Positions 1 to 64,000 of a stretch of 64,000 nt of DNA are shown here, one piece after another; position 1 is the stretch's first letter; the number at the start of each line of letters is the position of its first letter. Source of the stretch: Fibrobacter sp. UWB10 (GTDB lineage: Bacteria > Fibrobacterota > Fibrobacteria > Fibrobacterales > Fibrobacteraceae); contig NZ_FXUE01000001.1 in the NCBI RefSeq assembly GCF_900182935.1, positions 620,001-684,000 on the forward strand, in the 5' to 3' direction. The notes under the pieces were generated by a model. The model saw only the letters and a list, made by a program, of their open reading frames with translations. It did not search any database and was not told the DNA's origin. The translations under genes and the position numbers were made by a program.

Positions 1-2
1 TG

Positions 3-1634
3 CTCAAGAAGCTTTCCAATTTCCCCGGCATCAAGGGACCGGTCGTAACCATCGTGATGGATGGTTTTGGTATCACTGATAAGGTCGAAGGCAACGCCAT
101 CAAGGCCGCCCGCACCCCGACTCTCGACAACCTCTTCAAGATGTACCCGAACGTGCTCCTGAAGGCTCACGGCCGCGCCGTGGGTATGCCGACCAACGAA
201 GACATGGGTAACTCCGAAGTGGGTCACAACGCTATCGGTGCTGGCCAGGTGTACAACCAGGGTGCCGCCCTCGTGCAGGACGCAATCGTCTCTGGCGACA
301 TCTTCGGCCGCGACGCTTGGAAGGAAATCGCCGGCAACGCCCGCGAAAAGAACACAGTGCTCCACTTCATCGGTCTCTTCAGCGACGGTAACGTTCACTC
401 CAACATTTCTCACCTGAAGGCCATGGTGGCCCAGGCCAAGAAGGAAGGCCTGAAGAAGGTCCGCGTGCACATCCTCCTCGACGGTCGTGACGTGCCGGAA
501 ACTTCCGCCCTCGATTACGTTGGCCCGTTCGAAAAGTTCCTCGACGAACTCCGCTCTCCGGAATTCGACGTTTGCATTGCTAGCGGCGGTGGCCGTATGC
601 AGATCACCATGGACCGTTACAACGCTAACTGGAAGATGGTGGAACTCGGCTGGAAGACCCACGTGCTCGGCGAAGGCCGCTACTTCGACAACGCCACCCA
701 GGCTATCGAAACCCTCCGTGGCGAAACCAAGGCTATTGACCAGGATCTCCCGCCGTTCGTGATTGCGAAGGATGGCCAGCCGGTCGGCACCATCAACGAC
801 GGCGACTCCGTGGTGTTCTTCAACTTCCGTGGCGACCGCGCCATCGAAATCACCCGCGCCTTCGAAGAAGAATCCTTCAACGAATTTGACCGCAAGCGCT
901 TCCCGCACGTCTGCTACGCTGGCATGCTCCAGTACGACGGCGACCTCAAGCTCCCGAACCGCTTCCTCGTTCCGCCTCCGGCCATCAAGGAAACCAGCGG
1001 CGAATGGCTCGCTGAAACGGGTGTCAAGCAGTTCGCTTGCTCCGAAACGCAGAAGTACGGCCACGTGACTTACTTCTGGAATGGTAACCGTTCCAGCAAG
1101 TTCGACGGCGAAACCTACCTCGAAATCGAATCTGACGTTGTTCCGTTCGAACAGCGCCCGTGGATGAAGGCAGCCGAAATCACCGACGCCATGATCGAAG
1201 CTTTGAAGAGCGGCAAGTACCAGACTCTCCGCTGCAACTTCCCGAACGGCGACATGGTGGGCCACACTGGTTCCTTCCGCGCTGCTACGATGGCTATCGA
1301 AGCTGTGGACATCGGCCTCGCCCGCTTGCTCCCGGTGATCGACGCCCTCGGTGGTGTTGCTATCATCACGGCTGACCACGGTAACGCCGACGAAATGTAC
1401 GAAATCGACAAGAAGACCGGCATGCCGAAGGTCAACAAGGACGGTTCCTTCAAGGCCAAGACGAGCCACACCCTCAACAAGGTGCCCTGCATCCTTTACG
1501 ATAACGTAACGGGCGGCAAGCTCGGCCTCAAGGAAGGCGACTGGGGTCTTTCGAACATCGCCGCCACGACCGCAAACCTCCTCGGCCTCGAAAAGCACGA
1601 GGCGTGGGATGATTCTATGCTCATCATCAAGTAA
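3..1634 (+). CDS. gpmI: 2,3-bisphosphoglycerate-independent phosphoglycerate mutase (5' partial)
   Basis: Glycolytic enzyme interconverting 3- and 2-phosphoglycerate in the cytoplasm, of the alkaline-phosphatase-like metalloenzyme family. The reading frame is open to the left edge; 543 codons are visible. The family usually begins about 10-20 residues before the VMDGFG metal-binding motif, so only a few residues are probably missing. Visible signatures are MGNSEVGHNAIGAG with the phospho-acceptor serine, DGRDVPETSALDY, SGGGRM, and the C-terminal metal motif ADHGNADEM. The GTG at position 54 could be taken as a start, but it falls inside the conserved N-terminal strand and is rejected. Codon use is strongly biased (GGC, AAG, CTC), as expected for a highly expressed gene. 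A bidirectional-looking terminator follows. Confidence 0.96.
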   Translation, partial: LKKLSNFPGIKGPVVTIVMDGFGITDKVEGNAIKAARTPTLDNLFKMYPNVLLKAHGRAVGMPTNEDMGNSEVGHNAIGAGQVYNQGAALVQDAIVSGDIFGRDAWKEIAGNAREKNTVLHFIGLFSDGNVHSNISHLKAMVAQAKKEGLKKVRVHILLDGRDVPETSALDYVGPFEKFLDELRSPEFDVCIASGGGRMQITMDRYNANWKMVELGWKTHVLGEGRYFDNATQAIETLRGETKAIDQDLPPFVIAKDGQPVGTINDGDSVVFFNFRGDRAIEITRAFEEESFNEFDRKRFPHVCYAGMLQYDGDLKLPNRFLVPPPAIKETSGEWLAETGVKQFACSETQKYGHVTYFWNGNRSSKFDGETYLEIESDVVPFEQRPWMKAAEITDAMIEALKSGKYQTLRCNFPNGDMVGHTGSFRAATMAIEAVDIGLARLLPVIDALGGVAIITADHGNADEMYEIDKKTGMPKVNKDGSFKAKTSHTLNKVPCILYDNVTGGKLGLKEGDWGLSNIAATTANLLGLEKHEAWDDSMLIIK

Positions 1635-1665
1635 TGAGCTTGCGACCAATCGTCGCAAAACCATT

Positions 1666-1697
1666 AAAAAAGGAACCCCGCAAGGGTTCCTTTTTTT
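1666..1697. terminator. Bidirectional rho-independent terminator
   Basis: Stem AAAGGAACCC / GGGTTCCTTT with a short CGCAA loop, flanked by A-runs on the left and T-runs on the right. It lies between the convergent gpmI and minus-strand secreted-protein genes, so it can serve both. Confidence 0.85.
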
Positions 1698-2217
1698 ATT
1701 TACCTAAAGTGCCGCGAGCGTATTCGTTGATGCAGGTGACGGCTTTGCGCTTGCAAGGCGTACTTTCATCGTAGAAGACGACGCGGTCATTGCGGAATAC
1801 TTCGCCGAAGATTTCTTTACCGGCGGCGTTGCTCGCCTTATTGTACTTGACATCGTAGAAAATGTCGGTGTCGCGGGTAACGACACGAATTTCGGCATCA
1901 ATCTTGTAGGCGCCGTGCGCCCCCTTCAGTTTAAAACCGTAAGGGATTTCATCCATCTTTAAGAACTTGAGGTTGGGAGCATCGAAATCGAGCTGCATCC
2001 AAGAACGGGCGCCACCCTTACTGCGAAGGTTAAACCAACCTTCTAGCGAGCCTTCGGTGCTTTCGTTGGCCGATTCCATGGCCATATTCAAACAAGCGAG
2101 ATATCCATCGCGAGCCAGCGATAGGTCTTCCTTGAATTCATGATAAGTGTCCATATCGCCATCGTAGGCAAAAAGCGGGGCAACACAACAAACTATTAGG
2201 AGAATAAGATATTTCAT
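1696..2217 (-). CDS. Secreted hypothetical protein
   Basis: 173 aa. I take the start at MKYLILLIVCC because it gives a clean Sec signal peptide (hydrophobic core residues 3-13, probable cleavage after LFAYA-like residues around 17). The longer frame beginning at 2262 adds an implausible leader. No recognisable domain. The mature part is mixed alpha/beta with two cysteines near the C-terminus (CKRKAVTC) that could form a disulfide. Likely periplasmic. Its stop lies at the edge of the shared terminator with gpmI. Function unknown. Confidence 0.7.
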   Translation of the reverse strand: MKYLILLIVCCVAPLFAYDGDMDTYHEFKEDLSLARDGYLACLNMAMESANESTEGSLEGWFNLRSKGGARSWMQLDFDAPNLKFLKMDEIPYGFKLKGAHGAYKIDAEIRVVTRDTDIFYDVKYNKASNAAGKEIFGEVFRNDRVVFYDESTPCKRKAVTCINEYARGTLGK

Positions 2218-2270
2218 ATTCTTAATGTAGAAAAAAAGTATTTGCGCCTTCTTCCCTTGCACACTTTTAC

Positions 2271-2278
2271 TATATTTA
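2271..2278 (+). promoter_or_regulatory. Probable promoter -7 element for tRNA-Leu
   Basis: TATATTTA lies 12 bp before the tRNA 5' end and matches the Bacteroidota-type TAnnTTTG box that recurs in this window. No convincing -33 element was found at the right distance. Confidence 0.4.
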
Positions 2279-2290
2279 GGCCACGCCCGA

Positions 2291-2373
<83 letters not shown>

Positions 2374-2397
2374 TTAACGGCAAACCAGGGAGCTCCT

Positions 2398-2826
2398 ATG
2401 ATTGAATTCTACCCGAACAGCATTTACTACCCGCGCGAAGCGGTCGAAGAAAAACTCGCCAAGGGCGAACTTCAGAAAACCGAAAAGCACCTGATGGGCT
2501 GGACGGAACGCCACCGCGGCGAAATCTGGGATTGTGCCCGAGACGATTCCGAAGATCCCACCGACGAAATCTTGCTTGACAACCTGCGTGCACTCTTGCT
2601 TTGCAAGGGTTCCTTGCAGCCGGCCGCCGAAATGGGCGACATGATCAAGGAAATCAAGAAAGAAGTCTGGTACCGCAACGAATCCCACCACGAAGACCCC
2701 AAGGAAGTGGCCGAAGAATGGCGCGCCAAGTACTTGGTCAAGTGGCGTGAAGCACGCATGTTCGAAGCGTTCATCTTGATTGAAAAACGCACCGCCGAAC
2801 TGCTCGCTATTTTAAAGAACAAGTAA
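2398..2826 (+). CDS. Conserved-looking hypothetical cytoplasmic protein
   Basis: 142 aa, no signal peptide or membrane segment, acidic and helix-rich with many E/K/R heptad-like stretches in the C-terminal half. The start ATG at 2398 follows GGGAGCTCCT, a weak Shine-Dalgarno. It begins only 24 bp after the tRNA-Leu gene, so the two may be co-transcribed. The longer open frame runs back through the tRNA and is not real. Codon use resembles the neighbours. No family recognised. Confidence 0.65.
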   Translation: MIEFYPNSIYYPREAVEEKLAKGELQKTEKHLMGWTERHRGEIWDCARDDSEDPTDEILLDNLRALLLCKGSLQPAAEMGDMIKEIKKEVWYRNESHHEDPKEVAEEWRAKYLVKWREARMFEAFILIEKRTAELLAILKNK

Positions 2827-3330
2827 TTAGTAGTCTATTTTCCAAGCGATTGGAACCCAAGCTACAAAGCGTCCGCTTTCACTACGCGGATAGCGCCAAT
2901 AGGTCTGGATTTGCGAAAGCACCAGGCCTTTAAAATTGTCGTCATGCACATTGGTAAAAAGGATTTCTGGCGAGAACACGCCTAGAGAATCAAGCGTGAG
3001 CTTGATGCCCATAATTGCATGCGGAGAATCGCTTTTGAAATTCTTGTTGTTCGACTTGAAAAATGCCGCCGAAGCAAAATGGAGGCTTGCAGCGCGACCC
3101 TGCAAGAATTTTTCAAACTGCAAAATGTCGCGGCCGGCCGAATTTTCGAGCACATAAATGTCTTCGAGCGAAGGCATGACAACGCGGCCCGTAAAGCCCT
3201 TTTGCAAACCAACTTCCGGAACGGGTTCCGATTCAACGGACGGCACCGGCGTATACAGGTGCACCCTGGAAAGCGCGAACAGCATGCCCGCAAAAACTAG
3301 AATCATGAAATATATCGGCAAGTTGCGCAT
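2827..3330 (-). CDS. Membrane-anchored protein with AgmX/PglI- or TonB-like C-terminus (tentative)
   Basis: 167 aa. One N-terminal membrane anchor (about residues 5-22, IYFMILVFAGMLFALSRV) followed by a periplasmic domain. The C-terminal section (LDSLGV..I..TNVHDDNFKGLVLSQIQ.YWRYP) has the shape of the C-terminal domain in AgmX/PglI/TonB-like proteins, a weak resemblance by eye. ATG preceded by AGGAC. It lies 9 bp after the stop-to-start junction with recJ on the opposite side (recJ ends at 3340) and may be in the recJ-holB transcription direction. It converges with the hypothetical gene ending at 2826. Confidence 0.6.
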   Translation of the reverse strand: MRNLPIYFMILVFAGMLFALSRVHLYTPVPSVESEPVPEVGLQKGFTGRVVMPSLEDIYVLENSAGRDILQFEKFLQGRAASLHFASAAFFKSNNKNFKSDSPHAIMGIKLTLDSLGVFSPEILFTNVHDDNFKGLVLSQIQTYWRYPRSESGRFVAWVPIAWKIDY

Positions 3331-3339
3331 AGTGTTGTC

Positions 3340-5133
3340 CTAGTTGTTTTCGGAACAAGGTTCAATAAAAGGTTCAATCGCCTTGACACAAAGCTGCAAG
3401 GATTTACGGTCGTTAAAATAATTCCAAGTCGGTTCAAAAATCACCGATACAGGCTTGCTGAGCAGGCTCTTGTACTTGCGAAGTCCAAAACCGATGGCGG
3501 GATACACGCGGCTCCCTGCCTGCGAAATATCCATTTGCAGGTGTCCGCCCTTGAGTTCACGAAGCCTGTGGATTTTCACGTTGTCGGCGCGAAAAGTCGG
3601 ATACGGGAAGTTTCCACTAAACGGTTCTAACAAATCGATAAAGTCGAGAATCGAAATCAGCTGGTTCTTATTCGCGTTGCCTGCACCGTAATCGCTCGGC
3701 GCCATATACTGCGAAGCTTCGACAATCAGTTCGTTGAGAGAAATGCAAATGTCGTAGGAGCAAGGAGCGGCTTCGCCTTCGCATTCTTCGGTGCCGGTAT
3801 AATTCTGGCTTGCGGCAGAAACTTCCAAGCGCTTGCGGAGTTCATCGATTTTGTCAGCCGGAAGCGAAAAACCTGCAGCGTTAGCATGCCCACCCCAGCG
3901 ATCAAAAAGTTCGCGGGATTCAAACAAAGCCTTGTGCCAGTTAAAGCCAGGAACTGCGCGGGCACTTGCATGCGCCATGCCATCTTGGATAGAAAGCACT
4001 GCCGTCGGGCGGTGGTATTCTTGAGCAAGCTTTGCCGCCACAATTCCAATCACGCCTACATGCCAGCCATTACCTGCAACCACAATCACGGTCGGAAGCT
4101 TGTCGCCATACATGGCCGTCATTTGCTCTTGCGCCATTTCGGTGATTTCAGCTTCTTTCTGTTTGCGTTTGCTGTTCCATTCGCGAAGTTCCGCCATCAA
4201 GGCATTCGCGGTCGCCATATTCGGGCTGAGCAAAAGTTTGAGAGCCGGGTCCGGGCGCTCCATGCGACCGGGCGCATTCAGGAGCGGAGCAAACTTGTAC
4301 ATGACATCAATGCCGCCCACGCTGCCGTGGCCCTTCATCAAGTTGCTGTACATTTCTTGAAGTCCCGGCCAGTGGCTGCTTTCAATGGACTTGAGGCCCG
4401 CCTTGGTAAAGGCGCGGTTTTCAGGAGTCATCGAGACAAGGTCAGCAAGCGTACCGAGTGCCACCAAGTCCAAGAACTTGGTCGGTTCGGGCATTGAAAG
4501 CTTGGAGTACAGGGCGCAAATAAATTTGTACGAAACGCCCACGCCGCAAAGTTCCGGATTCGGGTAGGAATCGCCTTCTTGATGCGGGTCCAAGAGTACA
4601 TCGCATTCCGGCAGTCCATCGCCCGAAGGCTGGTGGTGGTCTATGACCAACACCGACATTCCATAACTCTTGGCCAAAGCAATTTCGGCATTTGCGGTAA
4701 TGCCCGTGTCGACGGTAATCACATAACGGGCACCCGCCTGGTGCATTTCTTCAACGGCGGATGCTGAAAGCCCATAGCCATCGCCAAAGCGGTTCGGGAG
4801 TCGCCAGTCAGACTCCATGCCAAGTTCGGCAAGAGCACGCGTCATGAGCGTGACAGCCGACATACCATCCAGATCGTAGTCACCAAAGACAAAAACTTTT
4901 TCGTGCTTTTCACGAATTTTCAAAAGCCACTCGACAGCGGCATCCATGCCCTTCATCAGGAACGGGTCAAGTACATCGCCCGAGTTACCGCACAGCATGC
5001 GGTGGGCTTCGGACACAGAGCAGACTCCGCGAGACACCAAGAAGCGCGCCACCACGTGGGGAATGCGCAAGCTCTTCGACATCGAAGAGGCCAAGTGCTC
5101 GTTCAGGACTGCTTCTGTAGATTCTTGAGCCAT
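3340..5133 (-). CDS. recJ: Single-stranded-DNA-specific exonuclease RecJ
   Basis: 597 aa. 5'-3' ssDNA exonuclease used in recombination and mismatch/base-excision repair, DHH superfamily, two-metal catalysis. The motifs are in order: FGDYDLDG (D85, D87, D89), VDTGITA (about 141-147), IDHHQP (D165-H166-H167), ALGTLADLVSM, and the DHHA1-region signature APLLNAPGRMERPD. Length is normal for bacterial RecJ. The start codon lies 1 bp after the holB stop, so it is translationally coupled to holB in the run ftsX-envC-holB-recJ. Confidence 0.95.
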   Translation of the reverse strand: MAQESTEAVLNEHLASSMSKSLRIPHVVARFLVSRGVCSVSEAHRMLCGNSGDVLDPFLMKGMDAAVEWLLKIREKHEKVFVFGDYDLDGMSAVTLMTRALAELGMESDWRLPNRFGDGYGLSASAVEEMHQAGARYVITVDTGITANAEIALAKSYGMSVLVIDHHQPSGDGLPECDVLLDPHQEGDSYPNPELCGVGVSYKFICALYSKLSMPEPTKFLDLVALGTLADLVSMTPENRAFTKAGLKSIESSHWPGLQEMYSNLMKGHGSVGGIDVMYKFAPLLNAPGRMERPDPALKLLLSPNMATANALMAELREWNSKRKQKEAEITEMAQEQMTAMYGDKLPTVIVVAGNGWHVGVIGIVAAKLAQEYHRPTAVLSIQDGMAHASARAVPGFNWHKALFESRELFDRWGGHANAAGFSLPADKIDELRKRLEVSAASQNYTGTEECEGEAAPCSYDICISLNELIVEASQYMAPSDYGAGNANKNQLISILDFIDLLEPFSGNFPYPTFRADNVKIHRLRELKGGHLQMDISQAGSRVYPAIGFGLRKYKSLLSKPVSVIFEPTWNYFNDRKSLQLCVKAIEPFIEPCSENN

Positions 5134-5134
5134 T

Positions 5135-6259
5135 TTATTTATAGCCCTCGAAAAGCTTGAGCGACAGGCTCTGCAGGCACATGGTCGCTGTCACACGACG
5201 AGACTCGATTCTGGACATGGTTTCCTGCACTGCGACAAGCGCAAGTTCCAAGGCGGTTGCATCGACCCGCGGGAAATTCGAAAGGCCGACAGAGGTCGTG
5301 GTTTCGGGCATTCGCAAGCGAGCCCCCGCCTGTTCTCGCAACAAGTCTGCCAGCAAGAATGAAAGCACTTCCAAGAATCGGTTCGCTTCGTAGGCATCTT
5401 CAAGCGCCGAGTCCTTGAGTTCCATGAACAAGTCGGTATAGTTATTGCGCAGGGAATGCAGCACGAAATCAGCCGCAAGCTTGCACCAGACCTTGGCATG
5501 CTCGGCGTAATAAAGCGCCTTGCCCGGAGAGCCAACGGCAAGCCCGATGACATCGTCGCTCAAAGTAGATTCATCAAATTCTTCGCCCGCGACGCGCAAG
5601 ACTTCCGACTTCACTTCTTCGTCGGAGAGCGGCAACAAGTGGAGCGCCAGACAGCGTGAACGGATTGTCTGAAGCATCTTTTCGCGGGAATTGGTCGTCA
5701 AAATAAAGTACGTGTTCGGCGGGACTTCTTCGAGCGTTTTAAGGAACGCGTTTGCCGCCGATTCGTTCATGCGGTCCGCTTCGGCGATAATCACCGTGCG
5801 CACGCGGTCGCCCTTCATGGCAAAGCTCGACGTCATCATACGAATGAGGTCGACCGAAATGAAGGCGCCTGTCGAAAAAACATCGACCCGGTACGGGTTC
5901 TTCTGGATTTCTTCGATATAAGACTTCTTGAAGTCCTCGATGGTTTTCGCCTTGCTGCCGGCAGAAACATCGTCGGAACTGCGGGCATGGGCCTCGGCCG
6001 ATTCCATGGGAACGACCCAGCCATCGGTTGCGCCACTATCCATTGCCATGCGGCAACCAAAACAATGTCCGCAGGGGCGCATATTCGGATCGGTACACTG
6101 GAGCGCCTTCGCAATTTCCATCGCGAGCCATTTCTTGCCGATTCCGGCAGGGCCATCAATCAAGATTGACTGCGGAAAGCGGTTCTCACGGAGCGCCGAC
6201 ATCAAGCGGATGCGGGCACGTTCTTGAGAGGCAGGACCATTTAACGTATATTCGATCAT
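5135..6259 (-). CDS. holB: DNA polymerase III delta' subunit
   Basis: 374 aa. Clamp-loader subunit of the AAA+ family. Seen: Walker-A-like GPAGIGKKW near residue 40, a four-cysteine zinc module (C..PCGHCFGC) typical of delta'/DnaX proteins, sensor/arginine region IIAEADRMNESAANAFLKTLEEVPPNTYFILTT, and SRC of the SRC motif (RSRCLALHL). I choose the ATG at 6259 because it overlaps the upstream gene's stop as TAATG, a coupling arrangement; an ATG 15 bp upstream would overlap more and lacks support. Confidence 0.93.
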   Translation of the reverse strand: MIEYTLNGPASQERARIRLMSALRENRFPQSILIDGPAGIGKKWLAMEIAKALQCTDPNMRPCGHCFGCRMAMDSGATDGWVVPMESAEAHARSSDDVSAGSKAKTIEDFKKSYIEEIQKNPYRVDVFSTGAFISVDLIRMMTSSFAMKGDRVRTVIIAEADRMNESAANAFLKTLEEVPPNTYFILTTNSREKMLQTIRSRCLALHLLPLSDEEVKSEVLRVAGEEFDESTLSDDVIGLAVGSPGKALYYAEHAKVWCKLAADFVLHSLRNNYTDLFMELKDSALEDAYEANRFLEVLSFLLADLLREQAGARLRMPETTTSVGLSNFPRVDATALELALVAVQETMSRIESRRVTATMCLQSLSLKLFEGYK

Positions 6260-7662
6260 TACTGTTTTAACCACTGCAAGGGGTCCACGGTTTGTGTACC
6301 CTCGCTCACTTGGAAGTACAATTTAATTCCATTTAACGAAGCAACATCGCCCACTTCGCCAATTTCTTCGCAATTTCGCACCTCTTTGCCCTCTTGTACG
6401 CGAATTGACTTGAGGTGACCATAAACGGAGTAGGTTCCGCCCGCATGTTCGATAATCACCGAGGGCCCACGGCCATCGATTTCGCCCACCATGACGACAG
6501 AACCTGCCGCTGCGGCACGGACTGCCTCGCCGCGTTTGCCGCGGATTTCAACACCCAAGTTACGCGTCATAATGTGGAGTACCGGATGTTCTTGCAAACC
6601 ATATTGGCTGATAATGTTACCCTTGAGCGGCGTACACTTGGGGCCCTTTACCGATTCGGCCACCGTAACTTTCGGCTTTTCCACCTTCTTGGCAGGCGCC
6701 TTCGTGTCTTTCTTTTTGCCCTTGTCCGCCTTTTCCTTTGCCTTACGGGCGGCTTCATCTTTCTTGGTCTGCTCGATTTCTTTCTTGCGTTTTTCTTCGA
6801 GTTTCTTGATGAGCGCAAGCATAGTCTTCTGGTTCTGTTCGAATTCCTTGAGGGCGCGGCGCTGCATGTTCTGGTCATGCTTTAAGGACATGAGCATTTT
6901 TTCTTGCCCGCTCATCTGTGTTACAAGACCCTTTTCTTCGGCAGCCTTCTTGGTACGCAACTGCTTGAGGTCCGAAAGGTGTGCGCTTTCCGACTGTTTC
7001 TTTTCGTCGCGTTCTTGCACCAGCTGTTGCAACACTTCGACCTCTTGCTGGTCCTGATTCAGAATGTGGTGCACCCAGTACACCTGGCGGTCGGGGCTAC
7101 CTTCTTGCGTGAGCAAACTGTAAAGCACGCGGGCTTCGCTATTGCGACCGCTAATGTAGAGCGTGCGGATTCGCTTTCTCATGGCTTCGCGGCGGGTCTC
7201 GATTTTGCGGTCCAAGGAATCAATGTCTGCCGTAAGTTGCACAAGCGCCCGTTCCAGCATGACTTCGCTCTTGGAAAGTTCCGAAAGGTAGGTACGCGTC
7301 TGGTTCAGGTTCTGGTCGAGAATCGAAATCGTGTTCAGCACGCCCTTTTCTTCGGTTTCAAGAAGAGCGAGTTCCTGGCGCTTTTTCGCAAGGTCCGATT
7401 CCAACTTTTTCAAAGCATTTTTCTGTTCGTTAATCTGGGCGTCGGTCTTTTTCGTGGCCGACGACTTAGAGGCATTCTTGGAGGACGCCTTTACCGAAGA
7501 CTTTGTCGGTTTCTTCGTCGAAGCATTTTTCGCCGGAGTATTCTTAGCAGTCGACTTTGCAGGGGCACTCTTGGTGTTTTTTGCGGCAGGCTTTGCATAG
7601 GCGTTTTCAGCCCCAAGCCCAAGCAGCAAGCAAAACAGCAAGACGACAAGCCGCATCATCAT
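6259..7662 (-). CDS. EnvC-like murein hydrolase activator (coiled coil + degenerate LytM/M23)
   Basis: 467 aa secreted protein. Signal peptide 1-24 (LVVLLFCLLLGLGAENAYA). A Lys/Ala/Ser-rich linker covers about 25-75, a long coiled coil about 75-320, and a C-terminal LytM (peptidase M23) domain about 345-465. The LytM domain looks catalytically dead: the HxxxD metal site is replaced by NLGVE, and the HxH region reads KLYFQ. One histidine remains in VYGHL. This matches EnvC-type proteins, which activate amidases rather than cut. The start overlaps the ftsX stop as ATGA, and FtsX is the known membrane partner of EnvC, which supports the call. Confidence 0.88.
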   Translation of the reverse strand: MMMRLVVLLFCLLLGLGAENAYAKPAAKNTKSAPAKSTAKNTPAKNASTKKPTKSSVKASSKNASKSSATKKTDAQINEQKNALKKLESDLAKKRQELALLETEEKGVLNTISILDQNLNQTRTYLSELSKSEVMLERALVQLTADIDSLDRKIETRREAMRKRIRTLYISGRNSEARVLYSLLTQEGSPDRQVYWVHHILNQDQQEVEVLQQLVQERDEKKQSESAHLSDLKQLRTKKAAEEKGLVTQMSGQEKMLMSLKHDQNMQRRALKEFEQNQKTMLALIKKLEEKRKKEIEQTKKDEAARKAKEKADKGKKKDTKAPAKKVEKPKVTVAESVKGPKCTPLKGNIISQYGLQEHPVLHIMTRNLGVEIRGKRGEAVRAAAAGSVVMVGEIDGRGPSVIIEHAGGTYSVYGHLKSIRVQEGKEVRNCEEIGEVGDVASLNGIKLYFQVSEGTQTVDPLQWLKQ

Positions 7663-8546
7663 TCCTGTTCATTGCGCTTAATCGAAAGGAATTCGCGCAC
7701 CGTGCGGAAACTAAAGTAGCCCGAAAGAGCCGTGACCAAGACAACCACCAAGAACAGGCCTGTTCCAAGGCCAGTCAAGTTTGCCGCTACAATCGGGAAC
7801 GCATCTGCCACCGAGTTCAAAACGACGGCCAGCAAGATGACGGCAAGACCGCTACCGACCAAGCCCTGGAATGCGCCCTGCAGCACAAACGGAAATTCGA
7901 TAAAGAAGTGGCTACCGCCCGCATACTTCATGTTTTCGACCAAGAGCCTGCGGGACAGAAGCGAAAGTCTTACAGAGTTGCAGATAATGAGCGACAGCGT
8001 AAACAAGAGCAATACGCTAACGCATATCGGCCAAAAAATCATGCGGAACTTCCAGGCGGCAATTTTTTCGACCCATTCGACAGGCGCCTGGACTTCTTCG
8101 AAAATTTCAGTGCGGGCTAAATTGTTCTTGACCTCAATCAATGTGGCCGGGTTCTTGTTTTCTTCACCAAGAGTCACCCTGAAAAACGGCGGAATCGGGT
8201 TTCCTTCAACCAGGTCGAGCATTTCGCCGGAAAAATGCCTGCGGAAATCGGCCAAAGCGGAATCGGCGCTCACAAAAGTCACAGAATCAATAAACTTGGT
8301 GTGTTCCAGGCGATTCTGAATCACCTGCAGGGAATCTTCGTCGACCGATTCGGGCAAGAACGCTTCGACAGCATACAGGTTCCTTTCCATCGAAAGAACG
8401 CGCATGACCGCCCCGAAAGCGGTAAACGAAGCCGCCAAAAGCAGCGAACACAGGAATATGGTGGCAAACGACGGTAAAATCACCGTGCGGTGCTGCCGCA
8501 TTCCGCGAAAAGATTCCGATATTAAATAGCCAAGTTGTCCGAGCAC
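7659..8546 (-). CDS. ftsX: Cell-division ABC transporter permease FtsX
   Basis: 295 aa, four membrane segments (about 24-46, 170-192, 217-240, 262-285) with a large periplasmic loop after TM1 containing the family motif NPIPPFF (NPLPASF-like). FtsX with ATPase FtsE transmits a signal to EnvC-type activators during division. It is the first gene of the minus-strand run ftsX-envC-holB-recJ. The start is GTG at 8546, only 5 bp after a TATAATTC promoter-like box (8552-8559), so the mRNA may be nearly leaderless. ftsE is not adjacent and not in this window. Confidence 0.92.
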   Translation of the reverse strand: MLGQLGYLISESFRGMRQHRTVILPSFATIFLCSLLLAASFTAFGAVMRVLSMERNLYAVEAFLPESVDEDSLQVIQNRLEHTKFIDSVTFVSADSALADFRRHFSGEMLDLVEGNPIPPFFRVTLGEENKNPATLIEVKNNLARTEIFEEVQAPVEWVEKIAAWKFRMIFWPICVSVLLLFTLSLIICNSVRLSLLSRRLLVENMKYAGGSHFFIEFPFVLQGAFQGLVGSGLAVILLAVVLNSVADAFPIVAANLTGLGTGLFLVVVLVTALSGYFSFRTVREFLSIKRNEQE

Positions 8547-8590
8547 GGAGTGAATTATAACTAAATTTTAGACAGTCATTCGAGAGTTCT

Positions 8591-9598
8591 ATGGGAAACA
8601 TCGTTCTAAAAATAACCGCACTGATATTTGGCATAGCCCTCTGGTTCCTGGTAATCTCACAAAAGGATTTCCAGCTTTCGGTGAATGTGCCGTTGAACTT
8701 TGTGAAACTCCCCGAAACCATGGCAATTGCTTCGAAGCCGCCGCATAGTTTGCACATTACGGTCGAAGGCAAGTCGTGGGATTTGATTCGTTTGAACAAC
8801 CTAGTAAGCGACCCCAACCAAAATTCCATTGCCATGGTCGTAGACCTGCAACAGGCTGAACTGGGCGCAAAGCGCATTCACTTGGACAGCAAGAACTTTG
8901 TGGCCGCAGGTTTTCCCGACATTCGCTTTGTAGAACCCGAAAACCAGCTCTTGTTCGTGGACCTCGACATCGACACTCGCATTACGCGTAATGTTCCGAT
9001 TAAATCGGTCGCCACATTTACTGCAGCGCAAGGTTACCTGATTGCAGACGAGCCCACGGTTACGCCCGAAGAACTGATGGTCTCTGGCGCCCGTAACGCC
9101 CTCACCCGCATTATCGATATTCCGACCGATTCTTCGTTCTTTGATACATTGCATGCAAGCCAGGAATTCACGATTCCGCTCGACTTTAGCACTTTGCCGG
9201 CTTTCGTTTCGCCAAGCGATTCTTCGGTCAAGATTTCGGTAAACATCCAAAAGATGGCAAGCCGCACTTACGACAGCATTCCTGTTAGCTTAATCGGATT
9301 TTTCGACAAGAACATTTATTCTCTAGAACCCAAGACACTTTCGGTCGAAATCACTGGTGGCGAAGTCGTTCTCGATTCAATTACCAAGCATAACATTGAA
9401 CTTGCGATGGAATTCAACCGATTCGCCATCGAAGATGCCGACAGCCTTTCGCCGACGGTCAAGCTTTCGCTCCCGGCCCACATTAACCGCGAAATGTCTA
9501 TCAAGGCAATCCAGCTGAAACCCGAAAAGGTAACGCTCCGCAAAAAAGAAATTAAGCCTGCCGCTCCCGCAGACTCGCTTGAAGAGGTTGCTCCATGA
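8591..9598 (+). CDS. YbbR/CdaR-domain protein
   Basis: 335 aa. N-terminal membrane anchor (about residues 6-23, LKITALIFGIALWFLVIS) followed by repeated YbbR beta-domains outside the membrane (for example ITRNVPIKSVATFTAAQGYLIADEPTVTPEELMVSGA). YbbR/CdaR proteins in Firmicutes regulate the diadenylate cyclase CdaA; no cyclase gene is visible here, so the role is open. Preceded by CGAGAG as ribosome site and a TAAATTTT box at 8561. The stop overlaps the tsaD start as ATGA, indicating coupling. Confidence 0.82.
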   Translation: MGNIVLKITALIFGIALWFLVISQKDFQLSVNVPLNFVKLPETMAIASKPPHSLHITVEGKSWDLIRLNNLVSDPNQNSIAMVVDLQQAELGAKRIHLDSKNFVAAGFPDIRFVEPENQLLFVDLDIDTRITRNVPIKSVATFTAAQGYLIADEPTVTPEELMVSGARNALTRIIDIPTDSSFFDTLHASQEFTIPLDFSTLPAFVSPSDSSVKISVNIQKMASRTYDSIPVSLIGFFDKNIYSLEPKTLSVEITGGEVVLDSITKHNIELAMEFNRFAIEDADSLSPTVKLSLPAHINREMSIKAIQLKPEKVTLRKKEIKPAAPADSLEEVAP

Positions 9599-10602
9599 TC
9601 TGGCTTGGAATTGAATCCAGCTGCGACGAAACCGCCTGTGCTGTACTGCAAGACGATCCTGTAAAAGTCCTTTCGAACCCGCTTTACAGTCAAATTGACG
9701 AACATGCCCTCTATGGCGGCGTGGTTCCTGAAATTGCGGCACGCGCACACTTGCAAAAGATTTCCCCGATTGCTGAAGCCGCCGTCAAGGAAGCAGGCAT
9801 TGAACTCAAGGATATTGACGCCATCGCCTACACCACGGGCCCGGGCCTTATGGGACCGCTTCTGGTGGGTGCAAGTTTCGCTAAGGGCCTTGCCCGCGAC
9901 TTGCAGATTCCGGCTTACGGCATGAACCACTTGGAAGGCCACCTGGCCGCCGCTTGGCTCACGCACCCTGAAATCGAGCCGCCGTTCCTGACGCTTACCG
10001 TTTCGGGCGGTCATACGGAACTCGTGCTCGAAGAACCCGGATTCAAGTACACCAGCATCGGCCGCACCCGCGACGATGCCGCCGGCGAAGCTTTCGACAA
10101 GTGCGGCAAACTGCTCGGCCTCAAGTACCCCGCAGGCGCAACCATCAGCCGTCTCGGCAAAGATGGCAACCGCAAATTTGTAGACTTTCCGCGCGCACTC
10201 CATGTGCACGACAACTGCGAATTTTCGTTCAGCGGTTTAAAGACAGCTGTGCTTCGCTATACCGAAACGCACGACCCGGAATTCATCCAGAAGAACATCG
10301 GCGACATTTGCGCCTCCTTGGAAGACGCTATTGTCGATAGCCTTGTGACCAAGACCATTACCGCCCTCAAAAAGACCAAGATGAAAACTCTCGTGGTCGG
10401 TGGCGGTGTGAGCGCAAACGCTTGGCTCCGCACTCGCTTGCAAGATTACTGCGACAAGCATGGAATCATGTTCTGCATTCCGGAACGCAGTCTGAGCACC
10501 GATAACGGCGCCATGATTGCCGCAGCTGCGATTCGCCGTAAACTGCAAGGCAAGCTGACCTCGGTTAACGAAGTCAAGCCCTGGATGCCGCTTGCGCTCT
10601 AA
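9595..10602 (+). CDS. tsaD: tRNA N6-adenosine threonylcarbamoyltransferase TsaD
   Basis: 335 aa, normal length. Transfers the threonylcarbamoyl group to A37 of ANN-decoding tRNAs (t6A), working with TsaB, TsaC and TsaE. Shows the ASKHA/Kae1 signature: ESSCDETA near the N-terminus, metal-binding HLEGH (H112, H116), LTVSGGHTELVL, and C-terminal VGGGVSANAWLR and STDNGAMIA. Starts with ATGA overlap on the ybbR-like gene. The product t6A is the substrate of TcdA, encoded at 46484 in this window. Confidence 0.96.
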   Translation: MIWLGIESSCDETACAVLQDDPVKVLSNPLYSQIDEHALYGGVVPEIAARAHLQKISPIAEAAVKEAGIELKDIDAIAYTTGPGLMGPLLVGASFAKGLARDLQIPAYGMNHLEGHLAAAWLTHPEIEPPFLTLTVSGGHTELVLEEPGFKYTSIGRTRDDAAGEAFDKCGKLLGLKYPAGATISRLGKDGNRKFVDFPRALHVHDNCEFSFSGLKTAVLRYTETHDPEFIQKNIGDICASLEDAIVDSLVTKTITALKKTKMKTLVVGGGVSANAWLRTRLQDYCDKHGIMFCIPERSLSTDNGAMIAAAAIRRKLQGKLTSVNEVKPWMPLAL

Positions 10603-12915
10603 TTAAAATTTGTAATTTCCGACGCGGATAAAGTAATTGTACCCGCTCAAGTGGGTTAAATCACCGAAGGTGTTGAAGTCAACGACTCGACTGAGTCCCG
10701 CATACACGGTAACGGACTTGTAGGCAAACCGGAGTGCCGGTTCAAACACGAACTTATCGACATCAAGGTCCGCATACGGGCTATCTTCAAAATCGTGATA
10801 GTACGCTCCGAAAATCCACGCCCCAAGATAATTTCCGTGAACGCCTCCGTTCAAGCGAACCATGGCATATTCATGCGAAGACAGTTCTGGATTGTACCAT
10901 TCGGTAGACCAAGGTGTTGCCGCCGCATGCAGGCGATAAGCCACATCAAGCGGAGGTTTTTCAAACGACTTGGGAGAAACATAGCCATGGCCTTCATCAT
11001 GGTAACGCTCTATCGCGCCTTCTGCCGCCACATTTAACGTCACAAAACGCAACGGAGAAATCGTGTAGCGGGCATCTGCCATAAGTCTCCAGTAAATCGG
11101 CACCACATCGATAATACCATCATCGTAGCCAATCGATTCAAAGCCGCCCCAGACATTTACAGCATAGCCATCGTTTGCAAACCAGTTGTCATCGGCACCA
11201 TTCAAGTAGCGGTAATGCAACATCGGCGAAACCGGATACGCCTTCATTTCAAGGTCACCATAATACACAGAATCCAAGTCATAGTACCTAGAGCCAAAAA
11301 TAAACTCGGCCGAAATACGTTGATGGTCATCTACCGTATACAACAGGTTCATTGTCAAATCGCTACGCCTTTCGGACTTGATTCGAATATTGCGGTGGAT
11401 ATTGCCATTAAAGCCCTTCAACGGTACGAGTTTCAAGTAATCATAACCGAACTCTAAATTCCAATGCCGGTTCCACAACTTTGAAATATTCAAGCGTGGA
11501 CGGAATCCATAAGAATGTTCGCCCCAGAACCCAGCCATTACCAGTTCAATTTCAACATGGTCGACATAATGCACTGCAGCTTCGGCATAGACATTCGGGC
11601 CAAACACATTCGAGCCAAAACCGCCCGCGGCCAAATCTACAATCGGCTTCACCGAAGATTCCACTGATACATTTCCACTCGGATGCATGTTCAAATCCAA
11701 GGAATCATACGCCGGATTTTGCAACAAGTCGTTCGCAAAATTTTCAGGTGCAATTATTCCCGTATCCGATTCCGGCCAATACGACTTGACTGCATTTTGC
11801 ACTTCCGAAGACAAGCTGTCATACGTGGGTTCAAATTTGAACCAAGGCTTTGCTCCTTCTTGGTCCGCAGAATAGGCGTGACGACGGCCATTAAGCACTT
11901 TAAAGCGGCCAAGCTGTTTTTCGAAAGAAGTAAATCCGGATTGGATCCACGCCGAACGGGCGGTATCGAGAATCGTATGCGCACGCACAATGACTCCCGG
12001 CTGGCTCGTTAAAATTTCAGACACATGCTGTTTGATCAAGCGAGTACGTTCATCGCCAACAATCGGCGCACGCAACGGGTCAGCGACAACTATTATCGAA
12101 AGTTCATGAGCATTGTCTTCTATCGGCATCGCGTAATACGGGCAAAGTTCTCCCGACGGATTCTTCGAAGATTCATTCGCATTCCAAAGCGGGAGCGAAG
12201 CTATAATCTCCGGTATAGAATTCCCGATAACGACAGCCTTGCCCGATTCGCAGGACTGCACCGCAAACGGAATCTTGCCCGAGGAATGCTGGCGGTAAAG
12301 GCTTTCTTGAAAGCGAAGCTTTGCAAGCGCACGCACCACCTGCATAGAATCTGGCGTGAGCGATTTCGATTCGCTACGGAACCATAAGGCAGAATCCTTC
12401 GATATTGCAAAGCGCTTGCGGATAGAAGGAATGCCCGAAACAGAAATCGGAAGCTCGTAAGAATCCGTCTGCTTATAGCCCAACTTGCTTTCGGGCGCCG
12501 TCATGTCATGGCCCACGAAAGGAGCAATCGCTGGATCCAACATAATTTTCTGGATGTCATCGAGCGGGACACCGCGAGTCCAGAGGGCAGCCATCCAAGC
12601 GCCCCAAGAAGTCGCGACCACGGAATCTACCGGAATTCCATATTCTTCAATCGCATAGAAAACGCCCAACTGGAACCATGGCGAGCGCTCGCCACCGCCC
12701 AAATACAAGACCGTTTTCAGCAAAGAATCTACGTTCCCTACAGGCAGCGAATCCGTCGAAACCGAACCTGCCGCAGCGACAGAATCGGCCGCAGCAATGG
12801 AATCTGCCGAAGCCTTCAGCAAATCAATCGACGGAACATCGTCTTTCTCAGCCGAGAAAGCCCCTGTTACACACAGTGCTACCACTGCAACAAATTTGCC
12901 GAAGACATTTCGCAC
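10603..12915 (-). CDS. Patatin-like domain / outer-membrane beta-barrel protein
   Basis: 770 aa. Signal peptide 1-22 ending TGAFSA, a short Ala/Ser/Asp linker, a patatin-like domain about 65-300, and a C-terminal barrel region (about 430-770) rich in alternating aromatic strands and ending in GNYKF with a terminal Phe, as in BAM-assembled proteins. This resembles PlpD-type (type Vd) patatin-barrel proteins. The patatin oxyanion segment LGGGERSPWFQLGVFYAI is recognisable, but the nucleophile elbow reads ATSWG instead of GxSxG and I see no DG(G/A) dyad aspartate. Activity is therefore doubtful. GTG start with AGGAT upstream; last gene of the run 12.9-17.5 kb, 4 bp after its upstream neighbour. 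Confidence 0.75.
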   Translation of the reverse strand: MRNVFGKFVAVVALCVTGAFSAEKDDVPSIDLLKASADSIAAADSVAAAGSVSTDSLPVGNVDSLLKTVLYLGGGERSPWFQLGVFYAIEEYGIPVDSVVATSWGAWMAALWTRGVPLDDIQKIMLDPAIAPFVGHDMTAPESKLGYKQTDSYELPISVSGIPSIRKRFAISKDSALWFRSESKSLTPDSMQVVRALAKLRFQESLYRQHSSGKIPFAVQSCESGKAVVIGNSIPEIIASLPLWNANESSKNPSGELCPYYAMPIEDNAHELSIIVVADPLRAPIVGDERTRLIKQHVSEILTSQPGVIVRAHTILDTARSAWIQSGFTSFEKQLGRFKVLNGRRHAYSADQEGAKPWFKFEPTYDSLSSEVQNAVKSYWPESDTGIIAPENFANDLLQNPAYDSLDLNMHPSGNVSVESSVKPIVDLAAGGFGSNVFGPNVYAEAAVHYVDHVEIELVMAGFWGEHSYGFRPRLNISKLWNRHWNLEFGYDYLKLVPLKGFNGNIHRNIRIKSERRSDLTMNLLYTVDDHQRISAEFIFGSRYYDLDSVYYGDLEMKAYPVSPMLHYRYLNGADDNWFANDGYAVNVWGGFESIGYDDGIIDVVPIYWRLMADARYTISPLRFVTLNVAAEGAIERYHDEGHGYVSPKSFEKPPLDVAYRLHAAATPWSTEWYNPELSSHEYAMVRLNGGVHGNYLGAWIFGAYYHDFEDSPYADLDVDKFVFEPALRFAYKSVTVYAGLSRVVDFNTFGDLTHLSGYNYFIRVGNYKF

Positions 12916-12919
12916 AAAA

Positions 12920-13918
12920 TTATCCTAACCGAGCCGGATTCGAAACCACACGGACAGCATCTTCAGAAGACACATAGCCCGCCTTCACAAGCTCTGCAAG
13001 GCAATCGTCCATAAGCATCATGCCTTCAGAAGCCGAGGCCGCAATAATCGAGGGCAGCGTGTAGTATTCGCCGCTACGAATCTTGGAAGCCACATTCTGC
13101 GTACCGTAAAGGATTTCCCAAGCAGGCACAACCCCTTGAGCGCCAGGCAGCAAACGTTGCACCACCACTGCCTTCAAGACAGAGGCGAGCATATTGCATG
13201 CCATGTCGCGGTTTTCAAGCGATTCCGCCGCAAGCAACGCAGCGAGTGCACCCACCGCATTACCAGCCGTCACCGTAAGCACTACCAGAGCACCCGCCTC
13301 GGCAGCACGCAATACCGGAATCAAAGATTGGCCTTCGAAATTACCAAGCCAAATCAGGTCGATTCCACTGCGAAGCGCCTGTTCCATTTTTTCGGGAATA
13401 GAACCGGTCGAATTTTCAAGAACCAAGCTATCGCCATGTTTTACAGGCATTTCGGCATCTTGATCCAAAAGGCTCACACGCATAATGCCCGACTGGCAAA
13501 GCGCAGACACGTAAGCGGTAGCTGTCGTTGTCTTTCCGCTACAAGCAGGGCCACTAAAGACCACAAGACCCGAACGGATTCCAAGCAAGTTCATCATGGA
13601 ATCCGGCACACCGAGCGCCGAAAAGTCCGGGCATTCTTCAAGTACGGGCCTAAATATAGCAGAGCTACCCAAAGCGGTTCGGTTGTAACGCACGCGCCAC
13701 TTGGAGCCACACCACGGGCCACCCATAATAGTACCCGATTCACCTTCCATCGTAGTCAAGAATTTGCGGAGCGAGCCCGCTTCTACAGCAGGAGCATCAG
13801 GAATCGCGCAAACCTTACCCGCCAAGCGAACGGCAGAAGCGGCACCTTCGGTAATCACAAGTTCAGAGGCGCCCACATTCAGCGTGTATTCTAGCAAAGA
13901 TTCAATTTCTGTAGCCAT
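12920..13918 (-). CDS. Degenerate PilT-like ATPase (paralogue 2)
   Basis: 332 aa. Same fold order as PilT: an N-terminal PAS-like half (about 1-95), then a RecA-like core with Walker A GPACSGKTT and C-terminal helices. The Walker-B region reads LIWLGNFEGQ where PilT has LIGEMRD, so the catalytic glutamate is replaced by Asn. The PilT His-box histidines are also missing (ALVVLTVTAGNAV where PilT has HLAFATLHTNS). It probably binds nucleotide without normal hydrolysis, or is structural. It starts 9 bp after the stop of the sister gene with AGGGGATGCT as ribosome site. A canonical PilT is encoded at 40988. Confidence 0.8.
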   Translation of the reverse strand: MATEIESLLEYTLNVGASELVITEGAASAVRLAGKVCAIPDAPAVEAGSLRKFLTTMEGESGTIMGGPWCGSKWRVRYNRTALGSSAIFRPVLEECPDFSALGVPDSMMNLLGIRSGLVVFSGPACSGKTTTATAYVSALCQSGIMRVSLLDQDAEMPVKHGDSLVLENSTGSIPEKMEQALRSGIDLIWLGNFEGQSLIPVLRAAEAGALVVLTVTAGNAVGALAALLAAESLENRDMACNMLASVLKAVVVQRLLPGAQGVVPAWEILYGTQNVASKIRSGEYYTLPSIIAASASEGMMLMDDCLAELVKAGYVSSEDAVRVVSNPARLG

Positions 13919-13927
13919 AGCATCCCC

Positions 13928-15550
13928 TTAGTTCTGGACCCTGTAAGCAGCAAAACGTCGGCTGTCGCAGGCACGTTTCCAAGCCTCGACACCTTCGATA
14001 TAGCCCGATTCCACACACTTCTGCAGAGAATCGTCGAGCGAAATACCTTGATCTTTCTGACTGCTGATCGACGCCGAGAGCTGCGAGATTTCTCCGCGGC
14101 GGAGCATATTCGCCATCGTAGAATTCATCTTGGCGGCTTCGACTGCAAGCACCTGACCCTGATTCTGCACAATCGGAATCAAGTGTTGCACAATGATTCC
14201 CTTGAGCTGTTCTGCAAGCGAATTCGCAAACGCCGTGCGCTTTTCTGCAGACACAGACGACAGCAAGCGAGAAAGCAATGCATGAATGTTATTGCCCGCC
14301 GTTACGGCGAACACGAGCGCGCCCGCATTCGAAGCACGCAACAGCATCGAAAGTTCATCGAGAGTTTCGAGGTAATCGAACAGAATCACGTCGGCACCGC
14401 TCTGCATGGCAAATTCTACGCCCTCAATACCCGAACGCACATGCAAGCCCACTTCGCGTTGGGCAATTGCACCACGCGGATTCTGGAGCACGCGTTCAAT
14501 CGGTTTTTCAATCGTCTGAATGTACACATCGCGGTTAGCGGCAATCGTTTCAGCGAAAGTCGAAATCGTCGTAGAGCGACCGCTTGCAGCAGGGCCTGCG
14601 ACAAGCACAAGACCGCTATTGAGCTCCACAAACTGATTGCAGAATGCCGGCAAATACAAGTTTTCGAGCGTGGTCGATTCTTGCGGAATCACACGAATTG
14701 ATACACTCGGATTCGTGCCGTTCCATGTGACCGTGATTCGAGCGCGGCCAACGCCAGCAAGACCAATCGTCTTGCTAAAGTTCTTGCCGACGATAATCTT
14801 ATAGCCATCCGAGAATCCCTTGGAAGCTTCGTCCAAGCGCTCGTTAATATGAGACAAATCCAGAGCATCGTCCGAGGCCACAAAGAGAGCGCCCGACTGG
14901 CGCATGACCACCGGGCGGTCTGCGTACAGGTAAATATCCGTTGCGCCGAACTTGCGGGCAAAAGCAATAATCTGCGACAGGTTTGTCATCGGACGAATCT
15001 TTTCAGGCGCTTCGACCGGAGTTCCTTCGCCGGTCAAAATCGCAAAGCGGCTCGGCAACTTTTCGGAATCTTCGCCCGAAGATTCTTCTTCGGCTTCGGC
15101 CTGCACCTGCACCGTGCTGATGCTTGTCGATTCTAGGCCCGCGACCGCTTCGACTTCCACGTTAGATGTCGAGACTTCGCCATACAAGCTGCTATTGCCT
15201 TCAATCTGCAAGCCTTCGGACTGTGCGGGCTGAGGAGCGGCAGGAGCAACCGACGGCGCTGATGCCGGAGGCGCTTCGAAGCGCGCGGTCGACTGCTTTT
15301 GCGAAGCCGCAGGAGCAGCGTTTGCAGGTGCTGCGGCAGGAGCGCTACCGCCTTCGGCGGCGGCCTTCGCCTCAAGATTCTTTACAAAGGCAAGCACCTT
15401 GATGTACATCGGAGGCGGGAGAACGCCCGCATCCACAAGCACTTGACCAATGTCCTTCTTGTCGGTAATTTCGCCCCAATGCGCTTTGACCTGCGCCTCG
15501 GTAACGACCTTGTTGTGCACAAGGACTTTTGCCATGTACTGGTTTCTCAT
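13928..15550 (-). CDS. Degenerate PilT-like ATPase with N-terminal GspE-N-like domain (paralogue 1)
   Basis: 540 aa. An N-terminal module (about 1-55, KVLVHNKVVTEAQVKAHW..GQVLVDAGVL) resembles the T2SSE/MshE N-terminal domain. A low-complexity Ala/Pro/Glu linker spans about 60-160 and a PilT-like core about 165-530. Walker A is GPAASGRSTT, with Arg in place of the invariant Lys. Walker B reads VILFDYLETLDEL, lacking the GEMRD glutamate. Both changes argue against ATP hydrolysis. The ATG at 15550 overlaps the permease stop as ATGA; an internal ATG at 15535 is the alternative. Co-directional with an ABC transporter, the second PilT-like gene and a patatin-barrel protein. Confidence 0.8.
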   Translation of the reverse strand: MRNQYMAKVLVHNKVVTEAQVKAHWGEITDKKDIGQVLVDAGVLPPPMYIKVLAFVKNLEAKAAAEGGSAPAAAPANAAPAASQKQSTARFEAPPASAPSVAPAAPQPAQSEGLQIEGNSSLYGEVSTSNVEVEAVAGLESTSISTVQVQAEAEEESSGEDSEKLPSRFAILTGEGTPVEAPEKIRPMTNLSQIIAFARKFGATDIYLYADRPVVMRQSGALFVASDDALDLSHINERLDEASKGFSDGYKIIVGKNFSKTIGLAGVGRARITVTWNGTNPSVSIRVIPQESTTLENLYLPAFCNQFVELNSGLVLVAGPAASGRSTTISTFAETIAANRDVYIQTIEKPIERVLQNPRGAIAQREVGLHVRSGIEGVEFAMQSGADVILFDYLETLDELSMLLRASNAGALVFAVTAGNNIHALLSRLLSSVSAEKRTAFANSLAEQLKGIIVQHLIPIVQNQGQVLAVEAAKMNSTMANMLRRGEISQLSASISSQKDQGISLDDSLQKCVESGYIEGVEAWKRACDSRRFAAYRVQN

Positions 15551-16350
15551 AGGAAATCCCTCCGGCTAAACCACCAGCTTGCAATCGCAAGGAACACGCC
15601 GATGTAGCCTAGCGCATAAATGCTATTCCAGAATACGTACATATCGGGGAGAGCCACACCATGCACCACGTAGGTAGTCACGTTGTAGCGGTAAAGCCCC
15701 GGGAAAATCGCGTGAATGACTTCGGCGGCTTTCTGGAACAGCATACTCGATGTTCCATTCAGTTCGCCCATGCGGGTAGCAAAGCGCACCTGTTCCAAAA
15801 GTTGGTCACTCAAGTGGCCCGCAAAGTAAACACCCAGCGTAAACAGTGCCGAAAGCACCGTGCTGCTAAAACTGCTGAACAGGAGTGCCACCGCAATCAC
15901 CACTGCCATCTCGCAGAAAATCAGGTAGATAGCCGTAAGCAAGCTGAGCGTCGGAGCAGACCCAGTCAAGAACAGCATCACGTAGTAGATTGCCGTCAAA
16001 AGCATCAGGTGAACCGCCACCACTGCAAGCAAGCCAAAGTACTTGCCCACAATGAACGACGCGCGGCTAATAGGCTTCGACAAGAGCGTAAGCACTGTAC
16101 GGCGCTGAATTTCTTTTTGCACCAGGCTAATGCCCACGAAAATCGAAATCAACAGGCCCGAAAGGCTCATCACCGAAAGCGTGGTCGACTTGATCACATA
16201 AGCGCGGTCAAACACAGACCATTCGCCAAGTACAATGCTGAACAAGGTGAGTGCAATCGCCAAAAAGCCAATGTTATAAAGAATCTTGTCGCGAATAGAT
16301 TCGCGGAATGTATTGAGGGCAATAATGCCGATATGCTTAAGCGTCTGCAC
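15547..16350 (-). CDS. ABC-2 type transporter permease
   Basis: 267 aa with six predicted membrane segments and the QKEIQRRTVLTLLSKPISRASFIVGKY loop typical of ABC-2/GldF-NosY-like permeases. I place the start at GTG 16350: GAGGAG lies seven bases upstream, while the more distal TTG at 16356 would be too close to it. The start lies within the end of the ATPase gene (overlap 14 bp), so the two are coupled and should form one exporter. Substrate unknown. Confidence 0.86.
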   Translation of the reverse strand: MQTLKHIGIIALNTFRESIRDKILYNIGFLAIALTLFSIVLGEWSVFDRAYVIKSTTLSVMSLSGLLISIFVGISLVQKEIQRRTVLTLLSKPISRASFIVGKYFGLLAVVAVHLMLLTAIYYVMLFLTGSAPTLSLLTAIYLIFCEMAVVIAVALLFSSFSSTVLSALFTLGVYFAGHLSDQLLEQVRFATRMGELNGTSSMLFQKAAEVIHAIFPGLYRYNVTTYVVHGVALPDMYVFWNSIYALGYIGVFLAIASWWFSRRDFL

Positions 16351-17248
16351 GGGCAATCTCCTCTGTCAAAATGTCTTCGAGGCTCGGGCGCTTGTGGTCC
16401 ATGCGCTCGACAGCAATTCCTTTTTCCAAGCAATAGCGCAGCAGGCGGTCGCGGGCAGCATCATCGGCGCATACGCATTCCTGCGGATGACCAGCAGGGG
16501 CAACACCCTCGGGAAGTTCTGCCTGCGGAATTGCTTCGCGGGTACGCACGTGGTATTCCACGCCGCAAGATTCCGTAATCTCGTCTACGGTACCTTCGCG
16601 CACAATCTTGCCATCGACAATCATCGCGACCTTGTGGCTAATCGATTCCACATCGGAGAGCAAGTGGCTTGAATAGAAAATCGTCACACCCGTGCGATTC
16701 AGTTCCATAATGGCTTCGCGCACATCGCGGCGGCCCATCGGGTCGAGACCGCTCATGGGTTCATCGAGAATCAAAAGCTTCGGCTTACCGAGAATTGCCT
16801 GAGCAATGCCCACGCGCTGCATCATGCCCTTGGAGTATGAACGCAGGCGGCGGTCAATCCAGTCCTTATTTGCATGCAACAGATCCAGCGACCAGTCAAT
16901 GCGCTTGTCCAGTTCGGCCCCAGAAAGGCCCACCAACTTACCGTAGAACTGCAAAAGTTCACGGCCCGTTAGATAATCATAAAAGTACGGCTGTTCCGGC
17001 GAATAACCGATAAACTGACGGCTCTTCACATTACGCGGAGAAATCCCGTTCACCAGCACATTGCCCGAATCAAAATTCAAAAGACCCGTAAGCACTTTGA
17101 TAGTCGTAGACTTGCCCGCGCCGTTCGGCCCGATAAAGCCATACACTTGCCCCGGTTCTACGCTAAAACTCACATCCTTAAGCGCAAGCTTCGGTTTCAT
17201 CAAGAAACCGCTGCGGTACGTCTTATGCAAATGTTCAATCTTAATCAT
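16337..17248 (-). CDS. ABC transporter ATP-binding protein
   Basis: 303 aa. Walker A GPNGAGKST, Q-loop region YSPEQPYFYDYLTG, signature YSKGMMQRV, Walker B LLILDEPMSGLD, and H-loop SSHLLSDVE. A C-terminal extension of about 80 residues is common in CcmA/NatA/GldA-like subunits. Start chosen at the ATG of MIKIEHLHKTY; a GTG at 17263 would overlap the upstream stop. It partners the permease encoded immediately downstream. Confidence 0.92.
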   Translation of the reverse strand: MIKIEHLHKTYRSGFLMKPKLALKDVSFSVEPGQVYGFIGPNGAGKSTTIKVLTGLLNFDSGNVLVNGISPRNVKSRQFIGYSPEQPYFYDYLTGRELLQFYGKLVGLSGAELDKRIDWSLDLLHANKDWIDRRLRSYSKGMMQRVGIAQAILGKPKLLILDEPMSGLDPMGRRDVREAIMELNRTGVTIFYSSHLLSDVESISHKVAMIVDGKIVREGTVDEITESCGVEYHVRTREAIPQAELPEGVAPAGHPQECVCADDAARDRLLRYCLEKGIAVERMDHKRPSLEDILTEEIARADA

Positions 17249-17259
17249 AAACAACCCAA

Positions 17260-17538
17260 TCACTTGTCCGTATCGTCGGACTTTTTACCAAAGGCACGTT
17301 CCTCGGCATCTTCGATTTCGCGACGACGTCGTTCCGCCATCTCTTGCTTCTTGATAAAGAAATGGATGATAGCACCCGTAGCATAACATGCCACGCCGGT
17401 ATAGAACAGCGGATTGATCGAATGACCCTCGAGCCCAGGGAAAATATTCAGGACTACGCTGTGCCCGAAAAGCATCAAAAGCACCAACACAAAGCCCAGC
17501 GCACGAAGCACATAAGTCACAATCACGAGTTTTTTCAT
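17260..17538 (-). CDS. Small two-TM membrane protein
   Basis: 92 aa. Start at MKKLVIVTYVLR, preceded by GAGGT; the longer frame to 17592 is not needed. Two membrane segments (about 4-26 and 45-64) followed by a charged, coiled-coil-prone tail (KKQEMAERRRREIEDAEERAFGKK). It ends just ahead of the ABC ATPase start (11 bp), so it probably heads the run ABC-PilT-like-patatin. No family recognised. Confidence 0.65.
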   Translation of the reverse strand: MKKLVIVTYVLRALGFVLVLLMLFGHSVVLNIFPGLEGHSINPLFYTGVACYATGAIIHFFIKKQEMAERRRREIEDAEERAFGKKSDDTDK

Positions 17539-17639
17539 AGATACCTCAAAACTGCACCAAAACGGTACATTCCTTCTAACAGAAAAATACACAAATATTT
17601 GAGTAAAGGATAAGCCGCGCGCCCAAAAAGCCTATAAAA

Positions 17640-17672
17640 AAGGAGATGCCCGCTTGCGCGGGCATGACATTT
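17640..17672 (+). repeat. Dispersed palindromic repeat, type I
   Basis: GGAGATGCCCGC TTGC GCGGGCATGACA. Perfect 8-bp arms ATGCCCGC (17646-17653) and GCGGGCAT (17658-17665) inside the frame GAGATGC...GCATGACA that recurs at 28711 and 52106. It may act as a terminator for pcrB, which ends at 17700 on the minus strand. Confidence 0.7.
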
Positions 17673-17699
17673 AACAACAAAGGCTCAAAAGCGAGGCGT

Positions 17700-18455
17700 C
17701 TATCCCTTTACATGGATAGCAGCGGCAAATTCAGCCAACAGCTTCGGGTCTTCAACCTTTTCCCAAAGCGTACCCGTCACGATGATGTTTGCACCAGCTG
17801 CCACGCGGACGGCAGCTGTCTGCGGGTCCTTAATGCCACCACCGGTAATGATAGTCATTTCGGTTGCCTTGCGGGTATAGGCGATGTGTTCCACCGGCAC
17901 GGGTTCTTCGGCACCGCTGCCAGCTTCCAGATACACATAACGCATGCCCATAAGTTCAGCAGCAATGGAATTCACCATGCTGAGCTTGGGCTTGTTGGCA
18001 GGCACCGGCATGGTGCCGCTAATGTATTCGACCGTGGTACGCTTGCCGCTATTGATCAGCTGATAGGCCGTCGGAATCGCTTCCATATTCAAGGCGCGCA
18101 CCAAGGCGCCACCGCGAACCTGTTCGTCGATCAAGTAATTCGGGTTACGGCCACTTACAAGCGTCATAAAGAGCATTGCATCAAAGCCAGGCACCACCTG
18201 AGAGGCTCCACCCGGGAACAGCACCACGGGCAAATCCACATTGGCCTTGAGGGCAGCCACCTGCTTGGGCAGCGTAAAGTTACCTAGGTAAGAACCGCCC
18301 ACCAACAAGAGGTCGGCACCGTTTTCAGCGGCCATAGCACCAGCCTTCACAAAGGCAGCTTCGTCCGATGTATCGGGGTCCAGCAGCACGGCAAAAAGCG
18401 CACCGCGTTTTTCGATTTCAGCATTCAGACGGAGTTCAGTCTTCCCAGGTTTCAT
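17700..18455 (-). CDS. pcrB: Geranylgeranylglyceryl/heptaprenylglyceryl phosphate synthase family (PcrB/GGGPS)
   Basis: 251 aa TIM-barrel prenyltransferase that joins a polyprenyl diphosphate to sn-glycerol-1-phosphate, the first ether-bond step in archaeal-type lipids. Signatures seen: AVLLDPD near the N-terminus, LLLVGGSYLG, VVLFPGGASQVVPGFDAMLFMTLVSGRNP, YVYLEAGSGAEEPV and the phosphate-binding TIITGGGIKDPQTA. Start at MKPGKTELRL (18455), preceded by AAGGAA; the upstream ATG frame is rejected. The gene stands alone. Group II GGGPS proteins occur in Bacteroidota and relatives; the prenyl chain length used here cannot be read from sequence by eye. Confidence 0.88.
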   Translation of the reverse strand: MKPGKTELRLNAEIEKRGALFAVLLDPDTSDEAAFVKAGAMAAENGADLLLVGGSYLGNFTLPKQVAALKANVDLPVVLFPGGASQVVPGFDAMLFMTLVSGRNPNYLIDEQVRGGALVRALNMEAIPTAYQLINSGKRTTVEYISGTMPVPANKPKLSMVNSIAAELMGMRYVYLEAGSGAEEPVPVEHIAYTRKATEMTIITGGGIKDPQTAAVRVAAGANIIVTGTLWEKVEDPKLLAEFAAAIHVKG

Positions 18456-18536
18456 ACAATTCCTTTTCTTGCGTCTACTCCGCAAGATACCATAAAGATA
18501 CATTATTTGTTTCCTCCATGCCACAAAAATTACAAA

Positions 18537-18560
18537 GAAGGCGGGCCGAAGCCCACCTTC
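18537..18560 (-). terminator. Terminator of FISUMP module 1
   Basis: On the minus strand: GAAGGTGGGC TTCG GCCCGCCTTC followed by a T-rich run. UUCG tetraloop, one mismatch in a 10-bp stem. Homologous hairpins end the other two modules (21608 and 24587). Confidence 0.75.
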
Positions 18561-18633
18561 TCGTTCTCGGCCTGTTCTCCCCCAACCGAATCCTCCTAAC
18601 CGGTCCTTCGAACAGGCCTAACCCCCAAATTCG

Positions 18634-20481
18634 CTAGTCGTTTTTGATGCAGCGGACAAAGCCGGCACTCCACATCGCATTCGTATACGCAGTCTTCATA
18701 AAGCCGTCATTTAAATCATACTTCAACGTATAAATCATTCCTATCGCATCCCCTACATACGGCATCCCAGGTTGCAGGAATTCTTCAGGCGTGGGCCTCG
18801 GCGTAAACAGGTAGCTAGCACCTCCATTTATCTTCATTCTATAACGGCCATTATTTCCGCGAACCCAACCCAAAGTTTCGAGCCCAAAGCCCACCGGATC
18901 CCCATTAGCGGAATGCAGCAAATCATAATCGACATGCGCCAGCAAAGTATTCCAATCCTCATACGAAGGCATTCGCCAGCCCTCAGGACACACATCATAG
19001 TTCAGCACGTCCAGCGAGTCAATCACCTTACTCCAATTCACATTGTCAGGGTTTTCCGGATTTTCATGAAGTTCCTTACAAAGTCTATGAGCTTCATCTA
19101 TAAAACGCAAGGAATCACTTTCACTCAACGGGCCAACCTCATCCAACGAGTCAGCAACTGCACGATATTCTGTCAGCCAAGCATTCATGCGATCCGCAAT
19201 GCAGTCCTCTTCTGACGCATATTTATTGTAAATCGAATCCAGCGGGAAAATTGAATACAAGCGCCCATACACAGAGCAATTCGACGAATCATCCCTAAAG
19301 CAACTGGACTTTTCTGTTGCATAGTTCAGATTTTCCGCCATCCACGTCTGCGAAATACCATCATATTCAAGCTTGACCGTCTTGTAGGTTTGACCATCTC
19401 TTGAATCAGCCATAGTTCCCAAAGTCGAAGAAACATCCAACTGAGCTACGCGACCATCAACAAGTTCCCAAGCTCCTTCATGGCATTTCAAGAGAGACTC
19501 ATTCTTATAAACTTCAACAAGCGCACCTTCGTTTACAGCAGAGCATTTTGCAGCCCCATATATTTTAGCAAGCACGTAAAGCAAATATTTTTTCTTTTGC
19601 AAGCATTCTTGATAGAACTGAACCGCATCTTCGCCGAGTCTCTCAAATGCTGCCTCGGGAAGCAACAAGATTCCCGTAACATTAGAATGCAAGATAAAAA
19701 ACTTCATACTTTCTTTAGAACTTTCTGAAAGTCCTTCAACCATCCCTGTTTCACCAAGTTCTTCTTTTATTTGCTGCAACAGAGTATACGGAAGTTCATT
19801 CAATTCGTCGCGAACCAAGGCTGCTTCCGATGGATCCAATTCATCTAGCCCGAATACAGTGGCCATTTCAGTTTCAGCCTGATTTTTCGCCTCCGTAAAC
19901 GATTTTCCAGAAGCCACCAACTTTTTAACGCGATGTGCCGTCAAATGGGTTAATACATCAACAACAAACGAGTTCGAATCGCGCAAATCAAGAATCGCAT
20001 GCAAAGAAATATCGTCAGAAGTCGCAATCAGCATGACAACCGGGCTGTTTAGAGAAACACTGTCAAACTGGATTGAGCCATTATTACTCGGACGCATCTC
20101 TCCGGTCACAGAATCTTCTACAGCACCGCCAATCTTCGCCGTATAAGACTCTCCGTCAATCCATTCTAACGTCGTAGAATCCAGTTCTTTAAGCGTTACC
20201 GAACCGCCCGCCCAAAAGACATCCTGCGGGAAAGAGGCATCCAAGTTTTCCAGAGAAGGCTTGGTTTCACTTTTTGCAGGAGCATAATAAGCGCGACCCC
20301 TTAAAGAGATATTTTCGTACGCTACAACGCCCGTTTCTTCGGCGGAGCCGCCCAGCGGCGTTATTGAATGATCGTCCCCTTTTACAACAGAATTTCCATT
20401 GTCCGAACACGCCGCGAACATCAAGGCGAGCGGCATCGCCATTTTGCAGACAAACTGCTTTGTCATTTTTGTGTAATTCAT
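18634..20481 (-). CDS. FISUMP-domain lipoprotein, module 1
   Basis: 615 aa. Lipoprotein signal peptide with lipobox LMFAAC, cysteine at about residue 25. Next comes a variable beta-rich region and a conserved helical segment (HLTAHRVKKLVASGKSFTEAKNQAE). The C-terminal FISUMP domain (TIGR02145, about 350-615) shows DSRDGQTYKTVK, QTWMAENLNY, NCSVYGRLYS, CPEGWRMPSYEDW and a final FVRCIKND. Predicted outer-membrane or surface lipoprotein of unknown function. Its ribosome site (GGAGGAT) overlaps the stop of the upstream TIGR02147 gene, so the pair is translationally coupled. Paralogous to the genes at 21657 and 24635. Confidence 0.9.
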   Translation of the reverse strand: MNYTKMTKQFVCKMAMPLALMFAACSDNGNSVVKGDDHSITPLGGSAEETGVVAYENISLRGRAYYAPAKSETKPSLENLDASFPQDVFWAGGSVTLKELDSTTLEWIDGESYTAKIGGAVEDSVTGEMRPSNNGSIQFDSVSLNSPVVMLIATSDDISLHAILDLRDSNSFVVDVLTHLTAHRVKKLVASGKSFTEAKNQAETEMATVFGLDELDPSEAALVRDELNELPYTLLQQIKEELGETGMVEGLSESSKESMKFFILHSNVTGILLLPEAAFERLGEDAVQFYQECLQKKKYLLYVLAKIYGAAKCSAVNEGALVEVYKNESLLKCHEGAWELVDGRVAQLDVSSTLGTMADSRDGQTYKTVKLEYDGISQTWMAENLNYATEKSSCFRDDSSNCSVYGRLYSIFPLDSIYNKYASEEDCIADRMNAWLTEYRAVADSLDEVGPLSESDSLRFIDEAHRLCKELHENPENPDNVNWSKVIDSLDVLNYDVCPEGWRMPSYEDWNTLLAHVDYDLLHSANGDPVGFGLETLGWVRGNNGRYRMKINGGASYLFTPRPTPEEFLQPGMPYVGDAIGMIYTLKYDLNDGFMKTAYTNAMWSAGFVRCIKND

Positions 20482-20490
20482 GGTATCCTC

Positions 20491-21321
20491 CTAACCCTTT
20501 TTAGAATTCTTTTTTGTGAGCGGGAAAAACTGCATATTCAGACGATACACCTCGTCCATCGCAGAATCCCTAGTCGCAATTGCAATTACCTTTTTACGGC
20601 ATTCGGCAATCACTTGCACAATTTCATCGTAGGCTTCATGCGTAACGCCTAGCGTAATACCCGAGAAATGACGTTCATTTTGCGGAACACCCTCGATCGC
20701 ATCAAGGGCGAATTCACCCATCTGGCGGTGCATGCCACGAACGGCGACAGGCGTTACCTCCATTGGGCCCGTCGTCACAGACTGTTCTGTTTGCGTGTAG
20801 TTGCCCGCATCGTCTTTTTGAAGCAAGCCCGCCTTGACCAAGAAATTCAAGGTCTCAGTCACTTCAGCCGCCGTTATTTTTTCACGACAGGCATGGGCAA
20901 GCGCCAAGGGTTTCGCCCCCGGCATAGCAGGAGCCAATTCGCGAATGACAGGATTTTTCCAGTCGCTGAAAAAACGGAAAGAGTCCCCTTCCAAGACTTT
21001 CGCCTTGTGCGCCTCGGCAATCGAAATCATCTCGCCATAAGCGGCCTTCTTTTCGGCATCCGTTTTCGCATGGTCGAACTTGACCAGCTCCACGAAGAAA
21101 TCGCACTCGTAGTCCGCAAGGTTCATGGCCGTAGCTACACGCACGGCAGTAGCTTCGCCCAGGTTATAGCGGCCTTCGCTCACGTATTTAAGGAAAATCG
21201 ACGAGGAAAACCCCGCCAAAGAAGCGAACTCCTGCCAAGTAAACGCAGACTTCGCCTTTCTTTCGGCGTAATAATCCGCGATATACTGGCGATAGCTCGT
21301 GTACTCAAGTATATCTTTCAT
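20491..21321 (-). CDS. TIGR02147 (DUF4423) family protein, module 1
   Basis: 276 aa. Starts MKDILEYTSYRQYIADYYAERK after a perfect GGAGGACAA ribosome site. The N-terminal 80 residues are helical and suggest a helix-turn-helix (AFTWQEFASLAGFSSSIFLKYVSEGRYNL). The middle and C-terminal parts (NERHFSGITLGVT, DEVYRLNMQFFPLT) are conserved with the two sister copies at 23559 and 26477. TIGR02147 was defined as an F. succinogenes paralogous family. A DNA-binding regulatory role is my inference from the HTH-like start and its position ahead of a lipoprotein gene. Confidence 0.88.
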   Translation of the reverse strand: MKDILEYTSYRQYIADYYAERKAKSAFTWQEFASLAGFSSSIFLKYVSEGRYNLGEATAVRVATAMNLADYECDFFVELVKFDHAKTDAEKKAAYGEMISIAEAHKAKVLEGDSFRFFSDWKNPVIRELAPAMPGAKPLALAHACREKITAAEVTETLNFLVKAGLLQKDDAGNYTQTEQSVTTGPMEVTPVAVRGMHRQMGEFALDAIEGVPQNERHFSGITLGVTHEAYDEIVQVIAECRKKVIAIATRDSAMDEVYRLNMQFFPLTKKNSKKG

Positions 21322-21331
21322 TTGTCCTCCT

Positions 21332-21363
21332 CTTAGCCCCCCGAAAACTCGGCCCAAGCTAAG
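21332..21363 (-). promoter_or_regulatory. 5' leader hairpin of module 1
   Basis: On the minus strand the leader can fold as outer stem CTTAGC / GCTAAG around an internal loop and inner stem CCGA-GTTT-TCGG. The 3' arm abuts the AGGAGG ribosome site. It begins about 3-5 nt after the predicted transcription start. The same structure, with a base-pair change, is present at 24400; a differently sequenced hairpin sits at the same place in module 3. Confidence 0.55.
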
Positions 21364-21372
21364 TACATCCTA

Positions 21373-21401
21373 AATATAAGCAAAGATTTTTAAAAAGTCA
21401 A
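21373..21401 (-). promoter_or_regulatory. Promoter of module 1
   Basis: TTGACT (21401-21396), 17-bp spacer, TATATT (21378-21373) extended as TATATTTA. Same spacing and near-identical boxes as in the other two modules. Predicted leader about 45 nt. Confidence 0.8.
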
Positions 21402-21512
21402 TAGTTTTATGACATAAATTTTAAGTTTTTTAGCAAATTTCACACGTTTTTGCATTTATATTCAAAAATTACGAAATTTTACGACATAAAAAAGGACATT
21501 ACGCCGAGCGAA

Positions 21513-21598
21513 GACAATAGACCGATAGTCTATTGTCGGAGCGAAGGACGAACAACGACTTGCTTTTCCTTTTGGAGTTCTCATACCTCGTTGTTCGT
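21513..21598. repeat. Pair of perfect inverted repeats
   Basis: First: GACAATAGAC (21513-21522) CGATA GTCTATTGTC (21528-21537). Second: ACGAACAACGA (21548-21558) and TCGTTGTTCGT (21588-21598), 29 bp apart. No coding potential. It may be a remnant of a dispersed element or a transcript-end structure. Confidence 0.6.
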
Positions 21599-21607
21599 AT
21601 ATATAAA

Positions 21608-21631
21608 GAAGGCGAGCCAAAGCCCGCCTTC
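21608..21631 (-). terminator. Terminator of FISUMP module 2
   Basis: Minus strand GAAGGCGGGC TTTG GCTCGCCTTC followed by TTTATATAT. Homologous to the hairpins ending modules 1 and 3. Confidence 0.75.
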
Positions 21632-21656
21632 TCGTTCCTCCTAACCGCCAAATTCG

Positions 21657-23549
21657 CTATTCGTCCTTAATGCAACGGATAAAGCCTTCATTCGGCAGGT
21701 CAAAATAATTTTTAACCTCATGATACCTGTTGGCATTATACATTCTTGAATAAAATGCATAAATAATCGATCCATAAACTCCCTGAATTGCATATTCGTA
21801 CCCAGAGTCGCGAGAATCTTCAGCCAACACCTTCGGCGTAAACAGATAAGGAACCTTTCTGACAAGTATTTTATACCAGTCGGAACTTCCACGAACTTCA
21901 GCAACAAAATCCATGCCAAATCCTATCGGATTACCATAACCCGAGAGCAAGTAATTCAATTCTTCACCCGGTTCCACATCGAAGTGTTCCCTCAGGTACA
22001 TAAACAGCGTTATCCAATCTTCGTAACGGGGCACACGCCAACCTTCCGGGCACACATCAAGATTCAAGACGTTCAACGAATCAACTACCTTTTCCCAATC
22101 CACACTATAGGGATCCTTCGTATAATCGCCTTCATTGAAAAGACCGTCACATTCCTCCCGAGCCTGTTCCGCCCAGAACAAAGTGTCATCCGACATAGCA
22201 TCCGTCAAATATTCAACCGTTTTAAAGGTTGCACATTCTTCCTTGGAATTATACTTCCTGTAAGACGAATCCAAACCCGACACAAACGAATAGATGCGAC
22301 CATAGGTAGAACAATATGACATTTCCCCTACAACAGATTCCTCCCTGAAACAGCTAGAGTTTTCAGTTTCATAGTTCAAATTTTCTGCCATCCAAGTCTG
22401 CGTTACATCTCCCAAATCCAGCTGCACAGTCTTGTAAGTCTTGCCATCTCGAGAATCAGTCATCGTCCCAAACGCATGAGCAACGTTCACCTTGTTCGCC
22501 TTGCGGAAGGTCAAATTCCAAGTATCCGATTCGCATTTCAATTCATACATTTCGCTAGAGATGCTAGCAAGCTCCCCTTCTCTTTCAGACGAGCAGCCTC
22601 CATAACCAAACACGGATGCAAGCAGGTTGGCAAAATAAGCCCGTTTTTGCAAGCATTCTTGATAATACAAAGCAAAGCTATCTCCAAGTCTTTCAAAAGC
22701 ACGCGGGGTTACTTGCAAAATAGTGAATATATGCGATGATTCAACGCCTTTAGCCAAAGATTTCTTTGTATCTTCCGAAATACCGGCATCAGTTCCCGTC
22801 CCACCAAATTCTCTATTCAGGGTAGCCAACAAACCAAATGAGACAATCTCGTTGAACGTCTTGCGCCACAAAGCAGCCGGCGACGAACTGGTCAGATTCG
22901 CACCAAGGAATGGGTTTTGCGGGCCAAAGCCGAACACATTTGCAATTTCAGTTTCAGTCTGAGCCTTCGCCGCCGTAAACGACATTCCCGATTCAACCAG
23001 TTTCTGCATGCGATAGGCCGCCAAATGACTCAAACCATCAATTTCAAAAGCATTTGTATCCCGGACATTCACAACCGCATTCAACGATATTCCACCCGAT
23101 ACGGCTTCCAACAAGACAATCGAGCTCCTCAGCGAAACACTATCAAAATGGACCATTCCATCGTCACCAGGAATCAATTCTCCCGTAAGCGTATCTTCGG
23201 TATTCCCCTTAAAAGACACCGTAATCGCGCTGTCGTTCAACGGTTCAAGCGTCACAGAATCTAGTTCCGTAAGAACAATCTGCCCGCCATTAGCGAAAAT
23301 ATTCGTCGGAATTGAAACAACAACATCTCCAGACGAACCACCTCCATTATTTGCCGACGCATAATACGCTCGAGCACGAATCGACGCTATAATATTCGGC
23401 TCTTCCGAGGAACCGCCCATTTCCACACCGGGATCACCTTCCGTTTTAGAAATCGCGTTTTCGTTGTCAGTGGAACAAGCCGCGAACATCAAGGCGAGCG
23501 GCATCGCCATTTTGCAGGCAAACTGCTTTGTGATTTTTTTGTAATTCAT
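21657..23549 (-). CDS. FISUMP-domain lipoprotein, module 2
   Basis: 630 aa. Lipobox LMFAAC as in module 1, then a divergent region with GGSSEEPN and ARAYYASA shared with module 1, a helical segment HLAAYRMQKLVESGMSFTAAKAQTETE, and the FISUMP domain (about 360-630: DSRDGKTYKTVQ, QTWMAENLNYETENSSCFRE, YCSTYGRIYSF, CPEGWRVPRYEDW, GFIRCIKDE). Several paired cysteines suggest disulfides in an exported protein. Translation is coupled to the upstream TIGR02147 gene through a GGAGGAT site overlapping its stop. Confidence 0.9.
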   Translation of the reverse strand: MNYKKITKQFACKMAMPLALMFAACSTDNENAISKTEGDPGVEMGGSSEEPNIIASIRARAYYASANNGGGSSGDVVVSIPTNIFANGGQIVLTELDSVTLEPLNDSAITVSFKGNTEDTLTGELIPGDDGMVHFDSVSLRSSIVLLEAVSGGISLNAVVNVRDTNAFEIDGLSHLAAYRMQKLVESGMSFTAAKAQTETEIANVFGFGPQNPFLGANLTSSSPAALWRKTFNEIVSFGLLATLNREFGGTGTDAGISEDTKKSLAKGVESSHIFTILQVTPRAFERLGDSFALYYQECLQKRAYFANLLASVFGYGGCSSEREGELASISSEMYELKCESDTWNLTFRKANKVNVAHAFGTMTDSRDGKTYKTVQLDLGDVTQTWMAENLNYETENSSCFREESVVGEMSYCSTYGRIYSFVSGLDSSYRKYNSKEECATFKTVEYLTDAMSDDTLFWAEQAREECDGLFNEGDYTKDPYSVDWEKVVDSLNVLNLDVCPEGWRVPRYEDWITLFMYLREHFDVEPGEELNYLLSGYGNPIGFGMDFVAEVRGSSDWYKILVRKVPYLFTPKVLAEDSRDSGYEYAIQGVYGSIIYAFYSRMYNANRYHEVKNYFDLPNEGFIRCIKDE

Positions 23550-23558
23550 GGTATCCTC

Positions 23559-24389
23559 CTAACCCTTTTTAGAACCCTTGTTTGTCATGGGGAAAAACTG
23601 GATGTTCAGGCGGTACACCTCATCCGTTTCAGTTTCCCTAGTAGCAATTTCAATCACACGCTTGCGGAACGCATTGATTTCCGCGACAATTTCATCGTAG
23701 GCGGCCTGCGTAATGCCCAAGGTCACGCCCGAAAAGTGGCGTTCGTTTTGCGGCACGCCCTCGATCGTATCAAGCGCAAGTTCACCCATTTGGCGATGCA
23801 GGCCGCGAATCACAGCGGGAGTCACTTCCATGGGTCCGGCCGTAATCGACCTGTCCGTCTGCACATAATTGCCGTTTTCATCTTTCTGGAGCATATTCGC
23901 CTTCACCAGAAAGTTCAGCGAATCGCTGACTTCGGCAGCGGTAATTTTAGGACGGCACGCTTTTGCTAGTGCTAACGGTTTTGCCCCGGGCATGGCAGGC
24001 GCCAGTTCACGGAGCACGGGATTTTTCCAGCTGTCAAAATAGCGAAATGCATCGGCCTCGATCACTTTCGCCTTGCGACTTTCCGCCATTGCCACCAACT
24101 TCTGGAAAGATTCCTTTTTGGCCTTGTCCGTCTTGGCATGGTCAAAGCAAACCATCTCGCGGAAAAATTCAAGGTCGCTACCAGACAAGTGCATTGCCGC
24201 GGCAACACGATCGACAGCCGCTTCGCTCAAGTTGAAGCGACCCTCGCTCACATATTTTAGGTAGACTGGCGAAGAAAATCCCGCCGCAGAAGCAAACTCC
24301 GGCCAAGTAAACGCAGATTTCGCCTTTTTGTCAGCGTAATAGTCCGCGATATACTGACGGTAGCTCGTATATTCAAGTATATCTTTCAT
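23559..24389 (-). CDS. TIGR02147 (DUF4423) family protein, module 2
   Basis: 276 aa, co-linear with the module 1 and 3 copies. Same start MKDILEYTSYRQYIADYYA and GGAGGACAA ribosome site; HTH-like segment AFTWPEFASAAGFSSPVYLKYVSEGRFNL; conserved PAMPGAKPLALA and NERHFSGVTLGIT. Differences from copy 1 are mostly in the helix after the HTH and around residues 80-115. Probable transcriptional or signalling partner of the lipoprotein gene downstream (inference). Confidence 0.88.
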   Translation of the reverse strand: MKDILEYTSYRQYIADYYADKKAKSAFTWPEFASAAGFSSPVYLKYVSEGRFNLSEAAVDRVAAAMHLSGSDLEFFREMVCFDHAKTDKAKKESFQKLVAMAESRKAKVIEADAFRYFDSWKNPVLRELAPAMPGAKPLALAKACRPKITAAEVSDSLNFLVKANMLQKDENGNYVQTDRSITAGPMEVTPAVIRGLHRQMGELALDTIEGVPQNERHFSGVTLGITQAAYDEIVAEINAFRKRVIEIATRETETDEVYRLNIQFFPMTNKGSKKG

Positions 24390-24399
24390 TTGTCCTCCT

Positions 24400-24431
24400 C
24401 TTAACCCCCCGAAAACTCGGCCCAAGCTAAG
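24400..24431 (-). promoter_or_regulatory. 5' leader hairpin of module 2
   Basis: Same fold as at 21332: outer stem CTTAGC / GTTAAG, in which a G-C pair of copy 1 has become G-U, and an identical inner stem CCGA-GTTT-TCGG. It abuts the ribosome site. Confidence 0.55.
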
Positions 24432-24440
24432 TACACTCCA

Positions 24441-24469
24441 AATATAAACAATGATTTTTCAAAAGTCAA
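24441..24469 (-). promoter_or_regulatory. Promoter of module 2
   Basis: TTGACT (24469-24464), 17-bp spacer, TATATT (24446-24441), extended as TATATTTGG, which also matches the TAnnTTTG box. Confidence 0.8.
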
Positions 24470-24586
24470 TAGTTTTTACAATAAATTTTTCACTAAATTT
24501 CTAAAATTTAAGCATTTTACAGAATTTTATATAAAAAATCACAATTTTTCACAATAAACAGAATTTAAGTTCACACACAAAAAAAA

Positions 24587-24610
24587 GAAGGCAGACCGAA
24601 GTCCACCTTC
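24587..24610 (-). terminator. Terminator of FISUMP module 3
   Basis: Minus strand GAAGGTGGAC TTCG GTCTGCCTTC followed by eight T. Two wobble pairs inside a 10-bp stem; homologous to the module 1 and 2 terminators. Confidence 0.85.
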
Positions 24611-24634
24611 TTTTCCTCCTAACCGCCAAGCCCA

Positions 24635-26467
24635 CTATTCATTTTTGATGCAGCGAACGTTCACATACCTATCTAATTGTTCATTCAATCGGAACGCTCC
24701 AATCCAGTCTATTTTCAAATTAAGAGCAAATTCAAGAATATACACATTTTCTTCATAGGCCATCACTTTTTCAGTTTCCGCTTCCGGGCGTACAATAAAT
24801 CGTTCTGCGGTTACCGGCCCAAAACCAAGCCCAGGCAATTCACGCACGCCCATCTTCCAGTTTTGATTAACATCTTCAACAATTTCTCCCGTGGTTCTAT
24901 ATGCCTGTTTAAACAAATTAGCCCAATCTTCAATTTTAGGAATCCGCCATCCGTCTGGGCACAACCCCTGATAATGTCCGTTCACAGCCTCAACGGAATC
25001 CAATATGGCGAAGACTTTTTCAGAATTAATACTACCGCTGTCCGTATAAACGAGAGCAGAATCCAAGCCTAGAGCATCAAACCACTTATACCTGACAAAA
25101 CTACTCCAATACGCAGAATCAACGTAGAAAATCCAGTCATCCCTGTCGCTCTTCAGCGAATCAAGCCAAATCAAACTATCGTTCGGCGAATCAAACGAAC
25201 CGTGATAAATCCTAGCAATATGCAATTCTTGCTCCCGATAAGCCTTCACCGATTCAATAGCAGCACTATCAAGAACCGCAGTCACACCTTCACCACTATA
25301 AACCAAATTTTCCATCATCCAAGTTTGAGATCCACTTTCTATTTCATATGTAACAGTCCTATAGGTTTTTCCATCACGGGGATCGGTCATAGTTCCTTCC
25401 GTACGAGGCATATCTTCCCTTACCATTCGGAAAGCCGAAGCAATCCAGTCATTAGGCTTACATTTTATTTTCAAATCCAATTCAGAACCTAAATAGGTAA
25501 TCACCAACGAATCGCCTTCTTTTTCATCGGTACATCTGCCAACGCCGTACAAACTAGACAGGAAATTACCGAACAAAGCTCTTTCTGCATTCGTTATATC
25601 TTTCCATGTACCACCATCGTAATGGCGTTCAGACCACAGTTCACCTGCCGGATATTCAACACATTTCGTCTTGATAGAATCCGTCAAGTTTGCAAAAGTG
25701 CCGGAATTTCCAAAGTCCGCAATTTCTTTTTTATCTAGGCACGAATAATTTGTTTCAACAAATACACTCACAAAACTTAAGATTTCCCGGCCCTCCTTAC
25801 TGCCAGCATATTCACCATCGCCAAACCGGAAAGACTCATCATAGAAACCAAAAGCTTCCATTACCTCTCGACCCGCTTGCGACCTTGCCTCTTCAAAGCT
25901 CTGTCCCTGCTTAACTAAACTTCGCAAACGAGTTGCTTCCAAAGTTGTCAACACATTAATATCCACATTCTTCGTTTCACGCAAATTAACGATAATACGA
26001 TATATGAACCTTTCATTAAAAGCTATTAAACTTTCCAATCCAAGATCTATCAAAGTATCAAGCGAAGCCCACCAATTTTCACCATTTCCTACGGGAGATA
26101 GTTCAAGTAAAACATACGGACTTTTCAAATTGACACTATCAAAAGAAAATACACCTGACGCATTCGTAACCGAACTATAATATATATTATCGGTTGTATC
26201 AAATGTCACCGAATCCAATTCAACCATCCTTACCATATGCCCTTGCCAAATACTGCTACTTATTGAAGGCGAGCCTCCAGATCCTAGCACTCGACCGGCC
26301 AAGGCATAAACACCCGTTTCTTCTTCGGCGCCCCCGAACGGTACCGCCGGGGAATCATCCAAACGAGCATCAACATGGCTATCATCCATAGAGCAAGCCG
26401 CGAACATCAAGGCGAGCGGCATCGCCATTTTGCAGACAATCTGTTCTGCCATTTTTACATAGTTCAT
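24635..26467 (-). CDS. FISUMP-domain lipoprotein, module 3 (most divergent)
   Basis: 610 aa. Same signal peptide and lipobox LMFAAC (N-terminal DNA almost identical to modules 1 and 2). The ectodomain differs more: a Gly/Ser-rich GSGGSPSISSS stretch, a longer region with CLDKKEI, and a segment TLEATRLRSLVKQGQSFEEARSQAG equivalent to that in the sister proteins. The FISUMP domain (about 370-610) keeps TDPRDGKTYRTV, QTWMMENLVYSG, CPDGWRIPKIEDW and VRCIKNE, but lacks the CFR...YGRLYS box found in modules 1 and 2, so this domain has partly diverged. Coupled to the upstream TIGR02147 gene. Confidence 0.87.
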   Translation of the reverse strand: MNYVKMAEQIVCKMAMPLALMFAACSMDDSHVDARLDDSPAVPFGGAEEETGVYALAGRVLGSGGSPSISSSIWQGHMVRMVELDSVTFDTTDNIYYSSVTNASGVFSFDSVNLKSPYVLLELSPVGNGENWWASLDTLIDLGLESLIAFNERFIYRIIVNLRETKNVDINVLTTLEATRLRSLVKQGQSFEEARSQAGREVMEAFGFYDESFRFGDGEYAGSKEGREILSFVSVFVETNYSCLDKKEIADFGNSGTFANLTDSIKTKCVEYPAGELWSERHYDGGTWKDITNAERALFGNFLSSLYGVGRCTDEKEGDSLVITYLGSELDLKIKCKPNDWIASAFRMVREDMPRTEGTMTDPRDGKTYRTVTYEIESGSQTWMMENLVYSGEGVTAVLDSAAIESVKAYREQELHIARIYHGSFDSPNDSLIWLDSLKSDRDDWIFYVDSAYWSSFVRYKWFDALGLDSALVYTDSGSINSEKVFAILDSVEAVNGHYQGLCPDGWRIPKIEDWANLFKQAYRTTGEIVEDVNQNWKMGVRELPGLGFGPVTAERFIVRPEAETEKVMAYEENVYILEFALNLKIDWIGAFRLNEQLDRYVNVRCIKNE

Positions 26468-26476
26468 GGTAGCCTC

Positions 26477-27310
26477 CTAACCCTTTTTTGAACCATTAAT
26501 GTTTGTCATCGGGAAGAACTGCATGTTCAGACGGTAAACTTCATCTGTCGCAGAATCTTCAGTGGCAATCGCGATAATTTCTTTGCGGAACTCGGCAATC
26601 CGCTTCACGATTTTTTCGTAGGCCGTGCGAGTAATGCCAAGCGTAAGGCCCGAAAAATGGCGTTCGTTTTGCGGCACGCCCTCAATTGCTTCAAGCGCAA
26701 GTTCACCCATCTGGCGATGAAGTCCACGGATCGCGAGCGGCGTAAATTCCATGGGACCGGTCGTCACGACCTTATCGGTCTGCGTATAATTTCCATCTTC
26801 GTTTTTCTGAAGCAAGTTCGCCTTGATCAAGAAATTCAATGACTCGGTCACTTCGGCTGCAGAAACCTTAGGGCGACACGCCTTTGCAAGCGAAAGCGGC
26901 TTTGCCCCTGGCATGGCAGGGGCCAGTTCACGGAGCACCGGCTTTTTCCAGTCTTCAAAGAAGCGGAACGATTCCGCATCTACTACCTTCGCCTTGTGAG
27001 CCTCGCCGATAGAAACCATCTTGCTGAATGCGGCTCGTTTTTCAGCATCGGTCTTTGCATGGTCGAACTTGACCATTTCGACAAAGAACTCGCGTTCGTA
27101 ATCAGCAAGGTGCATCAGACGCGCCATGCGGTCTGCTGCGGCCTCGCTCAAATTAAAGCGGCCCTCGCTTACATATTTAAGGTAAACCGGCGAAGAAAAG
27201 CCCGCCGAAGCAGCAAACTCCTGCCAGGTGAATGCGGATTTCGCCTTTCTGTCGGCGTAATAGTCCGCGATATACTGACGGTAGTTCGTGTATTCAAGTA
27301 TATCTTTCAT
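26477..27310 (-). CDS. TIGR02147 (DUF4423) family protein, module 3
   Basis: 277 aa. MKDILEYTNYRQYIADYYADRK start after GGAGGATAA, HTH-like AFTWQEFAASAGFSSPVYLKYVSEGRFNL, then the family's conserved PAMPGAKPLSLA and NERHFSGLTLGIT. One residue longer near the C-terminus (MTNINGSKKG). First module in transcription order on the minus strand, though each module appears to have its own promoter and terminator. Confidence 0.88.
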   Translation of the reverse strand: MKDILEYTNYRQYIADYYADRKAKSAFTWQEFAASAGFSSPVYLKYVSEGRFNLSEAAADRMARLMHLADYEREFFVEMVKFDHAKTDAEKRAAFSKMVSIGEAHKAKVVDAESFRFFEDWKKPVLRELAPAMPGAKPLSLAKACRPKVSAAEVTESLNFLIKANLLQKNEDGNYTQTDKVVTTGPMEFTPLAIRGLHRQMGELALEAIEGVPQNERHFSGLTLGITRTAYEKIVKRIAEFRKEIIAIATEDSATDEVYRLNMQFFPMTNINGSKKG

Positions 27311-27318
27311 TTATCCTC

Positions 27319-27348
27319 CTCTTTGTCCCCGAAACACGGGTTCAAACT
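27319..27348 (-). promoter_or_regulatory. 5' leader hairpin of module 3
   Basis: Minus strand: TTTG-AA-CCCG-TGTTT-CGGG-GA-CAAA, that is TTTG pairs with CAAA and CCCG with CGGG around a two-by-two internal loop. The sequence differs from modules 1 and 2, but the position next to the AGGAGG site and the two-stem shape are kept. Confidence 0.5.
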
Positions 27349-27360
27349 GACCACGTTTTA

Positions 27361-27389
27361 AATATAAGTAATAAATTTTCAAAAATCAA
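27361..27389 (-). promoter_or_regulatory. Promoter of module 3
   Basis: TTGATT (27389-27384), 17-bp spacer, TATATT (27366-27361). One mismatch to the other two modules in the -35 box. Confidence 0.75.
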
Positions 27390-27499
27390 TAGTTTTACAA
27401 TATTTTTTATTTATTTTTATAAAAATTTTAAAGATTTATCAGAATAATTGAAAAATTAGTAGTTTTCACAATATAAAATTAATCTAAAAGTCAATTTAC

Positions 27500-27622
27500 C
27501 ACACGGATTGGATTTTACTAACGTAAAATCTAATAGGTCTCATTTCAACAATTGTGCAAGAAAAAAATTCTCTAATATTTATTATAAAAAGGGAAAAACG
27601 TTAGTTTTTCCGAATCCGTGTG
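27500..27622. repeat. Inverted pair of hairpins with complementary loops (novel element)
   Basis: Outer arms CACACGGATT (27500-27509) and AATCCGTGTG (27613-27622) are perfect inverted repeats. Inside each arm is a perfect 8-bp hairpin: GATTTTAC-TAAC-GTAAAATC (27511-27530) and GGAAAAAC-GTTA-GTTTTTCC (27592-27611). The loops TAAC and GTTA are complementary. Reverse-complementing the right half gives the same unit as the left half, with the stem bases changed but the pairing kept. The 61-bp centre is AT-rich and noncoding. It could be a BIME/REP-like or other single-strand mobile element, or a structured RNA. Confidence 0.8.
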
Positions 27623-27655
27623 ACCCCATTAAGCACTTGCAAATAGAATTCTATA

Positions 27656-27663
27656 TAAATTTG
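27656..27663 (+). promoter_or_regulatory. TAAATTTG box directly before GSCFA gene
   Basis: TAAATTTG ends 4 bp before the ATG at 27668 and no Shine-Dalgarno is present. This implies a leaderless or nearly leaderless transcript. Confidence 0.55.
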
Positions 27664-27667
27664 GCGT

Positions 27668-28645
27668 ATGAACTTTTTCACGAAAATTGACATCCCCGCC
27701 GCAGACTTTAAAATCGACTACACGAGTCGTTTAGCATTTTTCGGATCGTGCTTTGCGGACAATATTTCGGCGCAGTTCGCATCGCGCAAGTTCAACGTGC
27801 TTGCAAACCCCTTCGGCACCGTCTACAACCCGGTTTCGCTGGCGAGCCAGATCAAGGCGATCGCCGACGGGAAAGTTTTCGGAGAAGAAGATGTTTTTCA
27901 GGACACGCGATGCGACGGGCTTTGGCACTGTTGGGACGCACATAGTTCGCTTTCGGGCACGACAAAAGAAGAATGTATCGGCAAGCTGAATGCCGCGGCA
28001 ACACAAGCCCGCGATTTTTTGCAGAAGGCAAGCGTCATCTTTATCACGCTCGGATCCGCGTTTGTCTACTATTTAAAAAACAGCGGCAAACCCGTAGCGA
28101 ATTGTCACCGGCAAGACCCGAATCTGTTCACGCGCCGAATGATTTCGATCGACGAAGCAACCGAAGCCATCCACGGAATCGCCACAAGCATTCGTCAACT
28201 GAATCAAAATGTACACATCGTCTTTACCGTGTCGCCGATCAGGCACCTAGGCGATGGCGCCCATGGGAACAATCTTTCCAAGGCGACGGTACTGCTCGCC
28301 ATCAACAAAGAGATTGCCACGTCGCCGTTGGCACCTCGCAATAACACCGTTGATTACTTCCCGAGTTACGAAATCGTGATGGACGAACTTCGAGACTATC
28401 GCTTTTACGCCGACGATATGGTTCATTTGTCCAAAATCGCCGAAGACTACATCTTTGTGCGCATGGCCGAAACCTACTGCGACAGCACCACTCGCGAAAA
28501 CATGGCGAAAGTGGAAAAGTTCTTGAAAATGGCCAACCACCGTATTCAAGACGAGAGCTCCCCCGCCACGCAGGAACTCAAGAAGAAACTTGCAACGCAA
28601 GCCGCAGAACTCGAAAGACAGATTATGGGATTGAAGTTAGGCTAA
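27668..28645 (+). CDS. GSCFA-domain protein (SGNH-like)
   Basis: 325 aa, cytoplasmic, no signal peptide. Contains the name-giving motif FFGSCFADNIS near residue 25, then VLANPFGTVYNP, a catalytic-looking FITLGSAFVY and FTVSPIRHLGDG typical of the GSCFA family (Pfam GSCFA), whose members resemble GDSL/SGNH esterases but have no established substrate. A C-terminal helix-rich tail (about 275-325) is coiled-coil-prone. Starts 4 bp after a TAAATTTG promoter box. Confidence 0.85.
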   Translation: MNFFTKIDIPAADFKIDYTSRLAFFGSCFADNISAQFASRKFNVLANPFGTVYNPVSLASQIKAIADGKVFGEEDVFQDTRCDGLWHCWDAHSSLSGTTKEECIGKLNAAATQARDFLQKASVIFITLGSAFVYYLKNSGKPVANCHRQDPNLFTRRMISIDEATEAIHGIATSIRQLNQNVHIVFTVSPIRHLGDGAHGNNLSKATVLLAINKEIATSPLAPRNNTVDYFPSYEIVMDELRDYRFYADDMVHLSKIAEDYIFVRMAETYCDSTTRENMAKVEKFLKMANHRIQDESSPATQELKKKLATQAAELERQIMGLKLG

Positions 28646-28710
28646 AAAAAATTTTTGCGTTAGCAAAATCGAATCAGTGTGGACTTTTATTCTTTCTAGC
28701 ACACATCAAA

Positions 28711-28740
28711 GGAGATGCCGGGTCTGTGCCCGGCATGACA
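28711..28740 (+). repeat. Dispersed palindromic repeat, type I
   Basis: GGAGATGCCGGG TCTGTG CCCGGCATGACA; perfect 8-bp arms (28715-28722, 28729-28736). Same GAGATGC...GCATGACA frame as at 17640 with a different GC core, so the arms have co-varied. Confidence 0.7.
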
Positions 28741-28867
28741 GCGGGAGATAAATGCCCAAAGGCGGAGGAAAGTAAGTCGGCGAGCGAACATTAGAGGCCG
28801 AAGGCCGAATCCATGTGAGCGAGTCGAGCTTACATTCTGGAGCCATGGGCATTTTGATTTTGTGGCC

Positions 28868-28950
28868 TTTTGGGGTTTTAGGGGCGGGCCCCTAGGCGAG
28901 GGGGTAGGCAAAGACTACGGGCTTTGCCGAGGGGGAGACTTCCCCCTTTT
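28868..28950 (+). repeat. GC-rich intergenic repeat, type III, copy 1
   Basis: About 83 bp that aligns by eye with the reverse complement of 34863-34944. Shared blocks include GGGG..TTA.GGGG, CCCC, GGGGTAG, CGAGGGG and ACTT.CCCCTT. Short stems such as GGGCGGGCCCC are possible. Noncoding. Confidence 0.55.
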
Positions 28951-29018
28951 AGCCTAAAAAACGGAACTTTTGGTTTCACTTTGTTTACATCTTTTGCAGT
29001 CATTTTTGATTATTTTAT

Positions 29019-29034
29019 ACACGAGTGATCGTGT
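29019..29034. promoter_or_regulatory. Palindromic operator-like site before xylanase gene
   Basis: ACACGA-GTGA-TCGTGT, 6-bp perfect arms, 25 bp before the ATG and overlapping or just after the probable transcription start (TTTTATAC at 29013). Candidate regulator site. Confidence 0.4.
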
Positions 29035-29058
29035 GGGGCGATAAAATAAGGAGAAGTA

Positions 29059-30480
29059 ATGATGAGCAATCATTCCATTGCGGGTTTCGCATTGTGCGCG
29101 ACCCTTCTCGGTGCAGGCCTCACAAGCGCCGTCGCTGCAGATGAAACACTCAGGTCACTGGCAGACAAAAACAACATCTATATCGGCGCCATTCTGAACT
29201 CGCAGTGGTTCGGCGGCGGTCTTCCCGGAAACTACGAACAAATTCACAAGACGCAGTTCAACATCGTCGTTGCTGAAAACGAGATGAAGTTCGACGCCAC
29301 CGAACCGAGCGAAAACCGTTTCAACTACAATAACGGCGACAAGATGGTCAAGTACGCGAAGCAGAACGGCATGCGTGTCCGTGGCCATGCCCTCGCCTGG
29401 CACAGCCAGGTTCCGAACTGGGTGAACAACTACAAGAACGACAAAAAGAAACTTCTCAGCGTGCTCAAGAACCACATCAACAACGTGGTCGGGCACTGGA
29501 AAGGCCAGGTGGATGAATGGGACGTGGTGAACGAGGCCATCAGCAACAACGAACCCCAATGGCGTTCCTATTCCGTGTGGTACCAGGGAATCGGCCCCGA
29601 ATTTATCGACTCCGCCTTCGTGTGGGCGCACGCCGCCGACCCCAACGCGGAGCTCTGCTACAACGACTACAACCTGGAACAGGGCATCAACCCGAAAGCC
29701 AAGGCAGGCTTTTTGCTGGAACAGGTGAAACGCTGGGTCGCAAACGGCATTCCTATCCATTGCGTGGGCTCGCAAACTCACGTGGAAGACACCACCACCG
29801 ACAAGCACTTTATCGGCTCGCCGGACAGCCTGCGTTCCCTTGCCAAGGAACTTGCAAAACTCAACATCAAGCTGAAAATCACCGAACTCGATATCGGATT
29901 CAAGAGCGGCATCAACGTGAGCAAGAGCGATCTTGAACGCCAAGGCCAGACTTTCCGCCAGTACCTGGACATCATCCTTGAAGAACCGAATGCGGACACC
30001 TACCTGATTTGGGGCGTTTCTGATAAATGGAGTTGGCTTGGCGGCCTGAACAGGCAAAAAGGTCTCATTTACGACGACAACTTGCAACCGAAACCGGCAT
30101 TCGACAGCATCTTGGTGAGACTTAAGACGTATGAACCGCCGCAGGATACGGTAAAGCAGGACACTACGAAAACCGACACGACTAAAACGGATACAACCAA
30201 GACAGACACCACCAAGACAGACACGACATCGAACGATTCTACCATCGCAATCAAGACGATTGCAGGCTTGAACTCTCTCTCGATGCACCTCTCTGGCCGC
30301 ACGCTCTCTATTGCAGGCGCCACCGCCGCCAAGGTCGATGTGTTCGACATGCAGGGCCGCCCGGTATTCAGCGCGAAAAACGTGAAGGGTTCTATAGACT
30401 TGAAGATTGCCGAAGGCATGTACGTGGTTCGCGTGCGCGACGGCTCCAAGAGCCTGATGCAAAGAATTGTGCTCAAGTAA
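29059..30480 (+). CDS. GH10 endo-1,4-beta-xylanase with C-terminal sorting-like tail
   Basis: 473 aa, secreted. Signal peptide 1-27 (ending SAVAA), GH10 catalytic barrel about 30-365, Thr/Lys/Asp linker with repeated TTKTD units about 375-400, and a C-terminal beta domain about 405-473 resembling T9SS type A sorting domains (VDVFDMQGRPVFSA..IDLKIAEGMYVVRV..RIVLK). Catalytic residues: acid/base E159 in WDVVNEA and nucleophile E276 in ITELDIG. Hydrolyses xylan backbone. AAGGAG ribosome site; the second Met is an equal start. Duplicated in the next gene. Confidence 0.94.
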   Translation: MMSNHSIAGFALCATLLGAGLTSAVAADETLRSLADKNNIYIGAILNSQWFGGGLPGNYEQIHKTQFNIVVAENEMKFDATEPSENRFNYNNGDKMVKYAKQNGMRVRGHALAWHSQVPNWVNNYKNDKKKLLSVLKNHINNVVGHWKGQVDEWDVVNEAISNNEPQWRSYSVWYQGIGPEFIDSAFVWAHAADPNAELCYNDYNLEQGINPKAKAGFLLEQVKRWVANGIPIHCVGSQTHVEDTTTDKHFIGSPDSLRSLAKELAKLNIKLKITELDIGFKSGINVSKSDLERQGQTFRQYLDIILEEPNADTYLIWGVSDKWSWLGGLNRQKGLIYDDNLQPKPAFDSILVRLKTYEPPQDTVKQDTTKTDTTKTDTTKTDTTKTDTTSNDSTIAIKTIAGLNSLSMHLSGRTLSIAGATAAKVDVFDMQGRPVFSAKNVKGSIDLKIAEGMYVVRVRDGSKSLMQRIVLK

Positions 30481-30497
30481 ACTTGCTAACTTCTCTA

Positions 30498-30537
30498 ATC
30501 GAAAGGACTAGGATTGATTTCCTAGCCCTTTTTATTA
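30498..30537 (+). terminator. Terminator after first xylanase
   Basis: AAAGGACTAGG ATTGATTT CCTAGCCCTTTTT: stem with one mismatch followed by five T. Separates the two xylanase genes, so the second probably has its own promoter. Confidence 0.7.
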
Positions 30538-30574
30538 TCTTTATCGACGGTGTACTGGGATGATAGAGGAATAT

Positions 30575-31990
30575 ATGAAACATACTCTGTCATTTTCGCG
30601 CATTGCATTTAGCGCAGCTCTTATCAGCACAGGAATTATCGGCACCGGATTTTCCAACGCCTTTGCCGACGAAACCATTCGAGACCTCGCCAAGGAACGC
30701 CACCGCTTTATCGGCACCATTCTGAACAGCGAATGGTTTAACGACGATATCGAACCGGAATTCGAAGAAATTCACAAAACCCAGTTCAACGTGGTGGTAG
30801 CCGAAAATGAAATGAAGTTCGACGCCACTGAACCCAACGAGAACGAATTCAACTTCACTAAGGGCGACAAGATGGTTGAATACGCCCTGGCCAACGGCAT
30901 TCGCGTTCGCGGCCATGCTCTCGCTTGGCACAGCCAAGTTGCCGGATGGGTCAGCAGCAATTACGCCGGACAAAAAGATAAACTGCTCGCCGTCCTCAAG
31001 AACCACATTGAGAAAGTGGTCGGCCATTACAAGGGCCAAGTCGCCGAATGGGACGTGGTGAACGAAGCCGTGAACGACGATTACAACGCCGATTGGCGTT
31101 CCACGAACTCCGTATGGTACGAAGGCATCGGCGCAGAATTTCTCGACTCCGCCTTTGTATGGGCGCACGCCGCCGACCCGAATGCAGAGCTCTGCTACAA
31201 CGACTACTCCCTGGAATGGGGCCTTCGCGAAGGCTCCAAAGCTAGCTTTGTCGTAGAACAAGTCAAGCGCTGGAAGGCAAACGGCATTCCTATCACTTGC
31301 GTGGGCACGCAGACGCATATTGAAATTGCGCACGAGACGACCCCGCAGAACGTACGAGCACTCGCGAAGGCACTCGCCGAACTCGACGTCACCTTGAACA
31401 TCACCGAACTTGACATCGGGTTCCCGAAAGGATCCGCAGGCAAACTCACCGACGCAGACTACGCAAAGCAGGGGCATCTGTACCGCCAATTCATGGACGT
31501 GTTCCTCGAAGAACCGAACATGGGCGAATTCGTAATCTGGGGACTCACCGATGCGCACAGCTGGCTCGACGAGCAGCAAGGCAAAACGGAAGGACTCCTC
31601 TACGACAAGAATTACAAACCAAAGCCCGCTTACGACAGCATTATGGTCAGCCTTAAGGCGCACCCGGCATCCGAAGTAAAATCTCCGTATCCGGAATCTT
31701 TATTCAAGGATCGCATGGATTGTCAAACAGGTAACTGCGGCGATTCTACCATCGCCATCAAACCCGCCGCGATAGCAACCCATCTTTCGATGCAAATCGC
31801 AGGCCGCACACTCTCTATTGCAGGCGCCAATGCCGCCAAAGTCGACGTATTCGACGTACAAGGCCGCCCGGTATTCAGCGCAAAGAACGTGAAGGGCTTC
31901 GTGAAATTGCAAGACCTTGCAGAAGGCCTGTACATGATACGCGTCCGTGAAGGTTCAGCAAGCCTCACCAAACGAATCGCCATCCGCTAA
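30575..31990 (+). CDS. GH10 endo-1,4-beta-xylanase (tandem paralogue)
   Basis: 471 aa. Start at MKHTLSFSRIAF (30575), preceded by AGAGGAATAT; an ATG 15 bp upstream is possible. Signal peptide to about residue 31 (SNAFA). GH10 domain with acid/base E164 (WDVVNEA) and nucleophile E278 (ITELDIG). A shorter linker with a CQTGNC loop lacks the TTKTD repeats of its sister. The C-terminal sorting-like domain (VDVFDVQGRPVFSAKNVKG..) is nearly identical to that of the first xylanase. Likely arose by tandem duplication, with the linker since changed. Confidence 0.93.
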   Translation: MKHTLSFSRIAFSAALISTGIIGTGFSNAFADETIRDLAKERHRFIGTILNSEWFNDDIEPEFEEIHKTQFNVVVAENEMKFDATEPNENEFNFTKGDKMVEYALANGIRVRGHALAWHSQVAGWVSSNYAGQKDKLLAVLKNHIEKVVGHYKGQVAEWDVVNEAVNDDYNADWRSTNSVWYEGIGAEFLDSAFVWAHAADPNAELCYNDYSLEWGLREGSKASFVVEQVKRWKANGIPITCVGTQTHIEIAHETTPQNVRALAKALAELDVTLNITELDIGFPKGSAGKLTDADYAKQGHLYRQFMDVFLEEPNMGEFVIWGLTDAHSWLDEQQGKTEGLLYDKNYKPKPAYDSIMVSLKAHPASEVKSPYPESLFKDRMDCQTGNCGDSTIAIKPAAIATHLSMQIAGRTLSIAGANAAKVDVFDVQGRPVFSAKNVKGFVKLQDLAEGLYMIRVREGSASLTKRIAIR

Positions 31991-32009
31991 CAAGGTCTTG
32001 AGCTAAAAG

Positions 32010-32041
32010 AAAAGGCTGCGATTTAAGTCGCAGCCTTTTTA
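32010..32041 (+). terminator. Terminator after second xylanase
   Basis: AAAGGCTGCGA TTTAAG TCGCAGCCTTTTT: perfect 10-11-bp stem and T-run. Confidence 0.9.
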
Positions 32042-32048
32042 AATGTTT

Positions 32049-32083
32049 TAGATCCTTCGAGGCTTTACCTCTCAGGATGACAC
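32049..32083 (+). repeat. Dispersed repeat, type II
   Basis: AGATCCTTCGAGG CTTTA CCTCTCAGGATGACA: nested pairs GAGG/CCTC and ATCCT/AGGAT. The same ends AGATCCTTCG...CTCAGGATGACA occur at 43627 and 49756, and the right end at 53232. Confidence 0.7.
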
Positions 32084-32089
32084 TGGCAA

Positions 32090-34735
32090 CTATGCGCCCA
32101 ACTTAGCTCTAATCCAGTTGTTTGCGTTGGCGATAGCACCGGCAATCTTGTCGACTTCCTTGGTGCCAGCCTGAGCGCGGTCCGGACGTCCACCGCCGCG
32201 GCCACCGCAAGCAGCGGCGAGATCCTTGACGAGGTCACCGGCCTTGATGCCCTTGGCCTGAACGTTCTTGCCCACCAACACGGCGATGCTTCCGTTGCCT
32301 TCGCCCTTGTTCGCAATCACGGCGACGCTATCGGTGTCGAGCTTGTTCTGAACGCCGTCAAGCAAGTTCTTGTACTTTTCATCCGGAATCGAGAGTTCAC
32401 GAACGTAGAGGTTCACGCCAGCCACGTTAATGCCGCCATTCAAGAGTTCGGCAGCGGCGAGCGTTGCAAGTTCGAGCTTCACGGACTGCAGGCTCTTTTC
32501 GAGGTTCTGCGTCTTGGCGAAGGACTGCTGAATACGGTCGAGAACTTCGGCGTCCTTGCAGCGGAGCTGTTCGCGGAGAGCCGTGAGAATCTGCGTACCG
32601 GCGCGGAGGAGACTCAAGGCGCCACGGCCAGAAACCGCTTCGATACGGCGCACGCCAGCGCTCACACTGGATTCGCTGATAATCTTCACGAGGCCGATGT
32701 TACCGGTGTTCTGCACATGCAAGCCACCGCAGAGTTCCTTGGAGAATTCTTCGTTGCAAGCGCCCATCTTCACGACGCGAACTTCGTCGCCATACTTTTC
32801 GCCGAACAGAGCCATAGCACCGCTAGCCTTAGCTTCATCCACACCCATCACCTGAGTGTTGACCGGCAGGCATTCCATGACCTTCGCATTCACGATGTCT
32901 TCAACCTTCTGAATTTCTTCAGCAGTCATTGCGTTGAAGTGGCTGAAGTCGAAGCGGAGGAGTTCGTTGGAAACAAAGCTACCCTGCTGCTGCACGTGGG
33001 TGCCAAGCACCTGACGGAGAGCGGCCTGCAGCAAGTGAGTGGCGGAGTGATTCTTGCGGATATCGTTACGGCGGTCGTTGTCGACGGTAGCCATGAACAC
33101 GGCGCTCATCGTCTCTTCGTTGGCCGTACCCTTCTTCACCTTACCGCGGCAGAGGGCGGTGTCGTTCACCTTCACGGTGTCGAACACGTCAATTTCGAGG
33201 TCGCCGGAAATGAGCGTGCCCTTGTCGCCGACCTGGCCACCCATTTCGGCATAGAACGGAGAAGTTTCAAGCACGATGCTGAGCACGCCCTTGTCTTCGC
33301 GCCAGCGGACAACCTTCGTTTCGCAAGCGGAGAGTTCATAGCCCACGAACTTGGTGCTTTCTTCGCTGTACTGCGTCCAGCCTTCGGTACCCATCGTGTT
33401 GATGCCCTGCTTCATGTTAGCGCGGGCGCGGGCCTTCTGTTCTTCCATGCACTTCTCGTAGCCTTCTTCATCAATCAGGAGGCCCTTTTCTTCGGCGAGA
33501 ATGCCAGTGAGGTCCGGCGGGAATCCATAGGTATCATACAGGAGGAACACCTTGTCGCCCGGAATCTTGTCGCCCTTCTTGAGTTCGGCAGAGATAGCGG
33601 CGAAGCGTTCGAGGCCAGCGTCCAGCGTGCGGATAAAGCTTTCTTCTTCGCTCTTGATCACGGATGCAACGAATTCCTTGCGTTCGCGGATTTCCGGGAA
33701 GGCATCGCCCATCGTATCGGCGAGAACCTGAACGAGCTGGCAAATGAACGGCTTCTTCTGGCCAAGCAGGCGAGCAAAGCGGCTTGCGCGGCGGAGAATG
33801 CGGCGGAGCACGTAGCCACGGCCTTCGTTGCTCGGGAGAGCGCCGTCAGCAATAGCGAACGAAATAGCGCGGATGTGGTCGGCAATCACGCGATGCGGAG
33901 TGCCAGCTTCGCCATCGTTGTACGGAACGCCAGAGAGTTCAGCGATCTTTGCGATAATCGGAGTGAACACGTCGGTGTCATAGTTACTGGTCTTGCCCTG
34001 AAGAATAGCGCAGATACGTTCGAAGCCCATACCGGTATCGACGTTCTTGGCCTTCAGCGGAATCAGGGAACCGTCGCTCACGCGTTCGTACTGCATGAAC
34101 ACGTTATTCCAAATTTCAATGTAGCGGTCGTTTTCGCCGTTCACGCCCTTAATCGGGTCCTTGAACGTTTCGGCCTGCGTAGCGAGGTCGCCGCGGTCGT
34201 AATGGATTTCGGAGCAGGGGCCGCACGGACCGGTGTCGCCCATTTCCCAGAAGTTGGAGTGAGCGTCAAAACGCATGATGCGGTCATCCGGAAGACCGGA
34301 CACGTCCTTCCAAATCTGCCAAGCTTCGTCATCGTCCTGGTACACGGTGGCAAACAGGCGTTCCTTCGGGAGCTTCCAAACTTCGGTCAGGAGTTCCCAA
34401 GCCCAAGAAATCGCTTCTTTCTTGTAGTAGTCGCCGAAGCTCCAGTTACCGAGCATTTCGAAGAAGGTGTGGTGGTAGTTGTCGCGGCCCACCACGTCGA
34501 GGTCGTTGTGCTTACCGGACACGCGAAGGCACTTCTGGCTGTTGCATGCGCGCTTCCAGCCCTTCGGATTGTCGCCCAGGAAGATAGCCTTGAACTGGTT
34601 CATGCCCGCGTTCGTGAACATGAGCGTCGGGTCGTCATGCGGAACCACCGGCGAAGAACGCACAAAGAGGTGGCCCTTGGATTCAAAGAACTTGATGAAA
34701 GATTCGCGCACCTGCGCAGAAGTCATTGTAGGCAT
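32090..34735 (-). CDS. alaS: Alanyl-tRNA synthetase
   Basis: 881 aa, standard length. Charges tRNA-Ala and edits mischarged Ser/Gly. Class II motifs (SPVVPHDDPTLMFTNAGMNQFK; GRGYVLRRILRRA), editing-domain zinc motif HSATHLLQAALR with a downstream CGGLHVQNTGNIG, and a C-terminal DHHA1 domain (GGGRPDRAQAG). Start at MPTMTSAQVRE; an internal Met three codons later is possible. A TAAATTTA box lies 28 bp upstream and AAAGGG serves as ribosome site. High codon bias. Confidence 0.97.
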   Translation of the reverse strand: MPTMTSAQVRESFIKFFESKGHLFVRSSPVVPHDDPTLMFTNAGMNQFKAIFLGDNPKGWKRACNSQKCLRVSGKHNDLDVVGRDNYHHTFFEMLGNWSFGDYYKKEAISWAWELLTEVWKLPKERLFATVYQDDDEAWQIWKDVSGLPDDRIMRFDAHSNFWEMGDTGPCGPCSEIHYDRGDLATQAETFKDPIKGVNGENDRYIEIWNNVFMQYERVSDGSLIPLKAKNVDTGMGFERICAILQGKTSNYDTDVFTPIIAKIAELSGVPYNDGEAGTPHRVIADHIRAISFAIADGALPSNEGRGYVLRRILRRASRFARLLGQKKPFICQLVQVLADTMGDAFPEIRERKEFVASVIKSEEESFIRTLDAGLERFAAISAELKKGDKIPGDKVFLLYDTYGFPPDLTGILAEEKGLLIDEEGYEKCMEEQKARARANMKQGINTMGTEGWTQYSEESTKFVGYELSACETKVVRWREDKGVLSIVLETSPFYAEMGGQVGDKGTLISGDLEIDVFDTVKVNDTALCRGKVKKGTANEETMSAVFMATVDNDRRNDIRKNHSATHLLQAALRQVLGTHVQQQGSFVSNELLRFDFSHFNAMTAEEIQKVEDIVNAKVMECLPVNTQVMGVDEAKASGAMALFGEKYGDEVRVVKMGACNEEFSKELCGGLHVQNTGNIGLVKIISESSVSAGVRRIEAVSGRGALSLLRAGTQILTALREQLRCKDAEVLDRIQQSFAKTQNLEKSLQSVKLELATLAAAELLNGGINVAGVNLYVRELSIPDEKYKNLLDGVQNKLDTDSVAVIANKGEGNGSIAVLVGKNVQAKGIKAGDLVKDLAAACGGRGGGRPDRAQAGTKEVDKIAGAIANANNWIRAKLGA

Positions 34736-34862
34736 ATTGTGTCCCTTTTATTTTTTCGGCGGTAAATTTAGAAAAGTAAAAAGTAGGACGTAGGAAGTAG
34801 GAGATAAAAGGGAGCCTCAAGCGGCTCGTCTTAACGAATCGAATTGGAGTGAAAATGGTCTG

Positions 34863-34944
34863 TAAGGGGCAAGTTTTCCCCTCGCTTCTGCCCTACGGGC
34901 ATACGCTACCCCTTCTAACGGGGACACCCCGTAACGCCCCGAAA
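34863..34944 (-). repeat. GC-rich intergenic repeat, type III, copy 2
   Basis: Minus-strand copy of the element at 28868, recognisable by the same run of G/C blocks. Noncoding. Confidence 0.55.
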
Positions 34945-35108
34945 GGCAGTCCCTAACTCCTTGATAGGCGAAGGATTAGAGCTTTTACAAAAAACATAAT
35001 CTGTAAAACTAAACGCCAAGAAAGCAAAATATAGTCCAAATAATCCCTTTGGGCGCACTCCCTTATTTTCTATATTGCGGCTCAAACAAAAATCAACAAA
35101 AAGAAAGA

Positions 35109-35144
35109 CTCGGCTGTCTGAATTTATGGCGTTGGCCAGCCGAG
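35109..35144 (+). promoter_or_regulatory. pflB leader hairpin
   Basis: CTCGGCTG (35109-35116) pairs perfectly with CAGCCGAG (35137-35144). The 3' arm ends 6 bp before the AAGGAA ribosome site, so it may affect mRNA stability or ribosome access. Confidence 0.5.
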
Positions 35145-35159
35145 CAAAGAAGGAAAATC

Positions 35160-37418
35160 ATGAGCGAAGCATGGAAAGGCTTTGAAGGTGGACGCTGGCA
35201 AGAAGAGATCAACGTTCGCGACTTTATTCAACGCAACTACACCGCATACGAAGGCGGCAAGGAATTTTTGGCAGGCCCGACAGACGCCACCGAAAAGCTC
35301 TGGGGTGAACTCCAGAAGCTGCAGGCCGAAGAACGCAAGAAGGGCGGCGTGCTCGATATGGATACCGACATCGTTTCGAGCATCACGAGCCACAAGCCCG
35401 GCTACATCAACGAAAGCCTCAAGGACTTGGAAAAAGTCGTGGGTCTCCAGACCGACAAGCCGCTGAAGCGCGCATTCATGCCGTTTGGCGGCATCAAGAT
35501 GGCCGAAGAATCTTGCCTGCAGTACGGCTACAAGCCGAGCGCTGACCTCCACAAGATCTTTACCGACTACCACAAGACTCACAACCAGGCTGTGTTCGAC
35601 TGCTACACTCCGGAAATTCGTGCCGTGCGCAAGGCTCACTTGCTGACCGGCCTTCCGGACACTTATGGTCGTGGCCGTATCGTGGGTGACTACCGCCGCG
35701 TAGCCCTTTACGGTATCGACTACATCATCCAGCAGAAGCAGAACGACCTCGCCCACGTGGGTGACGGCACCATGACCGACGACGTGATTCGCCTCCGCGA
35801 AGAAGTCGCCGAACAAATCAAGGCCCTTAAGGCCATGAAGGTGATGGCTCAGAGCTACGGTTTCGACATTTCGAAGCCGGCTACCAACGCCCGCGAAGCC
35901 TTCCAGTGGCTCTACTTCGGTTACCTCTCTGCCATCAAGACGCAGAACGGTGCCGCCATGAGCGTCGGCCGTATTTCGACCTTCCTCGACATTTATATCG
36001 AACGTGACCTCAAGAACGGCACACTCACTGAAAGCGAAGCCCAGGAACTCGTGGACCACATGGTCATGAAGTTCCGCATGGTCAAGTTCGCTCGAATCGA
36101 ATCTTACAACCAGCTCTTCAGCGGCGACCCGGTGTGGGCCACCCTCGAAGTCGGCGGTATGGGCCAGGATGGCCGCCCGATGGTCACCAAGAACGACTTC
36201 CGTTTCTTGCACACCCTCGAAAACATGGGCCCGTCTCCGGAACCCAACCTCACCGTTCTCTACACCAAGCGCCTCCCTGAAAACTTCAAGGAATACGCCG
36301 CATTCATTTCTGTAACGACCAGCTCAATCCAGTATGAAAACGACGACGTGATGCGCCCGGTTTGGGGTGACGACTACAGCATTTGTTGCTGCGTGTCTGC
36401 AACGCAGACCGGTAAGGAAATGCAGTTCTTCGGCGCCCGTGCAAACCTCGCCAAGGCTCTCCTCTACGCTATCAACGGCGGCAAGGATGAAGAAGCCGGT
36501 CTCGTGCCCGGCATGCAGATTGGTCCGGAACTCGCTCCGATTACCGGCGACGTGCTGAACTACGACGAAGTGATGCACAAGTATGACATCATGCTCGAAT
36601 GGCTCGCAGGCATCTACGTGAACACGCTGAACCTGATCCACTACATGCACGACAAGTACTACTACGAAGCTGCTGAACTCGCCCTTATCGATACCGACGT
36701 GCGCCGCACGTTTGCAACAGGTATCGCAGGCTTCAGCCATGTGGTCGACAGCCTCTGCGCAATCAAGTACGCCAAGGTTTCCGTGGTTCGCGGCGAAAAC
36801 GGCCTCGTGAAAGACTTCAAGATCGAAGGCGACTTCCCGAAGTACGGCAACGACGACGACCGCGCCGACGAAATCGCAGTCTGGCTCCTCAAGGAATTCA
36901 TCGCAAAGATCAAGAAGCACCACACCTACCGCGGTGCCGAACCGACCACGTCGATTCTTACCATTACCAGTAACGTTGTTTACGGCAAGGCCACGGGTGC
37001 TCTCCCCGACGGTCGTCCGGCTCACGCCCCGTTCGCTCCCGGTGCAAACCCGAGCTACGGTGCCGAAAAGAACGGTCTCCTGGCCTCGCTGAACTCTGTC
37101 GCCAAGCTTCCGTACGAATACGCACTCGACGGCATCAGCAACACGCAGACCATCAGCCCGAACGCTCTCGGCCACAGCGACGACGAGCGCGCCCAGAAGC
37201 TCGTCACCGTCATGGACGGTTACTTCGCCCAGGGCGCCCACCACCTGAACGTGAACGTGTTCGGTGTTGAAAAGTTGCTCGACGCTCAGGCTCACCCGGA
37301 AAAGCCCGAATACGCGAACTTCACCATCCGCGTTTCCGGCTACGCTGTCAAGTTCCTCTCGCTCACGAAGGAACAGCAGGACGACGTCATCAGCCGTACC
37401 TGCCACGGTATGTTGTAA
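35160..37418 (+). CDS. pflB: Formate C-acetyltransferase (pyruvate formate-lyase)
   Basis: 752 aa glycyl-radical enzyme converting pyruvate and CoA to acetyl-CoA and formate under anaerobic conditions. The catalytic pair is C410-C411 in ICCCVS, and the glycyl-radical site is G727 in RVSGYAVKF, 25 residues from the C-terminus, as expected. Start at [11 protein letters not shown], preceded by AAGGAA; the frame upstream to 35049 is leader sequence. The activase gene pflA is 1.4 kb downstream, separated by a minus-strand gene. Strongly biased codons suggest high expression. Confidence 0.97.
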
Positions 37419-37437
37419 TAGTAGACTGTAGAAAGTA

Positions 37438-37470
37438 AAAAACGCCCCGGATTTTCATCCGGGACGTTTT
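37438..37470 (+). terminator. Terminator of pflB
   Basis: AACGCCCCGGAT TTTC ATCCGGGACGTTTT: long stem with one mismatch and T-run, immediately after pflB. The A-rich left side could also serve the convergent GH16 gene. Confidence 0.85.
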
Positions 37471-37494
37471 GATTTATGGAGGAGAACAAATTTT

Positions 37495-37543
37495 TAGTCG
37501 TTAGTCAATAAAAAACACCTCACAAATTACTGACTAACGACTA
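37495..37543. repeat. 13-bp perfect inverted repeat
   Basis: TAGTCGTTAGTCA (37495-37507), 23-bp AT-rich spacer, TGACTAACGACTA (37531-37543). Lies just after the 3' end of the minus-strand GH16 gene (ends 37552) and is followed by a T-rich stretch. Possible terminator, or remnant repeat. Confidence 0.7.
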
Positions 37544-37551
37544 GATACTTT

Positions 37552-38670
37552 TTATTCCGGTTCGCGGGTCATCATCATCTTGCAGTAGCCACCTTCGACC
37601 ACCACGTTTTCGGTAGAAAGGTTAACCTTTTCCATTTCCCAGTTACCGGCACCCCAGTGTTCCCTGTCGATGTCATCGCCATCGAAGTCATCTTGCCAGG
37701 TCTGAGTAAAGCTCTTGGTAGCTTCGTCATAGGAGTACACGCGGACATAGTCAATCCACTGCACCTGCGGACCGTTAGCGAGTTCGTCACCCGTAAACTT
37801 GCCCACCCAGCCAGAGCTCTTGGAAGCCCAAAGGTTGAAGCGCAGAGACTGTTCTTCGGTCAAGAAGGCAACCTGGTCAGCATCGGCATGAGTACCGCGG
37901 GAGAGACCAATCGAGTCACGGCGAACTTCGACGCTATCGATTTCCCAAGCAACGTAATCCGGAGTCCAGATGATTGCATAAAGGTGGAAGCCTTCGGTGG
38001 CATCGAAACCATATTCGTGAATTGCTTCAGAAGAAGTGTTCTTCTTGATAGATTCGTCGCCTTCGCGGGTGATGATGTTGGACTGCCAAGAAGTACCGCC
38101 CTTACCGAGAACTTCGATATCGATTTCGTTCCAAACATACGGGCCATTCCTATAGGAATCATCGTAGTAAAGGAACATGGAGCTCACGGAACCCGGAATC
38201 GAAACCATCTTCATGCAAGCTTCGAAACGGCCATACTTGAACTGGTCCTTACCAGAAAGTTCAGCACCGTAGTAGTTGTACTTACCCGTAGCACTCACTT
38301 CATTCGGAACAGCCGGAACCGTAAGGTTCGTACGAGCAATTGCGCTACAGCCGCTACCTGCCGGCGGAGTCACAGGATCCGGAGTCACAACCGGATCAGT
38401 CGGAGTCGTCGGATCGGTGGTAGGATCCGTTACAGTCGAATCAGTCACAGTCGGATCGGTCACTACGGGGTCAGTAGCCGGATCAGTCGGAGTCTGAGCA
38501 GGATCTGTCGGAGTGGTAGCCGGATCAGTCGGAGTCGGGTTAGTCTGACTCGGATCCACAACTACAGACGGATCGGATACAGGAGTAGTCTCAGGAGAAG
38601 AGCTGCTGTCGTCGCCGCAAGCCGCAAACAGGCCAAGCGCGATAATCGGGAGAATGAATTTCGTTTTCAT
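37552..38670 (-). CDS. Circularly permuted GH16 beta-glucanase-like lipoprotein
   Basis: 372 aa. Lipobox LFAAC with cysteine at residue 18, then a Pro/Thr/Asp-rich linker (PTDP repeats, about 22-105) and a GH16 domain about 107-372. The catalytic motif NEIDIE gives E182, D184, E186. The segments GAEL.., YGRFEACMKM, SSMFLYY and SNIITREG follow the known F. succinogenes 1,3-1,4-beta-glucanase. The strand normally at the GH16 N-terminus (TWQDDFDGDDIDREHWGAG...NVVVEGG) is at the C-terminus, so the domain is permuted in the same way. Likely cell-surface attached. Its promoter is TATATTTA upstream; divergent from pflA. Confidence 0.9.
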   Translation of the reverse strand: MKTKFILPIIALGLFAACGDDSSSSPETTPVSDPSVVVDPSQTNPTPTDPATTPTDPAQTPTDPATDPVVTDPTVTDSTVTDPTTDPTTPTDPVVTPDPVTPPAGSGCSAIARTNLTVPAVPNEVSATGKYNYYGAELSGKDQFKYGRFEACMKMVSIPGSVSSMFLYYDDSYRNGPYVWNEIDIEVLGKGGTSWQSNIITREGDESIKKNTSSEAIHEYGFDATEGFHLYAIIWTPDYVAWEIDSVEVRRDSIGLSRGTHADADQVAFLTEEQSLRFNLWASKSSGWVGKFTGDELANGPQVQWIDYVRVYSYDEATKSFTQTWQDDFDGDDIDREHWGAGNWEMEKVNLSTENVVVEGGYCKMMMTREPE

Positions 38671-38763
38671 AGTAAACCTCGTTTCTTGTTTTTAAATATA
38701 CCTTCGCTAAACGACCCGTGGTAGGGTTCGAAACGCAAATCAAACACAACTGTATCAACAGTA

Positions 38764-38792
38764 TTTGGCGAATATGAGGAAATTTCGCCAAA
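38764..38792. promoter_or_regulatory. Operator-like inverted repeat before pflA
   Basis: TTTGGCGAA (38764-38772) and TTCGCCAAA (38784-38792), perfect 9-bp arms 11 bp apart, centred about 55 bp before the pflA start in the divergent GH16/pflA intergenic region. Candidate regulator binding site. Confidence 0.5.
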
Positions 38793-38820
38793 TTTCAAGA
38801 AAACAGCCCATTTCAAATTC

Positions 38821-38828
38821 TAAATTTA
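38821..38828 (+). promoter_or_regulatory. TAAATTTA box directly before pflA
   Basis: Ends 4 bp before the ATG; no Shine-Dalgarno. Suggests a leaderless transcript. Confidence 0.5.
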
Positions 38829-38832
38829 TTTC

Positions 38833-39567
38833 ATGCTCGGACGAATCAATAAATTAGAGACCTTTGGCTCGGTAGACGGCCCCGGAGTGCGTTTTGTCGT
38901 ATTCACGCAAGGTTGCCCTATGCGTTGCCAATTCTGCCACAACCCTGAAACGTGGGATTTCAAAGGCGAAAACGCCGGAGCATACGACATCTCCGCACAA
39001 GATCTTTTAAAGAAAGCGCTGCGCTACCAGAGCTACTGGGGCAAAGACGGCGGCATCACCGTGAGCGGCGGCGAGCCGCTTGTTCAAATGGATTTTCTCA
39101 TTGAATTCTTTGAAGCCGCGAAAGCTGCAGGCGTACACACCTGCATTGACACCTCGGGCGTAAACTTTGTTCGTAACGAACCATACTTCGGAAAGTTCAA
39201 GCGACTCATGCAAAGCACCGACCTGTTGCTCGTCGACATCAAGAATATCGATTCAGAACAACATAAAATACTAACCGGTCACGACAACAAGAACATCCTC
39301 GACATGTTCCGCTACCTCGACGAAATCCACAAACCCATCTGGATTCGACACGTACTCGTCCCCGGCATGAGCGACAACGACGAATTGCTCATCAAAACGC
39401 GCGAATTCATCGACACGCTCCACAACGTTGAAAAAGTCGAAGTCCTCCCCTACCACGCCCTGGCCCTCGCCAAGTATCAAGAACTCGGCATCGACTACGT
39501 ACTGAAAGACGTCAAATCGCCCACTGCGGAACGAGTCGCTAACGCAAAAAAGATCCTCGGCGCCTAA
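38833..39567 (+). CDS. pflA: Pyruvate formate-lyase activating enzyme
   Basis: 244 aa radical-SAM enzyme that installs the glycyl radical on PflB. Cluster motif CPMRCQFC (CxxxCxxC) near residue 30, SAM-binding GGITVSGGEPL, and the PFL-AE segments TCIDTSGVNF, LLVDIKNIDSEQHKILTG and WIRHVLVPG. The gene is 1.4 kb after pflB and has its own promoter, so it is not strictly co-transcribed with pflB. Confidence 0.95.
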   Translation: MLGRINKLETFGSVDGPGVRFVVFTQGCPMRCQFCHNPETWDFKGENAGAYDISAQDLLKKALRYQSYWGKDGGITVSGGEPLVQMDFLIEFFEAAKAAGVHTCIDTSGVNFVRNEPYFGKFKRLMQSTDLLLVDIKNIDSEQHKILTGHDNKNILDMFRYLDEIHKPIWIRHVLVPGMSDNDELLIKTREFIDTLHNVEKVEVLPYHALALAKYQELGIDYVLKDVKSPTAERVANAKKILGA

Positions 39568-39603
39568 CTTTCTCGCTTCTGAACAAAAGCCCATCAATAA
39601 ACA

Positions 39604-39631
39604 AGACGGACCAAAGTCCGCCTTTTTTCAA
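39604..39631 (+). terminator. Terminator of pflA
   Basis: ACGGAC CAAA GTCCGCCTTTTTT: short stem and T-run 35 bp after pflA. Confidence 0.7.
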
Positions 39632-39708
39632 ATACGAAATTTTGTCGAAAGGCCAGCGAAGGAACCTTAAACAAAAATTTTGCTTGAAAACGAGCGAGAG
39701 CAGGAATC

Positions 39709-39747
39709 AACTTCGCGTAGCGTACAAAATCGTACGTGAGCGAAGTT
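39709..39747. repeat. Large imperfect hairpin
   Basis: Outer arms AACTTCGC (39709-39716) and GCGAAGTT (39740-39747), inner arms CGTAC (39721-39725) and GTACG (39732-39736). Located between the convergent pflA and pilC genes, so it may terminate pilC transcription; no clear T-run on the minus strand. Confidence 0.5.
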
Positions 39748-39781
39748 GTGACGAACTATCGCGAAGTTTGCAAGCGAAATT

Positions 39782-40984
39782 TTATCCCTTGACCGCGTCG
39801 CCCATGGAAAACATCGGCATATACATTGCAATGAGGAGGCCACCGACAGCACCGCCGAGGAACACGATAATCAAAGGTTCCATCATGCCCACCACGGCAT
39901 CCACTGCGGCATCCACTTCTTCATCATAGAAGTCTGCCAGCTTCAAAAGCATGCCACCAAGGTTACCGGTTTTTTCACCCACGCCAGTCATCTGAATCAC
40001 CATGGGCGGGAACAGGCCTGTATCTGCCATCGGGTCGGCAATACTTTTACCACCAGCAATACCAATGGCAATCTTATTGATACCCTTTTCAACCACTTTA
40101 TTTGTCACGGTTGAGGACACCACCTTCAAGGAATCCATGATAGACACACCGGCATTCAACAAAGTACCAAGCGTTCTCGAGAAGCTAGCCGTTGTCGATT
40201 TAATCTGAAGGTCACCTAGCTTGGGCACCTTCAGCATAAAACCATCCCAGGCAAACTTGGCCGCAGGCACACGCATGGCCACCTTAAAGCCGACTATCAA
40301 GAGAATCGCGCCAATAAATAGGAATGCACCATTATCGCGAATAAAGTCAGAAATGCTCATCACTATCTGCGTCGGAGCCGGAAGTTCAGCATCCAAAGCA
40401 GCGAACTGTTCGGCAAAGGTCGGCACCACGAAGGTCATAAGGGCAATCACCACCAAGATACCCACGATAATAAGCATCACCGGGTAGGTCAAAGCTTTTT
40501 TCACCTTACGTTTCAGGCGTTCCTGGTTTTCCAAGGTTTCTGCCAAACGGGCCAAGATACCATCCAAAATACCACCCGCTTCACCGGCAGCCACCATGTT
40601 CGTGTACAGGTTACTGAACACCTTAGGATGTTGGGCCAAAGAATCAGCCAAAGAAGAACCACCGTTAATCGACTGCGTCACCTTGTGAACCACATTCTTA
40701 AGTTCCGGGTTTTCGCACTGGCTTTCCAAAATGCCCAAGCACTGCAACATCGGCAAACCTGCAGAACTCATCGAAGAGAACATACGGGTAAAACGTGCAA
40801 TTTCAGCGGGCTTAATACCCGAACCAATCTTAATTTTGATTTCGGTCGGTTTTTTCTTGAGGCTTACAATAATGAGGCGTCTGCGCATCAAGAGCGCTTC
40901 GGCTTCAGCCTTATCCTTAGCCTCCAAGGTACCTTCGAAATTGTTACCCTGGCTATTGGTTGCTTTATAAAGGAATTCTGCCAT
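39782..40984 (-). CDS. pilC: Type IV pilus / type II secretion inner-membrane protein PilC (GspF family)
   Basis: 400 aa, three membrane segments (about 170-190, 220-245, 370-395) and two GspF repeats (FTRMFSSMSSAGLPMLQCLGILE... and FSRTLGTLLNAGVSIMDSLKVV...). Platform protein for pilus assembly. Starts 3 bp after the pilT stop, so pilT-pilC form an operon; pilB and pilin genes are not in this window. A long N-terminal cytoplasmic domain (YKATNSQGNNFEGTLEAKDKAEAEALL) is as expected for the family. Confidence 0.93.
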   Translation of the reverse strand: MAEFLYKATNSQGNNFEGTLEAKDKAEAEALLMRRRLIIVSLKKKPTEIKIKIGSGIKPAEIARFTRMFSSMSSAGLPMLQCLGILESQCENPELKNVVHKVTQSINGGSSLADSLAQHPKVFSNLYTNMVAAGEAGGILDGILARLAETLENQERLKRKVKKALTYPVMLIIVGILVVIALMTFVVPTFAEQFAALDAELPAPTQIVMSISDFIRDNGAFLFIGAILLIVGFKVAMRVPAAKFAWDGFMLKVPKLGDLQIKSTTASFSRTLGTLLNAGVSIMDSLKVVSSTVTNKVVEKGINKIAIGIAGGKSIADPMADTGLFPPMVIQMTGVGEKTGNLGGMLLKLADFYDEEVDAAVDAVVGMMEPLIIVFLGGAVGGLLIAMYMPMFSMGDAVKG

Positions 40985-40987
40985 AAG

Positions 40988-42055
40988 CTACACACCTTCT
41001 TTCACAAACAATTGTTCCAACTGGTCCGGACTCGGAGAACGGGCAAGAGCATCGAAACGGTCGACCTTGTGGTTCTTCACCAAATCACACAAGCACATGT
41101 TCATGGTGTTCATACCGAACTTCTGGCCAATTTCAATCATCGATTCAATCTGGTGCACCTTGTCATCGCGAATCAGGGCACGAATACCCGGGGTCACGTT
41201 CATGATTTCGTATGCCATCACGCGGCCACCGCCAATGCGCGGGATAAGCGTCTGACATATCACGCCCTGGAGCACAAACGAAAGCTGCGTACGCACGGTC
41301 TGCTGTTCGCCCTTCGGGAAAGCATCCACCACGCGGTTGATGGTCTGCACACAAGAGTTGGTATGTAACGTTGCAAAAGCCAAGTGACCCGTTTCTGCAA
41401 TCGTGAGTGCCGCACGGATTGTTTCAAGGTCACGCATTTCGCCGATAAGCACCACGTCAGGGTCCTGACGCAGCGCCATCTTAAGCGCCTGAGCAAAGCT
41501 GTTCGTATCGCTACCAACTTCACGCTGGTTAATCATACAACCCTGGTGCTTATGCAAGAATTCAATCGGGTCTTCCACCGTCAGAATGTGGTCGTGACGT
41601 TCCTTGTTGATCTTGTCGATCATGGCCGCCAAGGTCGTCGACTTACCGGAACCGGTAGCACCTGTCACCAACACAAGGCCAGACGGGCGGGTCGTGAATT
41701 CGGCCAGAATTTTCGGAAGGCCGAGATCCTTAAAGGTCTTAATTTCAAGCGGAATAATACGCAAGGCCAAGGCCACGCAACCGCGCTGCAAATAAGCGTT
41801 CGCACGGAAACGAGCGAGGTTTGCAATACCGAAAGAGAAGTCGCATTCCTTCTGCTGTTCGAAAGTCTTCTTTTGGCCTTCGTTCATCAGACTATATGTC
41901 ATGCGCATGGTTTCGTCCGGTTTCAGCTTGTCTTCGCCAATAGGCGTCAGTTTGCCGGAAAGACGGATGAGAGGGGGCGCACCTGCTGTAATGTGCAAGT
42001 CAGAAGCGCCACGCTGGACCATTTCAGAAAGAAGATCTTGAATATTGTATGCCAT
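40988..42055 (-). CDS. pilT: Type IV pilus retraction ATPase PilT
   Basis: 355 aa hexameric ATPase powering pilus retraction or twitching. Full set of motifs: ASDLHITAG, Walker A GATGSGKST, Asp box TVEDPIEFLH, Walker B LIGEMRDLET, His box TGHLAFATLHTNS, and the PilT C-terminal signature GIRALIRDDKVHQIESMIEIGQKFGM. The start ATG lies 6 bp after TATATTCT. It provides the intact reference for the degenerate copies at 12920 and 13928. Confidence 0.96.
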   Translation of the reverse strand: MAYNIQDLLSEMVQRGASDLHITAGAPPLIRLSGKLTPIGEDKLKPDETMRMTYSLMNEGQKKTFEQQKECDFSFGIANLARFRANAYLQRGCVALALRIIPLEIKTFKDLGLPKILAEFTTRPSGLVLVTGATGSGKSTTLAAMIDKINKERHDHILTVEDPIEFLHKHQGCMINQREVGSDTNSFAQALKMALRQDPDVVLIGEMRDLETIRAALTIAETGHLAFATLHTNSCVQTINRVVDAFPKGEQQTVRTQLSFVLQGVICQTLIPRIGGGRVMAYEIMNVTPGIRALIRDDKVHQIESMIEIGQKFGMNTMNMCLCDLVKNHKVDRFDALARSPSPDQLEQLFVKEGV

Positions 42056-42139
42056 GCTTAAGAATATAACTTAAAAAAGGCCAATTTTTCCATTAAAATC
42101 GCACATTTTTTCAAAAAAACGCTATTTTATTATTCTAGA

Positions 42140-42670
42140 ATGGAACTTGGGCGTAAAATAACCTCGACGGGGGGTGTTTTTTCTATGGTTTGCATGCTGC
42201 TTTTGGCACTTGCAATCCTGTTTTCTGCATGCGGGCAGGAACACTTTCAGGCTGCGCCCACCAAAATTACAGATTTCAAGGGAAAACTTCTTGACGGAAG
42301 TATTTCGACTTATCAAGCTGAAAAAGGAACCGTCACCCTAATAGCCCTCACCGCCTCGTGGTGCCCCGGTTGCCGTGCCGAACTCCCCCTCCTCAAAATG
42401 CTCGACGAAGAATTTACCGACAGAGGTTTTAAGATTTTGATGGTGAACGAAGATGATTCGCCTAAAATCGGAGCAAAGTACAACAAGGCCGCAGGCATCA
42501 AGTGGACAACGTTCCATTGGAATTACGACATGATGAACGCGCTCGGCAATCCGGGCGTGATTCCCGTGACCTACCTCGTGAATGCACAAGACAGCATCGT
42601 GAAAATCAACGTCGGAGATTTCGACGAAAAACAGATGCGAAAGTTAATCGAGAAAGCCCTTAAGCAATAG
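42140..42670 (+). CDS. TlpA/thioredoxin-like lipoprotein
   Basis: 176 aa. Lipoprotein signal with basic n-region (GRK), hydrophobic core VCMLLLALAI and lipobox LFSAC at about residue 31. The mature domain is a thioredoxin fold with active site WCPGC and cis-Pro loop VIPVTYLV. Probably a periplasmic thiol-disulfide reductase. An internal ATG at 42185 would give a shorter signal peptide. The 3' end overlaps convergent epmA by 11 bp. Confidence 0.85.
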   Translation: MELGRKITSTGGVFSMVCMLLLALAILFSACGQEHFQAAPTKITDFKGKLLDGSISTYQAEKGTVTLIALTASWCPGCRAELPLLKMLDEEFTDRGFKILMVNEDDSPKIGAKYNKAAGIKWTTFHWNYDMMNALGNPGVIPVTYLVNAQDSIVKINVGDFDEKQMRKLIEKALKQ

Positions 42671-43622
42671 GACTCGGGAAAAGTATCACGTCCTTGATTT
42701 CGGACTTTCCCATTGCAAGCATAAACAATCTGTCTAGGCCAAGCGCCACGCCAGAACAGGCGGGCATTCCCGATTCAAGCGCCGCCAAGAAGTTTTCGTC
42801 AATCGGCGGTTGCGGTTTGTTCATACCGCGACGGATTTCAAGATCTGCAGCAAAGCGCCTGCGTTGTTCAGCCACATCGGTAAGTTCCGTGTAGCCGTTG
42901 CAAAGTTCCACCTGGTCTACAAACAGTTCGAATCGACGTGCCCAAGTGTAGCCGTCTTCGCCCACATACGTTTGCGCAAGTGCCGCTTGCGACTGCGGAT
43001 AATCTAAAATGAACTCGGGACCATTCTTGGCAAGTTCGGGTTCCACCGCAAAAACCATCAGGTAATCCCACCAGTCTTCGCGAGACATGGTCGTGCCATC
43101 GGCCGGGAGCGGAATGTCGCGGGCAGTACAGGCCGCGGCAAATTCTTCGCCCGAAGCCGTCAGCGGATTCACGCCCGCATAATTCTTGAACGCTTCAATC
43201 CAGCGCGTGCGACGAGCGTTAATCGGCTTGCCTATAATTTCAGAAACGAGCGCTTCGACTTCGTCCATCAACTTTTCTTGCGGCATGCCGACGCGGTACC
43301 ACTCCACCATGCTGAATTCATTGTTATGATGGGCACCGAATTCATCTTTGCGAAAAGACTTTGTAATCTGGAAAATGTCTCCGAAACCAGCCGCAAGCAA
43401 GCGCTTCATGTGGAACTCGGGGCTCGTCATCATGAAATGCTTGCCCTCGACCTCAAAGTAGTCTAGCTGAGGATCGGTACCGCCCGCATTCGAAAGCGTC
43501 GGCGTTTCCACTTCAAGCACACCGCGACATTCAAAGAAGCGACGCACCTTGTTCATCAAGGCTTGACGCTTTACCCATGAATCGCGGGAACAAGTAGGTC
43601 TAAACGAATTTTGGTTCGACAC
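42660..43622 (-). CDS. epmA: EF-P lysine ligase EpmA (PoxA/GenX)
   Basis: 320 aa class II LysRS catalytic core without the anticodon-binding domain, as in EpmA, which attaches beta-lysine (or lysine) to elongation factor P. Motif 2 region FRKDEFGAHHNNEFSMVEWYR and motif 3 GVALGLDRLFMLAMG are clear; VETPTLSNAGGTDPQL is the EpmA-type motif 1. EpmB and efp are not in the window. Ends within the last codons of the TlpA-like gene. Confidence 0.9.
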   Translation of the reverse strand: MSNQNSFRPTCSRDSWVKRQALMNKVRRFFECRGVLEVETPTLSNAGGTDPQLDYFEVEGKHFMMTSPEFHMKRLLAAGFGDIFQITKSFRKDEFGAHHNNEFSMVEWYRVGMPQEKLMDEVEALVSEIIGKPINARRTRWIEAFKNYAGVNPLTASGEEFAAACTARDIPLPADGTTMSREDWWDYLMVFAVEPELAKNGPEFILDYPQSQAALAQTYVGEDGYTWARRFELFVDQVELCNGYTELTDVAEQRRRFAADLEIRRGMNKPQPPIDENFLAALESGMPACSGVALGLDRLFMLAMGKSEIKDVILFPSPIA

Positions 43623-43626
43623 TTTT

Positions 43627-43665
43627 TAGATCCTTCGGCTACACTTCGTTACGCTCAGGATGACA
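43627..43665 (+). repeat. Dispersed repeat, type II
   Basis: AGATCCTTCGG CTACACTTCGTTACG CTCAGGATGACA, between epmA and the fourth FISUMP gene. Same ends as at 32049 and 49756. Confidence 0.7.
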
Positions 43666-43667
43666 CG

Positions 43668-45086
43668 TTACTCGGCAGCGGCGGGAGCGGTTTCTTCTGC
43701 AGGGGCTGCATTCACGACACAGCGAACAGAAAGCCAGAATTTCTTATCGACCGGAATGGCAGAAACTTCTTTATCGGTATTGAACATGGAACGTGCGATA
43801 CCGCGACCGTCACCCACATCCTTGCTTGTCCAGAAGTAAGCGCCTTCGCCCTGAATCACCGAGATGCCGTTCTTGTTGGCATAGCCACCAAACATGGCCG
43901 TGAAGGCGTAATCGTCAGAACCGTTGCTACGCAGGCGGACTGCAGCAGTGTTTGCGCCACCGGCATAAATTTCGAGCATCTTCCAATCGTCATCGGTTGC
44001 AAGACGAGTGCCTTCGGGGCAAGCCGTCAAAGCAGCTTCTTGCGTATACAGACGACCATAAGTAGCGCAGTTTTCTTCTTCGCGGTCATAGCACATGGAA
44101 TTTTCTTCGATGGCAAAGTTCAAGTTCTGCACAAACCAGCGAGTGCCATTGATTTCCTTGACTCTGTAAGTCTGACCATCGCGATTATCCACGAACGATT
44201 CGAACACCGGGCAACGGGTTTCGAATTCCTTTGCGCCCAAGATAGAGTCCACCGCCGGCTGCCACGACGTGCAGAAACGGAAGAGTTCACCACCCGGGAG
44301 TGCCGTAGAATCGGCCTTGTGCTTTTCGGCCCAGCGGTCTACGTAAGCCAAGTTAATGATAGCGGTATCCGGAATCGAAAGAGCCTTGGCCGAGGCCTGC
44401 ATAATCTTTGAATACTTTTCAGCAGCGCTCTTTGGAGTCTTCCAGTAACCTTCGAGCAAGCCCTTGCGGAGCTTTTCATAAAGCGGAGAAGGAACCGTCA
44501 CCTTGATAGTCGTATCGACAAAGTGTTCCGGCTTGGTAGCACAAGCGGCTTCGCGAATGGTATCGCGCAGGCTGCCAGCCTTTTCATAGCATTCTTCAAT
44601 GCACTTGTCACGGGCTTCGCCCTTCTTCTTGGGGCAAGGTACCCAAATGCTCGTGTCGGCGTCAACCTTGACCGGCTTGGAATAGCCTTTCGTCTTCAGG
44701 GCAACCTTAGCCACCGATTCCAAAGTTTCAAGGGCCTTCGTGTTGCCCGATTCGCCTTCCAGGAGCAAGAACGAAATCACCTCGGTACATGCATCCATAG
44801 CCTTGGCATTGGCGCAAACCTTGGTGCCGTAACCGTAAGAGAATTGCGATTGGCAATTCGAGAACGATTCGTAAGGCATAGCCTTGAAAATCTTTTCGTA
44901 AACCTTGACGGCATCAGTCGGCGAAAGTTTGCCGCAATAAATTTCTTCGGCAGCGCCCTTCTTCACAATCTTCTGGGCTGTTGCAATATCGCCATTATCA
45001 ATAGCATCACGAAGTTCCGGCTGGGCAAAAGCAGTTGTAACGCCCAAAGCAAGAACTCCTGTCAATACACCTCTAAGAAATTTCAT
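43668..45086 (-). CDS. Secreted FISUMP-domain protein (single copy)
   Basis: 472 aa. Start at MKFLRGVLTGV (45086) with GAGGG upstream. Sec signal peptide to about residue 22 (TTAFA), no lipobox, unlike the three module lipoproteins. A helical N-terminal half (about 25-300) has eleven or more cysteines in pairs (CPKKKGEARDKCIEECYEKAG), and a C-terminal FISUMP domain lies at about 300-455 (DNRDGQTYRVKEINGTRWFVQNLNF, NCATYGRLYT, CPEGTRLATDDDW, LSVRCV). Ends in an Ala/Pro/Glu tail. Not paired with a TIGR02147 gene. Function unknown. Confidence 0.87.
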   Translation of the reverse strand: MKFLRGVLTGVLALGVTTAFAQPELRDAIDNGDIATAQKIVKKGAAEEIYCGKLSPTDAVKVYEKIFKAMPYESFSNCQSQFSYGYGTKVCANAKAMDACTEVISFLLLEGESGNTKALETLESVAKVALKTKGYSKPVKVDADTSIWVPCPKKKGEARDKCIEECYEKAGSLRDTIREAACATKPEHFVDTTIKVTVPSPLYEKLRKGLLEGYWKTPKSAAEKYSKIMQASAKALSIPDTAIINLAYVDRWAEKHKADSTALPGGELFRFCTSWQPAVDSILGAKEFETRCPVFESFVDNRDGQTYRVKEINGTRWFVQNLNFAIEENSMCYDREEENCATYGRLYTQEAALTACPEGTRLATDDDWKMLEIYAGGANTAAVRLRSNGSDDYAFTAMFGGYANKNGISVIQGEGAYFWTSKDVGDGRGIARSMFNTDKEVSAIPVDKKFWLSVRCVVNAAPAEETAPAAAE

Positions 45087-45180
45087 TGTAACCCTCACGT
45101 TTTTTTTGCGATACAAATATAGAAAAAGTAAGATGTAGGCAGTTGGCAGTAAGCAGAACTTAATTGGTTGATCCTAGTAC

Positions 45181-45218
45181 GCTATAACAATTAATAAATC
45201 CAGGCTATAACGTTAATT
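45181..45218 (+). promoter_or_regulatory. Direct repeats upstream of sufS
   Basis: GCTATAACAATTAAT (45181-45195) and GCTATAACGTTAATT (45204-45218): the GCTATAAC octamer repeats at 23 bp spacing, immediately before the TATATTTG box. Candidate operator. Confidence 0.45.
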
Positions 45219-45220
45219 AC

Positions 45221-45228
45221 TATATTTG
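45221..45228 (+). promoter_or_regulatory. TATATTTG box directly before sufS
   Basis: Ends 5 bp before the ATG at 45234; no ribosome site. Suggests leaderless mRNA. Confidence 0.55.
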
Positions 45229-45233
45229 GGCCC

Positions 45234-46472
45234 ATGATTGATGCAAATATTGATGCAGAAAAAATCCGTAGCGAATTCCCGATGCTTGTCACAGGCGATA
45301 AGGACGCAAAGCCGCTCGCCTTCTTAGACAGTACGGCCACCACGCAAAAGCCCGACTGCGTGATCGACGTGATGAACGACTTTTACCGCGAACACTACAG
45401 TTCCGTAAAGCGCGGCGTGTATCGCCTGAGCGCTCGCACCACCGAAGCATTCGAAGCCACCCGCAAAAACGTGGCCAAGTTCATTAACGCCAAAACCGAA
45501 GACGAAATCGTATTCACCCGCGGCACTACCGAAAGCATCAATCTGGTGGCGTGGAGTTACGGTCGCAAGTTCTTCGAGGCCGGCGACGAAATTCTCATCA
45601 GTGGACTCGAGCATCATGCCAACATCGTGAGCTGGCAAATTGTCGCCGAAATGAAGGGCGCCAAGATCAAGGTGATTCCCGTTTTGGACAGCGGCGATTT
45701 AGACCTGAGCAAGCTTCCCGGGCTGTTGAATGCGCGTACCAAGATGGTGGCTGTCGCCCACGTGAGCAATTCCGTCGGTACCGTGAACCCCATTGCAGAA
45801 ATTATCGCGACCGTCCGTAAGCTCGCCCCGCAAGCCAAAATTTTGATTGACGCCGCCCAGAGTTCAAGCCACATCAAGATTGACGTGCAGAAGCTGGACT
45901 GCGATTTTCTCGCCTTCAGCGGTCACAAGATGTACGGCCCTACCGGCGTAGGCGTACTCTACGGCAAGTACGAAGTTCTCGACAGCATGCCCCCCTGGCA
46001 CGGCGGTGGCGAAATGATCAAGAACGTGACCTTCGAAAAGACGACTTACGCCGACGTTCCCGCACGCTTCGAGGCTGGAACGCCCATGATTGCCGAAGTC
46101 ATCGGGCTCGGCAAGGCCATCGAATGGATTAACACCGTAGGCATCGAGAACATCCGCAAGCACGAAGAAGAAATTACGAACTACGCGCTGGAACAGCTTG
46201 CGCAGATTCCGCAGGTGAAAGTTCTCGGCAACCCGAAGGAACGCGGCGCTCTCATCAGTATTACACTCGACGGCATCGCCGTAAGCGACGCCGCCATGAT
46301 TCTTGACGAAGAGAATGTTGCCGTCCGCAGCGGGCACCACTGCGCCCAACCTGTCATGGACCGCTTCGGCGTCGACGCCACGCTTCGTTTGAGCTTCGGT
46401 GCGTACACCCTGAAGCGCGACATCGACCGCTTTATCGCAGGCATCAAGCGCGTCCTCCGACTCTTCGGTTAA
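45234..46472 (+). CDS. sufS: Cysteine desulfurase (SufS/CsdA family)
   Basis: 412 aa PLP enzyme releasing sulfur from cysteine for Fe-S clusters or tRNA thiolation. PLP lysine K232 in SGHKMYGPTG, catalytic cysteine C370 in SGHHCAQP, and the group II N-terminus FLDSTATTQKP. No sufBCD or sufE/csdE next to it. It is followed after 11 bp by tcdA, recalling the E. coli csdA-csdE-csdL cluster, so a CsdA-like role is possible. Confidence 0.92.
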   Translation: MIDANIDAEKIRSEFPMLVTGDKDAKPLAFLDSTATTQKPDCVIDVMNDFYREHYSSVKRGVYRLSARTTEAFEATRKNVAKFINAKTEDEIVFTRGTTESINLVAWSYGRKFFEAGDEILISGLEHHANIVSWQIVAEMKGAKIKVIPVLDSGDLDLSKLPGLLNARTKMVAVAHVSNSVGTVNPIAEIIATVRKLAPQAKILIDAAQSSSHIKIDVQKLDCDFLAFSGHKMYGPTGVGVLYGKYEVLDSMPPWHGGGEMIKNVTFEKTTYADVPARFEAGTPMIAEVIGLGKAIEWINTVGIENIRKHEEEITNYALEQLAQIPQVKVLGNPKERGALISITLDGIAVSDAAMILDEENVAVRSGHHCAQPVMDRFGVDATLRLSFGAYTLKRDIDRFIAGIKRVLRLFG

Positions 46473-46483
46473 CCGGGACTCGT

Positions 46484-47317
46484 ATGGGAATCGAGAAAGG
46501 CATCTTTAACCGCACATCGCTCCTGCTCGGAGACGACGTGATGGGCAACATCTACCAGAAGCGAGTCATCATCTTCGGTCTCGGCGGAGTCGGCAGCTGG
46601 TGCGCCGAAAGCCTGGTGCGTTCCGGCATCAAGGAACTCGTGCTCGTCGATTCTGACCGCGTGTGCGTCACCAACGTGAACCGCCAACTGATGGCCACCA
46701 CGAAAACCGTGGGGCAAGTCAAGGTGGACGTGCTGAAAAATCGTCTGCTCGAAATCAACCCGCACGCCAACATCGTAGCACTCCAAGACATCTACGAAGA
46801 AGCGAATACGGACAAATTCCAACTGGACACATTCGACTACATCATCGATGCCATCGACAGCCTCGAAAACAAGATGCAGTTATTGTGGCACGCCACGCGC
46901 ACCAAGGCCACAGTTTTCTCTTCGATGGGCGCAGCCCTCAAGATGGACCCCACACGAATCAAGGTCGCCGAATTCTGGAAAGTCGCCGGTTGCCCGCTCG
47001 CCCGCGCCCTGCGCGACAAGTTCAAGAAAAAGAAAATGGCTCTCAAGAAAAAAGTGCTATGCGTCTACAGCGACGAACTCCTGAAAAACCGCGGCAAGAA
47101 TTCCTCTTGCGGAACGGACGCCTGCATGTGCCCCAAGGTGCGCCACGAAAGGAGCGAAGCCGAACTCCAGAATGCAAACCTGGTCGATCACGAATGGTGC
47201 AGCAGTAAGGCGCAAATCAACGGCACCATGGCACACTCCACCGCTATTTTTGGATTCATGATTGCGGGCCTCGTGATGCAGGACATCTACAAGAAGGCAT
47301 TGGCTAGCGCGGAGTAA
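46484..47317 (+). CDS. tcdA: tRNA threonylcarbamoyladenosine dehydratase TcdA
   Basis: 277 aa, E1-like ThiF/MoeB fold. Converts t6A37 to cyclic ct6A using ATP. ATP site [31 protein letters not shown], the DAIDSLENK segment and a C-terminal membrane-like helix ([18 protein letters not shown]). In E. coli TcdA (CsdL) works with a cysteine desulfurase, matching the upstream sufS-like gene. Its substrate is made by the TsaD encoded at 9595. Confidence 0.93.
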
Positions 47318-47318
47318 T

Positions 47319-47753
47319 ATGAAATTCTTGATTCAGCGAGTATTGAACGCCCAGGTGGATATCGCAGGCGACACTGTCGGAAAAATCGGCAAGGGCTACA
47401 TGATTTTAATCGGCGTGGGCGAAGACGACACCAAGGAAATCGCCGACCGCCTTATTCGCAAGATGCTTGCGCTCCGCATCTTCGCCGACGAAAACGGCAA
47501 GACGAATCTTTCCATCAAAGATGTGGGCGGCGAGCTCCTGCTTGTCTCGCAGTTCACGCTTTACGCCAACTGCAACAAGGGAAACCGTCCGACTTTCAAC
47601 GGTGCAGGCAACCCGGCACTTGCAAACGAGCTCTACGAATACATCATTGCCGAGTGCAAAAAAGAAATCCCCGTCGTACAGACAGGGAAATTCGGTGCCG
47701 ACATGCAGGTGAGTCTCACGAACGACGGCCCGTTCACAATTATGCTGGAATAA
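47319..47753 (+). CDS. dtd: D-aminoacyl-tRNA deacylase
   Basis: 144 aa, cytoplasmic. Removes D-amino acids (and glycine from tRNA-Ala) from mischarged tRNAs. Signature SQFTLYA and the cross-subunit motif NDGPFT. Starts 1 bp after the tcdA stop (TAATATG), so sufS-tcdA-dtd form an operon of tRNA-related genes. Confidence 0.95.
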
Positions 47754-47764
47754 AAATTCCGAAA

Positions 47765-48718
47765 CTAGAATTCTGGCATGCTGAAATCGCCGTAAAGTTC
47801 ACGGCCATCAAACACCCAGACCACCATCTTTTTGCCTTCCAGGAAATCCGAACGGTCCTTGAACAAGGTCGGACCATAGTTTCCGCCACCAATACGGCTA
47901 CGCGTAAACGTTTCTATCCCTGTCGCCTGCGCAATGTAGGCGCCTATATTGGAAGAGCTGTTCCAGCCAAAATCGGCATTGCTGTCGCCGATTATCACAA
48001 TGGGAGCATCTTTGGATCCGCGGTAGCGTTTACCTTCTGCATCCACGGTCTTTAACACGCGCACATCGTAATCAGGGTAAGAATTGTACTTCAAGTGATA
48101 AAGATTTCCGGTGCCGGGAACAATCGTGTCGCGCAGGAACCATTCTTCTCTCGGAATATCCAAGTTCATCTCGTTGATGGTATCGGCAATCATCTGGGCA
48201 AGAACCTGCCGACCGGCACTTGTATAATGGCTTTCGTACGCCTCGAACATGGGCGTTTCCTCGTTCTTTTCAAGAAACTCTTCTACCGCATCGACAACGA
48301 CAACGCCTTCGTCTTGCAATGCATCTACCCATTCTTCATATTGCGGGGCAACGATACCCCCCGACAATTCTTCTGAATAATGTTCCGCCTCGATTTGTAG
48401 CTTGTCTGGAACAGGCACGACCACCAACTTGATACCGCGCGCTTCCAGCGAATCATTGAAGGCTACAAAAGAATTCAAGTTTTCTTTCCAGTCCACCACC
48501 AGGTTGACAAGACTTTCCTGCAAGAAAATCCAGTCGTCTACACCGCTTACCGCACAGCGAGTCTCTTTCAGTTGCCCGCCACATTTTTCAATATCGGCCT
48601 CGATCTGTTCCTGAACGACCAACGGGATAAGCGGACGAGAAGAAAGGTAGAGCATGGCAAGCGCAATAACCGCCACTCCAAATCCAAAAATAAACCCCAA
48701 ATGTTTCCTCAAAAACAT
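47765..48718 (-). CDS. AlgX/AlgJ-like SGNH-fold membrane-anchored protein
   Basis: 317 aa. N-terminal membrane anchor (about 8-28), then a periplasmic domain with the order seen in AlgJ/AlgX/PatB-type O-acetyltransferase partners: DDWIFLQESL, VVVPVPDKLQIEAEHYSEEL, ESHYTSAGRQVLAQMIA and the nucleophile block IGDSNADFGWNS. Likely involved in acetylation of an exported polysaccharide, but no MBOAT acyltransferase gene is adjacent. Start at MFLRKHLGFIFG (48718), 8 bp after a TAAATTTG box (48727-48734). Confidence 0.75.
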   Translation of the reverse strand: MFLRKHLGFIFGFGVAVIALAMLYLSSRPLIPLVVQEQIEADIEKCGGQLKETRCAVSGVDDWIFLQESLVNLVVDWKENLNSFVAFNDSLEARGIKLVVVPVPDKLQIEAEHYSEELSGGIVAPQYEEWVDALQDEGVVVVDAVEEFLEKNEETPMFEAYESHYTSAGRQVLAQMIADTINEMNLDIPREEWFLRDTIVPGTGNLYHLKYNSYPDYDVRVLKTVDAEGKRYRGSKDAPIVIIGDSNADFGWNSSSNIGAYIAQATGIETFTRSRIGGGNYGPTLFKDRSDFLEGKKMVVWVFDGRELYGDFSMPEF

Positions 48719-48792
48719 GACAGGGCCAAATTTAGAATTTTTCGGATTCTTTGGCAGACGATTGATGGCGCGAAAGCCTCCGCACCGGCATA

Positions 48793-49140
48793 CTATTTTA
48801 CAATCAGCGCCACAATAGCAGCAATCAACCCGCCGAGCAGCAGAGCCGCAATTACAACGGCAATCACCATAAACCACTTGGCATACTTCAGAATTTTTAC
48901 CATAGCAGAATTCTGATCTTTGGCAAATTGCTGCATAACGTTCATTGTGGCCGTCGCGAGAAAGCCGAGGTCATCAAGCCATCCCACTACAGGAATCGCA
49001 TCCGGCGCCAAGTCAATCGGCGAAACCGTATACATAAGCGACAAAATCAAGAGAAAAACAGCGAGTCCTTTTTGAAAATCAGACGCGCCCTTGTTGTTTT
49101 CTACAACTTCAGCCTCAATAACTTCTGGTTCTTTATCCAT
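48793..49140 (-). CDS. DUF1232 (YkvA-like) membrane protein
   Basis: 115 aa. Start at MDKEPEVIEAEVVE with AGGAG upstream. The DUF1232 hallmark YTVSPIDLAPDAIPVVGWLDDLGF spans about 37-60; a second membrane pair follows (about 88-113). Cytoplasmic N-terminus with acidic residues. Function of the family unknown. Situated between the PLD-like gene and the SGNH gene on the same strand. Confidence 0.85.
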   Translation of the reverse strand: MDKEPEVIEAEVVENNKGASDFQKGLAVFLLILSLMYTVSPIDLAPDAIPVVGWLDDLGFLATATMNVMQQFAKDQNSAMVKILKYAKWFMVIAVVIAALLLGGLIAAIVALIVK

Positions 49141-49172
49141 ATTTTTGTCTCCTTTACCAATATACACTTTTT

Positions 49173-49694
49173 CTACTTGATCCGGTCGCCACAGAATTCC
49201 TGGCGGCCGCATTTTTTGCAATGCGAGCCCATCCATAGCGTATCGAATTGTTCGATGGCAGGTTCAACAAGTGCAGGGTCATTCGTGAGGATTCCCGCCT
49301 CAAAGTTACGGCGTAGAGAACTTTTCATGCCGATTCCCGCACCCGTCAAGTTCGCAGACCCAATGTAAGCCGTTTCTAGATCAAAAATCATCATCTTGAA
49401 ATGCACTCGCGGACACATTACGCGTTCCAAATCCGTCACCAAAATCGGGAAGCGATCAAAGTCCTCACGAAAATTCGGGCCAGGTTCCTTCGCATGAATC
49501 AGGCGTACACCCACACCACGTTTTAAAAGTGCGGCCAACTGTCCCAGTAACGGAATCGCCTCGCCATCTTGCTTTACATAAACATCCTTAATGTCGGCAG
49601 TTCCAATCCACAAGTTATTGCGGACCTTCGCGATACGCGAAATCACCTCGGAGTAATGCTCCTCGTTCTGGATGTATTTTGTGAAGATGGACAT
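49173..49694 (-). CDS. Phospholipase D-like protein (single HKD motif)
   Basis: 173 aa, no signal peptide. One HxKx4D motif (HFKMMIFD) followed by AYIGSANLTGAG, as in PLD-like nucleases of the Nuc/FAM83 type that act as dimers. A C-terminal cysteine cluster (HCKKCGRQEFC) could bind a metal. Start at MSIFTKYIQNE, 4 bp after TATATTTT; no ribosome site. Function in DNA or lipid metabolism unresolved. Confidence 0.8.
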   Translation of the reverse strand: MSIFTKYIQNEEHYSEVISRIAKVRNNLWIGTADIKDVYVKQDGEAIPLLGQLAALLKRGVGVRLIHAKEPGPNFREDFDRFPILVTDLERVMCPRVHFKMMIFDLETAYIGSANLTGAGIGMKSSLRRNFEAGILTNDPALVEPAIEQFDTLWMGSHCKKCGRQEFCGDRIK

Positions 49695-49698
49695 GGCG

Positions 49699-49706
49699 AA
49701 AATATA
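49699..49706 (-). promoter_or_regulatory. TATATTTT box directly before the PLD-like gene
   Basis: Minus-strand TATATTTT ends 4 bp before the ATG; no Shine-Dalgarno. Confidence 0.45.
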
Positions 49707-49755
49707 ATACAAAAATCCCCGCCCGAAGGCTGGGACTTTTCAAGAATATTTTAGT

Positions 49756-49803
49756 AGAGATCCTTCGACTACGAGGCTTTGCCTCTCCGCTCAGGATGAC
49801 ACT
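49756..49803 (+). repeat. Dispersed repeat, type II (long form)
   Basis: AGATCCTTCG ACTAC GAGG CTTTG CCTC TCCG CTCAGGATGACA, between the glnN and PLD-like genes (both minus strand). Contains the GAGG/CCTC hairpin also found at 32049, plus extra flanks. Confidence 0.7.
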
Positions 49804-49804
49804 A

Positions 49805-51925
49805 CTAGTAAATAAACAACATCTCTCTGTATTTCGGCAGGGGCCACATTTCGTCGGGGACGACCTTTTCGAGGCCATCGACGACTTTGCGGAGCGCAGC
49901 CATCGCATCGAGAATGCCTTCGTGCAGACCGTTCAGGCTTTCTTCCATCGTAGCGATGGCGGCACTCAGGTTCTTGACGCCTTCGCCGAGAGACTTCACG
50001 TAGGCATCGACGCCGGGGAAGCCCTGGTTGAGAGCCATTTCGTTGGTCTTGAGGGCGCTGGAGTAAGCTTCGACGACCTTCGGCAAGATGATGTTCTTCG
50101 CCATGTCACGGCAGACTTCGCCTTCGATGTGAATGCGCTTGTGGAAATCTTCGACGTTGATTTCGTAGCGGGATTCCATTTCGCGGCGATTCATGACGCC
50201 ATACTTTTCGAACAACTGAATATTTTCTTCCTTGGTGAGAGCCTTGAGGGCTTCCACGGAGGTGCGAATATTCGGAAGGCCACGGCGTTCGGCTTCGGCA
50301 ACCCATTCATCGGTGTAGCCGTTACCGTTGAAGATGACGCGCTTGTGTTCCTTCACGATCTTCTGCAGGATCTTTTGCAGGCCCGTGTGGAAGTTCTTTT
50401 CGTCTAGCTTTTCGAGCTGTTCAGAAATCATGTCGAAGGCTTCGGCGACAATCGTGTTCAGCACCACGTTCGGTTCGGAGCAGCTCTGGCTGGAGCCCGG
50501 TGCACGGAATTCGAACTTGTTGCCGGTGAAGGCGAACGGAGAAGTTCTGTTGCGGTCGGTGGCATCGCGCGGGAGGGCCGGGAGCATGTCGGCACCGATG
50601 CGGAGTGCGCCAGCTTGCTTAGAGGACTTGGGCACGCCTTGTTCAATCTGTTCGATGACGTCCATGAGCTGGTCGCCGAGGAACATAGAGACAATGGCCG
50701 GAGGAGCTTCGTTTGCACCGAGGCGGTGGTCGTTGCCGGCGCCAGCAGTTGTCATGCGGAGCAAGTCAGCATGGGTGTCGACGGCATAAATGATGGCGCA
50801 GAGCGTGGTGAGGAACACGGCGTTCTGGTGCGGGTCCTTACCCGGATTGAGCAGGTTGCCCTTACCGTAAGAAACAGACCAGTTGTTGTGTTTGCCAGAA
50901 CCGTTCACGCCAGCGAAAGGCTTTTCGTGGAGCAAGCAAACGAGGCCATTCTTGTCGGCCACGTTGCGGAGCACTTCCATAATTTGCATGTTGTGGTCGC
51001 AAGCGAGGTTCACTTCTTCGAACATCGGGGCGAGTTCGAACTGAGCCGGAGCGACTTCGTTGTGGCGGGTCTTGGCCGGAATGCCGAGCTTCCAAAGTTC
51101 AACTTCGACTTCGTTCATGAAGTTCAAAATACGAGCCGGAATACTACCGAAGTAGTGGTCATCCATCTGTTGGTGCTTGGCGGGAGCGGCACCGAACAGC
51201 GTGCGGCCAGCTTGGTACAGGTCCGGGCGTTGCAGGTAGAAACGCTTGTCGATCAGGAAGTATTCCTGTTCGGCACCAAGCGTGACAGTCGTCTTCTTGG
51301 GACCGGCCTTGAAGCAGGTCATGAGGCGACGGGTAGATTTAGAAAGAGCTTGCAAGCTGCGCAGAAGCGGAGTCTTCTTGTCGAGAGCTTCGCCGGTGTA
51401 GCTGCAGAAAGCAGTCGGAATGCAGAGCGTGGCACCGTTGCCGTGACGCTTGAGAAATGCCGGAGAAGTCGGATCCCATGCGGTATAGCCGCGGGCTTCG
51501 AAAGTAGAACGCAAACCGCCGCTCGGGAAGGACGATGCGTCCGGTTCGCCAACGATCAAATTCTTGCCGCTGAAGGCCATGATGGCGCGGCAGCCTTCGG
51601 GTTCAAGGAAGGAGTCATGCTTTTCAGCAGTAGAACCGGTGAGCGGCTGGAACCAGTGAGTAAAGTGAGTAGCACCGCGGTCCATAGCCCACTTCTTCAT
51701 GGCGTGGGCGACATCGCCTGCAATGCTCGGGTCGAGGGCAGCGCCTTCGTCGATTGTCGCAAGCAACTTCTCGCAGACATCCTTGGGCAGATATTCGCGC
51801 ATGGCGTCGGCATTGAACACGTCTTCGCCGTAGAAATCCACATTTACCGGAGCGGCCGGCTTGACAGGCGCGGTCGGTTCCTTCGCGATTTCGTTGATGG
51901 TCTTTTTGCGGTAGCTTACGCTCAT
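49805..51925 (-). CDS. glnN: Glutamine synthetase type III (GlnN)
   Basis: 706 aa, the large GSIII form typical of Bacteroidota and Fibrobacterota; ATP-dependent amidation of glutamate for ammonium assimilation. The GSIII N-terminal region ([19 protein letters not shown]), [44 protein letters not shown] and GSGKHNNWS are all present. AGAGG ribosome site. Divergently transcribed from an AAA+ regulator across a 221-bp region with two palindromes, which suggests regulation. Confidence 0.95.
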
Positions 51926-52032
51926 TTTGAACCTCTTTTTGCCATTTTATGGCCGTTTTTCAATTTATGGAAGGAAATTAGGAATAAAAATGGGGTCTGG
52001 CACCCGAATTTTACAGGTTTTGAAACAAAATG

Positions 52033-52050
52033 TTTTACAATATTGTAAAA
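52033..52050. promoter_or_regulatory. Palindromic operator 1
   Basis: TTTTACAATATTGTAAAA, a perfect 18-bp palindrome covering the -35 box. Shares its TTACA..TGTAA arms with operator 2, 29 bp centre to centre. Confidence 0.75.
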
Positions 52051-52062
52051 TTAAGGTATATT
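52034..52062 (+). promoter_or_regulatory. Promoter of the AAA+ regulator
   Basis: TTTACA (52034-52039), 17-bp spacer, TATATT (52057-52062). Predicted start near 52069, giving a leader of about 78 nt. Confidence 0.7.
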
Positions 52063-52080
52063 ATTACATTATTGTAATAA
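52061..52080. promoter_or_regulatory. Palindromic operator 2
   Basis: TTATTACA-TTAT-TGTAATAA, 8-bp perfect arms overlapping the end of the -10 box and the predicted start. Together with operator 1 it brackets the promoter as expected for repression. Confidence 0.72.
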
Positions 52081-52105
52081 CACAAGAGGTTCAGACACGA
52101 GAATG

Positions 52106-52132
52106 CAGATGCTGAACCAAGTTCAGCATGAC
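52106..52132 (+). repeat. Palindromic repeat, type I, in the regulator leader
   Basis: ATGCTGAAC-CAA-GTTCAGCAT (52109-52129), 9-bp perfect arms, in the same frame (AGATGC...GCATGAC) as the type I repeats at 17640 and 28711. It lies in the 5' leader, 17 bp before the ATG. Confidence 0.65.
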
Positions 52133-52146
52133 TTAACGGACAAGGA

Positions 52147-53193
52147 ATGACGACGGAAGCCGAAGAAATAGAGAGACTGAAAGCGGAGATCCGCGAGCTG
52201 CGTAATATCATCGACGAGAAGCCGGGCAAAATGGTCGGCAACAGCGGTGAAATGCGCGAGGTCTATAAGCAAATAAAGAAGTGCGCCAAGAACGACGCAC
52301 AGGTGCTTATCTATGGCAATGACGGCACTGGCAAGGAACTCACCGCCCACACCATCGCAGAACTTTCTGCACGCAAAGAACAGCCCTTTGTCGTCATGGG
52401 TTGTGCGAACTTGAGCGAGGGTTTCGGCAACCCGGCGAACACATTCGAAAGCGAACTTTTCGGCTACGAACGCGGCGCATTCATTGGCGCAAACAGCCGC
52501 CACTTGGGCAAAGCCGAAGTGGCAAACGGTGGCACGCTCTTTCTGGACGACGTCTCGGCACTCAGCCCGAAGAACCAAGAAATTCTTCTGCGGTTTATGC
52601 AGGACCAGAGCTTTTACCGCCAAGGCGGCAACATCCGCCTACATAGCGATGTGCGCCTGATTGCGGCATCCAGCAAGAATCTCGAAAGCCTGATGCAGCA
52701 AAAACTTTTCCGCGAAGACTTATTCTACCGCCTGAACATCGTACAAATCTCGCTCCCCGATTTGGCGCAGCGCAAGAGCGACATCTTGCTTTTGGCGGAG
52801 CATTTTATTTCGCAAGTGAACCTGAAGTACGGCACGCACGTGGTGCGCCTCTCGACGCCCGCCATCGACATGCTCATGAGTTACCACTGGCCAGGCAATG
52901 TGCAAGAGCTTGAAAACTGCATCGAGCGCGCAGCCCTCGCCACCAGCGACGACTGCATTCATTCGCACAACTTGCCGCCCACCTTGCAGACCGATGAATC
53001 GGCCCGCAAGCCCATGCTCCCAAATCAAATTGCACCGCTGTCGACGCTCATGGATACCTACGAAAAAGAAATTCTGAGCGAAGCGCTAAAAAGAAACGGC
53101 GGCAACATGTCTGCTGCCGCACGCGATTTAAGTATTTCGCCGAGAGTCATGCACTACAAAGTGCATCGGCTGAAGATTAATATATCGGGCTAG
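52147..53193 (+). CDS. AAA+ enhancer-binding-type regulator with Fis HTH, GAFIGA variant
   Basis: 348 aa. A short N-terminal coiled coil (about 1-28) in place of a receiver or GAF domain, then an NtrC-class AAA+ domain: Walker A GNDGTGKE (57-64), SELFGYERGAFIGA (102-115), Walker B GGTLFLDD (128-135), and arginine-finger region FREDLFYRLN. The C-terminal Fis-type HTH (about 315-345) is NMSAAARDLSISPRVMHYKVHRL. The sigma-54-contact loop has Ile instead of Thr (GAFIGA), so sigma-54 activation is uncertain. Divergent from glnN, which suggests nitrogen control (inference). Confidence 0.85.
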   Translation: MTTEAEEIERLKAEIRELRNIIDEKPGKMVGNSGEMREVYKQIKKCAKNDAQVLIYGNDGTGKELTAHTIAELSARKEQPFVVMGCANLSEGFGNPANTFESELFGYERGAFIGANSRHLGKAEVANGGTLFLDDVSALSPKNQEILLRFMQDQSFYRQGGNIRLHSDVRLIAASSKNLESLMQQKLFREDLFYRLNIVQISLPDLAQRKSDILLLAEHFISQVNLKYGTHVVRLSTPAIDMLMSYHWPGNVQELENCIERAALATSDDCIHSHNLPPTLQTDESARKPMLPNQIAPLSTLMDTYEKEILSEALKRNGGNMSAAARDLSISPRVMHYKVHRLKINISG

Positions 53194-53195
53194 AA

Positions 53196-53270
53196 AAGGA
53201 GATCCCGGCTCTTCGGCCGGGAAGACAAGAAAGCGTCGAACCCGCAGTGGGTCAGCGCTCAGGATGACAA
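53196..53270 (+). repeat. Composite palindromic repeat between convergent genes
   Basis: CCCGGC-TCTTCG-GCCGGG hairpin (53204-53221) in the type I-like frame GGAGATCCCGG, followed by the type II right end GCGCTCAGGATGACA (to 53268). Between the regulator and the surface protein gene; may serve as a terminator. Confidence 0.6.
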
Positions 53271-53271
53271 G

Positions 53272-56200
53272 CTACTTCACATTTACCTGGACGGCGTCCT
53301 TGCCAACGCGCACCGTGTAGCTACCCGATTTGGGGACTTCTACATGCTGCGAGCCGTTCGAAACAATTCCGCGTTTCACGACGCGACCATCCATATCGAA
53401 TACCGTAATGCGGTCACCCACCTGAGCTTCTTCGATATTGAACGAGCGGGAATCCAGAACCACGTTAAAGCGGACCGTCTGATTCTTGAAGGTTGCCGTA
53501 TACACGCCATCTTCAAGCACCCACTTGCTGAACGTATAAGTCACCTTGCCTTCGGTGTAGCCCTTCGGCGTCACGCTACGCAAGGCACGAGCAATAGTCG
53601 TGTCAGCGCGGTCTGTGTAAATGACCTTGATCTCACCCTTATCACCATTGGCATCGTAGCGCAGGGTCTTCTGGAACAGCGGATACAAGCTCTTGTTGCC
53701 GGAATCTTTTTCGCGCATCGCCTTTACGCGGTCGCCACGGCCCTTCGTCTTTGTATACCAACCATTAAACTTCCAGCTTGTATCCGATGTCATGACCGCA
53801 TCCGGCAACTTCGTCACTTCGCCATATTTATATCCTGCAAAATTCTCGACCAATTCCGCACCTTCAGGCAGGTGGAAATTAATCTTGAACAACAGATTCC
53901 CCGCCTTCACAAAGAGCGGTTCATAAATACCCGTCTGCGTATTCAGAACAAACTTTGCAAATTCATATTCATACAGAGAATCAGCAGCCTTTGTCGGAAG
54001 CGGAATGACAGGATCGTGATTAGCAAAAGCATCCTTAATCAACTTCTGCAATTCTTCATCCGTTTTAAACTTGGGATCCTTGATAATAATCGTATCTCGT
54101 TCGCCAGAACCATAAGCCACAACGATTTCTTTCTTACGTTCAGACTTTTCAAAAATCGGTTCGTAGACAGCCAACGAATCAGACACCCACTTCAAGGTAT
54201 AAACATACTTGTCATCAGCATTCTTGCTCGGAAGTTCAATCACAGGTTCATTCGACAGCAAGGCTTCGCTAATCGCGTTGCTCACCAGCGAATCCGATTC
54301 AACAGCGCTGAGATCTACCCACAAAGTATCCTTGTCATTGGAACCATAATGAACCTTGACAAGCTTGGACCAATACGGATACAAGATCACATTTGCATCC
54401 GTGCCATACTTAGCGCCAAAATCATATTCCTTGGATCCGCCATCAGACAGCGTCCAACCAGCATGCAAGAAACTGACCCTGTAATTTTCGTTGTAGTAAA
54501 GATACTTTTCCGACGAAAGCACTAACGAATCACCATGGGGCTTGTAATCAATTTCTACAGAGCCCATACCACGAGAACCCGCCGAGTAAATCACTTCGTA
54601 CTGCGTCGGAATCCATTTCGCATACAGCGTAAATGAGCCAAAATGCCCCTGCGATATCTGGGTTGCCACATGCGAATAGTCGGGATTGTAGTACCAGCCA
54701 TCAAACAGGTAACCTACACGTTCCTTCGGATTCTTGAAGACAATCGTTTCATCTTCAATCGTATAGTTCGTGGGATTCGATTCATCGTTTTCACCACCAT
54801 CCATCTCGTAAGTGATGGTATACGTTTCAAGATTCCACTTTGCATACAGCGTCATGTCTTTCGCAATAGCTGTTTCAAAGTCAAATGCATTCTGACAAGC
54901 CGCTTCTGTATACCATCCTCCAAAAGAATAGCCATCGGCCACCGGTTCAAACTTTACCGCCTTGCCATTCTCTTTAATCTGCTGGGAATGTTGATCAGAG
55001 CCCTTCCCTTGCATATCAAACGAAACTGTATAAACGGGATCAGTAGACCAAACGGCATAATAGGTCAGGCCTTCTTCGGCAACACCCAGCTGTTTCAAAG
55101 GTTCCGTTGCCGTTTTATCTTTCGACCAACCGATCAAGTGATACTCACTGTTAGATACATCGGTATAAGTAGTCAAAGTTGTAACCGCAACGACAGAATC
55201 ACCAAGTCCAATCTTTTTAGTTTCAACACCCGGATTCACATCGTTATTGTAATCAAACGCCACATCGACTGTTTTTTTCCAAACCGCATACACCGTCCGT
55301 TGACCATAAGCCGTATCGAGGAACATCGATGTCACAGGAGCAGTCGCCGCAGGATCCATCGACCATCCCCAGAAAATACTATCACCCGCATAAGTCGGAG
55401 ACGTGATTTCGGCAGTCGTCACCAATTCGCCAAAGCGCAAATACTTAACCGTTTTCGCACCTTCCGGGAAAGTGCCTCCATTTGCATCGAACTTGATTGT
55501 AAAAATGGTTTCGTTCTTGTCGTTTTTCGAAACGCCCTGATTGGTAATGTGATCCCCAGTAGACCACACGCCATCAGCAGAACAAGTAGAAGTCGTTTCG
55601 TCCCATTCACCTTCGTTCAAAATGCACGCGATTTGCTCTTCATTAAGGATAGACGCCGAAAAGACGCCATCTGAAGAACCACTTGCAACACCCTGATCCA
55701 CATCGTTCTCATCGTAATAAGAGTTTTTAACAAGATCCACATTATCTTCATAACGTAAACCAATCACGCCACCGTCATGAGCTGAAGAATCATTGATAAA
55801 CTTACCGCCATCATAAACGCATGATTCAATTTTGATGTTGTTCTTTGCTTGACCGATGATACCACCAACATAAGCTTGACTACCAGAAATCTGAATCGAA
55901 ATGATACTCAGGTTGTTCCTAATAATACCAGAGTCCGCATTGCCAACAATGCCACCAACAGCCTGCCCCTTGCCACTGTTGTAGATAATGCCCGATGCGT
56001 AACAGCCTTCAACCGTTCCAGACTTCTGCCAAGCAACAATAGTACCCACACTAATTTTATTTTCTTCCCCTGCAAGAATCGAGCCGATATCGGTCGTGGC
56101 CTTGATATACACACTATCAAGAACGACATTCTTTACAATACCACCATCCAAGGCCGCAATAAAGGCAATGTTCTGTCCATACTTCTTATCAATTGCAGAA

Positions 56201-56565
56201 ATATGTTCACTGCTAACACTTAGATTCCTGATAACCACATGGTTGCCATCAAATATACCACCGTAGTATTTATCTCCCTTTCCTGCCGCGATAGGAACAA
56301 AGGGCTTATGGTTCATATCGATAAAGTTTGCAACCACCTTGGCATTCAGTTTCACATTGGCCGCAGTAGAACGATTCACTGTATCAGAAAACCACGCCAA
56401 GTTGGCAGCGGATTCGATCAAGAAATAATCTTTTCCATTAATCTTTTCCGTCTTTGCCGGAGTCTTGGTTACACCATCCCAAACATCCGCCCACGCGGAT
56501 TGAATTCCCAACAAGAAAACAAGCAGAGCGAGCACTCTAGCAAGAGAAATCTTACTTGTATCCAT
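53272..56565 (-). CDS. Large repeat-containing surface protein (InlB/Flg_new repeats)
   Basis: 1097 aa. Signal peptide 1-26 (LARVLALLVFLLGIQSAWA). An N-terminal beta-helix-like region with GLUG-type repeats (about 60-290: GIFDGNHVVIRNL, AVGGIVGNADSG, VGGIIGQAKN) is followed by at least five Listeria/Bacteroides repeats (TIGR02543/Flg_new-like; for example IKFDANGGTFPEGAK..WGW, YTVSFDMQG..FGGWYTEAAC, YTITYEMDGGENDE..FDGWYYNPDY). A repeated VHYGSNDKDT / VVAYGSGERDT module follows, and a C-terminal FDMDGRVVKRGIVSNG..YTVRV tail resembles a sorting domain. Probable adhesin or matrix protein. Start at MDTSKISLARV with AGAGGG; an upstream Met at 56586 also has a weak site. Confidence 0.82.
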   Translation of the reverse strand: MDTSKISLARVLALLVFLLGIQSAWADVWDGVTKTPAKTEKINGKDYFLIESAANLAWFSDTVNRSTAANVKLNAKVVANFIDMNHKPFVPIAAGKGDKYYGGIFDGNHVVIRNLSVSSEHISAIDKKYGQNIAFIAALDGGIVKNVVLDSVYIKATTDIGSILAGEENKISVGTIVAWQKSGTVEGCYASGIIYNSGKGQAVGGIVGNADSGIIRNNLSIISIQISGSQAYVGGIIGQAKNNIKIESCVYDGGKFINDSSAHDGGVIGLRYEDNVDLVKNSYYDENDVDQGVASGSSDGVFSASILNEEQIACILNEGEWDETTSTCSADGVWSTGDHITNQGVSKNDKNETIFTIKFDANGGTFPEGAKTVKYLRFGELVTTAEITSPTYAGDSIFWGWSMDPAATAPVTSMFLDTAYGQRTVYAVWKKTVDVAFDYNNDVNPGVETKKIGLGDSVVAVTTLTTYTDVSNSEYHLIGWSKDKTATEPLKQLGVAEEGLTYYAVWSTDPVYTVSFDMQGKGSDQHSQQIKENGKAVKFEPVADGYSFGGWYTEAACQNAFDFETAIAKDMTLYAKWNLETYTITYEMDGGENDESNPTNYTIEDETIVFKNPKERVGYLFDGWYYNPDYSHVATQISQGHFGSFTLYAKWIPTQYEVIYSAGSRGMGSVEIDYKPHGDSLVLSSEKYLYYNENYRVSFLHAGWTLSDGGSKEYDFGAKYGTDANVILYPYWSKLVKVHYGSNDKDTLWVDLSAVESDSLVSNAISEALLSNEPVIELPSKNADDKYVYTLKWVSDSLAVYEPIFEKSERKKEIVVAYGSGERDTIIIKDPKFKTDEELQKLIKDAFANHDPVIPLPTKAADSLYEYEFAKFVLNTQTGIYEPLFVKAGNLLFKINFHLPEGAELVENFAGYKYGEVTKLPDAVMTSDTSWKFNGWYTKTKGRGDRVKAMREKDSGNKSLYPLFQKTLRYDANGDKGEIKVIYTDRADTTIARALRSVTPKGYTEGKVTYTFSKWVLEDGVYTATFKNQTVRFNVVLDSRSFNIEEAQVGDRITVFDMDGRVVKRGIVSNGSQHVEVPKSGSYTVRVGKDAVQVNVK

Positions 56566-56752
56566 AGATACCCTCTTCACAGACATCTTTCCGTTCAACA
56601 AAAACAAGGAAAATCCATGATATTCCTTCTTGTCCTAAAATTAATTATTTTTTTTTTACAAAGTCCGTTTTTTTTATTATTTTTTTGCAGAATAGCTATT
56701 TTTTACTTATTTTATATAACCGAAACCTTTTTATGGAAGCTAAAGCACGATT

Positions 56753-57739
56753 ATGACTATCATTCGCAAAGTTTTAACGTTGTGCAGCGTATTCATGACT
56801 ATCGGTTTTGCACAAGAATTCGTCGTTACAAGCGACTCTGCCGCAGCGGCAAATTCTAAGCAAGACAGCATCGCTACCGCCGTAACGGATTCTACCGACA
56901 AACCCGCCGTTGCAAACAATACTGCCGTTCAAGACACTCGCAAAGCCGCCCCCGTTGCAAAAGACACGGCTGCACCTCAAAAGATGCGCAACAAGATTAC
57001 CTACGCCGACTATCAAGAGAAAGTCAAGCGTAGCGCCAAGAAACGTTCCAAGACAATGCACCATGGTTTGAGCCTTGTAGGCGCCACCTACAACGACAAA
57101 AACTACTGGCACATGGACCACGACGCCAATTGGGGAACAGGTGTAGGTATGTACTACTTCTACAGGCGCTACTTCGGCAACTACCTTGGAATGCAAGGTC
57201 GAGTGGGTGCACTGTACCGCTATTCACGTTGGACATTTGACGCCGACGAACAAGAAGGCAAACTTTCAACCGGCGAGAAATACAAGCTCACCCACTCCAT
57301 CGACCGCAAGTACCACAACATTGCGGCAGACTTGCCTTTGACCGGCAAACTCGGCTACCACATCAAAGGCACAACGACCTTCTTGTATACGGCCTTGACT
57401 CTCGGACTGACCAAGCCGATTTACGAATTCGTTGACACCGAGAACAGCCTTTCGTTCAGTACGAAGGACAAGGGACTCAAAGAAGACCTCAACTTGATTA
57501 ACGAAACAGGCAACAACCCCTTCCCGTTGCACGAAAGTCACCAGACCTACAAGTTCTTCTATATGGACGACTGGGAAACAAACAGCTGGATTGGTCTCGG
57601 TATCGAAAGCAGACTCGTTTCGTTTGAAATTCAGATGTTTGCCTTTGGCGGCGCCTCGCAGAATGCGAACCACAGGTTCCATAACATTGGACAAGGCAGC
57701 CCGACCTGGCGTATGTTCTTGGACTTTAGCATAAGGTAA
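56753..57739 (+). CDS. Outer-membrane beta-barrel-like protein
   Basis: 328 aa. Signal peptide to about residue 20 (SVFMTIGFA), an Ala/Asp/Ser linker (about 25-75), then a basic region and alternating strands with many Tyr/Phe/Gly (WGTGVGMYYFYRRYFGNYLGMQGRVGALYRYS) ending MFLDFSIR, consistent with a small barrel. No family recognised. The upstream region 56608-56752 is AT-rich with a TATTTTATATAA stretch as promoter candidate. Starts 12 bp before a lipoprotein gene in the same direction, so they are probably co-expressed. Confidence 0.68.
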   Translation: MTIIRKVLTLCSVFMTIGFAQEFVVTSDSAAAANSKQDSIATAVTDSTDKPAVANNTAVQDTRKAAPVAKDTAAPQKMRNKITYADYQEKVKRSAKKRSKTMHHGLSLVGATYNDKNYWHMDHDANWGTGVGMYYFYRRYFGNYLGMQGRVGALYRYSRWTFDADEQEGKLSTGEKYKLTHSIDRKYHNIAADLPLTGKLGYHIKGTTTFLYTALTLGLTKPIYEFVDTENSLSFSTKDKGLKEDLNLINETGNNPFPLHESHQTYKFFYMDDWETNSWIGLGIESRLVSFEIQMFAFGGASQNANHRFHNIGQGSPTWRMFLDFSIR

Positions 57740-57751
57740 TCAGGTAATATC

Positions 57752-58570
57752 ATGAATCAGAAAAGCTTTATGTTGAAACTCGTTACGCTTCCGTTGTTTG
57801 CCTTAACGGCGCTGCAGTTTACTGCATGCGGTGACAACCCTATTGAAGTCGAAGATAAAAAGCAAGCAGAATTTTCAGTTGACCTCGAAGCCCAAGCCGC
57901 AATTGAGCGCTTTGAAACCAAGCGCGAAAACATGGACTACTACACTTGCTACGACAGAGCCAAGCTTTACACACTCAACTACAAAAACCGTTGCGACAAC
58001 TTTATCAACAAGTACCGTAGCGAAAGTGTAGACACGGTATTGAGCCTCGAGACAATCATCAAGATGGTCAGAGACGAAGACCGATACAATGATAAGGGCA
58101 CGTTCATCGGAAGCAATGACGATCCGCAAATCAACTATCTGCAAGTTTCAAAAATGCTGAGCATCACGCTCACCAGCTACAAGCAGACTGCCACAAGAAT
58201 CAGCGACGACGAAAGAATTGGCGACCCCGAAATCCGATTCTTGGTCAAGTCCTACATTGACGCCGAGCCTTCGGAATACGACCCGCTCTCTGCAACTACG
58301 CTGGATACAGTCGACGTTCAGGAATGGGAAGGGAAAAAGAAAGTTGCCATTCAGATTCCGCGCGGTATCGACGCCATCGAAATTTGCCCCGTTCTCAGAG
58401 ACAAGAATTTGCATGACGACTATTACGACGACGAAGACTTGCTGAATGCTTCGCACTGCATTTCGGTTAAGAACCTCGGCTGGGTCAAAGAAAAGAATAC
58501 CAAGTCGCAGACATCTGTAGGCGACAAGGCTACCATTACTTGGGAATGGTTCCTGTATTCGATTGACTAG
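57752..58570 (+). CDS. Hypothetical lipoprotein
   Basis: 272 aa. Lipobox LQFTAC with cysteine at about residue 26; acidic and helix-rich afterwards, with four further cysteines. No domain recognised. Follows the barrel-like gene by 12 bp and may be its partner. Its TAG stop shares the palindrome CTAG with the convergent rhlE stop. Confidence 0.68.
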   Translation: MNQKSFMLKLVTLPLFALTALQFTACGDNPIEVEDKKQAEFSVDLEAQAAIERFETKRENMDYYTCYDRAKLYTLNYKNRCDNFINKYRSESVDTVLSLETIIKMVRDEDRYNDKGTFIGSNDDPQINYLQVSKMLSITLTSYKQTATRISDDERIGDPEIRFLVKSYIDAEPSEYDPLSATTLDTVDVQEWEGKKKVAIQIPRGIDAIEICPVLRDKNLHDDYYDDEDLLNASHCISVKNLGWVKEKNTKSQTSVGDKATITWEWFLYSID

Positions 58571-60021
58571 GAATTCTGAGCGGCGCGGCGAGCGGCCTCT
58601 GCGGCTTCGCGCATGCGCTTGCGGGCTCGCGAGCCGGGACGGTTTTTCCCGACAGTACGATGTTCCAACTGATCTTGCGGTTTATTCTGCGGGCGGTTTT
58701 GCTGCGGGCGATTCTTTTCGTTACCGTGCTTAGCCTGATTATTATTTTCCGGTTTCTGTCCGCCCTGACGGTTATCGTGACGGTTGCCGCGGTTGTTGTC
58801 GCGATTCTTGCCACCGCGCGGGAATCCACGTCCGCGGGCATTGCGGATTTCGCTTTCGGGCGTTTCCTTTTGCTGAGGCGGGAGCTTTTCGTAAATCGCC
58901 TTGTCGCCTTCGGGAATGCTGATTCGAGTCAGCTTTTCAATGGCACGTAAATCTTGTTCTTCGTCAGGGGCGCAGAACGAAATGGCGATACCGTCTTTGC
59001 CCGCGCGGGCGGTACGGCCAATGCGGTGCACGAATGTTTCCGGAACATCGGGCAGGTCATAATTGAATACGTGCGATACGTCATCCACATCAATTCCGCG
59101 GGCAGCGATATCGGTTGCTACCAATACACGAATCTGTTCGCACTTGAAATCGCCCAAAGCCTGTTGCCTGCGGTTCTGGCTCTTGTTGCCATGAATGGCG
59201 GCACACTTGACGCCCGCCTTTTCGAGCACGCGCGTAATCTTGTCGGCGCCGTGCTTGGTGCGGCTAAAGACCAGCACCTTTTTCATTTCGGGGTGAGCGA
59301 GCAGCAGTTCCTTGAGGAGCGCGCCCTTACGGCGTTTGTCAATGCGGTAGAGCTCCTGATGTATGCGTTCAATCGGAGTGCTCTGCGGCGCCACCTCCAC
59401 CCTCACTGGGTTCGGGCGCAGGATTGTCGCGGCAAGCTTCGTAATGTCTTCAGGCATGGTCGCGCTGAAGAACAAATTCTGACGATTCTGCGGCAGCAGC
59501 GCCACCACCTTGCGAATGTCATGAATGAATCCCATGTCGAGCATGCGGTCCGCTTCGTCGAGCACAAAGAATTCAAGCGCCTTCAGGGAAACCGCTTTCT
59601 GGTTAATCAAATCGAGCAGGCGGCCCGGAGTCGCGACCAAAACATCTACGCCGCGAATCAAGTTACGCTTCTGGCTCACATCGCTCACGCCGCCAAAAAT
59701 GCAGGCGGTCGAAATAGCCGTAAATTGGGCGTACTGCTTAAAGCATTCTTCTACCTGAATGGCAAGCTCGCGCGTGGGCAAAAGAATCAGTGCACGGCAG
59801 GTCTTGGGCGCACGAAATTTACCGGAATCCAGCAGGCGTTGCAATATCGGGAGCGCAAACGCAGCGGTCTTCCCTGTACCCGTCTGAGCAATCCCCAAAA
59901 GATCCTTGCCTTCCAACAAGCTCGGAATCGATTTTTCTTGAATCGGAGTGGGTTGTTCATAGCCGACAGCGCGAACGGCACGCTGCAAGGGATTTGCTAG
60001 GGGAAGTTCAGAGAAAAGCAT
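58567..60021 (-). CDS. rhlE: DEAD-box RNA helicase (RhlE-type)
   Basis: 484 aa. Q motif (YEQPTPIQEKSIP), motif I AQTGTGKT, Ia PTRELAIQ, II DEAD, III SAT, and V-VI DIAARGID / HRIGRTARAG. The C-terminal tail (about 390-484) is basic and low complexity (Arg/Gly/Asn/Gln, RGRGFPRGGKNRDNNRG), typical of RNA-binding extensions. Start at MLFSELPLANPLQ, 8 bp after a TATTTTTG box; the frame further upstream is unsupported. Confidence 0.93.
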   Translation of the reverse strand: MLFSELPLANPLQRAVRAVGYEQPTPIQEKSIPSLLEGKDLLGIAQTGTGKTAAFALPILQRLLDSGKFRAPKTCRALILLPTRELAIQVEECFKQYAQFTAISTACIFGGVSDVSQKRNLIRGVDVLVATPGRLLDLINQKAVSLKALEFFVLDEADRMLDMGFIHDIRKVVALLPQNRQNLFFSATMPEDITKLAATILRPNPVRVEVAPQSTPIERIHQELYRIDKRRKGALLKELLLAHPEMKKVLVFSRTKHGADKITRVLEKAGVKCAAIHGNKSQNRRQQALGDFKCEQIRVLVATDIAARGIDVDDVSHVFNYDLPDVPETFVHRIGRTARAGKDGIAISFCAPDEEQDLRAIEKLTRISIPEGDKAIYEKLPPQQKETPESEIRNARGRGFPRGGKNRDNNRGNRHDNRQGGQKPENNNQAKHGNEKNRPQQNRPQNKPQDQLEHRTVGKNRPGSRARKRMREAAEAARRAAQNS

Positions 60022-60035
60022 ATTGGAGCCAAAAA

Positions 60036-60070
60036 TAGAAAAAAGGGATTCCCCTGCCGAGGAACCCCTT
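60036..60070 (-). terminator. Terminator of the CE4 gene
   Basis: Minus strand AAGGGGTTCC TCGGCA GGGGAATCCCTTTTTT: about 10-bp stem with a bulge and six T. Separates the deacetylase and rhlE genes. Confidence 0.8.
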
Positions 60071-60096
60071 CTAATCAAAGAGAGAAAATCAGATTA

Positions 60097-61428
60097 TTAG
60101 AGTCTCACCTTCATGGTCTTGCCACCGACCTTCACGATGTACACGCCCTTAGCGCCGGTATAGACCTTCTGCACGGCACCGAGACCGCGAGTGGTACGCA
60201 CCTGATGGCCGAGGCTATTGAACACGGTGATGTTCATGCCCTGAGCACCACCAACCATGATGTAGTTGTCAGAGGACCTATAAACCGAGATACCGAGGTC
60301 ATTCTGGGCAGCAATTTCATGGATTGCGGTCGTGTTCGAAGAAGAAGACTTCGGACCCCACGGATTCGTGGCAGAAGAAGAAGAGCTCTTGGCATCGCTA
60401 GAAGAAGGTTCTGCACTGCTGGAAGATTCCGGAGACGGACCAGAGCCTTCGCCAGCGATAACGATGTCACCTGCATTCGGGACAGCGTCGAAGTAGACAT
60501 AGCCACCGTCAATCTTAGATTCAAGCTTGGCACCGGCCTGCGTCACATTGGCCGTAGAGCCGCTGTACTTGACGCGGAGGGAAAGCGGGTAGTCGTAATC
60601 GGAAACGTTGTCCTTGATGTTGTGGGTCAGCTTGACCGTGATGCTGCTGCCGCTAGAGGAGGCTTCGGCCTTGGCGGCCTTGCGTTCCTTGATGTACATG
60701 GCAACGTGACCCATCGGAGCCACCCAAATGTCCTTGTCATTCTGCTGGGCCCACTTGAGACCGTCTTCAATGGCGCTGAGCGGCGTGGGCGAGTAGGTGG
60801 CGGATCCGTTGTTCTTGTTCTCGAAACCGTGGGTGAGGAATGCAATCCAACCACCCTGCTGTACGGCCTTCTGCATGTTGCCCTTGAAGTCGTTCGTGCC
60901 GGTGGAACCAGTCATGATGGCGGATGCCATTGTCCAGTCGCTAGGACCGTCCTTGCCCATCATGTCGGGCTGGCTCTGCCAGGAACCGTTGCAGATACGG
61001 CCAATGACGTAGTTCTGCTGCACGGCGCTCTTGTTCGGGACGTTGCAGTTCGGATAGGCGACCGTGATGATGCCGTACTTCTGCTGGATTTTGTTTGCGA
61101 TAGACTGCTTCGAAGAAGCTTCTTCACCACTCATGTTCTGGCCGTGGGTGTTGCTGTGGCTTGCAATTTCGTGACCGTTCTTGGCCATGTTGCCGAAACC
61201 GCTCCAGTCGGGGTTCCAGTTCACCACCACGTTGAAGGTTCCCTTGTAGCCGTACTTGTCGAACAACGGGCCACCATCGCTCACATGGCTCGGTGCACCA
61301 TCATCGAACGTGAAAGACGCTGCGCCCTTGCGGAAGCCTGCCCAAGTGGCAATTTCAGCATCCTGAGCAAAAACCATGGAAGAACCCATGGCAATCAGCG
61401 CAGCAATAGAAATCTTTTTGTAATTCAT
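60097..61428 (-). CDS. Secreted polysaccharide deacetylase (CE4) with Ser-rich linker
   Basis: 443 aa. Signal peptide 1-21 (SSMVFA). NodB/CE4 domain about 25-255 with metal motifs TFDDG (D42-D43 region) and HSNTH (about 91-95, within ASHSNTHG), and a downstream LTHGFEN. A beta-domain (about 265-335) is followed by a Ser-rich linker (SSSSAEPSSSDAKSSSSS, about 339-365) typical of F. succinogenes enzymes, and a C-terminal sorting-like tail ending GVYIVKVGGKTMKVRL. Probably removes acetyl groups from xylan or another polysaccharide. Confidence 0.88.
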   Translation of the reverse strand: MNYKKISIAALIAMGSSMVFAQDAEIATWAGFRKGAASFTFDDGAPSHVSDGGPLFDKYGYKGTFNVVVNWNPDWSGFGNMAKNGHEIASHSNTHGQNMSGEEASSKQSIANKIQQKYGIITVAYPNCNVPNKSAVQQNYVIGRICNGSWQSQPDMMGKDGPSDWTMASAIMTGSTGTNDFKGNMQKAVQQGGWIAFLTHGFENKNNGSATYSPTPLSAIEDGLKWAQQNDKDIWVAPMGHVAMYIKERKAAKAEASSSGSSITVKLTHNIKDNVSDYDYPLSLRVKYSGSTANVTQAGAKLESKIDGGYVYFDAVPNAGDIVIAGEGSGPSPESSSSAEPSSSDAKSSSSSATNPWGPKSSSSNTTAIHEIAAQNDLGISVYRSSDNYIMVGGAQGMNITVFNSLGHQVRTTRGLGAVQKVYTGAKGVYIVKVGGKTMKVRL

Positions 61429-61567
61429 ACACTCACACCCTTTTTAGTGATTGATTTTAATGTTTTACCCCATTATAATATATATATGGGCTAAGACATT
61501 CGCAATAATCGCGCGAGAGTATCCGTTGTTAGCAAAAACAACAAATGTAAACGTTCGGAAACGTTTT

Positions 61568-62449
61568 TTAGGCGATTTTTTGGAAGAAATCCATCAGCAG
61601 GTAGAGGGCTGGGGCTGCGAGGTAGAAGGAATCGCAGCGGTCAAGCACGCCACCGTGGCCGACAAACAGGTTGCCGGAATCCTTGGTACCGCTCCAGCGC
61701 TTAAGGGCAGACATCAACAGATCGCCCACCTGGCCAGCAACAGTCACCAAGACGCCAAGGCCAATGGCCTTTGCAAGGTCAATTTCCACATTGAAGCATG
61801 CGAGAGCGGCACTGCACTTGGCCCAGTAAGCCACCCATGCAACAGTCGCAATAGAACCGGCAATAGAACCTTCCCAGGTCTTTTTCGGGCTAATGCTCGG
61901 CGCAAACGGATGGCGACCGAAGGGTCCCTTGCCTGCCGCAAACTTACCGAAGAAATAGGCCACCGTATCGCAAAGCCACACGCCCGTCATTACAAGAATA
62001 AACGGATAGCAGTGTTCAAAGCCCTGGCCATTACCCATCATGAGAACGTTCATGCCACCCCAGAGACCCACATAAAGCGGAGCTGCGAGTTGCATTACGA
62101 GCCACGGGAACAAGTGGTCAATTTCAACCTTGGCGTAAGCGACACCAATGTAGATTGCAAAAATCAAAAGGAATGTCATGCCCACCACATACGGTACGGC
62201 AGGCATACCAAAATAGCCACCCTTCGAAAGAGCCCAAGCCAAAGTCAGGGCCAAAGAAGAGGCAAAAGAAAGATAACGAGTATCGGGGCCCTTGTACATT
62301 TTGCTAGCCATGCCAGCCCATTCCCAAGCACCGACACCAGCCATGAAGCACATCAGGCCAATACGGCTATAATCGCTGAACCACAGCAAAAAGAAAACAA
62401 TAGGAATCGCGATAAAGGCCGTGATCAAACGCTGTGCGAGATTACTCAT
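61568..62449 (-). CDS. cdsA: Phosphatidate cytidylyltransferase
   Basis: 293 aa, about eight membrane segments; makes CDP-diacylglycerol from phosphatidate and CTP. The CdsA signature region is intact (PFAPSISPKKTWEGSIAG and QVGDLLMSALKRWSGTKDSGNLFVGHGGVLDRCDS). Start at MSNLAQRLITA; its ATG overlaps the uppS stop by 8 bp with AAAGG upstream. Third gene of frr-uppS-cdsA. Confidence 0.95.
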   Translation of the reverse strand: MSNLAQRLITAFIAIPIVFFLLWFSDYSRIGLMCFMAGVGAWEWAGMASKMYKGPDTRYLSFASSLALTLAWALSKGGYFGMPAVPYVVGMTFLLIFAIYIGVAYAKVEIDHLFPWLVMQLAAPLYVGLWGGMNVLMMGNGQGFEHCYPFILVMTGVWLCDTVAYFFGKFAAGKGPFGRHPFAPSISPKKTWEGSIAGSIATVAWVAYWAKCSAALACFNVEIDLAKAIGLGVLVTVAGQVGDLLMSALKRWSGTKDSGNLFVGHGGVLDRCDSFYLAAPALYLLMDFFQKIA

Positions 62450-63152
62450 GCAACACCTTTCCAAAACGTCTTTCTCGAGTATTAAAGAACTCGACAGCCT
62501 TCATGAATTCTTCCTTGGTAAAGTCGGGCCACAGCGTATCCGTCACGTAGAACTCACTATAGGCAGCCTGCCAAAGCAGATAATTCGAAAGCCTGAACTC
62601 GCCCCCGGTACGAATCACGAGATCCGGATCGGGAGCTCCTTTTAAATACAAATTCTTAGCGAAGAGCGTCTCGTCGATATCTTCGACCTTGAGAGCGCCC
62701 GATGCGACTTGGGCGGCAATAGAGCGGGTTGCTTCGACAATTTCTTGCCTGCCACCGTAAGAGATGGCAAGGTTCAACTGCATACCCGTGTTGTTCGCAG
62801 TCTTGTCGATGGCGGACTGCAAGCTTGCGCGGGGCTTTTCAGGCAAACGGTTCATGTTTCCAATTACCGTAAGCTTTACATTTTTCTCCATAAGGTCAGG
62901 GATTTCCTTAACCACCATTTCAATCAGGAGGTTCATCAGGTAATCCACTTCCTTAGAAGGTCTGCCCCAGTTTTCAGAACTGAACACATACAACGTCATG
63001 TGTTCAAGCTTGAGGTTCACGCCCACTTCGACGGCATCAATCGTCGCCTGGGTTCCCTTGCGGTGGCCCAGAAAACGTTCGAGACCGCGGCTACGAGCCC
63101 AACGCCCGTTGCCATCCATAATTATCGCTACATGTCTAAGCTGATTTGCCAC
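62442..63152 (-). CDS. uppS: Isoprenyl transferase (undecaprenyl diphosphate synthase family)
   Basis: 236 aa, cytoplasmic. Makes the polyprenyl diphosphate carrier for cell-wall synthesis. VAIIMDGNGRWA with the catalytic Asp, YVFSSENWGRP, and the C-terminal RTGGEFRLSNYLLWQAAYSEFY are the family motifs. In order after frr (12 bp gap) and coupled to cdsA, as in most bacteria. Confidence 0.95.
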   Translation of the reverse strand: MANQLRHVAIIMDGNGRWARSRGLERFLGHRKGTQATIDAVEVGVNLKLEHMTLYVFSSENWGRPSKEVDYLMNLLIEMVVKEIPDLMEKNVKLTVIGNMNRLPEKPRASLQSAIDKTANNTGMQLNLAISYGGRQEIVEATRSIAAQVASGALKVEDIDETLFAKNLYLKGAPDPDLVIRTGGEFRLSNYLLWQAAYSEFYVTDTLWPDFTKEEFMKAVEFFNTRERRFGKVLHE

Positions 63153-63164
63153 GCAAACCCCGGA

Positions 63165-63698
63165 CTACACCTTGAGGATGTCAGCTTCCTTTTCGGCGAG
63201 AAGACTGTCAATCTTGGCGATAGCCTTGTCGGTAGCCTTCTGGATTTCGTCCTGCTGCTTCTTGACTTCGTCTTCGGGCAGGTCCTTGTTCTTCTTGAGG
63301 GAATCGTTAGCATCGCGACGGATGTTACGGATTGCCACGCGACCTTCTTCGGCGTGCTTGCGAGCAATCTTTGCAAGTTCCTGACGGCGTTCCGTGGTAA
63401 GAATCGGGAGCGACACGCGGATGCAGTTGCCGTCCTTCATCGGGGTAAGGCCGATGTTTGCGGCAAGGATAGCCTTTTCAATCGGGTCGACCATGGTCTT
63501 TTCCCACGGGGACACAAGCAGCATGCGCGGTTCGGGCACAGAAACCTTAGCCACCTGGGAAATCGGAGTCGGCGTACCGTAGTAGTCGATACGCACGTCG
63601 TTCAAGATGGCGGGGCTAGCCTGGCCAGCACGGATCTTGGAAAATTCACGTTCGGTGGCCTCGATGGCCTTGTCCATTTTTTCGGTATATTCTGCCAT
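63165..63698 (-). CDS. frr: Ribosome recycling factor
   Basis: 177 aa, slightly short of the usual 185. Releases ribosomes after termination with EF-G. Signatures: FSKIRAGQASPAILNDVRIDYYGTPTPI, VSLPILTTERRQELAKIARKHAEEGRVAIRNIRRDA. Heads the frr-uppS-cdsA run. Confidence 0.96.
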   Translation of the reverse strand: MAEYTEKMDKAIEATEREFSKIRAGQASPAILNDVRIDYYGTPTPISQVAKVSVPEPRMLLVSPWEKTMVDPIEKAILAANIGLTPMKDGNCIRVSLPILTTERRQELAKIARKHAEEGRVAIRNIRRDANDSLKKNKDLPEDEVKKQQDEIQKATDKAIAKIDSLLAEKEADILKV

Positions 63699-63804
63699 AG
63701 TTCTTTGCGTGTTAATAGTTTTTAGTTATCAGTTACTAGCTGCGAAATATAGATAATTGAAATTACAGACGTAAAAAAAAGAGCATTTTTATAAGATAAA
63801 ATTC

Positions 63805-63812
63805 TAAATTTG
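63805..63812 (+). promoter_or_regulatory. TAAATTTG box directly before rimO
   Basis: Ends 5 bp before the ATG at 63818, same spacing as sufS; no Shine-Dalgarno. Suggests leaderless mRNA. Confidence 0.55.
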
Positions 63813-63817
63813 GCGTT

Positions 63818-64000
63818 ATGCCTACCAAAAAGCCCAAAGTTTTCGTTGTCCATTTAGGATGCGCCAAGAACCAGGTCGATGCAGAAAACCTGGTCGGAGA
63901 AATGTTACACGCCGGTTTTACCACCTGCGACACCGCTGCCAAGGCAGACTACATCCTGGTGAACACCTGCGGTTTTATCGAAGCCGCCAAAGAAGAATCC
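63818..64000 (+). CDS. rimO: Ribosomal protein S12 methylthiotransferase RimO (3' partial)
   Basis: 61 codons visible, cut at the right edge. Begins MPTKKPKVFVVHLGCAKNQVDAENLVGEML and continues with VNTCGFIEAAKEES, the N-terminal cysteine pair of the MTTase (UPF0004) domain. LGCAKN favours RimO over MiaB (which usually has GCxMN). The radical-SAM and TRAM domains would lie beyond the window. Confidence 0.88.
   Translation, partial: MPTKKPKVFVVHLGCAKNQVDAENLVGEMLHAGFTTCDTAAKADYILVNTCGFIEAAKEES

Follow-up and report, generated by a model that had tools for sequence, protein, structure and literature searches.

The 64,000-nucleotide stretch of Fibrobacter sp. UWB10 DNA analyzed here (the window) contains, between two genes, a pair of inverted hairpins whose layout raises two questions: what kind of element is this, and what enzyme, if any, multiplies it? 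Both the sequence and an inverted-repeat search bear out its earlier description as two inverted halves, each with a 10-bp arm and a perfect 8-bp hairpin with a 4-nt loop. In each of the two inverted units, 27500-27530 and 27592-27622, a head (CACACGGATT) is separated by a single base from a perfect 8-bp hairpin that has the loop TAAC. The features are as follows:

27500..27509, plus strand: left head CACACGGATT, the core of the terminal inverted repeat (sequence, inverted-repeat search)
27511..27530, plus strand: left hairpin, stem GATTTTAC/GTAAAATC, loop TAAC, an end of the 'Y' class (inverted-repeat search, stem classes)
27531..27591, no strand: spacer of 61 bp between the hairpins, unconserved among copies (about 50 aligned elements)
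27592..27611, minus strand: right hairpin, stem GGAAAAAC/GTTTTTCC, loop TAAC on the minus strand (GTTA on the plus strand), an end of the 'R' class
27613..27622, minus strand: right head, the inverted copy of CACACGGATT (sequence, inverted-repeat search)
28653..28681, minus strand: third, solo unit, head CACACTGATT with one mismatch, hairpin TTTTGC-TAAC-GCAAAA

The pair is intergenic, lying between the starts of a minus-strand gene (27310) and a plus-strand gene (27668), and the solo unit lies directly past the stop of the gene downstream of the pair. The earlier note had described the arms as unrepeated in the window; this holds for exact copies but not for the solo unit with its single head mismatch. 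The loops are complementary, as the proposal that they might kiss assumed, though this is a trivial consequence of the inversion and the proposal gained no further support. As single-stranded DNA, the element folds into a base stem and two hairpins (z ~ -3.4 for either strand). On the minus-strand side, positions 21657-27310 hold two similar tandem gene pairs, each coding for a lipoprotein of 610-630 aa and a putative regulator of 277-288 aa, the pairs being mutually paralogous. Another recurrent repeat of the genome, CTCACATGGATTCGGCCTTCGGCCTCTAATGTTCGCTCGCC, occurs at 28808-28817 (minus strand) and at L028:82 and L030.

A chance arrangement, the deflationary reading raised at the outset, is excluded by copy number: the host genome (G000; 3.48 Mb, 10 contigs) contains the 10-mer head 46 times, versus once for a reversed control. 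The longer pattern CACACGGATT-N8-CTAACG was found 29 times in G000 and 31 times in G094 of the same species, and is present in 17 of 80 Fibrobacter genomes versus none for the control. The advice to look for further copies in Fibrobacter was thus well rewarded, both within the genus and beyond it, with a contig scan recovering at least 120 stretches, mainly from Treponema, with others from further Spirochaetales, Fibrobacter and metagenome-assembled genomes (MAGs) of Neisseriaceae. Among the matches listed, the Treponema isolates include T. bryantii NK4A124, T. bryantii XBD1002 and T. saccharophilum DSM 2985, most sources are rumen or gut, and at least 7 of the 8 stem pairs form in 111 of 120, versus no more than 5 of 8 in the 20 chance matches from viral contigs that served as a control. 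The window pair is one of dozens of genome copies of a mobile-looking repeat common to rumen bacteria of different phyla. Pattern matches in Oscillospiraceae, Deltaproteobacteria and Magasanikbacteria have no hairpin and are probably due to chance. In some copies (L009, L012, L018, L022, L026, L051 and L032, the last being the ortholog of the window site in G003), a second, foldable repeat of about 70-75 bp, GTACTAAAGTACTAAATGC...GCATTTAT, is nested exactly between head and hairpin.

The covariation of the stems, first claimed from the window pair, is a property of the whole family. Across 246 unique pattern matches, chosen without a stem filter, the inner pairs 13-30 to 18-25 are about 97% Watson-Crick, compared to 30-60% after shuffling of one side, and G.T pairs make up less than 1%. 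As this complementarity is maintained over 62 distinct stems, the hairpin structure is under selection. Such hairpins could act in transcripts, in processing, stability or termination, with no DNA mobility involved, a reading with which stem conservation, the position of copies past stop codons and the location of gene-carrying copies in operons would all agree. However, RNA helices usually tolerate G-U, and the scarcity of G.T in these helices suggests that DNA rather than RNA is the selected form. An RNA role also sits poorly with the nuclease gene that the ends enclose in the longer copies described below, with the presence or absence of copies in conserved operons, with decay at the window locus in relatives, and with Rfam, which gave no model match up to E = 1 in window positions 26000-29500. 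We thus regard it as very improbable that the hairpins are RNA elements.

The consensus of 287 units comprises the core RYCACACGGATTSG followed by the hairpin, with the loop TAAC in 274 of them and variation mainly at its second base (TNAC); immediately outside the unit, ATTGY is favored at both ends. Variant hairpins at L259 and L269 have a loop shortened to CTACG with the stem still perfect. Integron attC sites, which have the core RYYYAAC, were considered and dropped: the loop TAAC is unfit for that core and no integrase was seen. The stems were grouped into a 'Y' class (GATTTTNC) and an 'R' class (GRNNNNNC). Among 75 non-redundant inverted pairs, 64 are R/Y, 11 are R/R and none is Y/Y, and identical stems within a pair were never observed versus 8.6 expected (p ~1e-9). 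Element pairs have two distinct, unlike ends. The base adjoining the head is the same on both sides (C/C or T/T) more frequently than by chance. The length distribution of the pairs has its peak at 70-90 bp and another cluster at 445-475 bp, and the spacers of the short form are mutually unrelated in about 50 aligned elements.

Inspection of the copies for target sites, another step that had been recommended, uncovered no target duplication: none of the 75 pairs has one at width 3 and above, and widths 1-2 show no excess. This bears on whether the repeats are classical MITEs of a DDE insertion sequence, from which terminal inverted repeats and intergenic copies would be expected. In addition to the lack of duplication, the interiors are unconserved, the variation of spacers and stems among copies is unusual for simple MITE copying, and the only gene within the short and medium elements codes for a PD-(D/E)XK protein. 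A MITE origin is therefore exceedingly improbable.

The likeness to REP/BIME elements drawn in the earlier note stands: the repeat is an inverted palindromic doublet, intergenic and multicopy, with conserved ends, a variable middle and compensatory stem changes. REPINs are likewise inverted palindromic doublets with a variable spacer and compensatory stem changes (PMC3116915), and REPIN/REP doublets with their RAYTs (IS200/IS605-like Y1 transposases; PMC3116915, PMC8266576) also share the intergenic location, high copy number, conserved ends and clover-like fold, with the REPtron providing a parallel for a gene-bearing version with the same ends. In contrast to these systems, the head here is CACACGGATT rather than GTAG, the associated gene is a PD-(D/E)XK GxxExxY gene rather than an HUH/Y1 gene, the two ends are of unlike stem class, and the repeat is spread across phyla. 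Thus, although the layout is alike, these repeats fall outside the REP/REPIN class proper, having no GTAG tag and, in the Fibrobacter genomes searched, no Y1 partner.

The accompanying suggestion, mobilization by a Y1 (TnpA-REP/RAYT) transposase, draws on the same REPIN-like layout, variable spacer and compensatory changes, but gained no support from a search for the enzyme. Y1_Tnp (PF01797) is absent from the repeat-bearing genomes G003, G005, G009 and G018; the single Y1 gene of G000 has no head closer than about 1.5 kb, nor do heads occur near the Fibrobacter Y1 genes searched; the 287-unit consensus has no GTAG tag at the hairpin foot; and the element interior is occupied by the PD-(D/E)XK gene. 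We consider a Y1 mover quite improbable. There is a precedent for palindromic repeats without a Y1 partner in the CGTC-tagged REPs, which are reported to have no dedicated transposase (PMC3733652); they differ in that the unit consensus here has no CGTC tag and a candidate enzyme gene was found. A non-RAYT partner of a REP-like doublet therefore bears on an open question stated for those repeats.

This candidate emerges from the 440-480-bp versions, in which the same ends surround exactly one ORF, coding for a GxxExxY protein. One such ORF is present in the 447-475-bp intervals of L103 and L148 (Fibrobacter), L150 and L212 (Treponema and Spirochaetia), L215 and L261, and in L212 and L150 its stop codon falls inside the conserved loop (CGT-TAG). 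The long-form proteins belong to the GxxExxY family (TIGR04256; PF13366, PDDEXK_3), which is annotated without a function; their family scores (TIGR04256, PF13366) are 150.7 and 149.6 bits versus a curated cut-off of 35, and 141.4 and 139.7 versus one of 22. Nine intervals bounded by inverted units measure 250-600 bp: GxxExxY is present in eight, once as a fragment, and the ninth lacks any ORF of at least 80 codons; none of the nine has another ORF. The complete plasmid pTS1 of T. saccharophilum carries the GxxExxY gene with both ends. At the level of genomes, PF13366 is found in 6 of 80 Fibrobacter genomes, all six within the 17 repeat carriers (Fisher 4e-5, kinship ignored), and in 12 of 24 further repeat-bearing genomes. 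The gene is missing from half of the repeat-bearing genomes tested, including G000 and both T. bryantii isolates. Since the gene carriers in Fibrobacter and Neisseriaceae are mostly MAGs, binning errors are possible for them; pTS1 and DSM 2985 come from isolates.

The gene-bearing form recalls IS200/IS605, which are likewise small single-gene elements with subterminal hairpins and no target duplication. Unlike those, it has perfect terminal inverted repeats, unlike ends and a PD-(D/E)XK gene (PF13366/TIGR04256) in place of Y1.

Phylogenetic analysis showed that ends and protein go together. A tree of 62 family members groups the 17 proteins whose ends are CACACGG or the related CAAACGG in a single clade (94/97), with the CAAACGG-end type as a nested subclade. 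Among the flanks inspected, such ends accompany all 17 proteins inside the clade and none of the 45 outside it (Fisher p = 2e-13 with L326 and L328 counted as ends-bearing and kinship ignored). The flanks of L326 and L328, labelled B in the tree, show false matches of a loose pattern. The related end type, CAAACGGATTTG...CTAACG, surrounds a GxxExxY subclade at L262, L263, L273, L341 and L222, with L222 being a hybrid of the two end types. At L261/L279, L263 and L273, two different end types occur with GxxExxY genes at an apparently identical intergenic site in different Treponema. Several other GxxExxY copies sit in putative restriction-modification operons, as read from the sequence.

The GxxExxY protein has 127-129 aa, with D68 and E78-x-K80 invariant in eight proteins, in agreement with the D...ExK motif of PD-(D/E)XK nucleases. 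A Foldseek search with a structure model (pLDDT 85.9, pTM 0.80) retrieved SSO0001 (4ic1), which we take to be a Cas4 protein, as the nearest PDB fold, followed by lambda exonuclease. A second structural comparison gave Z 9.6 for 4ic1 and less than 8 for all others, including Hjc resolvases; PDB folds at Z 6-7 were not read as relatives, and a PDB sequence search with the protein returned no relative. The Cas4/lambda exonuclease-like PD-(D/E)XK nucleases are thus the closest solved folds, the protein here being smaller. The modelled fold fits a DNA nuclease, a similarity that leaves the substrate unproven, and the predicted nuclease probably acts on the ends of the element.

Comparison of related genomes revealed orthologous sites at which some carry a copy and others lack it. 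T. bryantii NK4A124 has a copy of 73 bp right after the stop codon between two sugar-acid genes (presumably kdgA and kdgK), where the junction in XBD1002 is only a few bases. Likewise, the spacers between what we take to be hisG and hisB measure 14-123 bp without and 536-701 bp with the GxxExxY gene. The copy at the window site is common to G000, G094 and G003, with an extra insert within it in G003; G009, G052 and G071 apparently retain decayed remnants, and other relatives have nothing. An exact empty site was sought in relatives for the window copy, where the intergenic sequence is too diverged, and for a G094-specific copy, where the breakpoints lie outside the element; neither search found one, and no type-A element yielded a clean, base-exact pair of empty and filled sites. 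Most copy sites are common to G000 and G094, with no recent movement evident from this pair. PF13366 has a patchy distribution in Spirochaetia: it occurs in 46 of 148 genomes, in as many as 15 copies, and fragments are numerous. The GxxExxY copies are codirectional with both neighbors in 30 cases and opposed to both in 5. A phage origin was discarded, as phage records and viral contigs gave no GxxExxY match and the viral pattern matches lack the hairpin.

The main rival to a role of the nuclease is that GxxExxY is a passenger, and that the ends owe their movement or multiplication to a different enzyme or to host replication or recombination, for example, to template switching at palindromes. 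The absence of the gene from half of the repeat-bearing genomes favors this, as does the way in which stems change on both sides together with few G.T intermediates, as would result from one arm being copied from the other. Further, some intervals hold lipoprotein genes instead: in Fibrobacter, these lie between inverted units about 1.0-1.5 kb apart (L040:1527-2501, L048:2061-3206, L084:57-1524, L295:2185-3618) and may be cargo or coincidence; the ends may therefore at times flank other genes. On the other hand, GxxExxY is the sole kind of ORF in the nine 250-600-bp intervals, end type co-segregates with the protein clade, and the elements have no other gene in common. On this evidence, we judge a mere passenger role to be rather unlikely.

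We therefore favor as the probable explanation that the window feature is a non-autonomous, REPIN-like doublet of a single-gene element, the ends of which are most likely acted upon by the PD-(D/E)XK nuclease. The full element, of about 450 bp, would comprise nothing but one GxxExxY gene and, on either side of it, a terminal inverted repeat with a hairpin (core RYCACACGGATTSG, hairpin loop TNAC). From the position of the gene, the clade-wide linkage and the fold, we infer that the nuclease is the mover: it would recognize the heads and the extruded hairpins of a matched, unlike pair ('Y' GATTTTNC, 'R' GRNNNNNC) in single-stranded or cruciform DNA and cut at these ends. The excised or copied DNA would then enter intergenic sites, often past stop codons, with no target duplication. 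Short, ends-only versions would use the same enzyme in trans and may persist after gene loss; the window copy, whose genome lacks the gene, would be one of these.

A wider possibility, to which we would give slightly less than even chances, is that all GxxExxY (PDDEXK_3) genes are the sole genes of widespread tiny mobile elements: each would have a Cas4-like nuclease as its only mover and iterated or hairpin terminal repeats, enter operons past stop codons, leave no target duplication, and shed REPIN-like ends-only copies across phyla. A test for terminal inverted repeats at all GxxExxY loci placed only 14 of 70 above the 99% null, which itself includes related ends, and the claim for the family at large is therefore tentative. 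Elsewhere in the family, at L280 (Bacteroides finegoldii), L270, L264, L265, L351, L339, L356, L334 and L331, the GxxExxY gene lies between inverted repeats of iterated motifs of about 10 bp, such as CACAGAGGA, CACAGATTA, GGACAGGAT and CACGAAA.

The literature searched, which left most subscription papers outside, contains no description of such an element or its repeats, nor of GxxExxY/PF13366/TIGR04256/PDDEXK_3 in a mobile element, suggesting a kind of mobile DNA element undescribed there. Bacterial genomes commonly contain REPIN-like repeats; here one is tied to a gene of a different enzyme superfamily, and for a family annotated by its motif alone a concrete role can be proposed that is open to testing on defined DNA substrates. 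If the nuclease moves the element, it would represent a new enzyme class among the few bacterial transposition chemistries and a very small autonomous element.
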